Shown piece by piece: positions 1 to 62,146 of a DNA stretch of 62,146 nt (positions are counted from its first letter, which is position 1; every line of letters starts with the position of its first letter). This DNA is from a virus: IMG/VR virus record IMGVR_UViG_3300021519_000009, positions 1 through 62,146 of that record. One strand, 5' to 3'. Made by a program: the position numbers and the translations under genes. The notes beneath the pieces were generated by a model that ran no database searches, was not told the origin of the DNA, and worked only from the letters and a program-made list of their open reading frames with translations.

Positions 1-4
1 CCAA

Positions 5-33
5 AGGCCCCCCCCCCCGTAAGGGGGGGGCCT
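5..33. terminator. Poly-C/poly-G hairpin with GTAA loop
   Basis: AGG plus a run of 11 C pairs with 8 G plus CCT around a loop containing GTAA, a GNRA-type tetraloop in RNA. It lies downstream of the primase-helicase gene on the circle and upstream of the gene at 104. There is no immediate T run, so it may be a transcription barrier or RNA stabiliser rather than a textbook intrinsic terminator. The homopolymer length differs between the two terminal copies. Confidence 0.6.
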
Positions 34-57
34 GAAGTGTCCCAACCCGATGTGGGC

Positions 58-87
58 TTGACGTCCCAATCTTTTTTGGCGTAGAAA
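58..87 (+). promoter_or_regulatory. Candidate promoter for the gene at 104
   Basis: TTGACG at 58-63 and TAGAAA at 82-87 are separated by 18 bp, giving a sigma70-like layout just after the hairpin. A CGTCCC motif of the GGGACA/TGTCCC family overlaps the -35 box, so the same factor that binds the repeat cluster could control it. Inferred from sequence only. Confidence 0.4.
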
Positions 88-103
88 TCTGGAGCAAACT
101 GAA

Positions 104-736
104 ATGGCAAAATCGAAGAACTTCCAATCCTCAACCGACCGGCAAAAGCCCACATCCATCGTCCGCAGCGGCACGGCCGCCCCCCAATGGCACATCACCC
201 CCGGCACGTTCATCGCGGGGCAGGAGGAGGTCGACAGCCTCGACCTCGTGGCGATCGAGATGGAGCGGAAGTGGGGATCCGGCCGCCTGCGCCTCCTCGT
301 CCCGCAAGACTTGCGCGAGAAGTTCGATAGGCAAAGATACCTAACCAATCAGGCTATCTGGCACGGGGGCCTCGAGGACGTCCGCCAGCAGTGCCGTCGC
401 ATGGTGTCGGCGTGGAGGGCTCTGGATCGCGCTGCGGAGGCCGCTGGCGGCAAAGTCGTCGAGCCCGTGGTCTGGGAGGTCACGGGCAAGTCTGGGGCCG
501 TGTACGCCCTCGTGCGCTCATTTGACGACGCGCGGCTTGTCCAGCCCGATGGGAGGCAGGTCGTGGTGTACTCCCTCGACGAGATTGCGACCCTCCTCGA
601 TGGCTACCCGGAGATCGCCAAGGCCAAGGCCGTCTTCCCCGGCGCGTCGGTCGAGTACGTGCGTCGGCACGTCGGCGACCCGCTCGACGCGCTGCCGGAC
701 AGCCTCGCGCCGATCGACGAGTTGCCGTTTGACTAA
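104..736 (+). CDS. Conserved-looking phage protein of unknown function (210 aa)
   Basis: I do not recognise this protein. It is a soluble-looking 210-residue protein with a charged N-terminus (MAKSKNFQSS), no signal peptide or membrane segment, and an acidic C-terminus ending PIDELPFD, which resembles the acidic tips of proteins that meet replication partners. The start is supported by GGAG at 91-94, nine bases ahead of ATG. It is the first gene after the primase-helicase and the GGGACA repeat cluster on the circular map, so a role in replication or its control is possible but unproven. GC-rich third positions fit the late genes. Confidence 0.75.
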   Translation: MAKSKNFQSSTDRQKPTSIVRSGTAAPQWHITPGTFIAGQEEVDSLDLVAIEMERKWGSGRLRLLVPQDLREKFDRQRYLTNQAIWHGGLEDVRQQCRRMVSAWRALDRAAEAAGGKVVEPVVWEVTGKSGAVYALVRSFDDARLVQPDGRQVVVYSLDEIATLLDGYPEIAKAKAVFPGASVEYVRRHVGDPLDALPDSLAPIDELPFD

Positions 737-765
737 ATTCGGAAGAACAGGGGGTCTGATCCAAT

Positions 766-798
766 AATGTTCCGCGCATTGAAAATTTTCGGAACATT
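766..798. promoter_or_regulatory. Inverted repeat AATGTTCCG/CGGAACATT
   Basis: A perfect 9-bp inverted repeat (766-774 and 790-798) around an AT-rich 15-bp centre lies between the gene ending at 736 and the promoter at 821. It could be a regulator binding site. It could equally be a terminator hairpin for the upstream gene, since the right arm is soon followed by a short T run (ATTTTT). Confidence 0.5.
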
Positions 799-820
799 AA
801 AACATTTTTGCAAAAGTCGC

Positions 821-850
821 TTGACACGCGACCAGCGGTCGGCATATAAG
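821..850 (+). promoter_or_regulatory. Sigma70-like promoter
   Basis: TTGACA at 821-826 and TATAAG at 845-850 are 18 bp apart, with an AT-rich stretch upstream. This is one of the clearest promoters in the window. It would start transcription near 857 for the small-gene cluster that ends with the XRE regulator. Confidence 0.7.
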
Positions 851-883
851 GGGTCATCGAAGACGCAAACAGGAGATACGCAG

Positions 884-1321
884 ATGACCATCTCGACCAG
901 CACCAACATCCACGGCGTGACGCTCTCCGGCGACGACACGGACACTCGCCTGACCAGCAAGGTGGGCGACTACACCGGCTCGAAGTCGAACCCCTTCGTG
1001 ACACTGACCCTCACCTGCGGCGGGACGGAATTTCAAATATTCGTCCCGGCTGCAGATCTTGATGCCGCTAATCGCATTTCGCTGGCGATCAACGGCCCGA
1101 AAGTTGTCGAGGAGGTCGATCTGGTCGCGGGCGTCAAGGCAATGTGCGGCGAGAAGTACGAAAATGGTTGGTGCGATCTTGTCATCGAAACAATGAGCGA
1201 CAATGAAATTTCGGAGGTGATCAAGGGCGCGCGCACGGTCAGCGGCGCATTCAAGAAGCTGGGGCAACGCTGGGGTGCGTATGCAGAACGCCGCCGTGAA
1301 GTTCAATCTGAAGCATTCTGA
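884..1321 (+). CDS. Hypothetical protein (145 aa)
   Basis: Unrecognised soluble protein. The reading frame is open further upstream, but AGGAG at 871-875 places the start at ATG 884, downstream of the promoter at 821-850; starting earlier would run through the promoter. The N-terminal half is rich in Thr/Ser and beta-prone, and the C-terminal half is helical and ends in a basic stretch (YAERRREVQ). First gene of a short operon of small proteins before the XRE regulator, so an early or regulatory role is possible. Confidence 0.75.
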   Translation: MTISTSTNIHGVTLSGDDTDTRLTSKVGDYTGSKSNPFVTLTLTCGGTEFQIFVPAADLDAANRISLAINGPKVVEEVDLVAGVKAMCGEKYENGWCDLVIETMSDNEISEVIKGARTVSGAFKKLGQRWGAYAERRREVQSEAF

Positions 1322-1329
1322 TCCATAGC

Positions 1330-1345
1330 GGGGGCTTCGGCCCCC
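1330..1345. terminator. GC hairpin with TTCG loop
   Basis: GGGGGC and GCCCCC close on a TTCG tetraloop (UUCG in RNA, very stable) right after the gene ending at 1321. No T tract follows, so it is more likely a processing or partial-termination hairpin inside the operon than a full terminator. Confidence 0.5.
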
Positions 1346-1377
1346 ACCCACTCCCTTCCCCAAACAGGAAACAGACC

Positions 1378-1812
1378 ATGAAAATCAACCTCACTCGAAC
1401 AGACGCCAACGTCGCCGCCGTCAATGCCGCCCTCGCGGACGTCAATGGCAAGGCTTCAGCCTTCGCCATCACGTCATGGGCGCAGGTCATGGAGGTCGCG
1501 CAGGAGGCCGAGAGGCGGCTTGAGGCGGCCGGACTGCCCAAGGCGACTCGGAAGGGCGCTGTGGTCGCCTACAGGCCCGCTGGGCCGTCTGCGAAGGCCT
1601 ACAAGTATGCCGCCCGCTCAACACGGGTCACAATCACTCGCGGGTCGTCAGACTGGTATCTGACCGACGTGCAGGCTGTGAGCGTCTACCCGCGCAGTGT
1701 AGAGCAGACCGCCACCAATATCTCGCCCGAGCAGCGGGCCATCATCATCGACCACGCCCTCGAGGCGTTCCGCGTCGTCGCGCCTGTCGCACAGTCGGAG
1801 GTGGTGGCATGA
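1378..1812 (+). CDS. Hypothetical protein (144 aa)
   Basis: Unrecognised protein with an Ala-rich helical N-terminal half and a mixed C-terminal half. AGGAAACAG lies about ten bases before ATG 1378. Its stop overlaps the next start in an ATGA at 1809-1812, so the two are translationally coupled. No signal peptide, membrane segment or catalytic motif is visible. Confidence 0.75.
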   Translation: MKINLTRTDANVAAVNAALADVNGKASAFAITSWAQVMEVAQEAERRLEAAGLPKATRKGAVVAYRPAGPSAKAYKYAARSTRVTITRGSSDWYLTDVQAVSVYPRSVEQTATNISPEQRAIIIDHALEAFRVVAPVAQSEVVA

Positions 1813-2066
1813 AGACCCCCACCATTCACATCAACGGCACGTCTCGACAGGATCTCGTCGAGCAGTACGTGAACGCGCGCTCGGCCCTGCACGAGGCTAT
1901 AAGGGCCATGCAAGCCACAGCGCCTAATGGCCGGGATTACTATCCCCAAGGACTGCAGGCCATCCACGAGGCGTCTTCTGAGCATCAGGAGCGCTTGTAC
2001 AAACTTGAAGTGATGGCGGGCGAGATGTTTGACCTCGCTCTCGCCTGCAACGAGGACGCCACATGA
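1809..2066 (+). CDS. Small hypothetical protein (85 aa)
   Basis: Unrecognised, mostly helical, slightly acidic protein (for example EHQERLYKLEVMAGEMFDLA near residues 58-77). It is coupled by ATGA overlaps both to the gene before it (1809) and to a tiny membrane peptide gene after it (2063). The arrangement implies fixed stoichiometry within this mini-operon. Confidence 0.7.
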   Translation: MKTPTIHINGTSRQDLVEQYVNARSALHEAIRAMQATAPNGRDYYPQGLQAIHEASSEHQERLYKLEVMAGEMFDLALACNEDAT

Positions 2067-2134
2067 CCCGCCTCGTTCTCGAACTGCTGGCGCTCGCCAG
2101 CGTCCTCACCCTCGTTGCATTGGTGACGCCATGA
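2063..2134 (+). CDS. 23-aa single-pass membrane peptide
   Basis: A very short frame (ATG 2063, TGA 2132-2134) encodes MTRLVLELLALASVLTLVAL followed by VTP, one hydrophobic helix with an N-terminal Arg. It overlaps the preceding gene by ATGA (2063-2066) and the XRE gene by ATGA (2131-2134), exactly as real coupled genes do here. It may be a genuine membrane micropeptide, or mainly a translational link that carries ribosomes to the regulator gene. Function unknown. Confidence 0.55.
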   Translation: MTRLVLELLALASVLTLVALVTP

Positions 2135-2337
2135 CCAAGGAAGAGTTCAAAGCTATCCGCTTATCGCTGGGCTACAGCCAGCCGGCGTTCGCCGAAGCGC
2201 TCGGGATCAAGACGCGCCGGACGATTCAACGCTACGAGGCGGGCGCGCGCGTCGTGCCTCGTACTGTTGTCCTGCTGCTCGAGAGCGTCGGGGCCGTCAA
2301 ACCCAATAAAAAGGCTGTGACCGTCGGTCCAGACTGA
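2131..2337 (+). CDS. XRE/Cro-CI-type transcriptional regulator (68 aa)
   Basis: Small DNA-binding protein consisting of little more than a helix-turn-helix: residues about 9-35 contain LSLGYSQPAFAEAL followed by RRTIQRYEAG, the classic Cro/CI pattern. The longer frame beginning at 2029 is not needed; ATG 2131 is coupled to the upstream micropeptide through ATGA. It probably binds the GACCnnnGGT repeats that begin within its own 3' end and continue to 2419, regulating itself and the terminase operon. That target is inferred from position only. Confidence 0.8.
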   Translation: MTKEEFKAIRLSLGYSQPAFAEALGIKTRRTIQRYEAGARVVPRTVVLLLESVGAVKPNKKAVTVGPD

Positions 2338-2419
2338 CTGTGACCAACGGTGACCATTGGGTGCGACCAATGGTGACTAGTCATGTGACCGATGGTGTCG
2401 CGTCCGCCGGTCACCGTTG
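2319..2419. promoter_or_regulatory. Array of GACCnnnGGT operator-like repeats
   Basis: GACC-3-GGT occurs at 2319-2328, 2342-2351, 2365-2374 and 2387-2396, with a near copy at 2352. An 11-bp inverted pair, CAACGGTGACC (2345-2355) and GGTCACCGTTG (2409-2419), brackets the array. It lies directly between the XRE regulator and the terminase genes, the expected place for a late-gene operator. Packaging (cos/pac) sites also often lie next to the small terminase gene, so that is an alternative. Confidence 0.6.
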
Positions 2420-2482
2420 ACGCGCCATGTCGTCGTGATCTAATCTCCCTGCAGCTTCATCGCTGCACGGGGGATTTTGCGC

Positions 2483-3007
2483 GTGGGTCGAGCCGTCAAG
2501 CAGGTCCAGCCAATTGCCCAGAAGCGGCCCGCGCATCGGCCGCCGCGCATTCCGTACACGCCTGACCTTGGCGACAGGATATTCGAGGGCATGGCTGCCG
2601 GCCGCGATCTGTCCGACATCCTACGCGATCCGGATATGCCGCCGCCGTCGACTGTTTACGGGTGGATGGATCAGCACCCAGAGTTCCAACGAAAGTGCGC
2701 GCGCGGGCGCGAAGCTCTCGCTGAGTACGAGCTAACCCGCGCTCGCAAGCTGGCGGACGCCTGCGACGTCGGTAATGTCGACGTCACCCGCGTCAAGCTC
2801 TCGCATCTGCAGTGGCGGATCCCGAAGATCGCGCCGCGCACGTATGGCGACAAGTCGAGCATCACGACCGACACGACGGTCACGGTGAAGCAGGCTCCGC
2901 TTGACCTGTCCGCGCTCCCGTACGAGCAGCGGCAGGCGCTGAAGGCTGTTTTAGTCAATCAAATGAAGACGATAGAGCACTCGCCTCATGTAGAGGATGA
3001 AGAGTGA
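2483..3007 (+). CDS. terS: Terminase small subunit
   Basis: Recognises phage DNA and hands it to the large terminase for packaging. The protein (174 aa) matches the small-terminase type with an N-terminal helix-turn-helix segment (PPPSTVYGWMDQHPEF near residues 54-69), a helical middle (ALAEYELTRARKLADAC) and the pattern KLSHLQWRIPKIAPRTYGDK, which I recall from Bbp28-like small terminases. A TTG at 2477 is possible, but GGGGGA at 2469-2474 is correctly spaced for GTG 2483. Its stop overlaps the GTG start of the large subunit at 3004-3007. Confidence 0.85.
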   Translation: MGRAVKQVQPIAQKRPAHRPPRIPYTPDLGDRIFEGMAAGRDLSDILRDPDMPPPSTVYGWMDQHPEFQRKCARGREALAEYELTRARKLADACDVGNVDVTRVKLSHLQWRIPKIAPRTYGDKSSITTDTTVTVKQAPLDLSALPYEQRQALKAVLVNQMKTIEHSPHVEDEE

Positions 3008-4698
3008 CCATCGCCCTGCCGCCTCACCTCGAAGGACGGTCCATCCAGGAGACGATCCTCGAGCTGGAGCGGCTTGAGTATGAGGACTCGCTGTACGACT
3101 TCACGGTGGCTGCGTGGCCAAACATCGACAGCGCCCCCTTCGCGCATGGTGGGTATGCTCTGCAGGCCATTTGCGAGCATCTGGAGTCATGCGCTGAAGG
3201 ATACATCCCTAACCTCCTGATCAACGTCCCGCCCAGGTTCTCGAAGTCCACAATCTGCGGCGTCATGTTCCCCGCGTGGGTATGGGCGCAGCGCATGAAG
3301 TCCATGTTGCTTGGCCCTGGCGCTCAGTTCCTGTGCGCTGGTTACGCCATGCCGCTCTCGCTTCAGGACAGCGTCAAGTGCCGCTCCCTCATCCAGTCTG
3401 ACTGGTATCAGAAATATTGGGGTGATCGGTTCGTGCTGGTGGGCGACCAGAATACCAAGACGCGATTCCAGAACGACAAGAACGGTATCCGCAATACGGT
3501 GTCGGTTGGTGGCGCAACAACTGGGCTTGGCGGCTCGTACCTTATTGGCGACGATCTGAACAATTCTGCCGACGCCAACAGCGAAGCTATCATCGAGAGC
3601 ACCATAAACTGGTGGGATACCGCGTGGTACAATCGACTAAATAATTCAAAGCCCGGATTCGGCTGCCGCATCGTCATCGCGCAGCGGTTGAGCCAGGAAG
3701 ATATTTGTGGCCACGTCCTCGAGAAGCAGATCGGCGACTGGACGCACCTTTGCCTTCCCATGCGCTACGAGCCGGATCGCTCATTCCATACTGTGCTCGT
3801 GCCTGGCTGGGCGACTGAAGATGGCGAGCCGATCACATGGAAAGACCCGCGCACAAAGGAGGGCGAACTGCTCTGGCCCGAGCGGTTCGACGAGCAGCAG
3901 GTACGGTTGCTTGAACGTACGCTAGGCCCTACGGCTGCGGCCGGCCAGCTTCAGCAGCGCCCCGAGGTCAAGGGCGGCGGCGTCATCAAGCGCGACTGGT
4001 GGCAGTTGTGGCCGCATGACGCCTATCCGCCGATGGACCTCGTCGTCGCGTCGCTCGACACTGCTTACACAACCAAGACCGAGAACGACTACAGCGCCCT
4101 CACGGTCTGGGGCGTCTTTTCTGGAGCGCCTGAGTCCGGCGTCACGCAGATGCGCGATCGCTACGGCAAGGTCATCGACATGCAGACGAGCAAAGGCAAC
4201 GCCAGCGACGCTGTGCCGCGGGTGGTGCTGATGGCTGCCTGGCAGGAGCGGCTCGAGCTTCATGACCTCGTCGAGAAGGTCTTGCATACATGCAAGCTTC
4301 TCAAGTCGATCGACATCCTGCTGATCGAGGACAAGGCCGCCGGCCATTCCGTCGCGCAGGAAATCCGTCGCCTGTACGGCGCGTCCGACTTCGCCGTGCA
4401 GCTGCAGAACCCCGGCGCTCAGGACAAGCTGGCGCGTCTGTACTCGGTCCAGCATTTGTTCGCTGAAGGCCTCATCTACGCGCCTGATCGGTCGTGGGCC
4501 GACATGGTCATCACGCAGGTGGCGGCTTTCCCCAAAGCAAAACACGATGACCTCGTCGACTGCGTTAGTTCATCTCTAAACTACCTCCGCACCACCGGCA
4601 TCCTCATCCGATCGCAGGAGCGGCTCGCTGAGATCGAGGCGACGAAGCTCGACTACAAATCCAATCGCATGGCGGCCGAGCCGCTTTATTCGTGTTAG
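3004..4698 (+). CDS. terL: Terminase large subunit
   Basis: ATP-driven packaging motor and nuclease of 564 aa. The Walker A-like loop is NVPPRFSKST (residues 74-83) and the Walker B is YLIGDD (179-184). The RNase H-like nuclease domain shows the expected acidic residues: D352 in SLDTAY, E442/D443 in LLIEDK, and D515/D516/D519 in HDDLVD. It starts with GTG overlapping the small-subunit stop (GTGA), so both are made from one message. Full length, with no sign of an intein or frameshift. Confidence 0.95.
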   Translation: MTIALPPHLEGRSIQETILELERLEYEDSLYDFTVAAWPNIDSAPFAHGGYALQAICEHLESCAEGYIPNLLINVPPRFSKSTICGVMFPAWVWAQRMKSMLLGPGAQFLCAGYAMPLSLQDSVKCRSLIQSDWYQKYWGDRFVLVGDQNTKTRFQNDKNGIRNTVSVGGATTGLGGSYLIGDDLNNSADANSEAIIESTINWWDTAWYNRLNNSKPGFGCRIVIAQRLSQEDICGHVLEKQIGDWTHLCLPMRYEPDRSFHTVLVPGWATEDGEPITWKDPRTKEGELLWPERFDEQQVRLLERTLGPTAAAGQLQQRPEVKGGGVIKRDWWQLWPHDAYPPMDLVVASLDTAYTTKTENDYSALTVWGVFSGAPESGVTQMRDRYGKVIDMQTSKGNASDAVPRVVLMAAWQERLELHDLVEKVLHTCKLLKSIDILLIEDKAAGHSVAQEIRRLYGASDFAVQLQNPGAQDKLARLYSVQHLFAEGLIYAPDRSWADMVITQVAAFPKAKHDDLVDCVSSSLNYLRTTGILIRSQERLAEIEATKLDYKSNRMAAEPLYSC

Positions 4699-4707
4699 GG
4701 GGGCTGC

Positions 4708-4947
4708 ATGCGCATCCACGCCACTGCCTTCGCTGATGTCATCACCGCCAGCACCGACGACATGCCGGGTCTGTGGGACGTCGAGGTCTACGGCCTCGCC
4801 CCGCACGACATCACGATGAAGTTCGAGGTGATGACCTACCACGAGAAAGATGCGTGCGAGATGGGCATCAAGCGGTTCATCGAGCAATACGAATCATGGG
4901 CGCGCGAGGTCGGAGCCGATCTGACGCCTGAGCAGAGGTGTAACTAA
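4708..4947 (+). CDS. Small acidic hypothetical protein (79 aa)
   Basis: Unrecognised. ATG 4708 follows a GGGGGG stretch a few bases upstream. The protein has a short beta-rich N-terminal half and a helical C-terminal half with EKDACEMGIKRFIEQYESWA. It sits between terminase and portal, with its stop directly abutting the next start, so it is transcribed with the packaging genes. Confidence 0.7.
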   Translation: MRIHATAFADVITASTDDMPGLWDVEVYGLAPHDITMKFEVMTYHEKDACEMGIKRFIEQYESWAREVGADLTPEQRCN

Positions 4948-5301
4948 ATGCGCGTGACGGCGACACATCCGACAGCGGAAGAAGACGCTAAGTGGACGGA
5001 GCAGCTCCGCGTCAATAATCCTGATCATCCGGACAGAGGGACCAGGGCGCGCATTGGAGATCTTACCACGTACACCAATGGCCGCCTGGCCAAGTGGTAT
5101 CCAATCTCGACTGCACCACAAGACGGGATGTCCTTCCTTGGCGTCAACGTCGTCTTCATCGCCGTCATGCATTGGGACGAGAAGCGAGAGCTTTTCGTGT
5201 GTGATGATCATCGCGATGGCTGGCCCGAGTATTGGATGCCGTTGCCCCCGCATCCAATTTGGGGCGCACGATACGCCGCCCCGACCGACGAAGAGGTGTA
5301 A
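4948..5301 (+). CDS. DUF551-like small protein (117 aa)
   Basis: The middle holds WYPISTAPQDGMSF (from about residue 50), the signature of DUF551-type phage proteins, followed by a C-terminal W-rich part (WPEYWMPLPPHP). Function of the family is unknown. The gene starts immediately after the previous stop. A second protein with the same kind of motif (WKPIECAPKD) is encoded at 54160-54489 on the minus strand. Confidence 0.75.
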   Translation: MRVTATHPTAEEDAKWTEQLRVNNPDHPDRGTRARIGDLTTYTNGRLAKWYPISTAPQDGMSFLGVNVVFIAVMHWDEKRELFVCDDHRDGWPEYWMPLPPHPIWGARYAAPTDEEV

Positions 5302-5306
5302 CTAAC

Positions 5307-7754
5307 ATGGCCGGACTTGTCCCGAGCGGCTTTAATCCCAGCCCCAACCTGCGGCTGGTGCCGACGCTTGGACAAGTGGACGCCGAACCGCAGCAGATCG
5401 ATCTACCTGAAGTCTCCGTTGCTGTCTCCAACGACAATGGCGACATGCCCGAGTATGACGAGAAGGGCGCGCTCCTCAAGATCAAGCACGCTGACGGCAG
5501 CGTCACTGTCTCGGTCGACGGCAAGCCGCTTGTCGATGCGAAGAAGGACAAGCCTGAAGGCTGGTACGCCAACCTCGTTGACGACATCGACGAGATGGAA
5601 CTGAGCCGCATCGCTGATGACTTGCTGCGTGGCGTGGATGACGACATCGAGTCACGCAAGGACTGGATCGACACGCGCGCCAAGGGCCTCATGATGCTCG
5701 GCATCAAGCTCGAGGTGCCGGGCCTTGGCGGGTCGTCTGACGGCGCTCCCGTCGAAGGCATGAGCAAGGTCCGCCATCCGTTGCTTCTCGAGGCTGTCCT
5801 TCGCTTCCAGGCTAATGCGCGATCCGAATTGCTGCCAACTGATGGGCCAGTGAAGATCCGCAACGACAACAACAACGCCGACCTGTCGCAGGACCAGCTT
5901 GCCAACGCTCTCGAGCGCGACGCCAATCATTACCTGACCAGCACCGCCAGCGAATATTATCCCGATACCGACCGCATGCTGCTCATGCTGGGCTTTGGCG
6001 GGACCGCCTTCAAGAAGGTGTACTACTGCCCGCTGCGCAATCGACCTGTCAGCGAGTCGGTTGACGCTGAAGACCTGATTGTCAACGACGCTGCGACTGA
6101 CTTGCAGAATGCGCGACGTGTCACGCATCGCATCATGATGAAGCCTTCGACCGTCAAGAGGTTCCAGATCCTTGGCGTGTATCGCGACGTTGAATTGGAT
6201 ACGCCAAAGCAGGTTACGCTCGACGCGGCGCAGCAGTTCAAGAAGGACCAGCAGGGCATCGCGATCAATGCGTCGAACCCCGACGATCGCATGCGCGAGA
6301 TTTACGAGTGCTACTGCGAACTCGACGTGAAGGGCGAGGAACATACGTTGAAGGGCCACGAGACAGGCCTCGAGATTCCGTACCGCGTCACGATCGATGT
6401 GTCGTCGCGCAAGGTTCTGTCGATCGTCCGCAATTACGCCGAGGATGACGCGGAACTGCCCGAAGCGCACATGCCGTTCACCAAGTACACGTTCGTGCCG
6501 GGCCTTGGCTTCTACGACATTGGTCTTGTCCATATTCTCGGCAACACCACGAACGCCATCACCGCGGCGTGGCGTGAACTGCTCGACGCCGGCATGTACG
6601 CCAACTTCCCCGGCTTCCTGATGGCTGACACGGGCGCGAGGCAGAACACCAACATCTTCCGCATTCCTCCCGGTGGCGGCGCTCTCGTCAAGACGGGGGG
6701 AATGGCGATCAATCAGGCTGTGATGGCTCTTCCGTACAAGGAGCCGTCTGGCGCGTTGATGTCACTCGTTGATAACATGGCGCAGACCGGCATGCGGATC
6801 GGCGGCACGTCCGAGGCCCAGGTCGGCGAGGGCCGGGCAGACGCTCCGGTCGGCACGACGCTGGCGATGATCGAGCAGGCCGCGAAGGTGCTGAACGCTG
6901 TTCACAAGCGTATGCACGCGGCGCAGGCTGACGAGTTCCGCAAATTGATGCATTGCTTCAAGGAGCATCCGAACAGCTTCTGGCAAAAGAACCGCAAGCC
7001 GACATATCCGTGGGACGAAGCGACGTTCGTGAAGGCGCTTGAGGATTATGACTTGACGCCGCAGGCAGACCCGAACACGGCGTCGCACGGACAGCGCGTC
7101 ATGAAGATCATTGCACTAAAGCAGCTTCAGGCCGCGAATCCGACCATGTACGACCCGATTGCGATCGACACCGCGGCCATGCAGGCCATGGGTTGGAGCA
7201 ATCCGCAGCAGTTCTTTGCGCCGCCGAGCGCACAGGCAGCGCCGCCCCCCGAGATGCAGAAGCAGATCGCGGAGATGCAGATCAAGAAGCAGGACGCTGA
7301 CTCTCGCACGATGACGGCTCAGGCTAATGCAGCGAAGGTGCAGTCCGAGATCACGCAAGGGCCAAACGGCGCGCCGCAGACGACGCCGGCCAACGAGGCT
7401 GAGATGATGACCGCGCAGGCCAAGCTGATCGACGCGCAGGTGAAGGCTCGCGGCGCGCCTCCGGAGCCGGGTCCGTCGCCTGTCGACATGATGAACGCGC
7501 AGACGAAGGCAATGGAGGCGCAGAACGAGGCGCGCGACCTGGCTGTCAGGCATGCGCAGAACATCCTCGAGGCGCAGAACCATCAGGTGGACGCGCAGTC
7601 GAACATCAAGGAAGAGACGATCCGGTTTGCTCACGACGCGCATTCGGACGCGCAGTCGCTGAAGCAGCAGGAACTGGTGAATAAGGGCGAGCAGATCAAG
7701 GCGCAGGCCGCCCGTTCGAAACTTGACGCCATGCGGAAGGCGAAGAAGCCATGA
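5307..7754 (+). CDS. Portal protein (P22 gp1-like, short-tailed phage type)
   Basis: Forms the dodecameric ring at the capsid vertex through which DNA enters and leaves. At 815 aa it has the length of podoviral portals rather than HK97 types. Characteristic stretches are DWIDTRAKGLMMLG (about residues 115-128), KVRHPLLLEAVLRFQ, and ELLPTDGPVKIR. After about residue 640 it becomes Gln/Ala-rich and strongly helical (AQAN, EAQN, DAQS repeats), a likely C-terminal barrel or coiled coil. The upstream frame runs back to 5232, but ATG 5307 (MAGLVPSG) follows the previous stop with GAGG upstream. Its own stop overlaps the next gene by ATGA. Confidence 0.85.
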   Translation: MAGLVPSGFNPSPNLRLVPTLGQVDAEPQQIDLPEVSVAVSNDNGDMPEYDEKGALLKIKHADGSVTVSVDGKPLVDAKKDKPEGWYANLVDDIDEMELSRIADDLLRGVDDDIESRKDWIDTRAKGLMMLGIKLEVPGLGGSSDGAPVEGMSKVRHPLLLEAVLRFQANARSELLPTDGPVKIRNDNNNADLSQDQLANALERDANHYLTSTASEYYPDTDRMLLMLGFGGTAFKKVYYCPLRNRPVSESVDAEDLIVNDAATDLQNARRVTHRIMMKPSTVKRFQILGVYRDVELDTPKQVTLDAAQQFKKDQQGIAINASNPDDRMREIYECYCELDVKGEEHTLKGHETGLEIPYRVTIDVSSRKVLSIVRNYAEDDAELPEAHMPFTKYTFVPGLGFYDIGLVHILGNTTNAITAAWRELLDAGMYANFPGFLMADTGARQNTNIFRIPPGGGALVKTGGMAINQAVMALPYKEPSGALMSLVDNMAQTGMRIGGTSEAQVGEGRADAPVGTTLAMIEQAAKVLNAVHKRMHAAQADEFRKLMHCFKEHPNSFWQKNRKPTYPWDEATFVKALEDYDLTPQADPNTASHGQRVMKIIALKQLQAANPTMYDPIAIDTAAMQAMGWSNPQQFFAPPSAQAAPPPEMQKQIAEMQIKKQDADSRTMTAQANAAKVQSEITQGPNGAPQTTPANEAEMMTAQAKLIDAQVKARGAPPEPGPSPVDMMNAQTKAMEAQNEARDLAVRHAQNILEAQNHQVDAQSNIKEETIRFAHDAHSDAQSLKQQELVNKGEQIKAQAARSKLDAMRKAKKP

Positions 7755-8701
7755 GTGTAGCAGCAGACTTTCTGGAGTGGTTGTCGAAGAACGGCGGCAA
7801 GGGCCTGATGCGTGATAAGAAGACGGGCCGCATGCTGCCGCGACCGTCTGCGGCGGAGGGCGTGGCCGAGGGTCCGAACTTCGGCGGCCAGTATTCGGTC
7901 AAGGGCGGCGAGGGCATGGTGCGTCCGTCTGGTATCGCGGAGGGGCCTGAGTTTGGCGGCCCGTTCACGGCTCGAGGCGAGACGCTGGCTGGTCAGGGCG
8001 CGCCGTCAAAGGCGCTTGTGCCGGTTAGGCCGGCTGTTGAACCGCCACCGAACTTCACCATGGTCAATCCACCCGGCACATCTGTCGCGCCTCGTGCGTC
8101 GACTGACATCGCGCGGTTCCTCGAGGAGGCTGACGCCGCAGCGGCGAAGTCGGGGGCTGCTGCGTCGCGATGGATCCTGCCGGTGGCGGCTGGGGCTGCG
8201 GGGATCGGGGCCGCTGGAGTGTATAATGACCTTGGTCAGCCCGTTCCTTCCGGCGGTCCTCATCACATGCTGTCGGCTGCCGATGCGTATCGTCTCGGGA
8301 TGGCCAGTCCGCCGGCACCTGAGCCAGTTCCTTCTGGCGGTCCTCATCACATGCTGTCGGCTGCCGATGCGTATCGTCTCGGGATGGCCAGTCCGCAGCG
8401 TGACGTTCCCCTTCCTCCTCGGCGTCCGACAGAGTTGCAGCCGGGCCTGATGGACAGGATATTCAACGGCGGCAATTACCAGTCCAACGGGCGGCTTGTC
8501 AGCACGCCGACCGATGGCGCTCCAATCAACTGGGGCGATAACGATCGTGCGTCAGACTTCTTTCGCGCTGACCGTGAGTTGCAGGCGCGACGTGGGGCTG
8601 GCGAGGACATGGGCTTTGCCCGAGGCGGTATGCCGACCGCGCACGAGCAGGCGCTGCATAAAGCCATGCACATCATTCACCATCTGGTAACGCGCCGATG
8701 A
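7751..8701 (+). CDS. Virion-associated protein with internal 28-residue duplication
   Basis: Unrecognised 316-aa protein, Gly/Pro/Ala-rich, with one short hydrophobic Ala/Gly segment (about residues 143-158). Two nearly identical copies of PSGGPHHMLSAADAYRLGMA lie 28 residues apart (DNA copies at 8243-8311 and 8327-8395). It ends with FARGGMPTAHEQALHKAMHI, containing the GG motif seen in many virion proteins of this phage. It overlaps the portal gene and the giant gene by ATGA at both ends, so it is probably a minor capsid or ejected protein. Confidence 0.7.
   Translation: MSVAADFLEWLSKNGGKGLMRDKKTGRMLPRPSAAEGVAEGPNFGGQYSVKGGEGMVRPSGIAEGPEFGGPFTARGETLAGQGAPSKALVPVRPAVEPPPNFTMVNPPGTSVAPRASTDIARFLEEADAAAAKSGAAASRWILPVAAGAAGIGAAGVYNDLGQPVPSGGPHHMLSAADAYRLGMASPPAPEPVPSGGPHHMLSAADAYRLGMASPQRDVPLPPRRPTELQPGLMDRIFNGGNYQSNGRLVSTPTDGAPINWGDNDRASDFFRADRELQARRGAGEDMGFARGGMPTAHEQALHKAMHIIHHLVTRR
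8243..8395 (+). repeat. Tandem duplication, 69-bp units with 84-bp period
   Basis: Copies at 8243-8311 and 8327-8395 differ at a single synonymous position (TCC/TCT context). The near-identity at DNA level points to a recent duplication inside the coding sequence; the frame is kept. Confidence 0.9.
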
Positions 8702-11700
8702 AGAAATACTCGCCCACCGAGCAGGCTTTGCGGATTGCGCGCAACACGTTTGCGGGCGGCGGCGAGGCTGTGAAGAAGGCCATCAAGGCCTATCACGGCT
8801 CGCCGCATAATTTCGACAAGTTCGACTTGTCCAAGATCGGCACGGGCGAAGGCGCGCAGGCTTACGGGCATGGGTTGTATTTCGCGGAGAATGAGAAGGT
8901 TGCGGATGGTTATCGGAAGGTTCTTTCTCCACCAGATAGGCAGCGCGATGTGTCAACGTCTGTCGGCCCGTTGAGCGATGCGTTGAATCAATTCAGAGAC
9001 ACCAACCCGACTGCATTTCGAGGCGCATTAGAATATCATGTGCGCCAAAGTTATAAGCCGCCTGAGCAAGCGACGGCGATGATCAAAGATGAATTGCAGC
9101 GCACGATTGCAAATTATGAAGGTGGCCATATTCCAATGGACAAGGGATATGATGACGCAAAAGCTGCCATGCATTTCATAGACAATTATAATCCAAAAGT
9201 GACCCCGCAGACGCGCGGCGGCCATATGTACGAGGCCAACATCAACGCTGACCCAAAAAATTTCCTAGATTGGGATAAATCGGTGAGTAAACAGAGTGAT
9301 TATGCCCGATCTAATATTCTCAATGCCCTTAATGCCAGAGTTCCAGACAGCCCGAATGCACAAAACATGCTGCGGAATATACCTAGAGGTTACCAATACT
9401 CTGGCAAGGAGGCATATAAAGCGTTGCGTAACCCTTGGGATAGAAACGATGTAGATGCCACTAACGCCCTCCGTGAAGCTGGCATCCCCGGTATCAAGTA
9501 CCTAGACCGAGGCTCCCGCGCCGCTGGCGACGGCTCCCGCAACTACGTCGTGTTCGACGACAAGATCATCGACATCGCCAAGAAGTACGGCATCGGCCTG
9601 CCGGCAGCCGCCGCGCTGTACCAGACGATGAACCCGGACAGCGGTCAGGCGCAGGCGGCGACCGCTTCAGCGCCGGTAGCAGCGCCGAACGCCTCGCAGG
9701 CCAGCGGCTGGAACGCCGGACCGTCCGTGCCGCAACAGCAGACCGGCATTGGCGCGGTGTCGCGGCAGTTGAGCGACTGGGGCGAGCGCACCGCTAGCGA
9801 CGTGGGGGACGTCGCCAAGTACGTCTACAACAATCCCGGCCAGACCTATGATATGGCCAAGCAGGCCGCGATCGACGCCGCCAAGTGGGCGTACAACAAC
9901 CCCAGCGAGGCTGGTGGCAAGGCCGCCGAGATGGTCGCCAGTGGCATTCCCAAGTTCGTCCCGAGCGGCCTGTGGGGGCCGTCAGGCCTCCTGAACCCCG
10001 ACCCAGCCAACGGCGGCGAGGACACCGACGCGCTGATCGCTCGCCTGAAGGCTAAGCAGTCTGAGCAAGGGCAGCCCGACCAGACGTATCAGGGGTATGC
10101 TCATGGCGGCCCGGTCGCGCTCGCCAAGAGTATTATCAAGGTAGGTAATAACACCTACTCGCCGCAGGAAATCCGCGCCGTGCTGCAGAAGATCGCCAGC
10201 ATGGGCATCAACAAAGACAAGATCCTCGCACAAATCACGCCGCGTGAGGCTGCGATCCTGAAGATGCACGGCGGGTCCGGCCGCATCAACCCCCGCACTG
10301 GCCTGCCGTCCTTCGACGATGGCGGCGGAGGGGGCGAAGGCGGAAGTGAGGGCGGCGGCGGAGGGAACGAAGGCGGAAATGAGGGCGAGGGTGGCTACGG
10401 CAACGAGGGAGACAGCCTCGGCAGTAATGAAGCCCCTGGAGAACAGAGCCAAAGCCAGCAGGATCAGCAGGATCAAAGTCAGTACAGCTATAACCCATCT
10501 GATCAGTATGGCGCTGACTACATAGGGCCTGGCTACAGCGGTGCCAATTCGGATCAGGGGAGCCTGTTTTCCACGTCCGCGTATGACGACAACAGCATGC
10601 CCAGCATGAATAGCATCAACTCGAATTTTAATAGCGTGAACGATGCGTTGGTTGCTGCGCTGAACGCGACTGCGCCTCCGGACGCGCAATGGGGTCAGGT
10701 CAGCACTGCGCCGGCGGCCCCATCGGCCCCGTCTGCGCCGCCCGTCGCAGCGCCCGTGGCTCCGTCTGCGCCGTCTGTCGCGCCGTCCGCGCCTGTGGCT
10801 GCGCCTGACCCGGTCAGCGCCGCGCGGTCCGTCGCAGCGCCCGTGGCTGCGCCTGACCCGGTCAGCAACCCGTCTCCTGCGTCGGCCGCCCCAGCGATGC
10901 AGAACGCAAATCCATCTTATGTGGATCAAACAATCGACCATGTAAGCCCTAACGATTTGACGTTTTCCGCCCAGCCGGACCCCGATATGGCTGCCATCTC
11001 GCAGAACCACAACATCACCGATATGCTGGATGCGGATGCGGCGGCGGTTGCCGCAAGGGGCGCGGAAGCGCGGGCAGCAGAAGCGTTGGCGCATGACGAA
11101 GTGAGCCAGTCTATCGGTCCAGCTAATGCACCTTTTGGCGCATTCAGCACGTACGGGGCGGTTACACCGGACAGTACGCCGACCCCGACGCCTGATAGTA
11201 CGCCGGCCCCAACATCTACACAGACCAATGCAGCCCCGTCCCCGTTCGGGTCTGGGCTATCGGCTATCGGAAGTGCATTGGGCGACTTTTTCAGTGTTGG
11301 CTCCGCCAAGGCCAGCGAAGCCAATACTCCCGCCAGAACGGGTGAACCCACCGACGCTGAAATATCTGCTCTGTTCAATAGCGCGCCCATCAACAACGGT
11401 CCTGTCGTCAATACCACTAACGCTCCCATTCTGGATGTGTTTGGGCGATCCGACCAGCCGGTAAGTAGTTCTGGTTTCGGCTCTGTGGGTGCGGCGTCAA
11501 ACAATGCCGGCGGGATCGGGACTGGCACAGCCGGCTCTGCCCCCGGAACAGCGCCCGGTTCAAGCACAGTCGGCACTGCCGCAACTGAGCAGGCGGCCAC
11601 GTCTGGCAGCCCCGCATCTCAGGGTGTTGGAATAGGCGCGGGGGCGCAGGGCATGGCCTCCAGTCTGATGGGATCGCTGTTTGGCGGTGCCACCAGCGCC

Positions 11701-14700
11701 GAAGCTAATACAAATCCAACGCAGCAGTTCACCACAACACCCCTTACAGTCAGTGCAGCCACAGCGCCTGCAATTGGAAGCGTACCACTAGGTGCATTCG
11801 GCGGGGCGTCTAATGCATCAGGGTCGACAACTAATCAGGATCGCGCAATCGAGGCGGCGCAGATCGCCGCGCGTAATGCGCAGCGTAATAACTTTTCGGG
11901 CATCAACTACGACGCACAAACCCTCAACGCACCAATTCCGACGCAGCGCGGTCTGTCCCAGCAGACGTATGCCGACCAGTTGGCGTTGGCTCGCACGATC
12001 ATTGGCGAGCATCGCGCCGTAAATAGCGCAAGCCAGGCGGACATTGAGGGGCAAAATTCGCTCGCTCAAGCAGCCGTAAATCGCGCCATAGCGCAAGATG
12101 GCATTGGCGTGCGGGGCGGCCCGGCAGCACGCGGATCCGTAGCCGGCCAGACGACAGCGCGGAGCCAGTTCTCCTGGATGACAAATGCTGGCGACCCATC
12201 GCACGCAAACCGCAATGCGGTGGCATCGGCGGAGCGCAATAATTCGCAAGCGTGGCAAAACGCCATGGCTCAAGCGGCGGACGTTATCAGCGGGCAGGCG
12301 GCCAATCAGATCGGCCCCTCGACTATGTATCGTACGCCTGTCTCGCGGCCGGGCTGGGCGAACACGCTTCCGATATACGGTAATAGTGGCCCGCATGTCT
12401 TCCACACGAACCCTGCATCTGTAGCGCGCATCGATCAAGCGCGGAACGCTAATCCAGACTCTTTGTTTGAGGCCAATAACCCCCCACTCCGCGCATCCGG
12501 CGGCCGCGTCGGGTATGATGATGGCGGAGATGTGCCTTTGCGTGACGAAGACACGTATGGGAGAGACACGTCTGCGGAAGACGTCGCCCGTGCGATAGCT
12601 CTGAGTAAGACTGTAAACGACAGTCTTGCGCAGACCCAGCCAACTCGCGAAATACAGCCAGATTTGATGAGCTCCGCTGCAGGTGAGGCTCCTGTTGGAT
12701 CTGATATCACGTGGGACGAGTTCAACCGCCCCATGCGTAATGGTCAGCCGATCCAGTATGATCGTCGTCCGAGTGTGCTTCCGCTAACGCGCAATGATCA
12801 GGGCGGAATTGATTTTGCCATGCCGCGCATTGCGGACATTGCTGGTAACATTATGGGCGGCGTAGTTGCGCCCGTCACGGCTCGAGCCGGGCAGGCTGTT
12901 CTGGGGTCTGGTCCGGTGCGTAGGGCACTGGAAGTTGCGGCCAGTAATACGCGGCCCGTTGCTCAGGCTGCTCGAGAACTGTCCCCGCTTGGCCTCTACA
13001 GCCACGGCGCTGAGACGGCGGCTGGCTTGCCGCAGGCCAAGGGAACGCCAGAACAAATGATTGCAAACCTTCGCCGTGCTTCCGTGAAACCTGAAGAACT
13101 TTATACTTCTGGCATCGCTGACGAAACAGCTACGCTTGCCAAGCGCACAATGATTGAGAGCGAGTACGCCCCGAAGGTTGAGGCTGCCAAGCAGGCGATG
13201 GAGGGACTAGTGCCGGGGACGCCTGAGTTTAAGGCGGCTGAACGTCAGTTCAAGAACATCAGCAGCTCTATGCGTTCTGAAATGGATAACGCAATGGTCT
13301 TGCATCCTGACTGGGCTTCGCGCCCCAGCGTCACCCGCGAAGAACTTGCGAAGCACTTCAATGAGCGGATGCCACAGATTGATGAGACGGTGTTGGGTGG
13401 TCGCGGTAAACCTGAAATGGATGAGGCGGCAAAACAAAAATGGATTGAAGATCGGGCGGCGGAACGCGCATACAATTCAGGTGATATAGAAAGAATTAGA
13501 GATTGGCGGGATGCTTCGAATGAAGTTCGCGATTGGCATCTTGATGAAGCAACATCTTATTTTAATGAATTGATGGCAACTAGCCCTGATTTTGCAGGTA
13601 GATTTCAAACAGTTGGAGCAGGAGGCGCAACAAAATTCCAACAATACACATTGCCCGGCGGCGAGAACTACCGCGAAGTGTTGTTGAAGTTAAACAGGCC
13701 ACAGGCGAAGGTTGTAGAGCTTGAAGGCGGCGGCGGACGATGGGGCGTCCAAATGCCCGACGGAACAATAACTTCCCGGTATTATGAGAAATTTGATGCT
13801 GAACAAGCTGTTCGCTTTGACGCTCAAAAAGCCGGAGTTACGTTTACAGACCCTCACTGGGACGACCCCGACGTCCTCGCGCATCTTCGTCTTAGCGACC
13901 GTGTCGGACCGAACGGTGAGAAGATCCTGCATGTCGAGGAGGGCCAGAGCGGCTGGGGGCAGAAGGGGAGGAAGGAGGGGTTTAAGCAGCAGCCCGATCC
14001 GGCAAAGGAAAAGCCGTTGCTTGAGGCTCAACAAGATACGCAATTTGCGTGGGAAAAAGCTCGCTCTGATTTCCTCAAAGCGCATGAGGATTACACACAA
14101 GGCTTGCGTAATAGATATGAGCAAATGGCTGAGAGATGGGGCGTAACTCCTGAACAAGCAGCCGCTGATAATGCAAAATCTCTGCAAGAATGGAAAGACA
14201 TGCCAATGAGGCAAAAACTTTCCAACGCTCAGAGTGAGTTTATGCGTTCTGAAAATCCTGCTGAATTACCGCATTACGCGCAGCGCGATGCAGAGGTTGC
14301 CGCAGCACAAAAAAGGGACGAAGCCAGAAACGCTTTGATTGCCTATCAAAAGTCGATTGATACAGGCATCCCCACCGCCCCCTACGTCACCAGCACACAG
14401 GGCTGGACTGACCTCGCCTTGAAGCGCGCCCTGCGTGAGGCGGCTGAAGGCGGGTATGACAAGCTTGTCTGGACGCCGGGTGCGGAACAGGCGAAGAGGT
14501 ATAGCTTGAGCAATCAGGTTGATCGGCTTCAGTACATTAAAAATGATAATGGAACTTACGCGGTTATCCCATACAAAAATGGGGAGCCACTCCATCGAAT
14601 TGAGCGCGACAATATCCCAGAGAAAGAACTTGAGTCACTATTTGGCCGAGATGTCGCTGAGAAGATGCGAGCTTATGAAGGCGATGTTGACGGCAACGCC

Positions 14701-16338
14701 CGTTCTCTTTCGGGACAAAACCTTGAAGTCGGCGGTTCCGGCATGAAGGGCTACTACGACAAAATCTGGCCGAACCAGTTGGGCAAGCTGGTGAAGAAGC
14801 TTGATCCGGAGGCTAAATTTGAACAAACAAAAATATCCACAGGTGATGACACCATCACATCTCGTGGTGTCAGCCACGCACAATTTTACACCATGACACC
14901 TGAACAACGACGCGCTGCAATTGAGGCGTCATCGCCTCCATCAGTGTCTGTCCCCTCCCTCACCATCACCCCCAAGATGCGCGAGAGCATCCTGCGCGGG
15001 CAGCCGCACATGGCCGACGGCGGCTCCGTCGATGTCGACAAGGCCCTGCAGGTCGCGCGTGGTTATGCAGACGGCGGGGGTATTGATGCCGATCAGCCGC
15101 CCGAGCCAACATGGACCGACCGGCTGTCGAGCCTCGCGCAACAATTTAACCCCATTGGAAGCGCCGAAGCTGGGACGCTGAACACAATCGCGAAGGCCGT
15201 GAGAGCCGCCAAGGGCGTAGTGCCGAAGGTGGCGGAGGAGGCTGCGCCAGCAGTGAAGAGCGCCCCGCAGGCAATAACCAAGACCGGCGCGGACCTCATC
15301 GCTAAAGATCCACTGGCTGCTGAAGTGAAATTGTCTGAGCGTGGTTTAGGCGGGACGCCTGAAGGGATGCGCGTCAAAGACGTTGAATATAAATACGTTC
15401 CAAATAATACGGCCGAGCCGTGGAAACCATTCAATCCAGAAGACATATATAAAGAGCGCGGCTATGTTACTCCGGCAGTTGGAGACAAAACTAGAGCTGG
15501 CGCGGATTTGATTGAAGTAAATGGAGTGAAGGTTACCGAACCATTTAATTTGGGTGGGGGAGGTGAATTTTCCAGAAACAACCCACTGGCGTGGGCGTCA
15601 AGGCCGGCGGCAGTTAAGGGTATGTATACCGGCATAAAAAAGGGGGATGTTCCGGAAGGCTCTCCTATTTTTATGAGCCATACAATTATGGGTGACTACC
15701 TCAATCCGCCATCATCTAGCGACTCTACCCAAATGATGGCGAAGGCCATCCTTCGACAGATCAACCCCACTTTGGGTAAAATTGACCCGAAAGCTGCTGA
15801 GAATTACGATGATTTTGTTCGTAATATAGCGAAGGGAAAATATAAAGATTGGCCCGGTATACTTAATCCAGAAGACGCAGAAAGATATCTTGCGACAAAA
15901 GAAGACGGCACCAGAACCAGACTTATAATGCAGGCGCTGGACACTGCTAAGAGACAAGCTGGGGGACTTCCTAACATTGGGGCGGCGCGCGCGGCGTTGA
16001 TGGAGCCGCGTTTATTGACATCTAACAATTTGTCCTCTGGATTCTCGATCTCCGAATTAGACCCAATGCTCAGGACCGGAAAAACCGTTCACGATACATA
16101 CCCGGTTGGTATGTTGGGTAAATATAGAGGCGGAACCGAATATCAGATCCCTGGTCAGCTTATGTTTCCAGAATGGTGGAAGGGAACAGGTAAAATAACA
16201 CAGCCACAAGGGTATGTTAGGTCACTTATGACTCAAATGCCGGTTCAAAAAGCCACGCAAGAGTGGCTCGATAACATCATGCGTCACACTGAGCGCAGCG
16301 GCGCAAAGTGGGGTTATCGCCTCGGGGGTAGTGTGTAG
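8698..16338 (+). CDS. Giant polyvalent protein: ADP-ribosyltransferase-like and SleB-like hydrolase domains
   Basis: A 2546-aa multidomain protein of the large polyvalent class, which phages are thought to inject with their DNA. Residues about 29-300 resemble the ART-PolyVal ADP-ribosyltransferase: AYHGSPHNFDKF, then GEGAQAYGHGLYFAE, ending with YVVFDDKIIDIAKKYG. Residues about 540-740 are Gly- then Pro/Ala-rich linkers. Residues about 1095-1240 look like a SleB-type cell-wall hydrolase (LARTIIGEHRA, later NSGPHVFHTN). Residues about 1610-2050 and 2200-2546 are further polyvalent-associated domains (DPHWDDPDVLAHLR, GGSGMKGYYDKIWP). Several domain-coding stretches are visibly AT-richer than their surroundings, suggesting separate acquisition. 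GG tags (GGSVD, GGPV, GGSV at the C-terminus) recur. Starts by ATGA overlap with the gene before. Confidence 0.8.
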   Translation: MKKYSPTEQALRIARNTFAGGGEAVKKAIKAYHGSPHNFDKFDLSKIGTGEGAQAYGHGLYFAENEKVADGYRKVLSPPDRQRDVSTSVGPLSDALNQFRDTNPTAFRGALEYHVRQSYKPPEQATAMIKDELQRTIANYEGGHIPMDKGYDDAKAAMHFIDNYNPKVTPQTRGGHMYEANINADPKNFLDWDKSVSKQSDYARSNILNALNARVPDSPNAQNMLRNIPRGYQYSGKEAYKALRNPWDRNDVDATNALREAGIPGIKYLDRGSRAAGDGSRNYVVFDDKIIDIAKKYGIGLPAAAALYQTMNPDSGQAQAATASAPVAAPNASQASGWNAGPSVPQQQTGIGAVSRQLSDWGERTASDVGDVAKYVYNNPGQTYDMAKQAAIDAAKWAYNNPSEAGGKAAEMVASGIPKFVPSGLWGPSGLLNPDPANGGEDTDALIARLKAKQSEQGQPDQTYQGYAHGGPVALAKSIIKVGNNTYSPQEIRAVLQKIASMGINKDKILAQITPREAAILKMHGGSGRINPRTGLPSFDDGGGGGEGGSEGGGGGNEGGNEGEGGYGNEGDSLGSNEAPGEQSQSQQDQQDQSQYSYNPSDQYGADYIGPGYSGANSDQGSLFSTSAYDDNSMPSMNSINSNFNSVNDALVAALNATAPPDAQWGQVSTAPAAPSAPSAPPVAAPVAPSAPSVAPSAPVAAPDPVSAARSVAAPVAAPDPVSNPSPASAAPAMQNANPSYVDQTIDHVSPNDLTFSAQPDPDMAAISQNHNITDMLDADAAAVAARGAEARAAEALAHDEVSQSIGPANAPFGAFSTYGAVTPDSTPTPTPDSTPAPTSTQTNAAPSPFGSGLSAIGSALGDFFSVGSAKASEANTPARTGEPTDAEISALFNSAPINNGPVVNTTNAPILDVFGRSDQPVSSSGFGSVGAASNNAGGIGTGTAGSAPGTAPGSSTVGTAATEQAATSGSPASQGVGIGAGAQGMASSLMGSLFGGATSAEANTNPTQQFTTTPLTVSAATAPAIGSVPLGAFGGASNASGSTTNQDRAIEAAQIAARNAQRNNFSGINYDAQTLNAPIPTQRGLSQQTYADQLALARTIIGEHRAVNSASQADIEGQNSLAQAAVNRAIAQDGIGVRGGPAARGSVAGQTTARSQFSWMTNAGDPSHANRNAVASAERNNSQAWQNAMAQAADVISGQAANQIGPSTMYRTPVSRPGWANTLPIYGNSGPHVFHTNPASVARIDQARNANPDSLFEANNPPLRASGGRVGYDDGGDVPLRDEDTYGRDTSAEDVARAIALSKTVNDSLAQTQPTREIQPDLMSSAAGEAPVGSDITWDEFNRPMRNGQPIQYDRRPSVLPLTRNDQGGIDFAMPRIADIAGNIMGGVVAPVTARAGQAVLGSGPVRRALEVAASNTRPVAQAARELSPLGLYSHGAETAAGLPQAKGTPEQMIANLRRASVKPEELYTSGIADETATLAKRTMIESEYAPKVEAAKQAMEGLVPGTPEFKAAERQFKNISSSMRSEMDNAMVLHPDWASRPSVTREELAKHFNERMPQIDETVLGGRGKPEMDEAAKQKWIEDRAAERAYNSGDIERIRDWRDASNEVRDWHLDEATSYFNELMATSPDFAGRFQTVGAGGATKFQQYTLPGGENYREVLLKLNRPQAKVVELEGGGGRWGVQMPDGTITSRYYEKFDAEQAVRFDAQKAGVTFTDPHWDDPDVLAHLRLSDRVGPNGEKILHVEEGQSGWGQKGRKEGFKQQPDPAKEKPLLEAQQDTQFAWEKARSDFLKAHEDYTQGLRNRYEQMAERWGVTPEQAAADNAKSLQEWKDMPMRQKLSNAQSEFMRSENPAELPHYAQRDAEVAAAQKRDEARNALIAYQKSIDTGIPTAPYVTSTQGWTDLALKRALREAAEGGYDKLVWTPGAEQAKRYSLSNQVDRLQYIKNDNGTYAVIPYKNGEPLHRIERDNIPEKELESLFGRDVAEKMRAYEGDVDGNARSLSGQNLEVGGSGMKGYYDKIWPNQLGKLVKKLDPEAKFEQTKISTGDDTITSRGVSHAQFYTMTPEQRRAAIEASSPPSVSVPSLTITPKMRESILRGQPHMADGGSVDVDKALQVARGYADGGGIDADQPPEPTWTDRLSSLAQQFNPIGSAEAGTLNTIAKAVRAAKGVVPKVAEEAAPAVKSAPQAITKTGADLIAKDPLAAEVKLSERGLGGTPEGMRVKDVEYKYVPNNTAEPWKPFNPEDIYKERGYVTPAVGDKTRAGADLIEVNGVKVTEPFNLGGGGEFSRNNPLAWASRPAAVKGMYTGIKKGDVPEGSPIFMSHTIMGDYLNPPSSSDSTQMMAKAILRQINPTLGKIDPKAAENYDDFVRNIAKGKYKDWPGILNPEDAERYLATKEDGTRTRLIMQALDTAKRQAGGLPNIGAARAALMEPRLLTSNNLSSGFSISELDPMLRTGKTVHDTYPVGMLGKYRGGTEYQIPGQLMFPEWWKGTGKITQPQGYVRSLMTQMPVQKATQEWLDNIMRHTERSGAKWGYRLGGSV
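10795..10866 (+). repeat. 24-bp direct repeat in Pro/Ala-rich linker
   Basis: GTGGCTGCGCCTGACCCGGT plus CAGC occurs at 10795-10818 and again at 10843-10866, 48 bp apart and in frame, encoding VAAPDPVS twice. It lies in the low-complexity linker between the N-terminal and hydrolase domains of the giant protein. Confidence 0.85.
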
Positions 16339-16526
16339 TCAAATATCTGTCCTACCGTCGCCATAACGGAGTTAAATGTGTTTGCAATTTTAGGGTCTGT
16401 AAAATCGAATACTTCGCAGGAGTACACGAGAGTGATGACCGCATCCATTATGTTGTTGTACAGCCTATCCGCCACATCCGGGGTTAGATACTCGGTGTCG
16501 TCACCAATGATGTGTTCGTCTTCCAT
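16314..16526 (-). CDS. Orphan minus-strand acidic protein (70 aa)
   Basis: Unrecognised small acidic protein (starts MEDEHIIGDDTEYL). It is the only minus-strand gene inside the 40-kb late region. The start at 16526 has GAGGAGATGGGAA just upstream, and its 3' end overlaps the tail of the giant gene by 25 bp in convergent orientation. The amino-acid composition looks like a real protein and its base composition is AT-richer than the neighbours, suggesting a late insertion. It could reduce readthrough of the giant gene by antisense transcription. Confidence 0.6.
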   Translation of the reverse strand: MEDEHIIGDDTEYLTPDVADRLYNNIMDAVITLVYSCEVFDFTDPKIANTFNSVMATVGQIFDYTLPPRR

Positions 16527-16601
16527 TTCCCATCTCCTCATTTGCCCACCGAACATATCACAGAATGTCAAATAATCAACCCCACACTCGAGGACACTGA
16601 C

Positions 16602-16871
16602 ATGGCCGGAGCATGGACCAGAAAAGAAGGCCAGAACCCGGAAGGCGGCCTGAACGCCAAGGGGCGCGCATCCGCCAAGGCCGAAGGTCACCACCTGAAG
16701 CCGCCAGTGAGTTCAAAGCAGGCCGAGCACAGCCCTGCGGACGCACAGCGTCGCGAGAATTTTCGCACCCGCATGTGCGGCATGAAGGAAAAATTGACGT
16801 CCGCCAAGACGGCGCACGACCCCAACAGCCGGATCAATCTCGCGCTGAAAAAGTGGGACGTAAAATGTTGA
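16602..16871 (+). CDS. DUF6321-like protein (89 aa)
   Basis: Basic 89-residue protein with the N-terminal signature AWTRKEGQNPEGGLNAKGRA followed by KAEGHHLKPPV, which I recall from a small family common in environmental phages (DUF6321). Function unknown, usually encoded among capsid genes. The start at ATG 16602 fits the family N-terminus; the open frame upstream to 16512 runs under the minus-strand gene. Confidence 0.75.
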   Translation: MAGAWTRKEGQNPEGGLNAKGRASAKAEGHHLKPPVSSKQAEHSPADAQRRENFRTRMCGMKEKLTSAKTAHDPNSRINLALKKWDVKC

Positions 16872-16943
16872 GATTCAGCTCGTCGCCCAGCGATGCTGTG
16901 CAATTCCCATGGGTAGCCGGGACGCCGGCAAGGAGTGACTCCA

Positions 16944-18047
16944 ATGTCTGAAGCATCTGTCGCCGCGCGAGCGGCCATGAAAGCCAAGGCCAATCGCCTT
17001 GTGCAGCATAACAACGGTAAGGTCGACGCGACGTCTGGCGACCTCCCGAAGGCCTTCGACGCGACGCCCAAGACCGGCCAGCGGCCCGTCACCAAGGCCT
17101 ATGCGTCAGGCGGCAAGGTCCACGGCGAGGAAGCCCACAAGCGCGCCGACCGCATGCCTCGCAAGAAGCGCGAGGATGGCGGCAAGGCCGACGCGGCTGA
17201 AGATAACGCCACCACGTCCGCCGAGTATCGCAAGCGCCTCGAGGCGGCCCAGAGCGGCAAGAGCGAGGAAGCGTCCGAGCGCAAGCGCGGCGGCCGCACC
17301 GGCAAGATGGGCGGCGGCCCCCTCATGGCGGCTAACGCCCGCGCAGGCGCTGCGCAGCTGCTCGGCGAGAACCGCGCAGGTGTCCCGGCAGGCCTGATGA
17401 ACTTCACCAAGAAGCAGGGCACGCCACTGCCTGGCTCCAAGGCTGGCGGCAAGGTCGAGAAGCACGAGGACGCCGCTGAAGACAAGAAGCTCATCAAGTC
17501 AATGGTCAAGAAGGAAGACCTGAAGCGCCGTGCATCTGGCGGGAGAAACGAAAGCGGCGAGCCGACCATGGAAGAAATCCATGGGAGCAAGGCAGATTGG
17601 CGGAAGGTCGGAGATAATGTTTATGGTCCTCGGCCAAAGCCTACTCCAAAACCGGCTCCCGTACCTTCTTCTGAAGAGTCTACCGAAAAACGGTATGGGG
17701 GTCGCACCGCCCGCAAGCACGGCGGCCGCACGGGCAAGACCGCAGTCAATATTGTTATCGCCACAGGCAAGCACCCGGCTGACGCGATGGGCGGTCCCGG
17801 CGCACCCCAGATGATGGGACATCCGATCCCGCCGCAGATGCAGCCGCCTGCGGGCGGTCCTCCCGGCGCTGGCGGGCCGCCCATGATGCCGCCCGGCCTT
17901 CCTGCGGGCGGCCCTCCGATGCCGCCTCCGGGCATGCCCATGGGCCGCAAGCGTGGCGGCCGCACCAACTACCCGATTGACACGGGCGCTGGCGGTGGTC
18001 AGGCGCGGCTGGATAAAATCAAGGCCTACGGGATGACCCAGAAGTAA
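16944..18047 (+). CDS. Basic Lys/Gly-rich virion protein with repeated RGGRT motifs
   Basis: Unrecognised 367-aa protein, very basic and apparently disordered. KRGGRT or HGGRT appears several times (KRGGRTGKMGGG, KHGGRTGKT, KRGGRTNYP), together with YASGGKV and a Pro/Gly/Met-rich segment (about 285-335). The composition suggests a DNA- or capsid-contacting internal head protein. ATG 16944 is preferred over GTG 16935, which lies on the AAGGAG ribosome site itself. It belongs to the late operon between the polyvalent gene and the scaffold. Confidence 0.65.
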   Translation: MSEASVAARAAMKAKANRLVQHNNGKVDATSGDLPKAFDATPKTGQRPVTKAYASGGKVHGEEAHKRADRMPRKKREDGGKADAAEDNATTSAEYRKRLEAAQSGKSEEASERKRGGRTGKMGGGPLMAANARAGAAQLLGENRAGVPAGLMNFTKKQGTPLPGSKAGGKVEKHEDAAEDKKLIKSMVKKEDLKRRASGGRNESGEPTMEEIHGSKADWRKVGDNVYGPRPKPTPKPAPVPSSEESTEKRYGGRTARKHGGRTGKTAVNIVIATGKHPADAMGGPGAPQMMGHPIPPQMQPPAGGPPGAGGPPMMPPGLPAGGPPMPPPGMPMGRKRGGRTNYPIDTGAGGGQARLDKIKAYGMTQK

Positions 18048-18079
18048 TCGGGCCGGATTGGTATACGGGCCGATAACAA

Positions 18080-18110
18080 CGGCGGGGAAGGGTTCTGCGT
18101 TTCCCCGCCG
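18080..18110. terminator. 10-bp stem hairpin
   Basis: CGGCGGGGAA (18080-18089) pairs perfectly with TTCCCCGCCG (18101-18110) around an 11-base loop, between the gene ending at 18047 and the one starting at 18134. No T run follows; it may pause transcription or protect mRNA ends. Confidence 0.55.
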
Positions 18111-18133
18111 ATTACCATCAAGGGGAACACTAT

Positions 18134-18334
18134 ATGCTGACCTACGAATCCCATTTCGAGGAGAAGCTGAAGCGGTTGATTGAAGATGCAATAGATCAAC
18201 TCAAAGAGAACTTGACGCATAGCATCACAATTCCAGACCTTGCTCACTACAAGGAAATCGCAGGGAAGATCGCCGGCCTGCGCACGGCGATGGATCTTTG
18301 CGACGAAGCCAACAAGCTCGCGCAGGAACACTAA
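18134..18334 (+). CDS. Small helical protein (66 aa)
   Basis: Unrecognised acidic helical protein with heptad-like spacing (HFEEKLKRLIEDAIDQLKEN near residues 7-26). AAGGGGAA upstream supports ATG 18134. The position just before co-chaperonin and scaffold suggests a head-assembly helper; proteins of this shape in similar loci are often unannotated. Confidence 0.7.
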   Translation: MLTYESHFEEKLKRLIEDAIDQLKENLTHSITIPDLAHYKEIAGKIAGLRTAMDLCDEANKLAQEH

Positions 18335-18351
18335 CCTAAGGGGAACTACCT

Positions 18352-18744
18352 ATGCCAGTCATGAAAATGCAGCACGACAAGGATCCGAAGACGGACATCA
18401 TCGACAAATTGGGCGACCTGTCCGACTTCGACGTGATGGATAATCGCGCACTTTTGGCGATTTACGTCCGGCCCAAGAAGACGGCGGGCGGCATCATGCT
18501 GACCGACAAGTATGTCGACGAAGACAAGTTCCAGGGCAAGGCCTGCCTTGTCGTCAAGGCCGGCCCGCACGCCTACTCGCCGGAGCCCGGCTCGCTGTTC
18601 GAGACTTCGGACATCAATGTCGGGGACTGGGTGATCGTTCGAGCCTCGGACGGCATGAACATCTCCATTCGCGGCGTCGAGTGCAAAATTATCCGTGACG
18701 ACGTGACGATGATGCGGATCCCGCAGCCTGACGAGATTTGGTGA
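18352..18744 (+). CDS. GroES-like co-chaperonin (phage type)
   Basis: A 130-aa protein of the chaperonin-10 fold type used by phages: NRALLAIYVRPKKTAGGIML (about residues 31-50), then KFQGKACLVVKAGP and VGDWVIVRASDG. It probably forms a lid on the host GroEL to fold the capsid protein, like T4 gp31, since no GroEL gene is present. It lies directly before the scaffold and capsid genes. AAGGGGAA precedes the start. Its stop shares one base with the next ATG (TGATG). Confidence 0.85.
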   Translation: MPVMKMQHDKDPKTDIIDKLGDLSDFDVMDNRALLAIYVRPKKTAGGIMLTDKYVDEDKFQGKACLVVKAGPHAYSPEPGSLFETSDINVGDWVIVRASDGMNISIRGVECKIIRDDVTMMRIPQPDEIW

Positions 18745-19613
18745 TGGAGAAAATCATGGAAAATACGCCCGAAGTCGAGGAAATCGAGGTTATTCCGACC
18801 GCTGAAGCAGCGCTGGCACCCCTCGACGCCGCCTCGGAAGTCCCGCCAGAGGTTCTCGAGCTTAAAAAACAGCTTGAGGACGAGAAAAGGGCGCGCATGG
18901 AGGCCGAAACACGCGCCCGTGAGGCGTCCAAGCAGGCGTTCGTCGCCAAGAATGAGACTGAAGACACCCAACTTCACCTCATCAAGAGCGCGATCGACAC
19001 CGTCAAGCGCAATAACGAGCAATTGCGGAGCGCCTATGCGTTCGCCATGTCAAGTGGCGAGTACGAAAAGGCTGCCGCGATCCAGGAAGACATCGCCACC
19101 AACGCCTACCGGCTGCAGGAGCTGGATAAGGGCCGCGATGCGATGGAAAACCGGCCCAAACAGGCCCCGCCGACCGATCCGGTCGAGGCTTTGGCGTCCC
19201 AATTGACGCCACGGAGCGCAGATTGGGTGCGAAAGCACCCGCAATGTGTGACGGACACCCGCCTCAACCAGAAGATGATCGCCGCCCACAATATGGCGAT
19301 GGCTGACGGGCATACAGCCGACACGGACGATTACTTTGCGGCCGTCGAGGGGCTGATGGGGCTGAGAAAGCCAGCGCCTGCGCCTGTCGAGGAAGACGAC
19401 AACCCGTTGTCCGAAGCCGCAGCGCCAGCGCAGCCTCGTCGGAGCGCGCCGCCGCCGGCCGCCCCGCCGACACGCGCGTCGACCACCAGCAGCAACCGCG
19501 CCATTCGGCTGTCGGAGGCTGAACTTGAGATTGCGGAGATGAACAACATGACCCCGCAAGAGTACCACGCCCAGAAACTTCGCATTGCGGCTGAATCCCG
19601 CAAGATGAATTGA
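18744..19613 (+). CDS. Head scaffolding protein
   Basis: A 289-aa protein with a long charged coiled-coil region (about residues 35-105, VLELKKQLEDEKRARMEAET) and a Pro/Ala linker near the C-terminus, upstream of the capsid gene as expected for a scaffold. The stretch PRSADWVRKHPQCVTDTRLN followed by ADTDDYFAAVEGLMG is a pattern I associate with podoviral scaffold/assembly proteins. ATG 18744 overlaps the previous stop; ATG 18756, preceded by GGAGAA, is an equally good start that removes four residues. Confidence 0.7.
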   Translation: MEKIMENTPEVEEIEVIPTAEAALAPLDAASEVPPEVLELKKQLEDEKRARMEAETRAREASKQAFVAKNETEDTQLHLIKSAIDTVKRNNEQLRSAYAFAMSSGEYEKAAAIQEDIATNAYRLQELDKGRDAMENRPKQAPPTDPVEALASQLTPRSADWVRKHPQCVTDTRLNQKMIAAHNMAMADGHTADTDDYFAAVEGLMGLRKPAPAPVEEDDNPLSEAAAPAQPRRSAPPPAAPPTRASTTSSNRAIRLSEAELEIAEMNNMTPQEYHAQKLRIAAESRKMN

Positions 19614-19623
19614 GGAGAACACC

Positions 19624-20313
19624 ATGATTGAAGAAAACACTGGCCGCGCCGCCAATCTCGCCAAGGCCCGCGCCGCTCGGGCCGCCAACCGCGAAAAGGC
19701 CCGCATCGAGGCTGAAACCAAGGCAGAAGTGAACAGCTACGGCGTGTCCGAAGCCTTGATGGCGACGCCGGCCAAGCGGTCGTCGACTGTCCCCCCCGAC
19801 TTGCAACAGGCATCGCCTACTGCAGCACGTCCGGCCATGTCGTCAGCCGAAGCATCCCGTGAACGCGCCCGTCGCAGGTCTGCGGAAGTGCGCGAGAACA
19901 TCGGCGACCTCGATCAGGGGCTCGACGAGTTCTACATCGACCCGCGCATCATTCCCGAAGGCTGGTCCTACGAGTGGAAGATGAACACCGTGCTTGGTCA
20001 GCCCAATCCGGCCTACCAGGTCCAGTTGCAGCGCATGGGCTGGGATTGCGTGCCGGCCGAGCGGCACCCGGAGATGATGCCGGCCGGCGACAAGCACTTC
20101 ACCATCGAGCGCAAGGGCATGGTGCTGATGGAGCGGCCGGCTGACCTCACTGAAGAGGCCAAGAATATCGAAAAACGCCGCGCCCGCCAGCAAATCCAGA
20201 ACAAGCAGGAGCAGCTTGGTCAGGCGAAGCCGGGCGAGTTCGATCGCAACAACAAGGACACGCCGCTGGTCAAGATCAAGACCGGCTACGAGCCCGTGCA
20301 GATACCGAATTAA
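19624..20313 (+). CDS. Conserved head-region protein of unknown function (229 aa)
   Basis: Basic, Ala/Arg/Lys-rich N-terminal third (looks disordered) followed by a folded segment with IIPEGWSYEWKMNTVLGQPN and LQRMGWDCVPAERHPEMMP, a pattern recurring next to capsid genes in environmental phages. The function is unknown; an internal head or assembly role is likely from position. AGGAG precedes ATG 19624. Confidence 0.7.
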   Translation: MIEENTGRAANLAKARAARAANREKARIEAETKAEVNSYGVSEALMATPAKRSSTVPPDLQQASPTAARPAMSSAEASRERARRRSAEVRENIGDLDQGLDEFYIDPRIIPEGWSYEWKMNTVLGQPNPAYQVQLQRMGWDCVPAERHPEMMPAGDKHFTIERKGMVLMERPADLTEEAKNIEKRRARQQIQNKQEQLGQAKPGEFDRNNKDTPLVKIKTGYEPVQIPN

Positions 20314-20320
20314 GCCTCAC

Positions 20321-20349
20321 TTGACACTCCTCCCGAGATGTGTATTTTA
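20321..20349 (+). promoter_or_regulatory. Promoter of the capsid operon
   Basis: TTGACA at 20321-20326 with TATTTT at 20343-20348 (16 bp) or ATTTTA one base later (17 bp). It sits in the largest gap of this region, just upstream of the decoration and major capsid genes, which need the strongest expression. Confidence 0.6.
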
Positions 20350-20375
20350 GGAATATACGCCCCTCTCGGGAGGGG
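20329..20375. promoter_or_regulatory. Nested inverted repeats around the capsid promoter
   Basis: CCTCCCGAGA (20329-20338) pairs with TCTCGGGAGG (20364-20373) across the -10 region. Alternatively CCCCTC (20360-20365) pairs with GAGGGG (20370-20375) as a tight hairpin followed by TTT. The two structures exclude each other. RNA starting at the local promoter would carry only the small hairpin near its 5' end; readthrough RNA could form the long stem. Confidence 0.55.
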
Positions 20376-20445
20376 TTTAGTCATCACCCGGTCCTGAACT
20401 GCCCCGGCGCGCAGCGATGGCCTTCCTGAAAAGGGAGCCATTGCT

Positions 20446-21042
20446 ATGGCTAACACTTCGAGCCCGTTCGGCTTTCGTCAGTATCGAGGCACCGGCTCTG
20501 CTCCGACTTATGAGCAGGCCGAAATGCAGATCGCCTACAACAATTCCACCCCGATCTATTCCGGCGACGCGGTCATTCCGCTCTCGACCGGCTACATCGC
20601 GCAGGCCACCGCCTCCACGGTCGCCATGGCCGGCATCTTCGTCGGCTGCAAATATCTCTCCACCTCGCAGAAGCGCACCGTCTGGTCCAACTACTGGCCC
20701 GGCAACGACGTCGCTTCGGGCAATGACGTCACCGCTTATGTCATCAACGACCCGAACGCGCAGTTCCTCGTGCAGGCTGGCGGCACCAACATCGGCTTCG
20801 CCAACATCGGCGAGTACATCCAGTTGAACGTCGGCACCGGCAACTCGTCCACCGGCATCAGCGGCATGTATGTCGAAAGCCCGGCCACCACGGTCACTCT
20901 TCCGTTCATCGTCCGCGGCATCGTGGCTGACCCGCCCGGCACCAACGGGACGCTCATCACGGGGGCGTATAACTACGTCATCGTCGGCTTCAACAACGCT
21001 CTGACCCGCACCAACGGTGCTGGCCCGACCGGCATCGCGTAA
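20446..21042 (+). CDS. Capsid-associated (decoration-like) protein (198 aa)
   Basis: Beta-rich protein beginning with ANTSSPFGFRQYRGTGSAP and containing TPIYSGDAVIPL, GYIAQA, AGIFVGCKY and AYVINDPNAQF. I recognise this as a conserved virion protein often encoded just before the major capsid gene in podoviruses; decoration or stabilisation of the head is the likely role. AAGGGAG lies upstream of ATG 20446. Good codon use for a highly expressed gene. Confidence 0.75.
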   Translation: MANTSSPFGFRQYRGTGSAPTYEQAEMQIAYNNSTPIYSGDAVIPLSTGYIAQATASTVAMAGIFVGCKYLSTSQKRTVWSNYWPGNDVASGNDVTAYVINDPNAQFLVQAGGTNIGFANIGEYIQLNVGTGNSSTGISGMYVESPATTVTLPFIVRGIVADPPGTNGTLITGAYNYVIVGFNNALTRTNGAGPTGIA

Positions 21043-21054
21043 GGAGCCTAGATC

Positions 21055-21969
21055 ATGGCCGTCAATCTTTCATCCATCAAAGATCTGCTCCTGCCGGGCC
21101 TTCGTGGCATCGAAGGCAAGTACGAGCAGATTCCGCGCCAGTGGGACAAGATCTTCACGAAGCACACGTCGAAGATGGCCCTCGAGCGCACCGCCGAAAT
21201 GCGGTTCCTCGGCTACGCCCAACTGAAGACGGAAGGCGGTCAGACCTCCTTCGACAATTCGGCTGGCGAGCGGTTCGTCTACAACCAGGAACACATCGAA
21301 ATCGGCCTCGGCTACGCGATCACCCGCAAAGCCATCGACGACAACCTCTACAAGAGCCAGTTCGCCCCGTCGAACCTCGGCCTCATGGAGTCCTTCAACC
21401 AGACTGAAGAACTCTACGGCGCGAACGTCCTCAACACCGCGCAGACCTACAACAGCGCGATCGGCGGCGACGGCGTGGCTCTCTGCTCCGCCTCCCACCC
21501 CATCGACGGCGGCACCGTCGCCAACCAGCCGGCCATCCAGGCCGACCTGAACGAGGCGACCCTGCTCAACGGCATGATCTCCATCCGCACCAACTTCCGC
21601 GATCAGGCAGGCCTCAAGGTCTTCGCCCGTGGCCGGAAGCTCATCGTGCCGCCGCAGCTTGAGCCCGTCGCAATCCGCCTCTTGAAGACGGAACTGCGCC
21701 CCGGCACCGCCGACAACGACACTAATGCGATCCTGATGACCGCTGGCGGTCTGCCGGAAGGCTACATGGTCAACGACTACCTGACCTCATCCTACGCATG
21801 GTTCCTGCTCACGAACATCGACGGGCTCTCCTACATGGAGCGTGTCAAGTTCGAGACGGACATGCAAATAGATTTTACCACCGATAACCTCCTTGTCAAA
21901 GGATATTCTCGTTTTAGTTTCGCCTACTACAACTGGCGTGCTATCTACGGTAGCTTCCCAACTACCTGA
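21055..21969 (+). CDS. Major capsid protein
   Basis: The shell protein (304 aa), identified by position after scaffold and decoration genes and by features such as QIPRQWDKIFTKHTSKMALE, the insertion HPIDGG, and RKLIVPPQLEPVAIRLLK, which resemble Mu gpT/HK97-fold capsid proteins of this phage type. AAGGAG lies before ATG 21055. Codon use is strongly GC-rich until about 21865, then the last 35 codons switch to AT-rich choices (ATA, AAA, GGA, TTT). The homing-type endonuclease gene follows immediately, so the 3' end may have been replaced by co-conversion. Confidence 0.85.
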   Translation: MAVNLSSIKDLLLPGLRGIEGKYEQIPRQWDKIFTKHTSKMALERTAEMRFLGYAQLKTEGGQTSFDNSAGERFVYNQEHIEIGLGYAITRKAIDDNLYKSQFAPSNLGLMESFNQTEELYGANVLNTAQTYNSAIGGDGVALCSASHPIDGGTVANQPAIQADLNEATLLNGMISIRTNFRDQAGLKVFARGRKLIVPPQLEPVAIRLLKTELRPGTADNDTNAILMTAGGLPEGYMVNDYLTSSYAWFLLTNIDGLSYMERVKFETDMQIDFTTDNLLVKGYSRFSFAYYNWRAIYGSFPTT

Positions 21970-22001
21970 TATTGCTGGTTTCATCGGAACGATAACTTGA
22001 A

Positions 22002-22787
22002 ATGAGCACTTTACATTTAAAATCCAATGTTGTAGGTTTCTCTCTGCCGACAATGGCAAGGGGAACTTACGATATGGTTGAGAATGGCAAATGCTCATAC
22101 GAAGACATGGCCGAAGTACTGTCCTACGATCCCAACACGGGTATATTCACGTGGAAGGTGACCGTAAATTCTAGGGCGAAGGTCGGCTGCCCCGCTGGAA
22201 TGTCGCAGCGCATGAAGAACGGGAAGTTTTATTCCTCGATCACTTATCGTGGAGTAAAATTCTCCAGCGCACAGGTAGCGTGGCTTTTGCACAACAAGGA
22301 ATGGCCGGATCGCACTGTCTTCTACATCGACGAAGACACCACCAATCTTCGGATTTCAAATTTGAAGTTGGCTGATCGCAAGGCCAATAAGGTCGTGAGC
22401 GAAGACGGAAAAGTCAGCTACCGCATGGACAAAGAGCAGTCCCGCAGTTACGGCCTTATGCGTTACTACGGGATGTCTTATACTGAGTATGCCGAGAAGT
22501 ACGCCGAGCAGAAGGGTGTTTGCGCAATCTGTGAAAGACCCGAGACTGCAAAGGTTCCGGGGCGCAAAACGGAACATGTCCAACACAGCACCCGTGATCT
22601 TTCAGTAGACCATGACCATAAGACGGGTGCAATCCGAGGCCTTTTGTGCAACAATTGCAACCATATGCTTGGCGCTGTGAACGATAGCCGGGAACTTCTG
22701 TTGTCTGCCATCAAATACCTCGACAAGCATTCCGACAAATCATCCGAGCGGCCTCTGTTGGCTGTCGTTAACAAGGAGACCCTCTGA
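22002..22787 (+). CDS. Homing-type HNH / recombination endonuclease VII-like protein
   Basis: A 261-aa nuclease. The C-terminal part (about residues 160-245) shows EQKGVCAICERPE, LSVDHDHKTGAIRGLLCNNC and NHMLGAVNDS, the zinc-and-catalytic pattern of the endonuclease VII/HNH fold. The N-terminal part (YDPNTGIFTWK, FYIDEDTTNLRISNLKLAD) is an HNH_3/homing-type DNA-binding module. It lies between the capsid gene and the next virion gene, in AT-richer DNA, typical of a free-standing homing gene. Its last codons contain AAGGAGACC, the ribosome site of the next gene, and its stop overlaps that ATG. Confidence 0.85.
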   Translation: MSTLHLKSNVVGFSLPTMARGTYDMVENGKCSYEDMAEVLSYDPNTGIFTWKVTVNSRAKVGCPAGMSQRMKNGKFYSSITYRGVKFSSAQVAWLLHNKEWPDRTVFYIDEDTTNLRISNLKLADRKANKVVSEDGKVSYRMDKEQSRSYGLMRYYGMSYTEYAEKYAEQKGVCAICERPETAKVPGRKTEHVQHSTRDLSVDHDHKTGAIRGLLCNNCNHMLGAVNDSRELLLSAIKYLDKHSDKSSERPLLAVVNKETL

Positions 22788-23932
22788 TGTCCATCACCGC
22801 CTTCGCCGGTCCGGTCATCTCTTTCGGCCAGAGCCCCTACGCTGGCTCCGAGTACAACAAGGATCTTGGCCCGTCGCTCTTCTACGCGGGCGACGGCATC
22901 CTCGACCCCCGCAGCCCATTCACGTATGTTCCGGGCTCTGGCGCTAACCAGCCGGCGGCCGGCTTCCTCGGCACCGCCTACATCAACACGCTGAACTACC
23001 AGCCCTACGCCAAGGGCGTGGCGGCGATCGCGGCTGCTGCCAACGTCGTCAGCGGCACGGCCATGACGCTGGTGTCGTCTGCCTCGACGACCACGGGCGT
23101 CTCGGTCAGCCAGTATTGCATCAATGCGGCGACTGGCGCGCTTGTCAGCGGCCTCATCATGCTGGACGGCTACGCGAGCTTCACAGGTGTCGTGGCGGCT
23201 GGCGTACTGACTGTCAGCGCCCTGACCGGCACGGTGACGCCGGGCATGGTCATCGCCGGCACTGGCGTCACGACTGGCACTTATGTGTCATCTCAGTTGA
23301 CTGGCCCGACTGGCGGCGCAGGCACCTACACGGTGGTCGGGTCGACGACTGTCAGCAGCACCACGATCACAGGCTCGACCTCGAGCCCGGTGACTGGCAA
23401 CTCGCCGCTTCGCTTTCCGTTCGGCAACACCGGCCATGTCTGCCCGTGGAACCCGCAGGCCCTGTGCGCTCGCACGGTGGCTGTGACCGGTTCCTCGTCT
23501 GCAACTGGCGGTAATATCACGGTCGCTGGCTATGACATTTACGGTTATCCGATGACCGAGACGATCGCGGCACCGGCCGGCGCGACGCAGGTCGCTGGCA
23601 AGAAGGCGTTCAAGTACATTGCGTCGGTGACCCCGGCCTTCACGGACGCCCATAATTACTCGATTGATACACTGGACGTGTTTGGCTTCCCGATCCGGTC
23701 AGACTTTTACGGCGACGTCAGCGTCGACTACAACGCCACGAAGATCACGGCCTCGACTGGCTATCTGGCGGCTGTCACCACCAGCCCGGCGACTGCTACG
23801 ACCGGCGACGTGCGCGGCACTTACGCGGTGCAGTCTGCGGCCGACAACACCAAGCGACTGTTTTTCTATCAGTCGCCGGAACTCTCGAACATTGGCAGCG
23901 TCGCTGGCCTGTTCGGTGTCACTCAGGCTTAA
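22787..23932 (+). CDS. Virion structural protein with inserted beta-repeat domain (381 aa)
   Basis: Ser/Thr/Gly-rich beta protein. The ends (AFAGPVISFGQSPYAGSEYN; KRLFFYQSPELSNIGSVAGL) look like one domain. Residues about 133-198 hold an insertion with MVIAGTGVTTGTYVSSQLTG and GGAGTYTV, a module I have seen scattered through phage virion proteins. Probably a head or tail surface protein; a related Ig-like insertion (GYNGTYTVTA) occurs in the hub protein at 33396. ATG 22787 is coupled to the endonuclease stop. Confidence 0.65.
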   Translation: MSITAFAGPVISFGQSPYAGSEYNKDLGPSLFYAGDGILDPRSPFTYVPGSGANQPAAGFLGTAYINTLNYQPYAKGVAAIAAAANVVSGTAMTLVSSASTTTGVSVSQYCINAATGALVSGLIMLDGYASFTGVVAAGVLTVSALTGTVTPGMVIAGTGVTTGTYVSSQLTGPTGGAGTYTVVGSTTVSSTTITGSTSSPVTGNSPLRFPFGNTGHVCPWNPQALCARTVAVTGSSSATGGNITVAGYDIYGYPMTETIAAPAGATQVAGKKAFKYIASVTPAFTDAHNYSIDTLDVFGFPIRSDFYGDVSVDYNATKITASTGYLAAVTTSPATATTGDVRGTYAVQSAADNTKRLFFYQSPELSNIGSVAGLFGVTQA

Positions 23933-23944
23933 CAGGAGCACGCC

Positions 23945-24232
23945 ATGAAGGGTAGAATTGCACGCAAGGATGGCGGCCCCGTCAAGGGCGTTGTTGATGA
24001 CGACGCGGCCCCCTCGGTTGTATATGCCGGCAAGGGCAGCAACGTCGAGAAGGAAGCCAAGGAGCGCAAGGCTGGCGGGCGCATTGCTCGCAAGGGCGGC
24101 GGTCCTGTCGGCGGCGCTCCGTCTTCGGCCAACGCTGGCCGCACGCCCCGCAAGTCGGGTGGCGGACTGTTTTCGGCTGCGGCAAAGGGCACGAAGCCCG
24201 CAGGTCGCATGACCATGAAGGCCGAGTGCTGA
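23945..24232 (+). CDS. Basic Gly-rich small virion protein (95 aa)
   Basis: Unrecognised, highly basic and low complexity, with an internal repeat: GRIARKDGGPV near the start and GRIARKGGGPV in the middle. It contains the GG-x-V motif twice. Probably an internal head or DNA-binding virion component, like the protein at 16944. CAGGAG lies ahead of ATG 23945. Confidence 0.65.
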   Translation: MKGRIARKDGGPVKGVVDDDAAPSVVYAGKGSNVEKEAKERKAGGRIARKGGGPVGGAPSSANAGRTPRKSGGGLFSAAAKGTKPAGRMTMKAEC

Positions 24233-24276
24233 TTACGAGCGCCGCTGCTTTCTTTTGAGTTTCTGAAGGAGCAGAA

Positions 24277-25236
24277 ATGCGCAAGGTAGTTGTTTCTGTT
24301 GGCCCACTCGCATCGGCCAGCGCCACGAAGATCGCAACCGCGCAGCGTCCCTACGCTGCCGGTTCTTTGGCGTTGATCGGGGCCGCGTCTGACGCCGTCT
24401 CGACGACTGTGTGCGCCAGCCAGGCACCTGTGGCGGCCGCGTTCACCATCAATGGCACGCAAGCCTCTGGCGGCGTCGCGTACCTGAAGTCGACTTCCTA
24501 CATCTACATCACGTCTTCGGGTGACGACCACACGCGGACGTGCGCGATCGTCGGCGTCGACGGCAATGGCACGTCTGTTTCCGAGACGGTGACGCTGACG
24601 AATGCCCAGTCGGTGTCGAGCGCGAAGACGTACTACAAGATCATTTCGATCACTCCGTCCGGCGCGATCGCCGCGAACGTGACGGTGGGCAGCTACACGA
24701 GGGCGACACTCGATACCGCTCGCCGCGTCCTGCTGACCACGACTGCCGACGAGACGGGCAACACGATCACGCTTTACGGCACCAACTGGGCCGGCGATTT
24801 GATCAGCGAGACGATTACGGGCGTCAACAACACGACGGCCTACAGCGTGCTTGACTATCTGAGCATCTACAAGGCGACGGTGTCGGCGGCCGCAGCTGGC
24901 AACATCTCGCTTGGGACGAACGGCGTCGCGTCTTCCCCGTGGGTTGAGTTCGATATGTGGGCTCCGGCTCCGACGTCGATCCAATGCACGGTGTCTGGGA
25001 CGGTGAATTATACGGTCCAGCAGACGCTTGATAATCCGAACAGCCCGACGTCGCCTGTAACGCCGGCGAATGTGACGTGGATCAACCACGCTGACACCAA
25101 TCTGGTCAGCGCGACGACCAGTGTGCAGGGCAACTATGCTTACGTCCCGGTTCTGTCTCGTGTCCTGTTGAATAGTGAGAGCGGCACCGGAAACGTGACT
25201 GCTTCCTACCTGCAAGCCAGCAATGGCCCGGCGTGA
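24277..25236 (+). CDS. Virion structural protein (319 aa)
   Basis: Beta-rich, Thr/Ser/Ala-rich protein without recognised catalytic motifs (SGDDHTRTCAIVGVDGNGTS; DETGNTITLYGTNWAGDLIS). It has two similar halves of a repeated beta pattern and ends in QASNGPA. Position between capsid and fibre genes suggests a head fibre or tail component. AAGGAG is upstream of ATG 24277. Confidence 0.65.
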   Translation: MRKVVVSVGPLASASATKIATAQRPYAAGSLALIGAASDAVSTTVCASQAPVAAAFTINGTQASGGVAYLKSTSYIYITSSGDDHTRTCAIVGVDGNGTSVSETVTLTNAQSVSSAKTYYKIISITPSGAIAANVTVGSYTRATLDTARRVLLTTTADETGNTITLYGTNWAGDLISETITGVNNTTAYSVLDYLSIYKATVSAAAAGNISLGTNGVASSPWVEFDMWAPAPTSIQCTVSGTVNYTVQQTLDNPNSPTSPVTPANVTWINHADTNLVSATTSVQGNYAYVPVLSRVLLNSESGTGNVTASYLQASNGPA

Positions 25237-25262
25237 TACGGGCCTAACTCCTAGAGGCGCGT

Positions 25263-25454
25263 ATGTCAGGATTGACCGACACCACGACGGGCCTAACCAA
25301 TGGGACTGGCCTTTACTGGCATGTTGGTCTGGATGGTGGGGCGGGGTTGAATAACGATTCTGCGGCGACCGTGACAAACGGCATCCTGCTGGAAGACAAT
25401 GTGAGCTTCCTGCTGCTTGAGGATAATACCTCAATCCTTCTTTTGGAAAGCTGA
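25263..25454 (+). CDS. 63-aa protein with LLLED repeats
   Basis: A short protein whose C-terminal half repeats a seven-to-ten residue unit: ILLEDNVSF, LLLEDNTSI, LLLES. The N-terminal half is Gly/Thr-rich. I have seen such LLLED tails in small phage proteins but know no function; a beta-solenoid-like stack is plausible. Four bases separate it from the next structural gene. Confidence 0.6.
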   Translation: MSGLTDTTTGLTNGTGLYWHVGLDGGAGLNNDSAATVTNGILLEDNVSFLLLEDNTSILLLES

Positions 25455-25457
25455 TCG

Positions 25458-26618
25458 ATGGCTAACACATCCATTTCCGGCCTCACTGGCGGCGCTGCTG
25501 TAGCGGCGGGCGATCTGTTCCCAGACGTGCAAACGGTCGGCGTTGGGCCTGTGAAGGTGACTGCTGCGCAATTGAAGACGTTTATGAGTGCGTCTCCTAC
25601 GCTCGTAACCCCGACGCTTGGCGTTGCTGCTGGCACCTCCCTCGCCCTTGGCGGGGCGACGATTGGCAGCAATGCGCTGGCGGTGACTGGTAAAACGGCC
25701 GTTTCAGATCAGGTTCTTTCCAGCCTTTCCTATGCTCGCGCAACGCCACAATTCGGAACGGCAGATTCAGGCGTCAGCGCGGTTAATAGCTCGGCGGTGT
25801 ATGTTAGCGTCAGCTCGGGCTCTGTGCTTGCGGTCTTGCCGGGGCAACTTCGAATTGGCGCGGCATCTGGAAGCCCGACTTTGTCGTTTCTTGCCAATAA
25901 CGCAGACGCTGCTGGCGGGGATTTGTTTCTATATCGCGCTGCCGCCGCCACCCTCCAACTCGGCGCAGCCGACGCCTCCTCCGCAGTCGCGCAGACGTTG
26001 CAGTTTCAGTCTTCCACCGGCGCGGCCACCACTGGCCCGACCTCGACGATTGTGCTGGCGGGCGGGGTGAGCGCGAGCGGGGCGTTTCAAATCCAGAAGA
26101 AGGTCAACGGTACGCCGACGACTATTCTGGATTGGGGCGTGACGAATGGCGGCTGGTCGTTTCCTGCTGGATCATCTTCTGTTCCCGGCGTCGCTCTTGG
26201 CGCGAATGGCTCGACGGGTATCTATTCCCGCAGCGGCGCGTTTTTTAATATCACTGCTGGCGGAACAATTGTTCTTGACGCCTCAGCCGGGAATTTCATT
26301 ATCGGGGGGATGCTTGGGTTTACTACGGGCAACTCGGCCACCGGGGCAACCGCGACGAACCTAGTTCCGTCTGCTGCGGTTCTTGCATTACAAAACTCCA
26401 CCACTCAGCAAGAGTTTCGCGTGTTTCAGACTACGACCGGGACAAAATACAAGGCGCTGGCTGGCGACGGAAACCTGATCAACGTCAGCGGCTATGCCTT
26501 CACAGATGGCGCGGCGGCGGCTCTTGGAACGCTGACAAATGCCCCTGCCGCAGGCAACCCAACAAAGTGGATACCGATCAACGACAACGGTACCACTCGC
26601 TACATTCCGGCTTGGTAA
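25458..26618 (+). CDS. Tail fibre / appendage-type protein (386 aa)
   Basis: Begins with ANTSISGLTGGAAVAAGDLF and KVTAAQLKTF, an N-terminal module shared by many phage fibre and appendage proteins, here probably the virion-attachment end. The rest is a Gly/Ser/Ala-rich beta-repeat shaft. It ends in WIPINDNGTTRYIPAW, typical of compact trimer-forming tips. The same KVT-AQ-KT module occurs in the 76-aa protein at 28833. Confidence 0.65.
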   Translation: MANTSISGLTGGAAVAAGDLFPDVQTVGVGPVKVTAAQLKTFMSASPTLVTPTLGVAAGTSLALGGATIGSNALAVTGKTAVSDQVLSSLSYARATPQFGTADSGVSAVNSSAVYVSVSSGSVLAVLPGQLRIGAASGSPTLSFLANNADAAGGDLFLYRAAAATLQLGAADASSAVAQTLQFQSSTGAATTGPTSTIVLAGGVSASGAFQIQKKVNGTPTTILDWGVTNGGWSFPAGSSSVPGVALGANGSTGIYSRSGAFFNITAGGTIVLDASAGNFIIGGMLGFTTGNSATGATATNLVPSAAVLALQNSTTQQEFRVFQTTTGTKYKALAGDGNLINVSGYAFTDGAAAALGTLTNAPAAGNPTKWIPINDNGTTRYIPAW

Positions 26619-26627
26619 GGACACCAC

Positions 26628-26978
26628 ATGAAAAACATCGGCATCGGCTTCTCCCTCAACACCAAGGCCACTGGCGAGCTTTCCAAAGAGTTCGCCACCT
26701 CAGAAGAAAACATGCAGCGCCATTTCGCGCGTATGCTGGCAACCGCTGCGGCGTACACTGACAGCCGTGAGGTTCAGGTTCCTGATCCTGACAATGAAGG
26801 TCAGACCAAGACCATCACCGAGAACTACCAGCGCCCCCGCAAGCTCGGTGAATGCCTTGCTGATCTCTTGAACGAGATCGTTCGCAAGGTCGAGGCTGAC
26901 ACCCTCGCATGGGAACAGGCGCAGGCTCTTGCCAAAGCACAGGAAGCCATCAAGCCAATCGGTTTCGAGGTGAAATGA
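26628..26978 (+). CDS. Small hypothetical protein (116 aa)
   Basis: Unrecognised, mostly helical and charged (LGECLADLLNEIVRKVEADT). ATG 26628 follows AAGGACACC. It overlaps the lipoprotein gene by ATGA at 26975-26978, so the two are co-translated. Position among fibre genes suggests a chaperone or minor virion role, without direct evidence. Confidence 0.6.
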   Translation: MKNIGIGFSLNTKATGELSKEFATSEENMQRHFARMLATAAAYTDSREVQVPDPDNEGQTKTITENYQRPRKLGECLADLLNEIVRKVEADTLAWEQAQALAKAQEAIKPIGFEVK

Positions 26979-27397
26979 TCCGCCTCGCGCTCATAGCCGC
27001 TCTGGCGCTTGGGGGGTGTAATGCAGTCCTTTATGATCCGGGTGGCAATCTGGGCGAGCGCGATAAGCAATTGGCGAAAGAGGCAAAGTCAAATGCCAAA
27101 GTCAAACTTCCGTACGAATGCGACTCATCCTGCGCCGAGCAACTTTTCGACCCCGACGTTTGTGTACGACGCCCTCTACGACCTTTATTCCCGCAAGGTA
27201 CAGTTATTGGCGTCCACGCCGCTACCAATGACTTTGACGGGTCCATCTCCACTGGCGGTAATGCCTACGTTCTTTACCGCTTCGAGCGGTATCCAAAGTT
27301 CCAAGCGCGTGTAATAGCGGATCGCGCGCAGGAAAGCACCACGATGACTTACTATTCCGCCACAACCATGCACTCCTTCGGGGTGCCTTACTGCTGA
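26975..27397 (+). CDS. Putative lipoprotein (140 aa)
   Basis: The N-terminus MIRLALIAALALGGC is a lipoprotein signal with lipobox LGGC (cleavage before Cys15). The mature part has paired cysteines (YECDSSC, DVCV, final PYC) and resembles periplasmic proteins with a C-x-S-x-C...VC pattern. It may act in superinfection exclusion, lysis, or envelope modification. The start at 26975 is set by the ATGA overlap; the longer frame from 26909 would destroy the signal peptide. Confidence 0.65.
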   Translation: MIRLALIAALALGGCNAVLYDPGGNLGERDKQLAKEAKSNAKVKLPYECDSSCAEQLFDPDVCVRRPLRPLFPQGTVIGVHAATNDFDGSISTGGNAYVLYRFERYPKFQARVIADRAQESTTMTYYSATTMHSFGVPYC

Positions 27398-27413
27398 TCT
27401 GAGGGGATCCAAC

Positions 27414-27599
27414 ATGAAGATCGAACTGAACAAAGAAGAAGCGCAGGTTCTCGTCAATATGATAGATATCGCCGTCAAGTCTGCAGGCTTGCAGGCGGCG
27501 GAGGCCGGCGTGCATTTCTCCAAGCTGATCCAGGCGGCCGCCAAGGCTGAAGAAAATGCGGCGGCAAATGTAGTCGAACTCCCGCAGGCCGCTGAGTAA
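27414..27599 (+). CDS. Small helical protein (61 aa)
   Basis: Unrecognised. Starts MKIELNKEEAQVLVNMIDIA and continues as Ala/Glu-rich helix. GAGGGGATC precedes ATG 27414. The type is common as a short gene near head-tail connectors in phages; function unknown. Confidence 0.65.
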   Translation: MKIELNKEEAQVLVNMIDIAVKSAGLQAAEAGVHFSKLIQAAAKAEENAAANVVELPQAAE

Positions 27600-27610
27600 G
27601 GAATGCGAGA

Positions 27611-28321
27611 ATGTCCACCAGTGGAACGTATAACTTTGGCTCAATAGCCACTGGTGGAGCCCCCGGTCTCGGGGAAATGACTCTTTATGCCTTTAATTTG
27701 ATCGGCATCCGCAATACTTCAATTTTGCAAGAGCACATGGAATCGGCGCGTATGGCGTCGAACCTCATGCTTGGGCGGTGGTCAAGTATGGGAGTAAATT
27801 TGTGGGCCGTTGACCTCATTACGGTCCCACTAGTGCAAGGTACTTCTACCTACACGGTTGACTCCAACACCATCGTGATGCTTGACGCCTACGTCACGGT
27901 CGGCACGGGAAACGCCGCACAGAACCTGATCATGCTGCCGATCAGCCGCACTGAATATGCGTCCTACCCGAACAAGACGCAACAGGGCCGGCCGACCGTC
28001 TTCTGGTTTGATCGGCTGTTGTCGCCCACAGTGACGCTGTGGCCTGTTCCTGATGGTAGTCAGGTCAGTTTTTCATATTATCGCGTTCGCCAAATTCAGG
28101 ACGCCAATCTCCAGAACGGTCAGCAGGTCGAACTCCCGGCCTACTTCCTCGAGGCGTTCTCGCTCGGGCTGGCGCTGCGTCTCGCGATGATCTGGGCCCC
28201 GGATAAAGTGCAGCTGCTGAAGGGTGCGGCCGACGAGGCGTATCAGATAGCGGCATCTCAAAACATTGAGACGTCAAACTTCTACATCTCGCCATCCATT
28301 GCATCCTACTACAGGCCATAA
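27611..28321 (+). CDS. Head-tail adaptor (P22 gp4-like tail accessory factor)
   Basis: A 236-aa protein with ASNLMLGRWSSMGVNLWAVD, PISRTEYASYPNKTQQGRPT and VTLWPVPDG, the pattern of podoviral connector proteins that bind under the portal ring and extend the DNA channel. The C-terminal part is helical. With the protein at 32619 it makes two probable ring-forming adaptors. ATG 27611 follows AAGGAATGCGAG. Confidence 0.75.
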   Translation: MSTSGTYNFGSIATGGAPGLGEMTLYAFNLIGIRNTSILQEHMESARMASNLMLGRWSSMGVNLWAVDLITVPLVQGTSTYTVDSNTIVMLDAYVTVGTGNAAQNLIMLPISRTEYASYPNKTQQGRPTVFWFDRLLSPTVTLWPVPDGSQVSFSYYRVRQIQDANLQNGQQVELPAYFLEAFSLGLALRLAMIWAPDKVQLLKGAADEAYQIAASQNIETSNFYISPSIASYYRP

Positions 28322-28323
28322 TC

Positions 28324-28836
28324 ATGGGCTTTTCGTCACTATCAGGTCGCGCCAGAACGTCGCCCAGCAATCCGCAGGCGCACGGAATTTGCGATCGCTG
28401 TGGCTTCAGATTCAACCATGTTGATTTGAAATTCCAGTACGACTGGCGTGGCTCGACGCTTCAGAACATTCAACTGCTCGTTTGCGGCACCTGCTACGAC
28501 AGGCCCCAGGACCAGCTGCGCGCCATAACGCTCCCCGCAGATCCTGTTCCGATCAGCAATCCGCGCGTTCAGGACTTCGTCGCAGCCGAAAACATGAACC
28601 GCGTCACGTCCGGCCAGAACACGATCGACCCCGTGACGGGCATTCCGATTATTGGCGGCGATACGCGCATTACGCAAAACGAAAAAGTGCGAGTCGCGCA
28701 ACAAACGGGCGAACCCTATTTCGGCCTCAACACACTGCCTGGCACGAGCGTGGCTGTCCCAACCGAACTCGAGATCAACGGGCCGGGCCTGCCGTACGAG
28801 AACACCACAGTCCCGTCAACAGGACCATCCACATGA
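28324..28836 (+). CDS. Zinc-ribbon structural-region protein (170 aa)
   Basis: Two CxxC pairs (CDRCGFRF at about residues 23-30 and CGTCYD at about 54-59) form an N-terminal zinc ribbon; the remainder is Pro/Gly/Asn-rich and probably extended. Proteins of this type are found in the connector region of environmental phages, function unknown. Its stop overlaps the next ATG (ATGA at 28833-28836). Confidence 0.7.
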   Translation: MGFSSLSGRARTSPSNPQAHGICDRCGFRFNHVDLKFQYDWRGSTLQNIQLLVCGTCYDRPQDQLRAITLPADPVPISNPRVQDFVAAENMNRVTSGQNTIDPVTGIPIIGGDTRITQNEKVRVAQQTGEPYFGLNTLPGTSVAVPTELEINGPGLPYENTTVPSTGPST

Positions 28837-29063
28837 GCGTCGTCCAAATCCCCAACCTCGGCGCTGCCATTGGCCTCGCTGGCTCGGAGCAGTTCGAGTG
28901 CGTGCAGTCTGGCGTCTCCGTCAAAGTGACGACGGCGCAGATCAAGACGTATGTCGTCTCTCCGCAGGGGAATTACGTCAACGATGCCGCTGCAGCTGCC
29001 GGCGGCGTGCCGGTTGGCGGTCTTTATCGAAATGGATCAGTCTTGATGATCAGAGTCACGTAG
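28833..29063 (+). CDS. Small fibre-module protein (76 aa)
   Basis: A short protein made of two pieces seen elsewhere in fibres: VKVTTAQIKTYV (compare the protein at 25458) and a C-terminal AAAAGGVPVGGLYRNGSVLM. It could be a mini-adaptor, a fibre fragment, or a decoration protein. The start is fixed by ATGA overlap with the previous gene. Confidence 0.65.
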   Translation: MSVVQIPNLGAAIGLAGSEQFECVQSGVSVKVTTAQIKTYVVSPQGNYVNDAAAAAGGVPVGGLYRNGSVLMIRVT

Positions 29064-29068
29064 CAGGA

Positions 29069-29102
29069 ACACGCGCGGGGATGCCAGCCGGGCCGCGCGT
29101 GT
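29069..29102. terminator. 10-bp GC hairpin after the structural block
   Basis: ACACGCGCGG (29069-29078) pairs perfectly with CCGCGCGTGT (29093-29102). It separates the connector genes from the lysis cassette. There is no T tract, so it may be a Rho-type or attenuation element. Confidence 0.55.
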
Positions 29103-29133
29103 CCCCTTCCCGGCGGGCGCTAAGGGGGGTGAA

Positions 29134-29892
29134 ATGCAAACGAATTATCAGGATTGTCGGGCTTTTGTCCGAAAATACGAGGGCGGCTTCTCGAATATCC
29201 GATCTGACCCCGGCAATTGGACGGGCGGCAAGGTCGGTTCCGGTCAGTTGAAGGGCACGAAATACGGCATCGCGGCCAATTCACACCCCAACCTTGATAT
29301 TGCGAACCTGACAATGGAGCAGGCGGACGCGATTTTCAAAAAAGAATATTGGGATACAATCGGCGGCGACGCCATGCCGATGGGCATTGACCTTGTATCT
29401 TTTGACGTATCGGTCAATTCTGGCCCCGGCAAGGCCCGGCAATGGTATGTTGACGCAAGAGCCGCTAGTCAGCAGCCTCTCAATCAGATCCGGACGATTT
29501 GCACGCGGCGACTTTCATTCATGCACGGACTGCGGGCATGGAGCCAGTTTGGGAAGGGCTGGGCGGCGCGTGTCAGCGCCTGCGAGGCTAAAGCTATCGT
29601 CATGGCCAGCAAGGCTCTGAGCCTACATCCTAACACCACAATCCAGACGTTGGGTGTTGAGGCGGGCGCATCCAAGACAAAAGCGACAAAAGCCGCAAAG
29701 GTTGCAGTTGTCTCGGGCGGCGGCGGGGCGGTCACGACAGCAGACGCCGCGACGGCCGGCCACACCGGCAAAGTGATCGCTTTCATCATGATTGCCGCAC
29801 TGGTCGGCATGTGCGTCGTTCTCGTCATCAAGGCTATGCAGCACCAGCAGCGTGCGGAAGCCATGGACACAGAAGCCAAGGGAGTGGTCTGA
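29134..29892 (+). CDS. Endolysin: GH108-type muramidase with C-terminal membrane anchor
   Basis: The N-terminal domain has the GH108 pattern: YEGGFSNIRSDPGNWTGGKV with the likely catalytic E16, then GTKYGIAANSHP, and a peptidoglycan-binding part (DVSVNSGPGKARQW). After residue about 170 comes an Ala/Lys/Gly linker and a transmembrane helix (VIAFIMIAALVGMCVVLVIK, about 214-233) near the C-terminus, an unusual placement for an endolysin that would tether it to the inner membrane. GGGGGG precedes ATG 29134. It overlaps the holin gene by TGATG. Confidence 0.8.
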   Translation: MQTNYQDCRAFVRKYEGGFSNIRSDPGNWTGGKVGSGQLKGTKYGIAANSHPNLDIANLTMEQADAIFKKEYWDTIGGDAMPMGIDLVSFDVSVNSGPGKARQWYVDARAASQQPLNQIRTICTRRLSFMHGLRAWSQFGKGWAARVSACEAKAIVMASKALSLHPNTTIQTLGVEAGASKTKATKAAKVAVVSGGGGAVTTADAATAGHTGKVIAFIMIAALVGMCVVLVIKAMQHQQRAEAMDTEAKGVV

Positions 29893-30431
29893 TGGATTGG
29901 TCAGTTCTCGTAGGCCCACTCACGCAAGTCGGCGGCACTATTCTTGGTGGCCTGATTGGCGGCCCCGCGGGGGCCATGCTTGGCCCGGCCATTGGGGCGA
30001 CGCTGGGGCAGGCGCTGGGCGTACCTGCGACGCCCACAGACATCGGCGGCGCACTGGCTCAGCCTGGCGCGGCGGCAACCGTGCAGCAGATCGAGGCGGA
30101 CCACGCTGCGGCGTTCAAGACTGCCGAAAAGGCCTACCTTGAGGACATTGCTGACGCCCGGTCGAAGCAGCTCGAGTATGCCAAGATGGGGTCAACCATC
30201 GCGTATGCGCCCATCGTGATATCGACCATCATTGTCATTGGGTTCCTCGGTCTTGTCTTCGCGCTTCTGTTCCGCGCCGTGCCTGATAGTCAGTTAACCA
30301 TGGTGTTGTTCGGCGCGCTGACAGCGGCCTTCGGGCAGGTGGTCAATTACTGGCTTGGATCCTCAAAGGGATCGGCTGACAAAAATGCGACCGTTGATGA
30401 TTTGCTGAGGGGCGTCGTCAAAAGCAGGTAA
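29892..30431 (+). CDS. Holin of the 3-TM (GTA-type) family
   Basis: A 179-aa membrane protein: an N-terminal Gly-rich hydrophobic segment (GGTILGGLIGGPAGAMLGPA), a helical charged middle, and two C-terminal transmembrane helices (YAPIVISTIIVIGFLGLVFA and TMVLFGALTAAFGQVVNYWL), ending in GSSKGSADKN. This matches the 3-TM holins of gene-transfer agents and related phages. Coupled to the endolysin by a shared base (TGATG at 29890-29894). Confidence 0.8.
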   Translation: MDWSVLVGPLTQVGGTILGGLIGGPAGAMLGPAIGATLGQALGVPATPTDIGGALAQPGAAATVQQIEADHAAAFKTAEKAYLEDIADARSKQLEYAKMGSTIAYAPIVISTIIVIGFLGLVFALLFRAVPDSQLTMVLFGALTAAFGQVVNYWLGSSKGSADKNATVDDLLRGVVKSR

Positions 30432-30485
30432 TAAAAAGTCCAAGCATACTAAAATAAGGGTATTAATCCCCAAGGAGATTTTTGA

Positions 30486-30731
30486 ATGAGTGAAGAAGAT
30501 GCGTCCAATGAGCAATTGCTCCCACATATAGAAGTAAGGGGCGATGAAGATCGCCCCTTCACTCCCTACGAACGTCAACAAATTCGGCAACTACTACTAG
30601 CGGATAAAAGAAGGCAATGGGTACTCTCGACTATTCTGATAATCGCAAAGTGGGTTTCTGGCGTTGGCGCGGCGATGATCCTTATGCAGGACTACCTCAA
30701 GAAACTTCTAATACCTGGAGTCCCACATTGA
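30486..30731 (+). CDS. Small membrane protein, possible lysis accessory (81 aa)
   Basis: Acidic N-terminus, then RQWVLSTILIIAKWVSGVGA, one transmembrane helix with a basic flank, and a short C-terminal tail. AAGGAGA precedes ATG 30486. Its end overlaps the next gene (TTGA). Location after the holin suggests a holin partner or antiholin. No lipobox is seen, so a spanin reading is not supported. Confidence 0.65.
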   Translation: MSEEDASNEQLLPHIEVRGDEDRPFTPYERQQIRQLLLADKRRQWVLSTILIIAKWVSGVGAAMILMQDYLKKLLIPGVPH

Positions 30732-31189
30732 CCCGAAATATCATCGGAAGAAACATAATAGGGGCCTTCTTTGCGCTCCTGTTATCTATCGGGATCATGC
30801 ATGAAAGTCTGGAATTGCGATTTGCTCCCATCATCAAGAATGTAAGGACTGTTTATATCTCGCGTACCCAGGACACAGTCACATTCACCCTTGATTTTGA
30901 TAAAATCAGGTCCGGAGCCGGGGTCCAGAACAGTTGGTGGATTGATGGACCTGGCAATATCGGAAGGTATTTTCAGACGCCGACCAATTGCGGTGGCGCT
31001 CCACTAGCGGCCGGCGCGCAGGCTGTGGGGACGCATGGCCACAGAGAGCTTTGCATGCATATCCCTATGTTTTTGCGGGACAATCCGTTCGTAATCGGTG
31101 GTGTCATTGGATATTCCGGGCCTCCGACATCGTATCTCGGGTGGCGGGTTCCGACACCCATTCCGTTGATAGACGTCCCGGCAATGTAG
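30728..31189 (+). CDS. Exported or membrane-anchored protein (153 aa, TTG start)
   Basis: N-terminal hydrophobic helix (NIIGAFFALLLSIGIMH) followed by a periplasmic-type domain with two cysteines (TNCGGAP, HRELCMHIP). TTG 30728 overlaps the previous stop and has GGAG at 30716-30719, which fixes it. Co-translated with the small membrane protein before it, so they probably act together in lysis or exclusion. No homologue recognised. Confidence 0.6.
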   Translation: MTRNIIGRNIIGAFFALLLSIGIMHESLELRFAPIIKNVRTVYISRTQDTVTFTLDFDKIRSGAGVQNSWWIDGPGNIGRYFQTPTNCGGAPLAAGAQAVGTHGHRELCMHIPMFLRDNPFVIGGVIGYSGPPTSYLGWRVPTPIPLIDVPAM

Positions 31190-31260
31190 GCAAATAAGCG
31201 GCGTTTTACTTTTGCTGCGAAAGAGACTAAACTAAATGACCTGATAGGTGGGCCAAGACG

Positions 31261-32622
31261 ATGACGACAACGAACAAATCCCTTGCGCAACCTGCCAGCA
31301 ATTCATCGAATTGGGATGTCCCGCTCAATGCCAACTTTGGCGTTATCGATGCTTCTCTTGGGAGCACGACGTCAATCAATGTGACAACCGTCAACACGAC
31401 CCCTGTTACTTTGACTGAAACCCAATACCAAAGCCTGATTGTAAAATTTTCTGGCACGCTCAGCAACAATGTCCGGTATAATTTGCCCAGCGGAGTCGGC
31501 GGGCAATGGACCGTCTACAACAACACGAGCGGCGCATATTCCGTTACATTTGGATCTTTGGGGGGCGGGACCACGATCGCCATCACGCAGGGTGCGAAAG
31601 CAATTCTGACCTGTGACGGGACAAATGTTTTTTATGCGGATGATTCCCGTACATCGCCTGGCGGCAGCAACACGCAAGTTCAGTATAACAACTCTGGCGC
31701 GTTTGCCGGGTCTGCAAATTTGACATTTGACGGATCGAGCGTGATTCTGACTGGCAGCTTAACTGTCCAGACAGGGCCGATCAATCTAAACAATTCTCAG
31801 CCTCTCGCGATCAAAAATTCCTCTGGCTCGCTTTATCAGGCTGTGCAGGTTGATGGATCGAACAATCTGCAGATCGGCTCAACGAACTTTACCGGAAAGA
31901 TTTCGTTTTATAATAATGGCGCAGAGCACGGATATTTCGGGACGGGCGGAGATTTCAATGTCGGCGCGAATGGCGTCGTCGTAAATACAAAATTTTCAAT
32001 GACGCATGACGGATCAAATGCGGCATTGTCGAACACCACAGGCAGCACGCTATTTTATAGCCCTTCGAGTTACGTTTGGCATATCAGCGGAACTCAATTA
32101 GCCCGTCTTGATGTGAATGGCAATTTCGACGTTGGCAGCGGCGACCAGTCTGGCTCGGGCCTCTACAACTGCATCTCAACACTTGGGTATTTCACGCGCA
32201 GCGGTTACAGCGGCAGCTTCGATGGAAATGTTTTCAACATTTCTTGGAGCGGCTCGGCGGCAACATTGTGGATTGGCAACGGGAACGCCGGAATCATAAA
32301 CACAACGTCTGATCGGCGCATCAAGGAAAACATCGCCCGCCTGCCTGATGGCGCTGTTGCGCAGATCATGGCGCTGCGTTCCGTCACTTACACGCACAAA
32401 AGCATAGGCATCTGGCGGCCTGGCGGCGAGAAGGTTGGTTTCGTCGCTGATGAGGTCGCTAAGTCTATTCCGCAAGCCGTCATTGGTGAGCCAGATGCGC
32501 TCGACAAGGACGGAAACATCATCGCACAGAACATCGACCCAATTGCAATTCTGTCCGTTGCAGTGAAGGCATTTCAGGAACTGAAATCAGAATTCGATGC
32601 CTATAAAGCAGCGCGTCCATGA
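31261..32622 (+). CDS. Tail fibre/spike with self-cleaving S74 chaperone domain
   Basis: A 453-aa fibre. Ser/Thr/Asn/Gly-rich beta shaft, then a C-terminal intramolecular chaperone of the peptidase S74 type beginning with SDRRIKENI: S350 and K355 are the expected catalytic dyad, so the last about 100 residues are cut off after trimer folding. The C-terminus is a coiled coil (ILSVAVKAFQELKSEFDAYK). A receptor-binding role is likely. Stop overlaps the adaptor gene by ATGA. Confidence 0.8.
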   Translation: MTTTNKSLAQPASNSSNWDVPLNANFGVIDASLGSTTSINVTTVNTTPVTLTETQYQSLIVKFSGTLSNNVRYNLPSGVGGQWTVYNNTSGAYSVTFGSLGGGTTIAITQGAKAILTCDGTNVFYADDSRTSPGGSNTQVQYNNSGAFAGSANLTFDGSSVILTGSLTVQTGPINLNNSQPLAIKNSSGSLYQAVQVDGSNNLQIGSTNFTGKISFYNNGAEHGYFGTGGDFNVGANGVVVNTKFSMTHDGSNAALSNTTGSTLFYSPSSYVWHISGTQLARLDVNGNFDVGSGDQSGSGLYNCISTLGYFTRSGYSGSFDGNVFNISWSGSAATLWIGNGNAGIINTTSDRRIKENIARLPDGAVAQIMALRSVTYTHKSIGIWRPGGEKVGFVADEVAKSIPQAVIGEPDALDKDGNIIAQNIDPIAILSVAVKAFQELKSEFDAYKAARP

Positions 32623-33392
32623 CAACAGGCCTCACTTACGCACAATATGTTACGCAGATCGCCACGCTTGCAGTTGTGAGCGAGACTGATCCAAACTTTC
32701 TCGAAATCTTGCCGCAAACGATCACTTATGCTGAAAATCGCATGTATCGTGACATTGACTTCTTGTTTACGTCAACGTCGCTCCACGGCACAACTTTCAA
32801 ACTGACGGCAGGAAATCGCAACTTATCGTTCAACATTGATCTGTCTGCAAACTCGGACACGGCCAGCGGCACGTTTGTTGTCAGCGAGCAGATCAATTTG
32901 TTGACAAATGCCGATGGCACGCCTGCCAGCACCACGAATCCAGATCTTTGTGTGCGGGAGCCTTTGCTGCCAACGACGAAAGAATTTCTCGATGCGGTGT
33001 ATGGCTCTTCATTGACGGCCAATCGCGGCCAGCCGAAATATTTTGTGCCGTTCAACGAAACGCTATTTTTTGTTGGCCCTGTTCCGGCATCAGATTATTA
33101 TGTTGAGGTGATCGGAACTTTCCGACCGAACAGCTTGTCATCAACCAACACAACGACGTTCATCAGTCTTTATTTACCTGACGTTTTCATTATGGCGAGC
33201 ATGATCTACATCAGCGGCTATCAGCGCAATTTTGGGCGCGCGAATGATGATCCGCAAATGGCCGTCAGCTATGAGAGTCAATATCAAGCCCTCCTCAAGA
33301 GCGCGATGACCGAAGAGGCGCGCAAGAAGTTCGAGTCTTCGGGTTGGTCATCACAAGGGCCGTCCCCGACCGCAACCTCGTCGCGGGGGTGA
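32619..33392 (+). CDS. Second adaptor / tail-tubular-type protein (257 aa)
   Basis: N-terminal LTYAQYVTQIATLAVVSETD and TYAENRMYRDIDFLFTST are typical of phage adaptor proteins that sit between portal and tail; the middle is beta-rich (FNETLFFVGPVPASDYYVEV) and the C-terminal helices include YESQYQALLKSAMTEEARKK. Works with the gp4-like adaptor at 27611 and the hub protein that follows. Start fixed by ATGA overlap with the fibre. Confidence 0.7.
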   Translation: MTTGLTYAQYVTQIATLAVVSETDPNFLEILPQTITYAENRMYRDIDFLFTSTSLHGTTFKLTAGNRNLSFNIDLSANSDTASGTFVVSEQINLLTNADGTPASTTNPDLCVREPLLPTTKEFLDAVYGSSLTANRGQPKYFVPFNETLFFVGPVPASDYYVEVIGTFRPNSLSSTNTTTFISLYLPDVFIMASMIYISGYQRNFGRANDDPQMAVSYESQYQALLKSAMTEEARKKFESSGWSSQGPSPTATSSRG

Positions 33393-33395
33393 TGC

Positions 33396-35693
33396 ATGCC
33401 CCATCAAACCTTGAAGCTTCTCCCCGGCGTTGACACCAATAAAACGATTACGCTGAATGAAGCAGCGATATCATCGTCGAACCTGATCCGCTTCATCCCA
33501 GACCGAACGCTTGGCGGATTGCCGCAGAAACTTGGCGGCTGGTCGCAGTTTGTGCAAAATTGGACGAGCCCCACGCCGATCAAGGCGTTGATGGCGTGGG
33601 AAGACACCAACAATTCATCGCATTTGGCGATCGGCGCTGAAGATGCACTTTATGTTGCGAGCGGAGATCCGCTTGTGCCGACGGACATTTCTCCGCAAAT
33701 TTACACTGCGAACGTCAGCATCGCACTGACGACCGTTGCTGGTTCAAATCAAATTTTGGTCGGTGACGTTGGCAGCCATATTACGAGTCTTGATGCTGTT
33801 TTCATCGCAACGCAGATCACAATCGGCGGCCTTGTTCTTTACGGGCTTTATCCGACTACTCTAAACGGTGCAGACTCATATTACATTTACGCGACGGACG
33901 TTCTAGGCAATCCGCAATATGCCACATCGTCCGTTGGCCCGGCGGGTGCTGTTCCTGTTTTCGACACAACTTCTGGCTCTGCAACAATCGCGGTCACGCT
34001 TGCAAATCATGGACTTTCCGTTGGCAGCAACTTCCCGGTTTTCGTTTCGACGAGCGCGGGAGGGCTGACGCTTTACGGCAATTACACGGTTGATTCCGTG
34101 ACATCGACGAGTGTTTTTTCTTTTCTCGCACAAAATCAGGCTGGATCATCCGCCACGGTAACGATGAATGGCGGGAAGGCCCAATATATTTACTATATCG
34201 GCAGCGGTGTGCTGCCTACGAGTACAGGATACGGGATCGGGGGATATGGCGCTGGTGGATATGGCACGGGCGTCGCGCCGACGTCGGGGCGCGTTTTCGC
34301 CACGACCGCAGCAAGCGGGACCGGGTCTGTCGCAACCTTATCATTCTCAGGCAATTGGGCAGTGCCCGCTGGATCGCGCATCGTGGTGGCTGGCGTTACG
34401 CCGTCAGGCTATAATGGAACCTACACGGTCACCGCCAACTCACCGGGCAGGACAACTACGGTCAGTTTCGCGAGTACAACGACGGGAGCACAGACTGTCC
34501 CCGGCACCATCACCGTTACATATTGGCCATTCGAGACTGGAGCTCCGGCCATCGACGAGGACTGGACGCTCGACAATTGGGGCGAGGTTCTGATCGCTTG
34601 CGAATATAATGGCGGAATTTATCAATGGTCGCCGATCTCTGGCGCATTCAATGCGACGATTTTGCCTTATGGTCCGGCAACAAACCATGGTGCGCTTGTG
34701 GCAATGCCGCAACGCCAGATCATCGCTTGGGGGTCGACTTTTAATGGCCTGCACGATCCATTGTTGATCCGCTGGTGCGATGTTAACAATTACGATGACT
34801 GGTCGGGGAAAATAACCAATCAAGCCGGCAGTTATCGACTTTCTAAAGGGTCCAAGATCGTTTCTTGCCTGCAGGCGGCGCAACAAACGCTTGTCTGGAC
34901 TGATCTTGGCATATGGTCGATGCAATATGTTGGGCAGCCCTTTGTTTATCAGTTCAGTGAGTTGGGAACCGGGTGCGGGCTGATAGCCAGAAAGGCGACC
35001 GCGGCCGTTGGCGGCATTGTCTATTGGATGGGGCAGTCTCAATTTTATCGGTTGGGTGGGAATGGCGTCGAGCCAATTTCGTGTCCGGTCTGGGATGTCA
35101 TTTTCCAGGACATTGATATGGATAACAAGGACAATATCCGCGTTGCGGCCAATTCAAGATTTGGCGAGATTGCCTGGTATTATCCGATTTCGGGTTCGAA
35201 TGGGGCTAATTCGAAATATGTGAAATACAACATTAACCTGGACAAGTGGGATTTCGGAACACTTGCCCGATCTGCGTGGATTAATGAATCTATCTATGGG
35301 CCTCCGATCGGGGCGGCAGACGGGATCATTTACCAGCATGAAACATCTACCGATGCGGCTGGCCAGCCTATGCTCCCAACCATGCAGACTGGTTATTTCG
35401 CCTTGAGCGATGCGGACCAGAAAGTTTTTGTTGATGAAGTTTGGCCCGACATGAAGTGGGGGTATTACGGCGGAACGCAGAACGCCAACGTACAAATCAC
35501 TTTTTATGGGGCTGACTTTCCTGGGCAGACGCCTATTACATACGGACCTTACACAGTCACTCAAAGTACCAAATGGTTCAACCCGCGTATTCGGGCTCGT
35601 CTTCTCGCCATTGAAATTTCCAGTTCGGATAGTGGGTCATTTTGGCGACTTGGCGGCATTCGTTATCGCTCTCAGCCAGATGGGAGATATTGA
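33396..35693 (+). CDS. Tail hub / packaged-DNA stabilisation protein (P22 gp10-like)
   Basis: 765 aa. N-terminal LPGVDTNKTITLNEAAISSS and RTLGGLPQKLGGW, and the core NGLHDPLLIRWCDVNNYDDW, LQAAQQTLVWTDLGIWSMQY, PFVYQFSELGTGCGLIA resemble gp10-type proteins that plug the portal-adaptor channel. It is much longer than P22 gp10 (about 470 aa) because of inserted Ig-like repeats around residues 130-370 (GNYTVDSVTSTSVFSF; GYNGTYTVTANSPGR). Assignment is by pattern and position, so tentative. Confidence 0.6.
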   Translation: MPHQTLKLLPGVDTNKTITLNEAAISSSNLIRFIPDRTLGGLPQKLGGWSQFVQNWTSPTPIKALMAWEDTNNSSHLAIGAEDALYVASGDPLVPTDISPQIYTANVSIALTTVAGSNQILVGDVGSHITSLDAVFIATQITIGGLVLYGLYPTTLNGADSYYIYATDVLGNPQYATSSVGPAGAVPVFDTTSGSATIAVTLANHGLSVGSNFPVFVSTSAGGLTLYGNYTVDSVTSTSVFSFLAQNQAGSSATVTMNGGKAQYIYYIGSGVLPTSTGYGIGGYGAGGYGTGVAPTSGRVFATTAASGTGSVATLSFSGNWAVPAGSRIVVAGVTPSGYNGTYTVTANSPGRTTTVSFASTTTGAQTVPGTITVTYWPFETGAPAIDEDWTLDNWGEVLIACEYNGGIYQWSPISGAFNATILPYGPATNHGALVAMPQRQIIAWGSTFNGLHDPLLIRWCDVNNYDDWSGKITNQAGSYRLSKGSKIVSCLQAAQQTLVWTDLGIWSMQYVGQPFVYQFSELGTGCGLIARKATAAVGGIVYWMGQSQFYRLGGNGVEPISCPVWDVIFQDIDMDNKDNIRVAANSRFGEIAWYYPISGSNGANSKYVKYNINLDKWDFGTLARSAWINESIYGPPIGAADGIIYQHETSTDAAGQPMLPTMQTGYFALSDADQKVFVDEVWPDMKWGYYGGTQNANVQITFYGADFPGQTPITYGPYTVTQSTKWFNPRIRARLLAIEISSSDSGSFWRLGGIRYRSQPDGRY

Positions 35694-36035
35694 TTGGCTG
35701 CATCACTCGACGATATCTTAACCACGCAGCGCAATGGCGTCATCGCGGCGAACAACATCGCCCAAACGTACCTGAATGTTCAGGGTATCGTCGCTGCAAA
35801 TGCGTTGACGACCACGACGCTTGTCAGCACCGGAACAGGTCGGTTGGCTTCTGTCAGCGTCCTGGTGGCTGGCGCAGCTGGTAAAATTTATGACGCGGCA
35901 AACAGCAGCCTCACTACAAATCAAATATACGTGATACCTGCCGTGGTTGGCGTGTATGTCGTGAATTGGCCGATCGTAAACGGAATTGTCGTCGCTCCAG
36001 GCGCTGGCCAAACCGTTTCAGTTTCTTATTCGTGA
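35694..36035 (+). CDS. Small beta-rich virion protein (113 aa, TTG start)
   Basis: Starts at TTG 35694 directly after the previous stop, with GGGAGA at 35682-35687 as ribosome site. Sequence AASLDDILTTQRNGVIAANN, then TTTTLVSTGTGRLASVSVLV and a final YVVNWPIVNGIVVAPGAGQT. This is a compact beta sandwich-type protein found beside tail genes of similar phages; function unknown. Confidence 0.65.
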   Translation: MAASLDDILTTQRNGVIAANNIAQTYLNVQGIVAANALTTTTLVSTGTGRLASVSVLVAGAAGKIYDAANSSLTTNQIYVIPAVVGVYVVNWPIVNGIVVAPGAGQTVSVSYS

Positions 36036-36042
36036 GGACGCC

Positions 36043-36642
36043 ATGCCGCTCGTGAAGGGAAAAAGCTCAGAAACGATCAGCCATAATATTTCGGAAATGG
36101 TGGCGGCCGGCCATCCGCATGACCAGGCAGTCGCTGCGGCCTTGAATACAGCACGCCACAGCAAGGCGATCGGCGGCGGTTTCCGCGCTCCTCGAGCAAA
36201 AGGCCCGCGCATGTTTGCCGGGCCGATCCACAGCGGCGTGGCGGGCAGGACTGACCATTTGCCGACGACTGTCAGGTCCGGATCCTATGTCTTGCCGGCA
36301 GACATTGTTTCGTCGTTCGGAGAGGGGAACACGATCGCCGGGTTCAAGCACGTCAAGCGCATCTTTGGCGGCGCGCCCTACGGTGCTGCGGGCATGCCTT
36401 ATGGAGGTAATTCAGGCCCCTATGGGGCGAATATACCCCATAAGGCAGCGGGCGGCGAAGTCGAAGCGCCTGTGAAAGTCGTGCTGGCTGGCGGTGAATA
36501 TGTCCTGCAGCCACATGAAGTCGCCTATGCGGGAGATGGCGACATCGACGCTGGCCACAAGGCGCTCGACGCATTCGTCCTGCATACGCGCAAGCATTTG
36601 GTGAAGACACTGAAGGGCCTTCCGGGCCCCAAACGCGACTAG
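36043..36642 (+). CDS. Conserved virion-region protein with GGEY/GGEV motifs (199 aa)
   Basis: N-terminal PLVKGKSSETISHNISEMVA followed by GHPHDQAVAAALNTARHS is a widespread phage module (a short helical domain). The C-terminal part has TVRSGSYVLPADIVSSFGEG, AAGGEVEAPVKVVLAGGEYV and VAYAGDGDIDAGHKALDAFV. Function unknown; a scaffold or internal virion role is usual from context. ATG 36043 with GAGGACGCC upstream; the longer frame is not needed. Confidence 0.7.
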   Translation: MPLVKGKSSETISHNISEMVAAGHPHDQAVAAALNTARHSKAIGGGFRAPRAKGPRMFAGPIHSGVAGRTDHLPTTVRSGSYVLPADIVSSFGEGNTIAGFKHVKRIFGGAPYGAAGMPYGGNSGPYGANIPHKAAGGEVEAPVKVVLAGGEYVLQPHEVAYAGDGDIDAGHKALDAFVLHTRKHLVKTLKGLPGPKRD

Positions 36643-36650
36643 GGGGAAAT

Positions 36651-37136
36651 ATGGAAACCGCGACTGTACGGATCGGGAATGACAGAGACGTGGACGGCAT
36701 GATGGCGCTGGCGCTTGCCGCCTGCGAGGAAAATGGGCTCACAAACCCGAACCCGATGAAGCTCCTGGCTGAGATATGGGCTGGCCTGACGCGCGACCAT
36801 GGGATTGTCGGGATTATCGGAGAGGCGGGCAAGCCGTTCGAGGCGGCGCTCCTTATGCGCGTCGAGAGCCTGTGGTATTCTGATGAGCCCAGCCTCGTCG
36901 AGCGAGCCATCTTCGTGCATCCAGACTATCGCAACGCCAAGGGCGGCCGAGCCCGCAAACTGTGCGAGTTCGCCAAGAACGCAGCAAGCTTGCTCGAATT
37001 GCCGCTCGTAATCGGTATCCTCAGCTCGCAGCGCACTGAGTCAAAAGTTCGTCTTTATGAGCGTCAGTTTGGCAAGCCAAGCGGCGCATACTGGATTGTT
37101 GGCGGCGTGACAGGCCACTCGGCGGCGGAGCACTGA
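36651..37136 (+). CDS. GNAT-family acetyltransferase (161 aa)
   Basis: Shows the acetyl-CoA binding region of GNAT enzymes: AIFVHPDYRNAKGGRARKLC (about residues 86-105) where the usual Q/RxxGxG/A loop appears as RNAKGGRA, then LYERQFGKPSGAYWIVGG. The substrate is unknown; phage GNATs next to tail genes may modify virion or host proteins. AGGGGGAAAT upstream of ATG 36651. One base separates its stop from the next gene. Confidence 0.7.
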   Translation: METATVRIGNDRDVDGMMALALAACEENGLTNPNPMKLLAEIWAGLTRDHGIVGIIGEAGKPFEAALLMRVESLWYSDEPSLVERAIFVHPDYRNAKGGRARKLCEFAKNAASLLELPLVIGILSSQRTESKVRLYERQFGKPSGAYWIVGGVTGHSAAEH

Positions 37137-37137
37137 A

Positions 37138-40100
37138 ATGAGCAACCTCGTCTCTCATCGTCACATCTTCGTTGAAGACGGGGACTTCCGCCTGAAGCGT
37201 GCGCCTTCTTTCGTCATCCACGAATATTACGGGGGCGGGGGCAAGACTCAATCCACAACACAGAGTGTAACTATCCCGCCTGAGGTTCTCGCTCGTTACA
37301 ATAGCGTGAACGCGACCGCCGAACAGGCCGCCCAGATACCATTCCAGCAATACAGCTCGGACCCATCCGCATTTGTCGCGCCTGTTAATTCAACTCAGCA
37401 AGCCGGGATCGACAATACGAATGCAAATTCAGGCGCTGCACAGCCATATTATGGCGCAGCGACGCAACTGACGGCGGCGGGCGCTGGCCCGACGAATGTT
37501 GGCCAATTGAGCGGTCAAGACATCCAGCAATATATGAATCCATTTATCAATGATGTTGTAAATCCGACTGCGCAATTGCTCAATCAGCAGCAGCAAGCTC
37601 AGATGAGCGGACAAACCGGCAACGCAATCAAAAGCGGCGCATTCGGTGGCGACCGTGCAGGCATTGCGGCAGCCAACCTTGCAGGCCAACAGAGCTTGAG
37701 CTTTGCGAATGCGATCAATCCGCTTTATAGTCAGGCATACGACAAAGGCCTCGGGACTGCGCAACAGCAGCAAGGCTTCAATCTTGGTCAGCAGCAGGCC
37801 AATCTCGGGCGCTTGAGCCAAGCTGGCCAGCAGTTCGGCGCACTCGGCACAGGCGCGCAGACGGCAGCCCTGCAGGGCGCGCAGTCGCAGTTGGCGGCTG
37901 GTCAGGTAGCGCAGCAGACGGAGCAGGCTGGCAGGTCGGCGCTTTATAATCAGTTCTTGCAACAGCAAGGTTATCCGTTCCAGAGGGCGCAGTTTCTCGC
38001 CAACATCGCAGAAGGCACTGGCGCTCTGTCCGGCTCGACCACCACCACTACGCAGCCGCGAGGGCTTCTCGGCAATCGCGGCGGCCTGATGAGGGCGGCT
38101 GGCGGGTCTGTGGACGTCGAAAACGAGGGGCAGGGGTACTATGCTGGCGGCCTGTCGCATGGCGGCTATGCCGAAGGCGGCGCGCCCGGCCTGCAGATAT
38201 TTGGCATGCCCCACCAGCATAGCGTCAACCCCGGCTTGGCGGCAGCACTGTCGGCTGGTGTTGGCGGTGTGCGGAAATTGATGAGGCCGTCAATGGCGGT
38301 GCCAAAAGCCCCCGCGTCTGGCCTGTCGGAAGTCAGCAGCCTCGTGTCTGGCGGCAATGACCTAGCCAGCGGGCTGGGGAAGGCCGGCACGACCGCGCAG
38401 GGCCTGTGGAACAAAGTATCGCCCAGCCAAGCGCCGACAGAGTCTGCTCATGGCGGCCTCGTTGGCTACACAGGCGGAGGCGATATCGACCCGTACCATC
38501 CCGACGACAGGGACGGCTACATGGGGCCGACCATAAAGGCGCAGAGCGCAGCGCCCCGGCCGCAGCTGCTGCAGGCTGGTGCGGCCCCGCAGAAGCCCGA
38601 CAGCGCCATGAAGCAGATTCAAGGGGGCGTGGGCGCGGCGAAGAATATTTACGGGGCTGGCAAGGGGCTCTCGTCGTTGATCATGCCTGATGCTGCGGCA
38701 GGTGCGGCTGATGCCGCTGGCCTTGCGGGCGAAGGCTTTGGCGCTGCGGCGAGCGGCCTGCCCGAGTGGCTCATGGCGCTAGGCCTGCCTTTTGGCGTTC
38801 AGCGCGGCGGCAGCGTGCGGCAGGGGCTGGCTGCTGGGGGCATGCCGGAAGATTCCCCGCCTGAAGCTGACATGCCCGCCCTGGGGGCGGCGTACGCCAA
38901 CTATGAGAAGCCCCGCAACCCGACTTTCGCGGAAGTCGCGGCGATCGCGGCCGACGAAGCTAAAAGGCAGGGCCTCGACCCGCGTGTCGTCACCAATGTG
39001 ATTCGTGGCGAATACGGCAACGGAAGCAAGTACGTCGGTGACGATGGCTCTTCTGGCGGCCCGCTGCAGCTGCATTACGGGAATGCGTCCAGCAAATACC
39101 CGCACCCCGGTATTGGCGACGAGTTCACCAAGCAGACCGGCCTGGATGCTCGCGACCCATCGACTTATGAGGCGTCCACACGCTTTGGCGTCCAGCAGAT
39201 GGCCAAGCTGGGCCTGACGCCGTGGTTGAACACCATGAATAAGTTCGGCTACGCGCCCGACTCGGCGCACACTGGTCAGGGGGGCCTTGGCGCTATCTCT
39301 CGCGCGGCACCCGATCAGGTCGCGCAAAATGGTGCAGGGCCACAGCCCGGCCTCGGCGCTGGCGCATCCCGCAATATCGCACCAAAAAAGACGGGGCTTG
39401 TCGGCCTGTTCGAAGATAACAAGAATTGGCTCATCCCGCTGGCTCGAGGCCTCGGAGCCGCGCAGCAGAGCCACGCCATAGGCTTGGCGGGCACGCTGGC
39501 GGCGGGCATTGGCGGCGCTGGCAAGGCCTACGCCGAGCAGGAGCAGGAGCAGGCTGGTCTGGGGCAGACGGAGGCCAACACTGGCCTGGCGCAGGCTCAG
39601 ACCGCTGGAGCGATGCTAGATAACGCTCGCAAGGGCATCTTTATCGATGCGCAGAATAATGTTCGCTACATGCGGGCAGACGGCAAGGGCTGGATATCTG
39701 CACAAGAGTATAGAGCACTTCCCCCTGATCAGCGTCCGCCAATTATTGGGGGGCCTGCCGGGGCGGCAGCCGAAACTGTTAATCCGCGTGGGACAGCCGG
39801 ACCCCCGGCGTCAGTTGCGCCACCAAAGGTCACGCCAGTTGCGCCGGTTGTGGCTGAACCTAATACCGCGCCTGCTCCCGAGCCTATTTTGGCGAGCGGC
39901 CCCGCATTTGGCGCAGCATCTAAAGATGCGGCAGTTGCGGAAAATCAAGGCGGGACGCTTTATGGTGAAGACCTGAAGAACTCAGGCGATTATCAAAGAA
40001 ATGTGCTTACCGCTTCAAAAACATCTATCAATACCTCAAAATACACCCGCGAATTGGCGACTGCGTTGGCCGACATCAATACCGGAACCGGCATCAATGT

Positions 40101-40659
40101 CGCCGGAACACAAGCGGACGCTCGTGCGAGCCTTGTGAACGCGCTGAACACGATGGCGTCAGGGTTTGGGGCGAAAGATAAGGATGGGAATGCGATCAGG
40201 TTTGGTGATTTGGCTAAGGACACAAACATCATCAACAAGATCAATATCCTTCAGGGTGCGATGCAGGCGGCCGGTGGTGACCAGCGGTCTTTCTCGGCTC
40301 TGGACGCATTGAAGTCGGCCAACCCGAATGCGGAAATGGATCCAGCGGCGTCAGCTAAAATTGTGGCGCAGCTTATGACAGATCAGGTGCGAGCCAGAGA
40401 TCGCGAAAAACACATGTTTTTGTACAAAGATGCCAGTGGGAATAGTGGATACGTCCGAGCGCAAGGCGCGTTTGCGGCGGATAATCCGCAAGAAAAGTAT
40501 GACACGCTGCAAGCAGGATTGGAGCAGCTTATCTCCAAGTCCCCAAAATCGTATGTCGACATGACGTCTAGAAAATATACGTATGACCAGATCAGAAACA
40601 AGCTGAAGGAGGGCGGCTACCCTCCCCGGATTGCAGACATTATCACCGGAAAGATCTGA
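37138..40659 (+). CDS. Large ejection-type protein with lytic transglycosylase-like domain
   Basis: 1173 aa. Residues about 50-300 are Gln/Ala-rich and helical (QQQQAQMSGQTGN; LGQQQANLGRLSQAG), as in internal virion proteins. A GG-rich region follows (AAGGSVDVE, AEGGAPG, AHGGLVGYTGGGD). Residues about 600-720 look like a lytic transglycosylase: EVAAIAADEAKRQGLDPRVV with likely catalytic E625 in VIRGEYGNGSK, then DGSSGGPLQLHYG. The C-terminal 250 residues are helical. Such proteins enter the periplasm during infection to open a path for DNA. Confidence 0.7.
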   Translation: MSNLVSHRHIFVEDGDFRLKRAPSFVIHEYYGGGGKTQSTTQSVTIPPEVLARYNSVNATAEQAAQIPFQQYSSDPSAFVAPVNSTQQAGIDNTNANSGAAQPYYGAATQLTAAGAGPTNVGQLSGQDIQQYMNPFINDVVNPTAQLLNQQQQAQMSGQTGNAIKSGAFGGDRAGIAAANLAGQQSLSFANAINPLYSQAYDKGLGTAQQQQGFNLGQQQANLGRLSQAGQQFGALGTGAQTAALQGAQSQLAAGQVAQQTEQAGRSALYNQFLQQQGYPFQRAQFLANIAEGTGALSGSTTTTTQPRGLLGNRGGLMRAAGGSVDVENEGQGYYAGGLSHGGYAEGGAPGLQIFGMPHQHSVNPGLAAALSAGVGGVRKLMRPSMAVPKAPASGLSEVSSLVSGGNDLASGLGKAGTTAQGLWNKVSPSQAPTESAHGGLVGYTGGGDIDPYHPDDRDGYMGPTIKAQSAAPRPQLLQAGAAPQKPDSAMKQIQGGVGAAKNIYGAGKGLSSLIMPDAAAGAADAAGLAGEGFGAAASGLPEWLMALGLPFGVQRGGSVRQGLAAGGMPEDSPPEADMPALGAAYANYEKPRNPTFAEVAAIAADEAKRQGLDPRVVTNVIRGEYGNGSKYVGDDGSSGGPLQLHYGNASSKYPHPGIGDEFTKQTGLDARDPSTYEASTRFGVQQMAKLGLTPWLNTMNKFGYAPDSAHTGQGGLGAISRAAPDQVAQNGAGPQPGLGAGASRNIAPKKTGLVGLFEDNKNWLIPLARGLGAAQQSHAIGLAGTLAAGIGGAGKAYAEQEQEQAGLGQTEANTGLAQAQTAGAMLDNARKGIFIDAQNNVRYMRADGKGWISAQEYRALPPDQRPPIIGGPAGAAAETVNPRGTAGPPASVAPPKVTPVAPVVAEPNTAPAPEPILASGPAFGAASKDAAVAENQGGTLYGEDLKNSGDYQRNVLTASKTSINTSKYTRELATALADINTGTGINVAGTQADARASLVNALNTMASGFGAKDKDGNAIRFGDLAKDTNIINKINILQGAMQAAGGDQRSFSALDALKSANPNAEMDPAASAKIVAQLMTDQVRARDREKHMFLYKDASGNSGYVRAQGAFAADNPQEKYDTLQAGLEQLISKSPKSYVDMTSRKYTYDQIRNKLKEGGYPPRIADIITGKI

Positions 40660-40660
40660 C

Positions 40661-43048
40661 ATGGCCGCCTTCTCGGACTTCAAACCATTCCAAGCGGAGA
40701 AGCCAGCGCAGGAAGACCAGTCGGGATTCAGCGATCTCAAGCCTTTCTCGACGGCGCAGCCTAATGCTGAAGAACAACCTGCGAAGGTGTCGGCCCAACA
40801 GGTGGAGGATCAGAACAGGGCTGCAGCGGCGACCAAGGATGAGGCTGAACGCTTCTCGTGGGCTGGTTCGGCCGCACCGTATTTGCGTTCATTCCACGCA
40901 GCCGATCCTGCAGCGCATATCCCCCTCGCATCCTGGGCGGCAACCCAGGCTGCCCATGCCACCGCCGCCGGCATGGGCATTGGTTCAGGCGACACCTTCT
41001 CCAAACGATATGAGTCGCTATCCAAGCAAGGGGCCGCTGAACGTGCCGCCACGGAGGCCGCGCACCCAGTCGCATCTATAGTCGGAGATTTGGCGACTAT
41101 TCCACTTCTTCCAGCATTCGGCGCGTCCAAGCTTGGTCCTCTTGCCGCGTCTCTTATAGAAAAGACCCCAATAGGGTCTGGTTTTGCATCCCGCGCCGCA
41201 AAGGTTGTGGGAGACGTTGCAGGCGTCGGCGGCGTTGGCGCGATCTATTCCGGCGCGAAGAGCGCCGAGCAAGGCGACACCTGGGGTGAGCACCTCCAGA
41301 ATGCTCTGCAAGGAGCCAAGGAGGGCGCGACGCAGACCGTGCCTATCGGGGGCGTTAACGTCCCGGTGGCCGTCCTCCCGTCCGCGCTTGGTGCTGTCGC
41401 GTCAAAGGCCGCGTCTTATATCCCCGGCCTGAAGCAATTGGTGTCGCGCGACCCAGCCGAGCGTGCCGTGAGCGCCGCGCTTCTCGATGATGCGGCCACC
41501 AAAGGCAATCTGGCCAATCGCGGTCTACCTACAAAGGCGGCTGGGATGTCTGACGCTGACATCGCGGCGGCGCAGGCGGCTAATCAGCCCGTCATGTTAG
41601 CAGACACTGGCGGAGAGCACACACGTACATTGGCACGATCCGTCGCTAACGTGTCCCCTGAGGCCAAGGCGATCTTGGCTGGTCCGGCGATGGATCGATC
41701 AGCCACTCAAGCTGACAGGTTTTCAGATTTCATCACGTCCAAGTACGGGGCGAACGCAGACGCTGGCGTCGTCCGCAGCGGATTGGAAATGCAGGCGCGC
41801 CAGCAGAATGGCCCCGCATACAAGAACCTGTATACACTGCCGCATGCGCAATCCGTGTGGGATCCGAAGTTGTCAGGTCTGCTCGATACGCCGGCCATGC
41901 AGAGCGCCATAGGCGATGCGGAAAAACTGGGGAAGAACGTGGCGGGCGCTGCTGGCCGCCCTGCGCCGGTTAACCCGTTTGTCCAAGATATAAACGGCAA
42001 TTGGGTGCCGGGTCCGAAGGGTCCGCCTACCCTCGAGTTCTGGGACAACGTCAAGCAATCGCTGGACGATAAAGTCGACACCGCTTTTAGAACAGGCTCA
42101 GGGAAGCAGGGGAACGCTATCAAGGGGGTACGCGACACGCTGCGCGACACGCTCGACACGGCCGTCCCTGAGTACAAGAATGTCAGACAGGGGGCCGCCG
42201 CCTTCTTCAATGCGCAAGATGCGCACGAGGCTGGCGTCAATTTCCTGAAAAACATGAACTCGTATGATTTTTCAAAAGCAAAGACTGCCTTGGCAGCGAT
42301 GAATCCTGCGGAGAAAAATCTTTTTTCCATGGGCATGGCCAGTACACTGGTTAACACTGCATCGAAGACCGGCGATAGCGCCAGCCTGATCAGGAAGTTC
42401 GCCACGCCGCAGATCCGGCAGAAGATGGAACTCGGGCTTGGGGCCAGCACTGCGCGCGATGTCGAGATGTACCTCGCGCGCGAAGCCATGATGGACCACG
42501 TCAAAACAGCGGTTATGGGGGGCTCAAATACGACTGCGCAGTTGGCCGCAAATGCCGGCTTGTCCGGCTTGATTGGCGCAGGCGTTGGAACGTCAGTGTA
42601 TCAGAACTGGGATGCTATTAAAAACGACCCAGCTACTGCTGCAAAATATCTAGGGTCTGCTGTCATAACCAGTCTGTTGGTGCATTCAAAACATGCCACA
42701 GACGCACGTCTTGCGCCGAAGATTGCGGAACTTCTCACATCGGACGCACCTGGTGCGTTGCAGCGACTATCAAACGCTGCCAAGAATGAACGCATTCGTA
42801 CATGGATACGCGACGCCATGTATAAAACGGCAGCTCGCTCAGACGTGCGACAACCAGACACCCGCCAACCCCACGCAGCCGGCGGCTCCGTCAAGCCGAA
42901 GCTCACGCACGAGCAGCTCGTACAGCGTTTGATCCGGCTGTCAGAGCAGGCAAAGAAGGCTGGCCAGCAGGTGACCAAGCCGCTCCTGAACGCGCCTGAT
43001 GACGCCATTACGCATGCGCTGAAGATCGCGGAGGCGAAGGCGGGTTAA
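40661..43048 (+). CDS. Ejection-type / internal virion protein (795 aa)
   Basis: Begins AAFSDFKPFQAEKPAQEDQS with a second FSDLKPF copy, then long Ala-rich helical regions (about 60-250) with a hydrophobic Ala/Gly part, and a middle with FWDNVKQSLDDKVDTAF and REAMMDHVKTAVMGGS-type helices. The end carries AAGGSVKPKLTHEQLVQRLI, a GG tag and helix. Last gene of the late operon, partner of the 1173-aa protein. ATG 40661 directly follows the previous stop. Confidence 0.65.
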   Translation: MAAFSDFKPFQAEKPAQEDQSGFSDLKPFSTAQPNAEEQPAKVSAQQVEDQNRAAAATKDEAERFSWAGSAAPYLRSFHAADPAAHIPLASWAATQAAHATAAGMGIGSGDTFSKRYESLSKQGAAERAATEAAHPVASIVGDLATIPLLPAFGASKLGPLAASLIEKTPIGSGFASRAAKVVGDVAGVGGVGAIYSGAKSAEQGDTWGEHLQNALQGAKEGATQTVPIGGVNVPVAVLPSALGAVASKAASYIPGLKQLVSRDPAERAVSAALLDDAATKGNLANRGLPTKAAGMSDADIAAAQAANQPVMLADTGGEHTRTLARSVANVSPEAKAILAGPAMDRSATQADRFSDFITSKYGANADAGVVRSGLEMQARQQNGPAYKNLYTLPHAQSVWDPKLSGLLDTPAMQSAIGDAEKLGKNVAGAAGRPAPVNPFVQDINGNWVPGPKGPPTLEFWDNVKQSLDDKVDTAFRTGSGKQGNAIKGVRDTLRDTLDTAVPEYKNVRQGAAAFFNAQDAHEAGVNFLKNMNSYDFSKAKTALAAMNPAEKNLFSMGMASTLVNTASKTGDSASLIRKFATPQIRQKMELGLGASTARDVEMYLAREAMMDHVKTAVMGGSNTTAQLAANAGLSGLIGAGVGTSVYQNWDAIKNDPATAAKYLGSAVITSLLVHSKHATDARLAPKIAELLTSDAPGALQRLSNAAKNERIRTWIRDAMYKTAARSDVRQPDTRQPHAAGGSVKPKLTHEQLVQRLIRLSEQAKKAGQQVTKPLLNAPDDAITHALKIAEAKAG

Positions 43049-43218
43049 GGTTCGTTGTGTTCCCGCACAATCTGCTCAGGAGTGCGCGGCATCCGCTGCC
43101 AATCCTCAATCCCATGATCATCTGGGCGCTTGCTTAAATATACAAAGATCGCCCAAAGGATCCCGAACCCGAACGATGCGGCGAAGAAGTATGCGACGGC
43201 CATCTGGAAGTTCGTCAT
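43045..43218 (-). CDS. Small membrane protein (57 aa)
   Basis: One transmembrane helix (FQMAVAYFFAASFGFGILWA continuing IFVYL) then a short polar tail (RMPRTPEQIVREHNEP). The start at 43218 is set by ATGA overlap with the GcrA-like gene and GGAG at the right distance; an ATG at 43233 is also in frame. The stop meets the end of the late operon convergently, overlapping it by four bases. Function unknown. Confidence 0.65.
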   Translation of the reverse strand: MTNFQMAVAYFFAASFGFGILWAIFVYLSKRPDDHGIEDWQRMPRTPEQIVREHNEP

Positions 43219-43778
43219 GACGCTTTGCTCCATGAACGGGGTTCGAAGTTAAACATGCGGTGATGATGCGGGCAATAAGACGAACCCGTCTTGCGTGTTG
43301 CGTTGCAAAATAACTGAACGCCTGCTCGCTTCTGGACGGGGGCCCGGCATTCCTTGACGTCGATGATGTTAGCGGGTTTCGCTGATTCTGGCCCTGCCAG
43401 TGTGTAGTCTGGCTGCTTCCACTCATGCAGCGACGGAATGTCGATCGGCTCGGGTCGCGTATCAAAGCGGTCTGAGGCAATATTCAGGCCCGTAATGCGG
43501 CCCCTCGTGCTTTTGGGCGGCAACTTCTTTGCAAGCAGCCGATCGATCGTCGGCGTCTTTGGCATTGTCGGCGCTTTAGGCCCGCGCGGCACGTTCTTGG
43601 TCATGACAGGCGGCCCCTCCCATGCATTGCCGGCGTTTTTCCTTTGTCGGTGAATGATCCCGATGATGGCGTTGCGGGACAGGCCGACGTCTGCGCCGAT
43701 GATTGATGATGACAGCCTTTCACGGTGCAGGAGCAGAACTCGGTCAATGATGTGCTGTGGGTGCTTGGCTTGTGCCAT
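43215..43778 (-). CDS. GcrA-like cell-cycle transcription regulator
   Basis: 187 aa. The N-terminal 45 residues (DRVLLLHRERLSSSIIGADV then GLSRNAIIGIIHRQRK) match the GcrA helix-turn-helix pattern, in which NAVIGKVHR is the hallmark. The C-terminus (ECRAPVQKRAGVQLFCNATR then GSSYCPHHHRMF) matches GcrA's terminal Cys/His cluster. Host GcrA works with RNA polymerase sigma70 and CcrM-methylated GANTC sites to drive cell-cycle genes in Alphaproteobacteria. The phage copy could redirect host or phage promoters. AGGAAACAT lies before ATG 43778. Confidence 0.8.
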   Translation of the reverse strand: MAQAKHPQHIIDRVLLLHRERLSSSIIGADVGLSRNAIIGIIHRQRKNAGNAWEGPPVMTKNVPRGPKAPTMPKTPTIDRLLAKKLPPKSTRGRITGLNIASDRFDTRPEPIDIPSLHEWKQPDYTLAGPESAKPANIIDVKECRAPVQKRAGVQLFCNATRKTGSSYCPHHHRMFNFEPRSWSKAS

Positions 43779-43811
43779 TTTATGTTTCCTGTTTGAGAGG
43801 CCTCCGTTGTG

Positions 43812-44063
43812 TTAATCTTCGTCTTCGTCTTCGTCTTCGTCTTCGTCGCTATCTTCCGGCTGCTCGACCTCTATCCAATCGCCTTTGTCGTCCCTGAGGC
43901 CTTGGCGAATTTCCCGTTCCATTTCGGCTTTCTTTTTGGCGGAGCGTCGGGCCTGCGTAATCGGGTCGGCTTCGTCGCGCTCAATTTCCGCAATTCGTTC
44001 CTTGTCGTATTCGGCCATTATGTCGTCGAGCGTCATGTTGTGGGCGAGTTCGTTCTTGGTCAT
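43812..44063 (-). CDS. Acidic helical protein with (DE)n tail (83 aa)
   Basis: Unrecognised. A charged helix (DKERIAEIERDEADPITQAR then KKKAEMEREIRQGL) ends in SDEDEDEDEDED, encoded by a GTCTTC hexamer tract (about 43818-43848 on the plus strand). It may be a DNA mimic or chaperone-like. The start at 44063 (MTKNELAHNM) has GGAGCACGGCT upstream. First gene of the short minus operon with the GcrA-like gene. Confidence 0.65.
   Translation of the reverse strand: MTKNELAHNMTLDDIMAEYDKERIAEIERDEADPITQARRSAKKKAEMEREIRQGLRDDKGDWIEVEQPEDSDEDEDEDEDED
43818..43848. repeat. Hexanucleotide (GTCTTC)n tract
   Basis: About five tandem copies of GTCTTC at the 3' end of the acidic protein gene encode the alternating Asp-Glu tail. 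Such a tract can expand or contract without changing frame, so tail length may vary between isolates. Confidence 0.8.
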
Positions 44064-44102
44064 AGCCGTGCTCCGTTTTGATTTCCAGACCATACGCCCA
44101 TT

Positions 44103-44152
44103 GAGTCAAAAAGGTCAACAAGAATTGTCAAAAACCCATAACAATTTTGTTG
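44103..44152. promoter_or_regulatory. Operator/res-like inverted repeat in the divergent intergenic region
   Basis: CAACAAGAATTGT (44116-44128) and ACAATTTTGTTG (44141-44152) form a near-perfect inverted repeat (one extra G on the left) between the acidic gene (minus) and the serine recombinase (plus). A GAGTC, which fits the CcrM GANTC site, lies at 44103-44107. It could be the recombinase crossover or binding site, or the operator of both divergent transcripts. Confidence 0.5.
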
Positions 44153-44178
44153 CCGGGGTTCTCGTCACCTGCTAGAAC
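44149..44178 (+). promoter_or_regulatory. Weak candidate promoter of the recombinase
   Basis: TTGCCG (about 44150) and TAGAAC (about 44173) are separated by about 17 bp. The predicted start of transcription falls almost on ATG 44186, which has no Shine-Dalgarno sequence, so a leaderless or nearly leaderless message is possible. Confidence 0.3.
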
Positions 44179-44185
44179 TCTGCTG

Positions 44186-44821
44186 ATGAAACGAAAGACC
44201 GATCCTGTTGAGCCGCCCGAAAAGCCATTCCCGGTCGGGTATGCGCGCGTCTCGACGCGGGATCAAAACCTCGATTTGCAGAAGGACGCGCTCAAGGCGT
44301 TCGGCGTGCTGCCGGACAATCTGCACATCGAGAAGCTGTCCGCGACGGCGAAGAAGCGCCCAATGCTCGATGAAGCGATCAAGCAACTTCGCCCCGGTGA
44401 CGTGTTCGTGGTCTGGCGTCTGGACCGACTGGCTCGCAACATGCGTGAGCTTTACACGCGGCTCGAACAAATCTCCGCGAACGGTGCGAGCTTTCGCAGC
44501 CTGACGGAAAACTTCGATTTCACAACGGCAACCGGCAGGCTGATCTTGGGGTTTCTCGGCCTGATGGCAGAGTTCGAGCGCCAGCTAACGGTTGAACGGA
44601 CGAAAGCCGGTATCACAGCGGCGCGGGCGCGCGGCTCACGCTTTGGTGCCAAACCCAAATTCACTGACGAGATTAAGGCCGAAGCGTTCCGGCTGCTCAC
44701 GGATGAAGGCTGGACCGCCCCGGAGGTCGCCGCGAAGTTCAACGTCAAAGTTGGCACGGTCTACAACCATTTCAGATTCACGCATGACGAAGACGGTGAC
44801 ACCTTCGTCGAGTTCAAATAG
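44186..44821 (+). CDS. Small serine recombinase (resolvase/invertase family)
   Basis: 211 aa. GYARVSTRDQNLDLQKDAL holds the nucleophile S23, VWRLDRLARN the conserved arginines, and GFLGLMAEFERQLTVERTKA the dimer/E-helix; the C-terminus (WTAPEVAAKFNVKVGTVYNH) is the HTH DNA-binding domain. The length fits resolvases and invertases, not the large serine integrases, so roles are genome-dimer resolution, inversion, or integration with a small enzyme. No inverted fibre cassette was seen nearby. The inverted repeat at 44116-44152 is the best candidate site. Confidence 0.9.
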   Translation: MKRKTDPVEPPEKPFPVGYARVSTRDQNLDLQKDALKAFGVLPDNLHIEKLSATAKKRPMLDEAIKQLRPGDVFVVWRLDRLARNMRELYTRLEQISANGASFRSLTENFDFTTATGRLILGFLGLMAEFERQLTVERTKAGITAARARGSRFGAKPKFTDEIKAEAFRLLTDEGWTAPEVAAKFNVKVGTVYNHFRFTHDEDGDTFVEFK

Positions 44822-44833
44822 GGAGCAAAGCCG

Positions 44834-45175
44834 ATGATGAGGACCGTTATAGCCAGCGATCAATCAACTCCGGCAGCGCCGGAAGGTTACAAACTGGCTT
44901 TCGCATCGAACGCGGGACTTCCTGCGGGGCAGGCGCGCTACACGTTCCTGCCGGAGAGTGCGTTCGTTAAGGAGGGGACCGTCGCGTGGCGGGTCAGGGG
45001 ACTCATGCAGAACGACATCGACGGCGTACTCGAAGACATTGTTGAGTCCGCAATGGATTTGGTCGCGTTGTGGAAGGCGCAAAAGATTGCAGGCTTGCCG
45101 CGATCTGAACGGAATGCCGCGATAGAAGAAACTCGAAATCGTCTCATTGCGGCGTGCGATAACTTTCAACTTTGA
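44834..45175 (+). CDS. Small hypothetical protein (113 aa)
   Basis: Unrecognised. N-terminal half beta-rich (PAGQARYTFLPESAFVKEGT), C-terminal half helical (IVESAMDLVALWKAQKIAGL). Follows the recombinase by 12 bases with GGGAGCAAAG as ribosome site; same operon. No motif points to a function. Confidence 0.65.
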   Translation: MMRTVIASDQSTPAAPEGYKLAFASNAGLPAGQARYTFLPESAFVKEGTVAWRVRGLMQNDIDGVLEDIVESAMDLVALWKAQKIAGLPRSERNAAIEETRNRLIAACDNFQL

Positions 45176-45184
45176 GGAGCGCCC

Positions 45185-45448
45185 ATGCAGGATGAATCTG
45201 GCCTTCTGGCGGCGCATCGCATTCTTGGGAAGCAGATGACTGAGGCGATGAAGGGGTTCGCTGACGAGGATGTGCGAGTCGCGTTGGCGGCAGTCGCAGC
45301 CGAAGTCCTGTGGTCATTCTCCGATCCAGCGTCTCGGCCGCGCGAGCTTCGGGCTTTTGATCGTCGCGTGCGCGAGAATATGCGGAGGCTCGCCGACATA
45401 GCGGCGTCGATCGGACTACCTGATGTTTACAATCCGAGAACACGATAG
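45185..45448 (+). CDS. Small helical protein (87 aa)
   Basis: Unrecognised helical, Ala/Arg-rich protein (MKGFADEDVRVALAAVAAEV then RAFDRRVRENMRRLADIAAS). GAGGAG precedes ATG 45185. Part of the short plus-strand operon with the recombinase. Confidence 0.65.
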   Translation: MQDESGLLAAHRILGKQMTEAMKGFADEDVRVALAAVAAEVLWSFSDPASRPRELRAFDRRVRENMRRLADIAASIGLPDVYNPRTR

Positions 45449-45517
45449 GAGCCGCCGCCGACGCCATCAAAGTCGCGTTGGCGCGCCAGGCCTGATCGAA
45501 ATCGCCCGCCCACGTCC

Positions 45518-45576
45518 TTCCCATAGCTTCCCATAGCTTCCCATAGATTCCCATAACAAGGCCAACCCTATGGGAA
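45518..45576. repeat. Four direct TTCCCATA repeats and one inverted copy
   Basis: TTCCCATA recurs every 10 bp at 45518, 45528, 45538 and 45548, and its inverse TATGGGAA lies at 45569-45576 over the start codon of the next gene. One-helical-turn spacing is typical of cooperative binding sites (iterons or operators). The 121-bp gap that holds it has no other feature. Confidence 0.7.
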
Positions 45577-45791
45577 AGGCCCTCCGGCACTCTCCGATCA
45601 TCGAACGCGATGACCGAGCCGTCATGCCAAAGCACCCCATCCCAATCCACGACTACCGCCGCGTTATACAAACGCAACTGGCGGACGCCGAATGGTCAGG
45701 CGATGACAGTTCCGCCGAAGCCTTGCGCAAAGAAATGGCCCGCGTTGAGCGAGCCATAGCGTCGGGCGAGATGTGGGACGTTCCGTTCTGA
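45570..45791 (+). CDS. Small hypothetical protein (73 aa)
   Basis: Unrecognised. The C-terminal part (DDSSAEALRKEMARVERAIA then GEMWDVPF) looks like a real short phage helix-turn protein. The start is uncertain: ATG 45570 lies inside the inverted TATGGGAA repeat with AAGG upstream, while ATG 45624 would give 55 residues. It ends where the minus-strand operon begins to converge. Confidence 0.5.
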   Translation: MGKALRHSPIIERDDRAVMPKHPIPIHDYRRVIQTQLADAEWSGDDSSAEALRKEMARVERAIASGEMWDVPF

Positions 45792-46385
45792 TCACCAATA
45801 ATGCAGTGTGCCGATCCAGTTCGGGATTTTCGCATTTGCGGCCATGCGGATATATTGTTGGCGGTAACGCTCTGCCTTGCGCACTAGATTTCGCTTAAAT
45901 GGACTCCCAGAAACATGACAGCTTGACATCTGAGCGTCAGTCTTAGCCCCAAGCTTCACACATCGCTCCATGTGGCGCAAGCCAGCCTCGATCTGTGCGG
46001 AGCAGGACGAGTTTAGTTCCCACGCGCTGATACCCAAGCTCTCGGCACTCGGCACAAGTACTTGCATAGGCCCCACTGCGCGTCCGTGGCGGGTCTTTGG
46101 GCCCTTGGCGTTGCATGTATAGCCTGATTCAATCTTACCAATCCTGAGTGCGCTGGCGACCCACTGGTCACCCAGCTTGGATCGAGCTCCATCTGCGATC
46201 TGCTGCGCTACAGCCGCTTTGCTGGCATTGAGAGTCCCATAGGGCTGTGGGGACGTCTGTGCGACAGAGACATTATGCCTCTCGCGGTTCCAGTACGAGG
46301 CATTCCCCTCATCATCAAATGCGACGGATGAGAGCGACGAGGCGATGATGGCGGAAATGGTCGAGGCGATGATGGCGCGTTTCAT
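45792..46385 (-). CDS. Exported lytic transglycosylase (197 aa)
   Basis: Signal peptide at the N-terminus (MKRAIIASTISAIIASSLSS), then an SLT-type domain: SALRIGKIESGYTCNAKGPK with the likely catalytic E of KIESGY, GRAVGPMQVLVPSAESLGIS, and a cysteine pair. It would cut peptidoglycan from the periplasm, unlike the virion enzymes in the late region. Its place in the early/accessory block suggests envelope remodelling or help with lysis or exclusion. GGAGCAC is upstream of ATG 46385. Confidence 0.8.
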   Translation of the reverse strand: MKRAIIASTISAIIASSLSSVAFDDEGNASYWNRERHNVSVAQTSPQPYGTLNASKAAVAQQIADGARSKLGDQWVASALRIGKIESGYTCNAKGPKTRHGRAVGPMQVLVPSAESLGISAWELNSSCSAQIEAGLRHMERCVKLGAKTDAQMSSCHVSGSPFKRNLVRKAERYRQQYIRMAANAKIPNWIGTLHYW

Positions 46386-46449
46386 TCTGTGCTCCTGTGT
46401 GGATGGGCTTGCGGGCCTGCGTAGGTCATTCTCCTTAGAGGGGTGAGGA

Positions 46450-46860
46450 TTATGCCTGAAAAGTAGATTGTGGGCAATGACGCTCCATAAGAAGCCGGTA
46501 TTGCTTCACGCCATGCAAGATTGTTGAATGATTGTATGGGTCTATGGGCCGGCAGAACTTGGCGATCTGATTATATGACCAGCCCAATTTCAACATTTCG
46601 TGCCAGACATGCCACTTGGGCAAGATGTAGCGCGCCCTCTTGCTGTGAGAGAATGTGTCTTCCCACGTCACATCATATTGCGCCAGGATAGCCTTGAGTT
46701 TCTCGATCATCATGTGCCGCGGCGTCATCAATACAGGCGCTTCACGGCCTGGCACAGGCCGGTGGATGATCTGCGGGGTCGCCTTTGGCGGCGCGGGGGC
46801 TGCATTGACGATGCGCTGCCGGACGTCCTTGTAGTGAGCGTGAAGATCATCAAGGTACAT
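46450..46860 (-). CDS. DnaA domain IV-like DNA-binding protein (136 aa)
   Basis: The C-terminal half reads HVWHEMLKLGWSYNQIAKFC followed by PYNHSTILHGVKQY, which closely follows the DnaA signature (helix-turn-helix then D/NHTTVLHAxxK). There is no AAA+ domain, so it can bind DnaA-box-like DNA but not open an origin alone. It may recognise the phage origin or compete with host DnaA. GGGGAACGACC precedes ATG 46860. Confidence 0.75.
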   Translation of the reverse strand: MYLDDLHAHYKDVRQRIVNAAPAPPKATPQIIHRPVPGREAPVLMTPRHMMIEKLKAILAQYDVTWEDTFSHSKRARYILPKWHVWHEMLKLGWSYNQIAKFCRPIDPYNHSTILHGVKQYRLLMERHCPQSTFQA

Positions 46861-46879
46861 GGTCGTTCCCCTTTCGATG

Positions 46880-47326
46880 TTATTTCTTGGCTATTTTGTC
46901 TATTTTGTCGGCCAACTTTCTAAACGCGTTTGCCATATCCGATCGGTATATATTGCCTTCTTCGTCGTCCATATACGAGAGGTCTTCCATGCATTCATCT
47001 ATCTTGGCGGTAAATCTAACATCATTTTCAGAAAGCGGCAGATCTACAACTGCAATCAATCGACCGTTACCGTCGAGTTTGATATAAAAATCCACACCGT
47101 TTGGGCACTCCTTAAGCGTTACGTCAACGCTATGCGAAACATCAATCATTATTTTTTCTTGTAACGTATGAAACATTAGACCACTCAAATCAATTTGGAA
47201 TTGCGCTATTGCCTTGTCTATTCTGTCTGAGATTTTATTAAAATATACATCAGATTTGCAGTCTGACCCCAATTCAAAACTCGACAAATCCACGTCGCCG
47301 CTTGGTTTGTGATGCTTCATTTTCAT
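46880..47326 (-). CDS. AT-rich hypothetical protein (148 aa)
   Basis: Unrecognised acidic protein, AT-richer than its neighbours. Helical N-terminal part (NKISDRIDKAIAQFQIDLSG), a beta middle (VDFYIKLDGNGRLIAVVDLP) and a helical end (RSDMANAFRKLADKIDKIAK). GGAGGG precedes ATG 47326. Composition suggests recent acquisition. Confidence 0.7.
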   Translation of the reverse strand: MKMKHHKPSGDVDLSSFELGSDCKSDVYFNKISDRIDKAIAQFQIDLSGLMFHTLQEKIMIDVSHSVDVTLKECPNGVDFYIKLDGNGRLIAVVDLPLSENDVRFTAKIDECMEDLSYMDDEEGNIYRSDMANAFRKLADKIDKIAKK

Positions 47327-47327
47327 T

Positions 47328-47408
47328 TTACATCCCTCCTATGGCTGCTGCGAGTCCCCCATGCCAGTAGACGAATGTCAGGTACTGGCGCTGCCCCGCG
47401 CGCTTCAT
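47328..47408 (-). CDS. Possible 26-aa peptide
   Basis: ATG at 47408 runs 26 codons (MKRAGQRQYLTFVYWHGGLA then AAIGGM) and stops three bases before the next ATG, with the next gene's GGAGGG inside its 3' end. There is no ribosome site upstream, and the first codons lie in a GC hairpin (about 47396-47422), so it may just be the leader of the next gene. Confidence 0.3.
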   Translation of the reverse strand: MKRAGQRQYLTFVYWHGGLAAAIGGM

Positions 47409-47422
47409 GCGTTGCGCGCGGG
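47396..47422. terminator. GC hairpin CCCGCGCGC/GCGCGCGGG
   Basis: A 9-bp stem between the methyltransferase gene and the one after it, followed on the plus-strand side by TTTCTTGTTT. It would terminate plus-strand (antisense) transcription best. On the minus strand it may only pause. Confidence 0.5.
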
Positions 47423-47430
47423 TTTCTTGT

Positions 47431-48378
47431 TTATGTCGAAAGATCATTTTTCCTCTCGCTGTCAATTTCTTTTGATAGCGACTCGACTATTTCAATGCGA
47501 CGGCCTAGCCATCTCATACAATTTACGGCCATTGAGTTACCAAGCGCCACATATCTGTCGGATTCCACATGCCCTGGAATGGCTGTGTATGCATCTGGAA
47601 ATCCTTGCAGCCGTTCGCATTCCATCGGCGTCAGGCGTCTAGCTCCAAAGTCGTCTATAATGACCGGGCGCCTTTGCGCCCGGAGAGTATATGCCACGTT
47701 GGCCGAAAGCCCATCCGGCTCATTAACGTGAGGCTCTAGGGAATAGACTGGTTTCCCAACACTGCCTTCACTTCTGGCGGCAGCTCCTTGTTCTGTTGTT
47801 CGGCTCGGAGCAGGATTTGGCAGCATGCTTTCTTGCTCAAAAAGTACCGATGCAGCGCGTCGCCAGTCTCCAAGATGTCCGACAACGAACACACGCCGGC
47901 GTCGCTGTGGGACAGCTCGCTCAAACCCGTCCACTCGAACGTATTGAGCATCAAGCACTCGGTAGGCGAACCCATACCCGAGTTGGCCCAGACCCCCGAG
48001 GAAGGCTCCAAAATCCCGTCCTTGCCCGGACGACAATACCCCCGGAACATTCTCCCAAATGAGCCATTCGGGGCGATAGCGGTCAGCGATTGCAAGATAA
48101 GTGAGGCAGAGGTTCCCCCGCGGATCATCCAATCCAGCCCGGAGCCCCGTGACGCTGAATGATTGACAGGGCGTTCCTCCGACGAGAAGATTGACAGTTG
48201 CATCGGGCCATTCCTTGAATTTAGTCATGTCGCCCCAGTTTGGAACGTCTGGATAATGATGCGCCAACACGCGAGATGGGAAATCCCCAATCTCGGAAAA
48301 TGCTGCGGGGCTCCAATTCAATGGAGCCCACGCAACACTGGCCGCTTCAATCCCTGAGCACACCGACAGGTACTTCAT
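47431..48378 (-). CDS. C5-cytosine DNA methyltransferase (Dcm type)
   Basis: 315 aa with all main motifs in order: KYLSVCSGIEAASVAW (I), GGTPCQSF with catalytic C71 (IV), WENVPGVLSS with E109 (VI), VPQRRRRVFVVGHLG (VIII), RRLTPMECERLQGFP (IX) and DRYVALGNSMAVN (X). The target recognition region is short. Start at ATG 48378 fits the family N-terminus; the frame is open to 48405. It follows the DGQ-motif protein by one base and probably shields phage DNA from restriction or marks it for regulation. The recognition sequence is unknown. Confidence 0.9.
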   Translation of the reverse strand: MKYLSVCSGIEAASVAWAPLNWSPAAFSEIGDFPSRVLAHHYPDVPNWGDMTKFKEWPDATVNLLVGGTPCQSFSVTGLRAGLDDPRGNLCLTYLAIADRYRPEWLIWENVPGVLSSGQGRDFGAFLGGLGQLGYGFAYRVLDAQYVRVDGFERAVPQRRRRVFVVGHLGDWRRAASVLFEQESMLPNPAPSRTTEQGAAARSEGSVGKPVYSLEPHVNEPDGLSANVAYTLRAQRRPVIIDDFGARRLTPMECERLQGFPDAYTAIPGHVESDRYVALGNSMAVNCMRWLGRRIEIVESLSKEIDSERKNDLST

Positions 48379-48379
48379 T

Positions 48380-49408
48380 TCACAATACGATCGGATATTC
48401 GCCATGCAATTTTTCAGACTGTCGCACCTTCTTGCCCTGGCGCCACAGGTTCCAGTATCGCAAGATCAGTTCCAATTTTTGTTCTCCATAGATCGGGATC
48501 ATAGATGCCTGACTGTAGAGAACCGTCTCGATCAAGGGGCTGTCTTCTTTCCCCAATTCTCGCTTCAATTTTGTTGAAGACCTGACTGTCATGTTTTCAC
48601 TGCGCATTTTGACCTTGATCATGTGATCTCGGAATTGCAGGATTGCATTGCCAGACGCCAAGTTGGCGCCGGTGTCTAGCGCATTAAAAAATTCACTGCA
48701 CGCCTTCTTGTCTTTCTTCGACAAGACCATCCACGCAGTGACTGCCGACGACAATAAATAGCGTCTCACCCACCTGTATTTGATGGCGTTGACGCCTTCT
48801 CCAAGAACGTCTTCATATAATTCGCATTTATCCATCATGTATTGGTTACTGACAACCCCGGATCCTTTACCTCTGGCATATCGACGATCAGGCGAATCGA
48901 TATAATTGATGTAAAGCGCCAAGGCGGCCGCGCATCGTCTCGTCTCGCCATGAGGCCAGCCAGTCGTGGTCATGATATCCGCCAATGTTCGGCTGTCCCC
49001 CTGATCAAATGATCGCATGACTGATCTGGGGTATCCAAACGCGGTCAACGACCAAATTGCCTTCTTCGAGTTCACGGCGGCAGCTAAACGGTTCTGGCCA
49101 TCCATGAGCGTGTCATCATCCGCCAGAACGATTGTCTCGCCATTTTCGATGAACAAATCGTTAATGATATCCTTGGCGTATTTCGCAACTTTCTTTTCAT
49201 GCAGGGGACGATTGTTTGGGTTCTTTTCCGTGTCCAGGTAATGCTTCGCCATTTCGGGCGTCCATTTGATTGGCACCGCAAATCGGCCAATCTTTTTGGT
49301 CAAGTCCTGGTAGTAGTGGATTTCATCCAAAGACCTGTTAAGCACCGGGCGATCAAATTTTTTGATCTCAAGCGCCTTTTGAAGCTTGTCTGAAAACATC
49401 GTAGTCAT
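48380..49408 (-). CDS. DGQ-motif (ParB/DndB-like) protein (342 aa)
   Basis: Contains RPLHEKKVAKYAKDIINDLF and LADDDTLMDGQNRLAAAVNS (about residues 94-113), the DGQ-x-R-L signature of ParB-like/DndB-like proteins that bind DNA ends or modified DNA and sometimes hydrolyse nucleotides. The C-terminal half is helical and unrecognised. It is common next to methyltransferases in phages, but its function is undefined. Located one base upstream of the C5 methyltransferase, so probably co-expressed. AGGAGATGGG precedes ATG 49408. Confidence 0.75.
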   Translation of the reverse strand: MTTMFSDKLQKALEIKKFDRPVLNRSLDEIHYYQDLTKKIGRFAVPIKWTPEMAKHYLDTEKNPNNRPLHEKKVAKYAKDIINDLFIENGETIVLADDDTLMDGQNRLAAAVNSKKAIWSLTAFGYPRSVMRSFDQGDSRTLADIMTTTGWPHGETRRCAAALALYINYIDSPDRRYARGKGSGVVSNQYMMDKCELYEDVLGEGVNAIKYRWVRRYLLSSAVTAWMVLSKKDKKACSEFFNALDTGANLASGNAILQFRDHMIKVKMRSENMTVRSSTKLKRELGKEDSPLIETVLYSQASMIPIYGEQKLELILRYWNLWRQGKKVRQSEKLHGEYPIVL

Positions 49409-49430
49409 TTCCCATCTCCTGTTGTTAAGA

Positions 49431-49781
49431 CTATTCCGACCTTACCAGCATAGCAGGAGCCAGCTTGGCGGCCATCTCCTTCACGCCCTCGTAGATCTGA
49501 TCGACAGACTGCGGTGGCGTGTCCTTGGGCGCGAACTCGGCGCGGAAGGCGCGATAGTTGATTCCGTCGATGTGGCTGTCGACGTGCGTTGTGTTCACCG
49601 CCAGGCGCGCATCCTTCACCGACTCCATGATCGTCGCGATAATATAAGGCGTGATCTGCATATTGAGCTTTAGCGTTGAGATAGCTGCAGCTCGCGTAAA
49701 AGATTCTTCCACTCCACCATAGGCGGCTCCGCGCTCGACAAGCATGCCCTTGGCTTTTTCGATGTAATCACGATGATCCAT
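49431..49781 (-). CDS. DUF6378-like protein (116 aa)
   Basis: Matches the pattern of the DUF6378 family (possibly MazG-like nucleotide-processing): KAKGMLVERGAAYGGVEESF, then ITPYIIATIMESVKDARLAV, then HVDSHIDGINYRAFRAEFA. Start at ATG 49781 has GGAGAACTGAAC upstream; the longer frame is spurious. Two bases follow the previous gene's stop. May trim the nucleotide pool for replication. Confidence 0.7.
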   Translation of the reverse strand: MDHRDYIEKAKGMLVERGAAYGGVEESFTRAAAISTLKLNMQITPYIIATIMESVKDARLAVNTTHVDSHIDGINYRAFRAEFAPKDTPPQSVDQIYEGVKEMAAKLAPAMLVRSE

Positions 49782-49783
49782 GT

Positions 49784-50011
49784 TCAGTTCTCCAATTGCC
49801 ACACAATGTGGCTTTTCTTCTCGTAATGCTTCTCGAGCAGCAGCCAATGCGTTGCCGCCCAGAGTGAGTTCGCCGTATGCCAGACGCCATTGACGCAGAA
49901 GTTTACGGGGTCGATCTTGCCTTCTTCAGCAAGTGAATTGATCGTCGGCCCATGGTTCGCCATGGTGCAGAGGATTAGGTCTGGTTGTTCCGCGATTTCG
50001 ATCTCGTCCAT
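49784..50011 (-). CDS. Small hypothetical protein (75 aa)
   Basis: Unrecognised acidic protein with a Trp/Ala-rich middle (GVWHTANSLWAATHWLLLEK). Follows the gene at 50013-50351 by one base; GAGGTGTGAA upstream of ATG 50011. A member of the micro-gene train. Confidence 0.65.
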   Translation of the reverse strand: MDEIEIAEQPDLILCTMANHGPTINSLAEEGKIDPVNFCVNGVWHTANSLWAATHWLLLEKHYEKKSHIVWQLEN

Positions 50012-50012
50012 T

Positions 50013-50351
50013 TCACACCTCCAATTGCTTCACCAGGTACCGTTCGGCTTTTGCACTCCACCTGGCGATCGACACCGGGCAGTCGAGTTCCATCTGCGAT
50101 ATTTCCCACAGCGCCATCGCGAATATCAAGACGTCGCCGTAAAACGAAAGAACATCTGTGCGCGGATCGAAATCGCGTAATTTGTCCATCACTGATGTCT
50201 CGAACTTATCGATCGCATCTTGGTCGTCAATCATGTCGTCGAAGATGGGGCTGTCGCACAGGTAGACGATCTGGTCCGCCAGCGTCAGCAAGTGCTGCGT
50301 GCCGAAGCGAAAATTTGGATTGCTTACCAGTACACGTTTGAATTTGTTCAT
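50013..50351 (-). CDS. Small helical protein (112 aa)
   Basis: Unrecognised helical acidic protein (LTLADQIVYLCDSPIFDDMI then DVLSFYGDVLIFAMALWEIS). Overlaps the upstream gene by ATGA at 50348-50351, so coupled. No catalytic motif. Confidence 0.65.
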   Translation of the reverse strand: MNKFKRVLVSNPNFRFGTQHLLTLADQIVYLCDSPIFDDMIDDQDAIDKFETSVMDKLRDFDPRTDVLSFYGDVLIFAMALWEISQMELDCPVSIARWSAKAERYLVKQLEV

Positions 50352-50689
50352 AGTCCCTCGCCTTCCTCGAAAACGAGTTCGACCTTGATGCAGGCGATGC
50401 GGGGCAAGTGATAACTATCAGAGTGTTCCCGACTTGCGAATGCATCAACCATATCTTTACCATAAACATTCAGCCATACCGTTTGTTTGTGGCGCGGCTT
50501 GATTTCGATGAGATCAAGTTCCCTGCGGCTGGAATAATCTGTCCCATCCAAATTCCAAGTATGTTGAAACCAGACACAATCAGGGGATTTATACGCTCCA
50601 TGCGCAGGCTGCAAAAGTCCTGTGTCTGTTGAGTAAATGCAAACCTCACGTCCGTCCCGCGTCCTGTACTTTTTATCCATGCTGATCAT
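50348..50689 (-). CDS. Small hypothetical protein (113 aa)
   Basis: Starts MISMDKKYRTRDGREVCIYS, a pattern common in small phage proteins (beta hairpin with RTRDGREV), and continues with WNLDGTDYSSRRELDLIEIK. Start at ATG 50689 has AGGAGATTCAG; it overlaps the tiny membrane gene by ATGA. Function unknown. Confidence 0.7.
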   Translation of the reverse strand: MISMDKKYRTRDGREVCIYSTDTGLLQPAHGAYKSPDCVWFQHTWNLDGTDYSSRRELDLIEIKPRHKQTVWLNVYGKDMVDAFASREHSDSYHLPRIACIKVELVFEEGEGL

Positions 50690-50802
50690 CTGAATCTCCT
50701 GTAAATCTTCCACCCGCCCCACACCAGCAGCAACACAACCGGCCCCAGCAGGATCGGGTTCAGCACCAGCGTGAATATGTAAACCCAAAATGCGGTTTTC
50801 AT
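50686..50802 (-). CDS. 38-aa membrane peptide
   Basis: MKTAFWVYIFTLVLNPILLG then PVVLLLVWGGWKIYRRFR: one long or two short hydrophobic helices with a basic end, so positively charged side in the cytoplasm. Coupled on both sides by ATGA (50799-50802 and 50686-50689). Function unknown. Confidence 0.6.
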   Translation of the reverse strand: MKTAFWVYIFTLVLNPILLGPVVLLLVWGGWKIYRRFR

Positions 50803-50996
50803 TTCGCAAGACCGCAGTAGCCATAGGTCTTGCTCATCTCGGCAAAACGAACATCGAGTTTCCATCTCCACATCATGCAAGCAGATGCGATGCAGCGGAA
50901 ATCCCACGTCCCGTTTGTGCATTGGGCTTCCTGCATCACCGGAGTGATTGTCCGCGCCATCGGACACCACTTGGTTTTGGCTTCGTCTTCGGTCAT
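50799..50996 (-). CDS. Cys-rich small protein (65 aa)
   Basis: Starts MTEDEAKTKWCPMARTI and ends WRWK...GYCGLAK, with RCIASACMMWRWK in between. The four cysteines (KWCP, RCIASAC, YCG) may bind metal; the pattern recurs in small phage proteins of unknown function. The start at 50996 is set by the ATGA overlap and GGAGATGGA upstream. Confidence 0.7.
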   Translation of the reverse strand: MTEDEAKTKWCPMARTITPVMQEAQCTNGTWDFRCIASACMMWRWKLDVRFAEMSKTYGYCGLAK

Positions 50997-51205
50997 TTCC
51001 ATCTCCACTTGATGATGTAACACGCGCGCTTGTTGTTAGACCATTTGCTGTTTTTGATATTTGGGTGTTCTCGATAATGGAAAGTGCCGACGTATTGATG
51101 GCGCATCCCAGAATAGTTTACATATTCCAAAACGACTGCATACGCATCTCCCACGAACGGCTTTGCCCACCACGGATTGCCAAAGTCTGTCGAAAGACCA
51201 CCCAT
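50993..51205 (-). CDS. Small hypothetical protein (70 aa)
   Basis: Unrecognised, Trp/Tyr-rich, likely beta (WWAKPFVGDAYAVVLEYVNY, then RACYIIKWRWK). ATG 51205 has GGAGGATTGAT upstream. One base after the previous gene's stop; overlaps the Cys-rich gene by ATGA. Confidence 0.65.
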   Translation of the reverse strand: MGGLSTDFGNPWWAKPFVGDAYAVVLEYVNYSGMRHQYVGTFHYREHPNIKNSKWSNNKRACYIIKWRWK

Positions 51206-51206
51206 A

Positions 51207-51353
51207 TCAATCCTCCGGCCAGTGGATTGAGCCGAAGGCGATAGCGACAAGGGCAGCCGATCCCGATAAAATCGGATCATGAGTCAGGCCCTGTACGATG
51301 ATGGCCATAATTGTGTGGCCAATAGCCAGACTAGCCAATATTCGGTTTATCAT
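51207..51353 (-). CDS. 48-aa membrane protein
   Basis: MINRILASLAIGHTIMAIIV then HDPILSGSAALVAIAFGSIH: two hydrophobic helices. GGAGGGTGAG precedes ATG 51353. Too short for most gene callers, but its spacing to both neighbours (1 base each) is that of a real gene. Confidence 0.6.
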   Translation of the reverse strand: MINRILASLAIGHTIMAIIVQGLTHDPILSGSAALVAIAFGSIHWPED

Positions 51354-51354
51354 C

Positions 51355-51639
51355 TCACCCTCCACATCTTGGCTTGACGGTGATCGTTGTGCGCAGCGAT
51401 GTCCGGCTGCAAAAGCCGATATTCTCCTGCGACAGCATTTCGCGGACTTTTTTGGTATCAAGCGTCGTGGACTCGGACAGCGACACCTTGATCACGGCGA
51501 GGTCGCCCTTAATGATGTCGAGCCCGGTCGCAAGGATCTCCTCCCGCGCTTTCTTCAGCAGCGCGTCAATCTCGTCGGCGCGGGCCTTCAGGGTGGCGTA
51601 GCGGTCGGCGAGGTGCATGTTGTCGAGGGAGTCGGTCAT
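51355..51639 (-). CDS. Small coiled-coil protein (94 aa)
   Basis: N-terminal helix (ADRYATLKARADEIDALLKK) then a beta-rich part with LAVIKVSLSESTTLDTKKVR and TSLRTTITVKPRCGG. I have seen this pattern in phages near recombination genes; function unknown. AGGAGACAGCAA upstream of ATG 51639. First gene after the strong promoter at 51671-51698. Confidence 0.7.
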   Translation of the reverse strand: MTDSLDNMHLADRYATLKARADEIDALLKKAREEILATGLDIIKGDLAVIKVSLSESTTLDTKKVREMLSQENIGFCSRTSLRTTITVKPRCGG

Positions 51640-51670
51640 TTGCTGTCTCCTGTTTGCGGGTAGTCATGGG

Positions 51671-51698
51671 ATTATAGGCTATGTTGACGGGGTGTCAA
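51671..51698 (-). promoter_or_regulatory. Consensus promoter with palindromic operator (minus strand)
   Basis: On the minus strand TTGACA (51698-51693), 16 bp, TATAAT (51676-51671): the best -10 in the window. It lies at the 3' end of the methyltransferase gene and would drive the genes from 51639 leftward. The -35 is part of a 15-bp palindrome-like site, TTGACGGGGTGTCAA on the plus strand (51684-51698), repeated at 55499-55513. Confidence 0.7.
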
Positions 51699-53010
51699 GC
51701 GTTTCCATCAAGGCTTTGAGAACCTCCGCCGCGAGGACTGGCACGATGGCGTTCCCGGCTATACGCCAAAGATCGACACGGCCTGGGAGTGCGTCGACAA
51801 GCAGATCGGGGCCTAGGACTTTTGTGATGGCTTCTTTTTCTTCCGGCGTAATAGCGCCAAGGTCGTCACCGCCACCCAGCGATCCGGGAAGCCCATCAAC
51901 CAGCAGGCGAAGCCCGGATTTGGTGCGCCGCGCTTTGCCGTCGTGGCAGGCGATCCATTCGGCGTCGGACCAGAAAGAGCCGCTGTCGCCGCCATACGCT
52001 GCACCAATGGAATCCCCGTATCGTGCGGCCGAATAGTCCCGTTGCCCCGCGACGAATCCTGAACCGTCGGCGTCGGCCACGTCGCCGCCATCTGGCGCGG
52101 CAACTGATCCAGGCGCGAACGCCCGTCCTCCCGTTCCGTCGACATGCCGGGGCTGTCCTTCCAGTCGCGCGTCGAGGGCGTCACCCACGTCGCCCTGTGC
52201 ATCTGCGACGGCAGCGGCGTTCCGCCCGCTCCGAAGATCTGGTTCGGTCCGCCCTTCGCTCCGTCCGAGGCTCGGGGTGTTGACCAGTTCGCCAGATGCA
52301 GCATCGCGTTTTCCAAATTCAACTGCGCCTTCGATCCGTCCGTTCGCTTGCGCTGCGTCACCGCTTCCTCGAACGTCATCGTGCGCCCGCCTGTCGGGCA
52401 GTTCGGCGTCGGCCATCGCGCTATTGCCATCGCCGTCTGCAGTGAAATCCCTGTCTTGCTGCGGTCGAATTTTGCAAAATCCGGTCCCGCGTTCGATGAC
52501 TTCGGCGTCGGCCACGGCGCACCAGTAGAGCCGATTGCGGATGTGGGGGGCGTCCACGGCGCAAGCCGGAATATCGTATGCCCAGCAGGTGTAGCCTTCC
52601 GACGCCAGATCAGCGCGGACTCCGTCGAGCCAACCATACCCAGCCGCTCCGCTAACCTGTTCCCCAACGAGGACTCGAGGTCGAACGGCCCGGACCAATC
52701 GAAATAGGTCGGGCCACAGGTGCCGTTCATCAGCAGTTCCGGCCCCTTTGCCTGCTTGCGAGAACGGCTGGCACGGACAGGACGCGGACCAAAGAGGTCT
52801 GTCGTCAGGCCACCCGGCGAGGCGGGCTGCGACGGACCAGAGGCCGCCGCCTGCGAAGAAGTGGGCTTGCGTGTAGTGTTTGATGTCATCTGGATTAATA
52901 TCCTTGATCGAACGGCTTTCTACAATGCCTGGCGCTATGACGTTATGTGCGATCTGTTCTTTCAGGACAGCCACACAAGCCCCGTCAATCTCGTTGTAGA
53001 AGGCTGTCAC
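51679..53010 (-). CDS. C5-cytosine DNA methyltransferase, long phage type
   Basis: 443 aa. N-terminus FYNEIDGACVAVLKEQIAHN then HFFAGGGLWSVAARLAGWPD (motif I), SASCPCQPFSQAGKG with catalytic C80 (IV), GEQV at 116-119 in place of the usual ENV (VI), and APHIRNRLYWCA (VIII). A long variable, Ala/Asp/Gly-rich region with recurring VADA/MADA follows (about 205-370), then the C-terminal GRVDLWRIAGNAIVPVLAAE (X). The start GTG 53010 overlaps the previous stop (GTGA). A second long frame lies inside this gene (51813-52889). Confidence 0.85.
   Translation of the reverse strand: MTAFYNEIDGACVAVLKEQIAHNVIAPGIVESRSIKDINPDDIKHYTQAHFFAGGGLWSVAARLAGWPDDRPLWSASCPCQPFSQAGKGAGTADERHLWPDLFRLVRAVRPRVLVGEQVSGAAGYGWLDGVRADLASEGYTCWAYDIPACAVDAPHIRNRLYWCAVADAEVIERGTGFCKIRPQQDRDFTADGDGNSAMADAELPDRRAHDDVRGSGDAAQANGRIEGAVEFGKRDAASGELVNTPSLGRSEGRTEPDLRSGRNAAAVADAQGDVGDALDARLEGQPRHVDGTGGRAFAPGSVAAPDGGDVADADGSGFVAGQRDYSAARYGDSIGAAYGGDSGSFWSDAEWIACHDGKARRTKSGLRLLVDGLPGSLGGGDDLGAITPEEKEAITKVLGPDLLVDALPGRVDLWRIAGNAIVPVLAAEVLKALMETLDTPST
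51813..52889 (-). CDS. Overlapping frame inside the methyltransferase gene (WPTP-repeat protein, 358 aa)
   Basis: A 358-codon frame on the same strand, one base out of step with the methyltransferase and wholly inside it. It has recurring WPTP-type motifs (PWPTPKSSNA, ARWPTPNCPT, ANWSTPRASDGAKGG, ATWVTPSTRDWKD, ATWPTPTVQD). The DNA unit TGGCCGACGCC reads W-P-T-P here and A-D-A in the methyltransferase frame (plus-strand copies at 52069, 52405 and 52504). I recall database proteins with this pattern, which may be real overlapping products or persistent mispredictions. Start unverified. Confidence 0.4.
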   Translation of the reverse strand: MTSNTTRKPTSSQAAASGPSQPASPGGLTTDLFGPRPVRASRSRKQAKGPELLMNGTCGPTYFDWSGPFDLESSLGNRLAERLGMVGSTESALIWRRKATPAGHTIFRLAPWTPPTSAIGSTGAPWPTPKSSNAGPDFAKFDRSKTGISLQTAMAIARWPTPNCPTGGRTMTFEEAVTQRKRTDGSKAQLNLENAMLHLANWSTPRASDGAKGGPNQIFGAGGTPLPSQMHRATWVTPSTRDWKDSPGMSTEREDGRSRLDQLPRQMAATWPTPTVQDSSRGNGTIRPHDTGIPLVQRMAATAALSGPTPNGSPATTAKRGAPNPGFACWLMGFPDRWVAVTTLALLRRKKKKPSQKS

Positions 53011-53213
53011 TTCACCCGCCCCACAATCCAGTCCTTCGCAGCGCCCAGGCTGTCGGTGTAGGTGATGTCCCCGCCGGCCGTCAGGCAATGATATGCCTGC
53101 CCGTGGCCGACCTTGCGTTGGACCTTCTGGATCCACCCGACGATCTTGCCGAAATATTCGACGTGCCAGATGTTGTGTTCGGCTTCAGTGAGGACGATGG
53201 GGTTCTGAGTCAT
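53007..53213 (-). CDS. Small hypothetical protein (68 aa)
   Basis: Unrecognised; reads like a small KTSC/DUF-type beta protein (HNIWHVEYFGKIVGWIQKVQ then GGDITYTDSLGAAKDWIVGR). GAGGAGCAGGG precedes ATG 53213; coupled by ATGA upstream and GTGA downstream to the methyltransferase. Confidence 0.65.
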   Translation of the reverse strand: MTQNPIVLTEAEHNIWHVEYFGKIVGWIQKVQRKVGHGQAYHCLTAGGDITYTDSLGAAKDWIVGRVK

Positions 53214-53443
53214 TCCCTGCTCCTCAAGTCCGTCCATTTCGATCCAAAGAGGACGCGCGTCCAGAAACGCTGCCATGCTGTTGGACTCGGTACATTATCG
53301 GTTATCCGGATTACGAGTTGGCCGCCGCCAAGAAAGTCCCACTGCCATGTTTCTTTTGGCATTTTAATACTGGATGACGGGGCTGGAAACTCCAGATCGT
53401 AGCTGTTCCATCTTGCTGGCCTGTCGAGGTCCGGTTCACTCAT
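53210..53443 (-). CDS. Small hypothetical protein (77 aa)
   Basis: Unrecognised. Acidic start (MSEPDLDRPARWNSYDLEF), a beta middle and a basic end (WQRFWTRVLFGSKWTDLRSR). GAGGATGAGAA lies before ATG 53443, coupled to both neighbours by four-base overlaps. Confidence 0.6.
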   Translation of the reverse strand: MSEPDLDRPARWNSYDLEFPAPSSSIKMPKETWQWDFLGGGQLVIRITDNVPSPTAWQRFWTRVLFGSKWTDLRSRE

Positions 53444-53658
53444 TTCTCATCCTCCCTTTTCTTCCGCGCTTCCACCATCCACATCGGCTCCCAGTCAATG
53501 ATCATCTGGCGCAAGTCTTCGAGCGGAATGTGGCAGACGCTTTCTTGCGTCATCTTGATAAATCCGACACCATATTTCAGCACATCGTTGAACATAAGCG
53601 AGGCCTCCTTTTCCAGGATTTCGGCCATGGTGCGCCTGATTTCTTTTTCGTCGGTCAT
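53440..53658 (-). CDS. Small helical protein (72 aa)
   Basis: Unrecognised charged helical protein (RTMAEILEKEASLMFNDVLK then PLEDLRQMIIDWEPMWMVEA). ATGA overlaps on both sides (53440 and 53655). Confidence 0.65.
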   Translation of the reverse strand: MTDEKEIRRTMAEILEKEASLMFNDVLKYGVGFIKMTQESVCHIPLEDLRQMIIDWEPMWMVEARKKREDEK

Positions 53659-53921
53659 CGTACAGCCTTCCCGTATAATACCTCCAGAACCTCTCCCAGC
53701 AGCTTCATTTCATCGCTGTTACACTCTGCGGTGCTGGCGAGGAAATCCTCGACGTCTTTGAGGGTGGATTCCAGCGTCTCAATACGGGCGGCAGCGTCCC
53801 GCATATCTTTTGGATAAATGTGAAATTTCCCCGCCGCGCACCAGCGCAATCTTTTGGCAGGAGGCAACTTGTTCCATTGCCTCACTGTATAATTCCCAAA
53901 TTCGTCTGGTTTGATCTTCAT
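53655..53921 (-). CDS. Small coiled-coil protein, paralogue A (88 aa)
   Basis: Ends in ARIETLESTLKDVEDFLAST with EMKLLGEVLEVLYGKA, strongly like the next gene upstream, so the two are tandem paralogues. The N-terminal part differs (GNYTVRQWNKLPPAKRLRWC). ATG 53921 has GGAGGATGCGCC upstream and overlaps its paralogue by ATGA. Confidence 0.65.
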   Translation of the reverse strand: MKIKPDEFGNYTVRQWNKLPPAKRLRWCAAGKFHIYPKDMRDAAARIETLESTLKDVEDFLASTAECNSDEMKLLGEVLEVLYGKAVR

Positions 53922-54163
53922 GGCGCATCCTCCCCATACAAGATGGCCCGCACCAGCACTAGAAGTTTCATTTCTTGGTTCGGCACGTAGCCATCCTGAT
54001 CCATGTCGCAGTCTGCGACGCCGGAGAGGTAGTCCTCGACGTCTTTGAGGGCGGACTCCAGCGCCTCGATGCGGTTGGCGGCATCTGCGCAAACATCTGC
54101 AGCACAAGCGATATCACCAGAGCAAGGGCCGCCGCTCCGTAGTTCGTCCAGAATTTCGCTCAT
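53918..54163 (-). CDS. Small coiled-coil protein, paralogue B (81 aa)
   Basis: Shares NRIEALESALKDVEDYLSGV and EMKLLVLVRAILYGED with the gene at 53655. Start at ATG 54163 preceded by GGAGAAAAGCC; the longer frame to 54250 is spurious. Coupled by ATGA to the coiled-coil/DUF551 gene before it. Confidence 0.65.
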   Translation of the reverse strand: MSEILDELRSGGPCSGDIACAADVCADAANRIEALESALKDVEDYLSGVADCDMDQDGYVPNQEMKLLVLVRAILYGEDAP

Positions 54164-54489
54164 GGCTTTTCTCCATTGAGGGCGGCGCAATCTGGCAGAG
54201 CGGCCCAATGAGTTGGAATACGTTTTCCCCGCCCTGGCGACACCAGCCACGCAGGAACTCCCTTGAACTCACCCCAAACAATCATATCAATATTTCCCGT
54301 TTTGTTCAGACCAAGAATGCGCCTGTCCTTTGGTGCGCATTCAATCGGCTTCCATTCACAGTGATATTGCGCAGACATCTCCAGCGATTCATTTAATCTG
54401 CGTATCCACTCTTCTTGATTTGAGATACGCTGCCGCAAGGCTTGATTAACCCTATGAAGCCGCGCATTCTCCATCACAAGGTCGTTCAT
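54160..54489 (-). CDS. Coiled coil plus DUF551-like domain (109 aa)
   Basis: N-terminal coiled coil (LVMENARLHRVNQALRQRIS then NQEEWIRRLNESLEMSAQ) joined to EWKPIECAPKDRRILGL and PTHWAALPDCAAL, a DUF551-type signature also seen at 4948-5301. Probably an oligomer with an unknown ligand site. ATGA overlaps to both neighbours. Confidence 0.7.
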   Translation of the reverse strand: MNDLVMENARLHRVNQALRQRISNQEEWIRRLNESLEMSAQYHCEWKPIECAPKDRRILGLNKTGNIDMIVWGEFKGVPAWLVSPGRGKRIPTHWAALPDCAALNGEKP

Positions 54490-54854
54490 TTCTTGCCTCC
54501 GATGATCGCGGCGCGTACATTGTCATATTGATCTTTTGCTGCCTCTTTACACATAAGGCATTTATTCCACGCGCAATCTTGTACGGCGAAAAGCGCCGCA
54601 CTGGCGGACTCCAGCGCCGCCTCTAGCGACTCGATGCGGGTGTCGTACAAATCAAGATTCTCCCTTAATTGTCCGACTATTCTTTCTTTTGGCTCAAGCG
54701 CCTCACGCAGCCGCCTACATTCTTCCTCGCATCTTCCAAGAAGAATATTCAGAGCTTCATTCACGTCGCACAGTTCCTCATAGCTCGGGAAGCCAGCGCC
54801 TGGGCTTTCGGCGGCTTGGGGATCGTGGTGGACGTAGCGGGTGAAAGTTTTCAC
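54486..54854 (-). CDS. Coiled-coil protein with CxxC pair (122 aa, GTG start)
   Basis: Starts at GTG 54854 (MKTFTRYVHHDPQ) behind TGGAGG, overlapping the previous stop (GTGA); ATG 54866 is also in frame. Coiled coil (CEEECRRLREALEPKERIVG then QLRENLDLYDTRIESLEAAL) and WNKCLMCKEAAKDQYDNV. The RIESLEAAL stretch relates it to the paralogues A and B. Confidence 0.65.
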   Translation of the reverse strand: MKTFTRYVHHDPQAAESPGAGFPSYEELCDVNEALNILLGRCEEECRRLREALEPKERIVGQLRENLDLYDTRIESLEAALESASAALFAVQDCAWNKCLMCKEAAKDQYDNVRAAIIGGKK

Positions 54855-55021
54855 ATCATCCTCCATATAACCAGCGCCGCCACGCAGCACAGAACAAACC
54901 AATAATAATCGCGGATGAACTCAAACACGACCAGCACGAAACCGATAAAGATCGCCGCGAAGAACGGATACGTCACGACAGCTGCCAGCAGGATGATGGC
55001 GACGGTAACGGCTGCGTCCAT
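54851..55021 (-). CDS. Small two-helix membrane protein (56 aa)
   Basis: MDAAVTVAIILLAAVVTYPF then FAAIFIGFVLVVFEFIRDYY and WFVLCCVAALVIWRMM: two to three hydrophobic segments over nearly its whole length. The start at 55021 shares its A with the previous stop (TGATG). Function unknown. Confidence 0.6.
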   Translation of the reverse strand: MDAAVTVAIILLAAVVTYPFFAAIFIGFVLVVFEFIRDYYWFVLCCVAALVIWRMM

Positions 55022-55293
55022 CACAGATGCCCCCACCTATCCCGGCGTTTCCAGCCCTGCTCCTTGGCAGCCGCGACGAACGTGTCGGGGTAGTTCTGTT
55101 GCTCGTCCAGCGCAAGCCGCATAGCCTCCGTGGGCCTGATGGGCGAGCTGTCAGCGTCGGTAATCTCGACGTCCTCGACTTCAGGCCCGTTGTCGCCCAT
55201 GCCGAACCAGACCGTCAGCTTGGGCTCGGCCTCGAGGTCTTCGACGCCGTCGTTGTACTCGTAGATGGGGAAGATTGTGATGATGTAAGACAT
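55021..55293 (-). CDS. Small acidic protein (90 aa)
   Basis: MSYIITIFPIYEYNDGVEDL, then KLTVWFGMGDNGPEVEDVEI and a basic end (AAKEQGWKRRDRWGHL). Beta-rich acidic protein, unrecognised. CAGGAAATCGCAA precedes ATG 55293. Confidence 0.7.
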   Translation of the reverse strand: MSYIITIFPIYEYNDGVEDLEAEPKLTVWFGMGDNGPEVEDVEITDADSSPIRPTEAMRLALDEQQNYPDTFVAAAKEQGWKRRDRWGHL

Positions 55294-55306
55294 TTGCGAT
55301 TTCCTG

Positions 55307-55456
55307 TCAGAGTTTGAAGCCGTTGGCGTAAAGGAACTGGATGTCACCCGGATCAATAAAACACAAAGCCATGGGATGCTTGTTGATGTAGGCCTGCAAC
55401 CGGACATGATTGGCCGGCGTCGGGTTCTTTCGGAAGGCTTCAAGCAATTTGGCCAT
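55307..55456 (-). CDS. Conserved short protein MAKLLEAF-type (49 aa)
   Basis: ATG 55456 to TGA 55309-55307 encodes MAKLLEAFRKNPTPANHVRL, then QAYINKHPMALCFIDPGDIQ and FLYANGFKL. I recall this short family in phages of Proteobacteria; function unknown. GGAGATCGCAA upstream is a good ribosome site. Too short for default gene calling, so easily missed. Confidence 0.7.
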   Translation of the reverse strand: MAKLLEAFRKNPTPANHVRLQAYINKHPMALCFIDPGDIQFLYANGFKL

Positions 55457-55498
55457 TTGCGATCTCCGTTTGCGTATGGTGAACAAGATGGATCAGAT

Positions 55499-55514
55499 TT
55501 GACGGGTTGTCAAG
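55499..55514. promoter_or_regulatory. Twin operator/promoter element
   Basis: TTGACGGGTTGTCAAG matches 51684-51699 at all but one base (T/G at the centre). On the minus strand it provides a TTGACA -35 for the 49-aa gene at 55456, though the matching -10 (CATCTT) is weak. It lies at the stop of the HTH gene at 55510-55698. Confidence 0.55.
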
Positions 55515-55698
55515 TCGCCTTCCTCACCTTCGGCGTCAGTCGCTCCATCTGCTCGTGCGTGATCTCGCCCCTCGATGCCCGCACCAGTGCGAACCTGTGC
55601 CGGTGCGGGATCGTATTACGATGTTTCCACTGATGCGCAGTGTAATAATCCACGCCCAGCTTGTCCTGCGCAATCTCGATCACTCGGTCCCAGTTCAT
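55510..55698 (-). CDS. Cro/YdaS-like HTH regulator (62 aa)
   Basis: MNWDRVIEIAQDKLGVDYYT then AHQWKHRNTIPHRHRFALVR: a small helix-turn-helix with the AxxxWKxRxxIP pattern of Cro/YdaS-type regulators. It could bind the twin TTGACGGG sites at 55499 and 51684. Start at 55698 is fixed by the ATGA overlap. Confidence 0.75.
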   Translation of the reverse strand: MNWDRVIEIAQDKLGVDYYTAHQWKHRNTIPHRHRFALVRASRGEITHEQMERLTPKVRKAT

Positions 55699-56192
55699 TC
55701 GCTTACAATCCCCACTCTTTTCTTGCGACGGTTCCATGCAAAGATGGCACCTTCGCGTGTCGTCCAATAAGCCGTTTTGACTTCACAGCCTTCTTCTTCG
55801 CTATTGCCATCATTGGTGCATTTAACCCAGTGGCGCTCCCTGTATCCTGATAAAGGCGAACTGCGTAAATATTTAGCGGCCGAGTAACAAAATGGACAGG
55901 TCTTTAGTCCATCTGGATTCGGGGGCTTTAGGGGCTTTGGTTTTCTGATGATTGGCTGTAAATTATCTGTCGCAAGCCCCAAATCATCCAGCACTTCCAT
56001 GATGTGATTGAGCATTCTTAACCCGCAACCGGGAAGACGCAAAATTGCGGCGCGAGATGATTTTTGAATATCGCCAAGCGTTTCAAACTCTCTCGTCCCA
56101 TAATAGGAATAAGACAGCGAATTTAATGCGCGCGTAGCAAATCCGGCGTCTTCGATTTTGATGTTTGCGTTGTCCATGGCCTTACCTTTCAC
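55695..56192 (-). CDS. Fusion of RNA polymerase alpha-CTD-like domain and Lar-like zinc domain
   Basis: 165 aa. Residues about 20-75 (TRALNSLSYSYYGTREFETL then GDIQKSSRAAILRLPGCGLR and MLNHIMEVLDDLGL) follow the helix-hairpin-helix alpha-CTD of RpoA. Residues about 95-160 (GLKTCPFCYSAAKYLRSSPL ... WVKCTNDG ... EGAIFAWNRR) follow Lar-type restriction-alleviation proteins. The fusion suggests a factor that touches promoter DNA or transcription while countering restriction. GTG 56192 overlaps the GapR-like stop; ATG 56177 (160 aa), with AAGGTAAGG upstream, is an alternative start. Confidence 0.7.
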   Translation of the reverse strand: MKGKAMDNANIKIEDAGFATRALNSLSYSYYGTREFETLGDIQKSSRAAILRLPGCGLRMLNHIMEVLDDLGLATDNLQPIIRKPKPLKPPNPDGLKTCPFCYSAAKYLRSSPLSGYRERHWVKCTNDGNSEEEGCEVKTAYWTTREGAIFAWNRRKKRVGIVSE

Positions 56193-56497
56193 GAAAACGA
56201 ATCGCCGAACTCACGTCGAATGGCCGCCTTGCCAAGCGGCATGTCCTTCAGATCGCCAAGCGCCGACATATACAGGTCGATCATCTCCTGCTGCGCGCGA
56301 TGCTCGTCCGCGTCCATCTTCCGGATCGCGATGATCTTCCGCAGGATCTTGACGTCAAAGCCAGTACCCTTGGCCTCCGCATATATTTCCTTGATATCCT
56401 CCGCAATGACAGCCTTCTCGGCCTCCATGCGCTCGATACGCTCGATGAACGATCGAAGGTGTCCCGCGTCCAACCCGTTTGATCCGCCTAATGCCAT
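56189..56497 (-). CDS. GapR-like nucleoid-associated protein (DUF2312)
   Basis: 102 aa; LRSFIERIERMEAEKAVIAE, then DIKEIYAEAKGTGFDVKILR and KIIAIRKMDADEHRAQQEMI. This is the DUF2312/GapR pattern of Alphaproteobacteria, a tetrameric coiled-coil protein that binds overtwisted DNA ahead of replication forks and helps topoisomerases. The phage copy may smooth its own replication or compact its DNA. AGGAGACGAAC upstream of ATG 56497. Confidence 0.85.
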   Translation of the reverse strand: MALGGSNGLDAGHLRSFIERIERMEAEKAVIAEDIKEIYAEAKGTGFDVKILRKIIAIRKMDADEHRAQQEMIDLYMSALGDLKDMPLGKAAIRREFGDSFS

Positions 56498-56521
56498 GTT
56501 CGTCTCCTGTTCGTAAAAGTA

Positions 56522-56543
56522 AGAGGGGGCTCGCGCCCCCTCT
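56522..56543. terminator. GC hairpin between the SSB-like and GapR-like genes
   Basis: AGAGGGGGC (56522-56530) and GCCCCCTCT (56535-56543) with a TCGC loop. On the minus strand it is followed by TACTTTTA, so it may partly terminate transcription from the SSB-like gene and lower expression of the genes downstream. Confidence 0.6.
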
Positions 56544-56550
56544 CGTTCGC

Positions 56551-57225
56551 TCAACCGAAGTCGTCAACCTCTTCCAAGGCAGGAGCCGGCTTCTTTGCCG
56601 CTGGCGCGCTCACCTGCGTCGAACCCGTCGAGGGAGGCGTACGAGACGCCGCGGGCGCTGCGGCGGCCGCAGGCGCCCCCCGCGGCGACGCCACGAGGTC
56701 TTTCGGTCGATCCACCCAGGCCACGATCGTGAACACGGGCTGGTAGTTCGTCGACTTCGTGCCCTTGCCTGAAGACTCGATCGGGATCGTGTCCTCAAGC
56801 TCGACGACCGGCAGTTTGCCCCTGTTCTTCACGACGCCGGCCGTGTACTGGTCCTGCAAAATATCGATGCCCTTCAGCAGCGACACGGCAGTGCCGGCCA
56901 ATTCACGGCAGTCGCCGCCGACCTCCTTCGACAGCTTCACAATCACCCGCACGCCATGCCGGTGTTCAGGGCTGGGCTGCGCCGGTAGCGGAGTTCCAAA
57001 TGGAACCATCACAAATCCGGGGGCCTGACCGGCCGCAAAATGAATCCAGCCGACCTCCATATTCTCGAAGTCGAACACCGCTTTGAAATTTCGTGTGATG
57101 TCATGCTGGGTCGTTTCGCCGTCCGCACGATCAGCGCGGAACATGCGGCCAGCCCGCGCGTCATACTTGATGATCGGCAGGAAGTCGCCGCCGCCCTTGT
57201 TCCCGTATTCAAATCCCAATGCCAT
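56551..57225 (-). CDS. Single-stranded DNA-binding-like protein
   Basis: 224 aa. N-terminal folded part (FEYGNKGGGDFLPIIKYDAR, FRADRADGE) with a beta-barrel-type pattern, a Pro/Ala/Ser linker from about residue 180, and an acidic tip PALEEVDDFG. The disordered linker plus acidic tail is the architecture of phage SSBs that recruit partners. Position next to the exonuclease supports this; sequence similarity to known SSBs is not obvious to me. ATG 57225 (MALGFEYG) has GGAG eight bases upstream. Confidence 0.65.
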   Translation of the reverse strand: MALGFEYGNKGGGDFLPIIKYDARAGRMFRADRADGETTQHDITRNFKAVFDFENMEVGWIHFAAGQAPGFVMVPFGTPLPAQPSPEHRHGVRVIVKLSKEVGGDCRELAGTAVSLLKGIDILQDQYTAGVVKNRGKLPVVELEDTIPIESSGKGTKSTNYQPVFTIVAWVDRPKDLVASPRGAPAAAAAPAASRTPPSTGSTQVSAPAAKKPAPALEEVDDFG

Positions 57226-57288
57226 TGTCATCACTCCAGATTGCGGTTATCTGGCCAACCGCTCGCCTTCGCCCATGTGGGCAGAACT

Positions 57289-58035
57289 TCAAATTCCCCA
57301 AATCTTGTACGCTTCAGCACGCGCGGCTGGGTCTGACCAATAAAAGGAATCAAAATCGGGCACCATCAATGATGCCAGTTCCATCGGGTCGTCGCTGCGC
57401 GCCAAAAACCTCTGGATCGTCATCCCGATCTTCCCCAACGCTTCAACGTGCTGGTCCGCGTTCTCAAGTCGATATGTCGCAACTTTCTTCGGCGTCACAT
57501 ATGTTACGCGCGGGTCGGCATTCCCTCGCGCGGCACGATACAGCGCCACCTGACGCGCGTGGTTGATCGATATCTTCGACGGCAGCGCGTGCGTCGTCTT
57601 GATGTCCGTCAACACGCCATGATCTTCCCATTCAAGGTCGAAGTACCCGATAAAGGGAACTTCCAGTCCCTCGAACTGATACTCGATCTTCCCCTGCGTG
57701 GCCGATGGCTTGCCGTAGGGCAGCAATTCCTTCAGGCCCTGCTCGACCATGCCAGCCAGACCTGCGCGCTCCTTATCAACACGTGGGTCCGTCGTCAGCG
57801 ACACAAGCTTCTCAAATTTCTCACGCGCAACGTCCTGACATTCCTTCAGGCTCGCGCCCGTCATCAAGCCATGCACAATTCCATCTTCAACGGCAGTCCC
57901 ACGATGCGCGGCCGGGCCAACGCTGAACCGTTTCTTCATCAATCGTTCCAATATAAACAGACCCGGCGCGCCAATGAACTGGTTGCAGGCTGATGGAGAA
58001 AGGTGCTTGATGCCGTGCCGTTCGAAGGGGTTCAT
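57289..58035 (-). CDS. RecB/Cas4-like PD-(D/E)XK exonuclease (248 aa)
   Basis: HLSPSACNQFIGAPGLFILE at the start, GTAVEDGI (motif with the N-terminal acidic/His position), VPFIGYFDLEWEDHGVLTDI then KTTHALPSKISINHARQVAL. D in YFDLE and D-x-K in TDIKTTH are the expected metal and catalytic residues, and QVALYRA is the C-terminal helix motif. A 5'-3' exonuclease for recombination, paired with the SSB-like protein. GTTCTC... AGAAAGAGAACCC upstream of ATG 58035. Confidence 0.8.
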   Translation of the reverse strand: MNPFERHGIKHLSPSACNQFIGAPGLFILERLMKKRFSVGPAAHRGTAVEDGIVHGLMTGASLKECQDVAREKFEKLVSLTTDPRVDKERAGLAGMVEQGLKELLPYGKPSATQGKIEYQFEGLEVPFIGYFDLEWEDHGVLTDIKTTHALPSKISINHARQVALYRAARGNADPRVTYVTPKKVATYRLENADQHVEALGKIGMTIQRFLARSDDPMELASLMVPDFDSFYWSDPAARAEAYKIWGI

Positions 58036-58316
58036 GGGTTCTCTTTCTTATCCAGCCGCGTCGCCCTCCGCTTGGCGCTCCTCTCGGCTCGCTTCTCTGG
58101 GGTTTTCAACGCCCAGTGATTTGCCTTGCGCATTTTTGCGCAGGTAACGCAAATTCGTGTTTTTTTAATGTGATCTCGATCTGCCCATGCAAACCTTACA
58201 TTCTCCCCACTTAACACATGCCCATGTTTGCAAATTTGTTGTTTCGGCTTTCGCAATTTTACGTGCCTTGCAAACTCGTGCGTTATTATGTCAGTGAACT
58301 CTGCGTCATCCATAGC
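58032..58316 (-). CDS. Zinc-finger/HNH-like small protein (94 aa)
   Basis: Cys/His cluster (ICKHGHVLSGENVRFA ... ICVTCAKMRKANHW) typical of small phage HNH or zinc-finger proteins, with a basic Lys/Arg-rich C-terminus (AERSAKRRATRLDKKENP). ATG 58316 is preferred since the predicted transcription start is near 58341; ATGs at 58334 and 58340 are also in frame. First gene of the long minus operon; its stop overlaps the exonuclease by ATGA. Confidence 0.6.
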   Translation of the reverse strand, partial: AMDDAEFTDIITHEFARHVKLRKPKQQICKHGHVLSGENVRFAWADRDHIKKTRICVTCAKMRKANHWALKTPEKRAERSAKRRATRLDKKENP

Positions 58317-58347
58317 TGTCTGCCTATTTTCCATCTCCATATCCCAA

Positions 58348-58376
58348 ACACTACCGCGCGTTAAACATTCTGTCAA
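58348..58376 (-). promoter_or_regulatory. Minus-strand promoter of the replication/accessory operon
   Basis: TTGACA (58376-58371), 17 bp, TAGTGT (58353-58348) on the minus strand. It is back-to-back with the plus-strand promoter at 58401, the two -35 boxes being 24 bp apart, so a single factor bound between them could control both directions. Confidence 0.65.
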
Positions 58377-58400
58377 CCGACATTTTACAGATTGTTGAGA

Positions 58401-58429
58401 TTGACAAAAAATTAAATGGCGCTTACTTT
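58401..58429 (+). promoter_or_regulatory. Plus-strand promoter of the RuvC/primase operon
   Basis: TTGACA (58401-58406), 17 bp AT-rich spacer, TACTTT (58424-58429). Transcription would begin near 58436, leaving a leader of about 20 bases before ATG 58455 with AAGGAAG in it. Confidence 0.7.
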
Positions 58430-58454
58430 TTTTATCTCGAACAAGGAAGCCTCC

Positions 58455-58922
58455 ATGATCATTCTCGGCATCGACCCCGGCCTGTCGGGCGCACTTGCAT
58501 TCTTCAATACCGACGCCGGCCACTTGTCCGTCCTCGACATGCCGACTGTCGAACTCAAACGCAACAGCAAGACCAAGCGCGAAGTCAGTCCAGCGCAACT
58601 CGCAGAGTTCATCCGCATGGGGAATGTCGATCATTGCTTCCTCGAGAAGGTTAACGCCATGCCCGGCCAAGGCGTCAGCAGCGTTTTTGCATTTGGGCGC
58701 TCGACAGGCATGATCGAAGGCGTCCTAGCGGCCTTGAAGATCCGCACCACCATGGTTCAGCCGCAAGCGTGGCAGAAGGCCGTGGGGCAGCGCCCCGGCA
58801 AGGATGGATCCCGCCAGCGCGCGGCAGAACTCTTCCCGGTCTACGTGAACCTGTTCGCATTGAAGAAGCATGATGGCCGCGCTGATGCGGCGCTGATTGC
58901 ATGGTATGGAGCGACACGCTAA
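58455..58922 (+). CDS. RuvC-like Holliday junction resolvase (155 aa)
   Basis: MIILGIDPGLSGALAFFNTD carries the first catalytic Asp, FLEKVNAMPGQG the Glu, and KKHDGRADAALIAWYG the last acidic residues of the RuvC/RNase H fold. It would resolve branched DNA during recombination and before packaging. ATG 58455 with AAGGAAGCCTCC is chosen over the longer frame from 58416, which would run through the promoter. Confidence 0.85.
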   Translation: MIILGIDPGLSGALAFFNTDAGHLSVLDMPTVELKRNSKTKREVSPAQLAEFIRMGNVDHCFLEKVNAMPGQGVSSVFAFGRSTGMIEGVLAALKIRTTMVQPQAWQKAVGQRPGKDGSRQRAAELFPVYVNLFALKKHDGRADAALIAWYGATR

Positions 58923-58927
58923 AAGAA

Positions 58928-58959
58928 AACGCCCCCACGTCGCGACACGCAGGGGCGTT
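58928..58959. terminator. Hairpin AACGCCCC/GGGGCGTT
   Basis: An 8-bp perfect stem (58928-58935 and 58952-58959) right after the RuvC stop, preceded by an A-rich run. It may partially stop transcription or act as an RNA boundary between RuvC and the HNH gene. Confidence 0.55.
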
Positions 58960-58988
58960 GATAGGACCCGAAGCATTGGAGCTGCCCG

Positions 58989-59621
58989 GTGACACACGAT
59001 ATAGCACGCCAGAAGAATGCTGTCACTATCTCTGGTGACAATACACAAAAATCAAAGTCGTCCTTGCTGGAATCGCTGTTCCCGCACCCCGGCCCCCCGC
59101 CAAAACGCCCGTCAATTCCCGAGCATCTCGATCGCCACCATTGCCAACACATCCGCAGTCGTTATGTTCGCCGCTTCTTCAGCAATGGCAGCGAGCGTTT
59201 CGGTATCCAGTGCCTCTCATGTGGATATGCGGACGTGCAATCATGGCTCGGTGCGAAAAGAGCAGCCGAAGTTTATCAATGCTCGCCTGAAGACTGGCAA
59301 GAATATGACGATGAATTTACGGAAAACAAAAATCATGAATTGCATATGTTTTTTTATCAAAAACATTACAGCCAGCAGTCAAAAACAAACGAGTGGTGGG
59401 TCTGGTATGGGAAATATCTGAAAAGCGCAGCGTGGAAGAATCTTCGCGCCTTGATACTCAAGCGTGATAGCGGCAGGTGTGTGATCTGCAAGGCCAAGGC
59501 TGATGAAGTGCATCACCTGACGTATGATCAGGTTGGATATGAGCCGCCAGAAGATCTTATTTCAATCTGCGATCGATGCCATAACACCATTCACCCATCC
59601 AAAAATTCGCGTGGGGAGTGA
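58989..59621 (+). CDS. HNH nuclease-like protein (210 aa)
   Basis: C-terminal HNH: LKRDSGRCVICKAKADEVHH then LTYDQVGYEPPEDLISICDR and CHNTIHPS, with the zinc CxxC pairs and the HH motif intact. An upstream zinc-binding pattern (HHCQHIRSRYVRR ... IQCLSCGY) is also present. It could be a homing-type nuclease or a replication nuclease. GTG 58989 has GGAG seven bases upstream. The stop overlaps the primase-helicase region. AT-richer than its neighbours, suggesting transfer. Confidence 0.75.
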   Translation: MTHDIARQKNAVTISGDNTQKSKSSLLESLFPHPGPPPKRPSIPEHLDRHHCQHIRSRYVRRFFSNGSERFGIQCLSCGYADVQSWLGAKRAAEVYQCSPEDWQEYDDEFTENKNHELHMFFYQKHYSQQSKTNEWWVWYGKYLKSAAWKNLRALILKRDSGRCVICKAKADEVHHLTYDQVGYEPPEDLISICDRCHNTIHPSKNSRGE

Positions 59622-59626
59622 TGTCA

Positions 59627-61924
59627 ATGTCATCGGCTGAACTTCTCACCATCTCAAAGCCAGACCCAGACACCATGCGGGAACATCTCGAGTTCTTGTT
59701 TGGCGGCGCTATCCACGGTTTTCAAGATGGCCTCATCGAACTCGCATGGACAGACCCCAGACCAAACGAGGCTGGGCTTTATCCCCTGCGCCACGCTCAA
59801 CTCTACGGCACTGACAAGACCGACGATCTCGTCGAGAAGGCCTGCAGGCTGAACGCGAACGCCAAGACAAACGTCTACATTGGCGCGGCGCTGCGACACC
59901 CGCACACTGCCCCCTTCGGGCGCACGACAGACGCCGACTTTTTCGCCGCCACGGCCATGTGGGCTGACCTCGACGACCCTGCGTCCAATTCCGAAGCCAA
60001 GAACCGCTTCACCGAGTGCCGGCCGTCTTTTGTGGTCTGCACCGGCCGCACGCCAACGCCGCGGCATCAATTGTGGTGGCGGCTGTCCGAGCCGGTCACT
60101 GACCCCGCCGAGGTCAATGCATCCCTGCGCGGCATCGCCAAGCGCCTGCAGAGCGACCCGACCGTCACGAACCCCGGCCGCATCATGCGTCTGGCGGGAT
60201 CGATCGCGTGGGACGTCAAGGATGGCCGGGTGCCGGAACTGACGTCTGTCGTGACACTCAAGACGCCCGGCGACCATTCCTACCACATCGAGCAGATCAA
60301 TCAGGCATACCCTCCAGACGGCGAGGGGCAGCCGTACAGCGTTGCGCCGCACGAGCATGGCCCAGACGTCGGCATCGTCAGGCAGACAAACAGTCTGGGG
60401 CTCGACATCGGCAAGGTCGTCGATGGCCGGGAAAAGTACATGCGCGACGTTTTGTGCGCCGTGCTGGTCGAGATGATCGCCACCACTCAAAAGGTTCCGA
60501 CCTCCGACGTCCTCTGCGAGGCGGCGTGGCCAATCTACGAGCAGAACACAGACCTCTCACGAGCGGGCCGCAACAGGCCCGAGTTCGCCATGAAGGCCAG
60601 ATCGACCCTAAACAGGTTCTCTCAAGGCAAGATCAAAGGGGCGCGAGACATTCAGGAGGCCACAGAAAGCTACCGCGCCAGGCAGGCGGCAGATGCGGCA
60701 AAGTTCAGGGGCGGGGAGGGCAGGTCGACCTTCTCCCCTTTCGACGCAGCTAATATAGACCTGCGCGTGGACCCCGAGACGGGCGAGGTATTTAACGCCT
60801 CCACCGGCCAGTCTGCGGCGTCTCCAGCAGACCCCCTCCCAGACGTCCCCAACATCACCGCAGAGGCCAAGAAACGCATCAGCCTCATCCCGTGGGGCGA
60901 CCTGGCTGACGAGCCTGTCAGGTGGCTTGTAGACGGCCTGCTGCCAGCCAAGTCCTTCTCTGCCATCTATGGCCGCCCAGGGTCTTACAAGAGCTTCCTG
61001 GCCCTCTACATCGGCGCAATGATTGGATGCGGCCGACCCGTATTCGGCAAAGCGACCGTGGCTGGCGACGTCGTCTATATAGCTGGCGAGGGCGGCGCTG
61101 GCCTCAAGCGCAGGCGTGACGCTCTGATCGAGCAGCACGGCATCACCGAGCCAGTCCGCATGCATTTCCTCAAGGCGCAGCTTAACCTGCGCAGCACAGA
61201 TGCGGACCTGATCGCGCTGCTGCAGGAAATGGCGTCCATGAATATCAAGCCGTGCCTGATCATCATCGACACCCTCGCCCGAGCCTTCGCGGGCGGCAAC
61301 GAGAACGCCCCCGAAGACATGGGCGCATTCATCTCGATCATCGGGGCGATGCAGGAGGCGACAGGCGCGGCCGTCATGGTCGTCCACCACAGCGGCAAGG
61401 ACGAGGCCAAGGGCCTGCGCGGACACTCATCCCTGCTCGGCGCAGTCGACACTGAACTCGAATGTAAGAAGACCTCGTCCGAGGAAAGTCAGGAGCGGAA
61501 AGGAATATTGTCCGTTACCAAGCAGAAGGATGGCGAGGACGGGTACGGGCTGAACTTCGAAATGGCACTCATCAACCTGAGCCAGATCGACCCCACCAAG
61601 ACGTCCCTGGCGGTCGTCCCGGTGGATGGCGACGTCGCCGCAACTGGCAAGCGCCGGCGCGTCACGCCCAACGATATGGCGGCGTTCAAGGCGCTTGAGG
61701 CGGCGATCGGCGAGGCCGGCGAATCAGTCGGCATCCCCCAGGTTCCGAGCGGAAAACGGGTGGTGAAGACGTCTCTGTGGAGAAATTTCTTTTTGTCCCA
61801 ATCTCTGGACGACGAGAAGGGCCAGGAGCAGGCCAGAAAAGCGTTCCGGAGGTCATCCGAGAGGCTTTTGTCCCATGGGACAATTGGGACACATGCTGGT
61901 TATTGTTGGATTTCAGAGGCTTAG
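59627..61924 (+). CDS. Primase-helicase (AEP-like primase plus RepA/DnaB-type ATPase)
   Basis: 765 aa. N-terminal half looks like an archaeo-eukaryotic-type primase: FFAATAMWADLDDPASNSEA with the DLDD metal site, RPSFVVCTGRTPTPRHQLWW, and GRIMRLAGSIAWDVKDGR. The C-terminal half is a RecA-fold helicase: Walker A GRPGSYKSF (about residues 446-454), VAGDVVYIAGEGGAGLKRRR, Walker B CLIIIDTLARAFAGG, and VMVVHHSGKDEAKGLRGHSS. One protein could unwind and prime phage DNA. ATG 59627 fits the GGGGAG at 59612-59617. The 3' end holds GGGACA repeats. Confidence 0.85.
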   Translation: MSSAELLTISKPDPDTMREHLEFLFGGAIHGFQDGLIELAWTDPRPNEAGLYPLRHAQLYGTDKTDDLVEKACRLNANAKTNVYIGAALRHPHTAPFGRTTDADFFAATAMWADLDDPASNSEAKNRFTECRPSFVVCTGRTPTPRHQLWWRLSEPVTDPAEVNASLRGIAKRLQSDPTVTNPGRIMRLAGSIAWDVKDGRVPELTSVVTLKTPGDHSYHIEQINQAYPPDGEGQPYSVAPHEHGPDVGIVRQTNSLGLDIGKVVDGREKYMRDVLCAVLVEMIATTQKVPTSDVLCEAAWPIYEQNTDLSRAGRNRPEFAMKARSTLNRFSQGKIKGARDIQEATESYRARQAADAAKFRGGEGRSTFSPFDAANIDLRVDPETGEVFNASTGQSAASPADPLPDVPNITAEAKKRISLIPWGDLADEPVRWLVDGLLPAKSFSAIYGRPGSYKSFLALYIGAMIGCGRPVFGKATVAGDVVYIAGEGGAGLKRRRDALIEQHGITEPVRMHFLKAQLNLRSTDADLIALLQEMASMNIKPCLIIIDTLARAFAGGNENAPEDMGAFISIIGAMQEATGAAVMVVHHSGKDEAKGLRGHSSLLGAVDTELECKKTSSEESQERKGILSVTKQKDGEDGYGLNFEMALINLSQIDPTKTSLAVVPVDGDVAATGKRRRVTPNDMAAFKALEAAIGEAGESVGIPQVPSGKRVVKTSLWRNFFLSQSLDDEKGQEQARKAFRRSSERLLSHGTIGTHAGYCWISEA

Positions 61925-62079
61925 AAGCAAATGGGACACTCGGGACACATTGGGACAAGTAGGAAAGTGTCCCAAGGACAAAGGCGGCGGCGTTGGGACA
62001 CTTGGCACTTGTCCCAAAGGCCCCCCCCCCGTAAGGGGGGGGCCTGAAGTGTCCCAACCCGATGTGGGCTTGACGTCCC
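61794..62079. repeat. Cluster of GGGACA/TGTCCC repeats (candidate origin or operator)
   Basis: GGGACA starts at 61877, 61886, 61933, 61942, 61952 and 61995; TGTCCC starts at 61794, 61869, 61968, 62010 and 62050; a CGTCCC lies at 62074. A perfect 16-bp palindrome, TTGTCCCATGGGACAA, covers 61868-61883. Neighbouring sites are often 9-10 bp apart. The cluster runs from the 3' end of the primase-helicase gene to the promoter of the gene at 104. This is the pattern of iterons at an origin or of a cooperative operator. Confidence 0.75.
62018..62045. terminator. Second copy of the poly-C/poly-G hairpin
   Basis: Same stem and GTAA loop as at 5-33, here with 10 C. It is preceded by TGTCCC and followed by another TGTCCC, so it lies inside the repeat cluster. 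Confidence 0.6.
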
Positions 62080-62115
62080 AATCTTTTTTGGCGTAGAAAT
62101 CTGGAGCAAACTGAA

Positions 62116-62146
62116 ATGGCAAAATCGAAGAACTTCCAATCCTCAA
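62116..62146 (+). CDS. Partial second copy of the 210-aa protein gene
   Basis: First ten codons (MAKSKNFQSS) of the gene beginning at 104, cut by the end of the window because of the terminal redundancy. Not a separate gene. Confidence 0.9.
   Translation, partial: MAKSKNFQSS

Follow-up and report, generated by a model that had tools for sequence, protein, structure and literature searches.

The window, by which we mean the whole stretch of viral DNA that was analyzed, comprises all 62,146 nt of IMGVR_UViG_3300021519_000009 (positions 1 to 62,146). Near its right end, an open frame on the plus strand (59618 to 61924, with the stop codon at 61922 to 61924) encodes a 768-residue helicase or putative primase-helicase (P0001), and a cluster of short repeats extends across the 3′ end of this gene. 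A gene for a 210-residue protein (P0002; 104 to 736, plus strand) lies 3′ of the array, on the other side of the contig junction. Genes for a Holliday junction resolvase and an HNH endonuclease are situated just upstream of the helicase gene (58416 to 58922 and 58989 to 59621, respectively), and the minus strand has, at 47434 to 48405 and 51816 to 52889, two genes that resemble those of DNA methyltransferases (PHROGs 116 and 1008).

The sole Pfam match of P0001 at E ≤ 0.01 is to AAA_25 (PF13481; E 2.7e-36), which is matched by all 34 aligned family members, with seven of the 34 matching Prim-Pol. The matching segment is a RecA-fold hexameric-helicase domain (residues 431 to 596; 60908 to 61405, plus strand), identified both by Pfam and by VIA-align, and among the solved structures compared, the helicase part is nearest to RSF1010 RepA (1g8y; Z 23.8, rmsd 2.4, 220 aligned; VIA-align). 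P0001 has both the AAA_25 domain and the RSF1010 RepA fold that characterize RepA-like (AAA_25) hexameric helicases. At the C terminus, AlphaFold models and VIA-align point to a winged-helix domain (residues about 684 to 765; 61667 to 61912, plus strand), the proposed reader of the repeats, with pLDDT values mostly above 90. The VIA-align matches of this region are to the winged helices of ORC, Cdc6, MCM, H1, and CRP (Z 7.5 to 8.9), and these model-based similarities indicate a common fold and not kinship. Foldseek alone gave no match for the winged helix at E ≤ 0.001, and a sequence comparison of the helicase–winged-helix part with PDB chains gave none at E ≤ 0.01. In some relatives, such as L001, L014, and L102, the helicase–winged-helix open frame is only about 390 to 400 residues long.

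The sequence-only reading had called this gene product a primase-helicase, and the helicase half of that assignment is borne out by AAA_25; the primase half stays putative, as the N terminus lacks a Pfam match and its structure is poorly modeled. By eye, the N terminus resembles an archaeo-eukaryotic primase (WADLDD motif). It is related to the N terminus of L016 (29% over 262) but has no clear relation to the same part of L028, a helicase relative with Prim-Pol in the N-terminal place; many other relatives have TOPRIM-like N-terminal motifs by motif scan, few of which pass Pfam. The N-terminal part (59624 to 60700 in the window) is exchanged among the helicase relatives, being of the Prim-Pol type, TOPRIM-like, or of the type common to the window and L016, and the primase part seems interchangeable before a constant helicase.

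All 11 exact copies of GGGACA/TGTCCC that had been reported at the end of the gene were recovered on recounting, and they lie within 61794 to 62055, forming the densest hexamer cluster of the window. Although most copies had been described as intergenic, and seven of the 11 are, four lie inside the gene. The in-gene copies span 61794 to 61891 and start at 61794 (−), 61869 (−), 61877 (+), and 61886 (+), including the expected perfect 16-bp palindrome, TTGTCCCATGGGACAA, which we read at 61868 to 61883. The intergenic copies span 61933 to 62055 and start at 61933 (+), 61942 (+), 61952 (+), 61968 (−), 61995 (+), 62010 (−), and 62050 (−). A degenerate twelfth repeat, CGTCCCA, was found on the minus strand at 62074 to 62080 by a scan allowing one mismatch. 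The regular 9- to 10-bp spacing noted earlier applies only inside two triplets, where the spacing is 7 to 10 bp, and the remaining gaps are 16 to 75 bp. We write the repeat unit as TTGGGACA.

When the hexamer was counted over the whole window, as the sequence-only reading had proposed, only this one cluster emerged: no other 295-bp stretch in the window has three or more copies, and with one mismatch allowed, TGGGACA has 12 sites in the array versus four or fewer in any other 300 bp. The total of 37 copies, versus 29.3 expected, is not an enrichment, and the signal of the array is its clustering, not overall hexamer abundance. A second proposed check, cumulative GC skew, does place the detrended minimum near the array (at 61,342, no more than about 0.7 kb away), but this is weak support only, because skew is confounded by gene orientation. 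There are no DnaA boxes downstream of 61500 in the window, and a search of the phage collection with the nucleotide region of the array gave no match.

The positions of arrays were compared among relatives drawn from virus contigs and species genomes (L001 to L023, L025 to L104, and L113 to L250, some of which are the same contig repeated), with one scan keeping the best 80 among 570 relatives that were confirmed. Eight phage records, of 1,270 that match P0001, were added as loci, and 24 plasmid records were outside the sample. Removal of entries that were identical, open-ended, or with less than 200 bp downstream reduced the 250 entries to 166 unique loci, and dereplication reduced these to 103. 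In 86.3 of the 103 loci (tie-weighted), versus 13.8 expected by position, the helicase gene has the densest 7-mer window of the locus at its 3′ end, and 84 loci surpass every one of 20 dinucleotide shuffles made from the same stretch. The winged helix is present in 15 of the 19 loci that do not exceed their shuffles, and its presence does not significantly predict an array (75/15 versus 9/4; Fisher p 0.25). One locus, L099, has most of its array beyond the tested stretch. In L036, there is a displaced array of eight CGAGACA copies at +973 to +1119 after the stop codon, not at the gene end.

The arrays of the 82 loci with at least five copies and a long enough protein carry 5 to 17 copies, and the repeat varies by family, with CGGGACA, CCGGACA, CGTGACA, CCAGACA, GGTCAAA, GTCCGAA, CTACAAA, GCGGAGA, and others represented. 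Across the relatives the sequence of the repeat changes while its place stays. Isolated phages are included, with CGTGACA arrays in Rhizobium phages 16-3 (15 copies) and RHph_X2_25 (16 copies), 12 copies of GCGGAGA in RHph_N65, and 11 copies of CTACAAA in each of the Roseobacter phages CRP-811 and CRP-823. An array after the gene is absent from three of the eight isolate-phage loci, those of MW202711 (L105), Mycobacterium phage Pops, and Microcystis phage Mae-JY30; L105, L110, and L111 have neither repeats nor origin-like arrays 3′ of the gene. In MW202711, with 43.9% identity in its best match to the window, there are seven copies of ACGTTCA inside the helicase gene, about 1.2 to 1.3 kb before the stop codon.

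The window array was also expected to straddle the contig junction next to a poly-C hairpin, and the hairpin (C10/GTAA/G8; 62018 to 62045) indeed lies within the array, at the overlap of the contig ends. It is enclosed by an outer 12-bp inverted repeat, GTTGGGACACTT at 61992 to 62003 and AAGTGTCCCAAC at 62047 to 62058, with one array repeat in each arm, and the 101-nt stretch from 61990 to 62090, folded as DNA, has a z score of −4.91. Bases 1 to 134 are the same as 62014 to 62146 apart from one C in the hairpin run (11 versus 10), such that a second copy of the hairpin and the last repeats, one C longer, is present at 1 to 70. With ends that overlap by 133/134 bases, the molecule is therefore a circle of about 62,013 bp, and its opening at the hairpin is probably an assembly break. 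Across relatives, an in-array hairpin with a stem of at least six is present in 53 of the 82 loci, versus 15.8 expected from shuffles with the repeats masked, and is absent by this strict count from the other 29. An earlier count, limited to hairpins whose flanking repeats were inverted and had no other repeat between them, had given 50 of 82 loci at a stem of at least five and 34 at a stem of at least six, but it missed the window's own hairpin and was replaced by the shuffle-controlled count. The hairpin could be merely a transcription terminator adjoining the array, being a GC-rich stem 3′ of a gene; this would be compatible with an origin, as it concerns the hairpin and not the repeats. 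We consider it unlikely, as the window's hairpin has no T-run after it and is inside the array, and as 43 of the 53 hairpins are flanked by nearest repeats in opposite orientations, although the two nearest the window's hairpin are in the same orientation.

Support for the identity of the protein that would read the repeats comes from covariation between the predicted recognition helix of the winged-helix domain and the bases of the repeat. In 50 of the 82 loci the repeat is readable as nnGACA (written x2-x3-GACA), and 49 of these were used for the covariation and tree tests, with L030 left out because its C terminus is out of frame. The last residues of L030 translate the repeats, reflecting either a frameshift or a sequencing error, and L031 and L032 match it in length and in the layout of the repeats. 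In the window the predicted helix is QEQARKAF, with R740 and K741 (codons at 61835 to 61840, plus strand) at offsets 4 and 5. Mutual information over the 49 loci is strongest between offset 5 and x3 (z 9.5), followed by offset 4 and x3 (z 8.65) and offset 4 and x2 (z 8.56), whereas the best of 414 tests with helicase columns has a z score of 4.5.

The pairs of residues at these offsets sort with the bases before GACA. Of the 28 GG loci, 15 have KK, seven RK, three KR, and one each KT, RR, and RP (the last being the out-of-frame L030); the 10 GT loci have RQ (eight) or RK (two), and the seven CG loci have QK (four), QR (one), or RK (two). The two CA loci have QR and RA, the single GC locus has DR, and both TT loci have RS. 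Glutamine at the second position is accompanied by GTGACA in eight of eight loci and glutamine at the first by C at x2 in six of six, and both positions lack glutamine in all 28 GGGACA loci. The recognition code is imperfect, and it is equivocal for R-K, the pair found in the window itself, which occurs with GG in seven loci, CG in two, and GT in two.

The association was also evaluated on a phylogeny of the helicase part only. Differences in second-position glutamine match differences in x3 = T in six of six independent pairs (p 0.031), and when taken from the base side, six of nine comparisons agree, three have no difference, and none is opposed; the corresponding test for the first position has about three of five agreeing and none opposed, and is not significant. 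Two pairs of near sisters illustrate the change. L242 and L244, both viral contigs, are identical at 266 of 270 helicase-part residues and at 90 of 108 C-terminal residues, with L242 having KRK, 12 copies of GGGACA, and no GTGACA, and L244 having KRQ, 10 copies of GTGACA, and no GGGACA. L029 and L153 (208 of 265 identical) have KRQ and KKK, respectively, and most of their aligned repeats differ in register by a G-to-T change.

These comparisons support the C-terminal winged helix of the helicase as the likely reader of the repeats. The sequence-only reading had proposed an origin recognized by the primase-helicase, and this emerges as the best-supported explanation, given the place of the array in most relatives and its covariation with the recognition helix; we think it highly probable that the array, straddling the 3′ end of the initiator gene, serves as a replication origin and that the helicase reads it through the winged helix at its C terminus. 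We infer repeat binding, helicase loading, origin function, and a role for the hairpin as follows. The C-terminal winged helix would bind the TTGGGACA repeats in cis, and with many copies bound, the hexameric RepA-like helicase would be loaded there. The hairpin may expose a single-stranded template, or a loading or priming structure, for the primase part, which is the least certain step. Reader and repeat would co-evolve, with two recognition-helix residues changing together with nearly every repeat of the array; as the helix change accompanies a near-whole-array change, replicon specificity would therefore be particular to each phage type.

The repeats could instead be an autoregulatory operator, through which the helicase or another phage protein controls transcription, be it of its own gene or of the one downstream, and not the start of replication. 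The repeats do sit between the helicase gene and its downstream neighbor, and covariation points to the protein that reads them, not to the purpose. Yet the array is over the end of a gene and not at a promoter, the 5 to 17 copies, often with a hairpin, exceed what an operator needs, and P0001 is of a replicative-helicase type; moreover, proteins of the same plan, SaPI Rep and pRN1 ORF904, are described as having an origin directly downstream (PMC7581432, PMC4234260). We regard this explanation as improbable. The sequence-only reading had offered a repressor operator as its alternative, and in a dispersed form this is disfavored and was rejected, there being only the one cluster in the window. 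A packaging (pac) or partition site, for which the large terminase gene about 3 kb downstream and the opening of the circle at the array might be cited, is more doubtful again; the repeats covary with the helicase C terminus, and the end overlap, one homopolymer C apart, looks like an assembly break. Least probable of all is that P0002, the other reader suggested from the sequence, binds the array: it is directly 3′ of the array in the window and many relatives, but by tblastn only 50 of the 165 unique loci have a relative of it, usually immediately 3′ of the array (e.g., L028, 49%, and L172, 47%), the repeat bases covary with the helicase C-terminal helix instead, and this second reader is not needed. 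P0002 has no match in Pfam, PHROG, or NCBIfam, and is a conserved, uncharacterized neighbor of putative origins.

Elements of this arrangement are familiar from other replicons. The oriV of RSF1010 has iterons and priming hairpins, which serve as single-strand initiation sites for the primase, and iteron binding, helicase activity, and priming are divided among separate proteins (RepC, RepA, and RepB′, respectively); the window also has a hairpin. One source mentions three separate components for RSF1010 (PMC4234260). Unlike RSF1010 oriV, with its separate RepC binder, the proposed binder and the helicase of the window would be parts of one chain, as modeled. SaPI Rep, an initiator helicase, uses its C-terminal domain to recognize iterons immediately 3′ of the gene that encodes it (PMC7581432), and as with SaPI Rep and its ori, and SCCmec Cch2 and its putative ori, the window iterons are directly 3′ of an initiator-helicase gene. 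However, SaPI Rep and Cch2 are described there as DUF927 or D5_N/Primase_Cterm helicases (PMC7581432) and the window protein is AAA_25/RepA-like, with a recognition-residue pattern seen in its family. ORF904 of the Sulfolobus plasmid pRN1 is reported to be a fusion of primase, helicase, and winged helix with a stem-loop origin just 3′ of its gene (PMC4234260), similar to the window's putative origin, with its hairpin, at the 3′ end of a winged-helix helicase gene. It differs, by the same account, in having an SF3 helicase and a large stem-loop without iterons (PMC4234260), in contrast to the RecA-fold AAA_25, 11 iterons, and short hairpin of the window. Vibrio PLE RepA is a RepA_N-type initiator that is not described as a helicase in its source and has semi-palindromic iterons of about 30 bp, and it shows that the DNA-binding domains of initiators and their origins can covary and be swapped (PMC8263062).

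Whether the arrangement is general is an evenly balanced question, and we offer with that degree of confidence the proposal that phages with RepA-like helicases include a large group whose origins are self-read by a simple recognition code, in which two adjacent residues of the C-terminal winged helix set the two bases before GACA and whole arrays switch in concert with the helix. A literature search, mostly of sources other than subscription journals, found among the papers listed no description of the array or the code and no experiment on binding or origin activity. If the proposal is true, close relatives would have mutually independent replicons, with the primase domain in front freely swapped, and we speculate that the driver is perhaps escape from nucleases or parasites with the origin as their target. 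For many uncultivated phages, origins may then be locatable, and partly predictable, from protein and DNA sequence alone. Near-identical pairs such as L242 and L244, which would represent a natural switch in origin recognition by one or a few residues, make the joint change of specificity by initiators and iterons directly testable.
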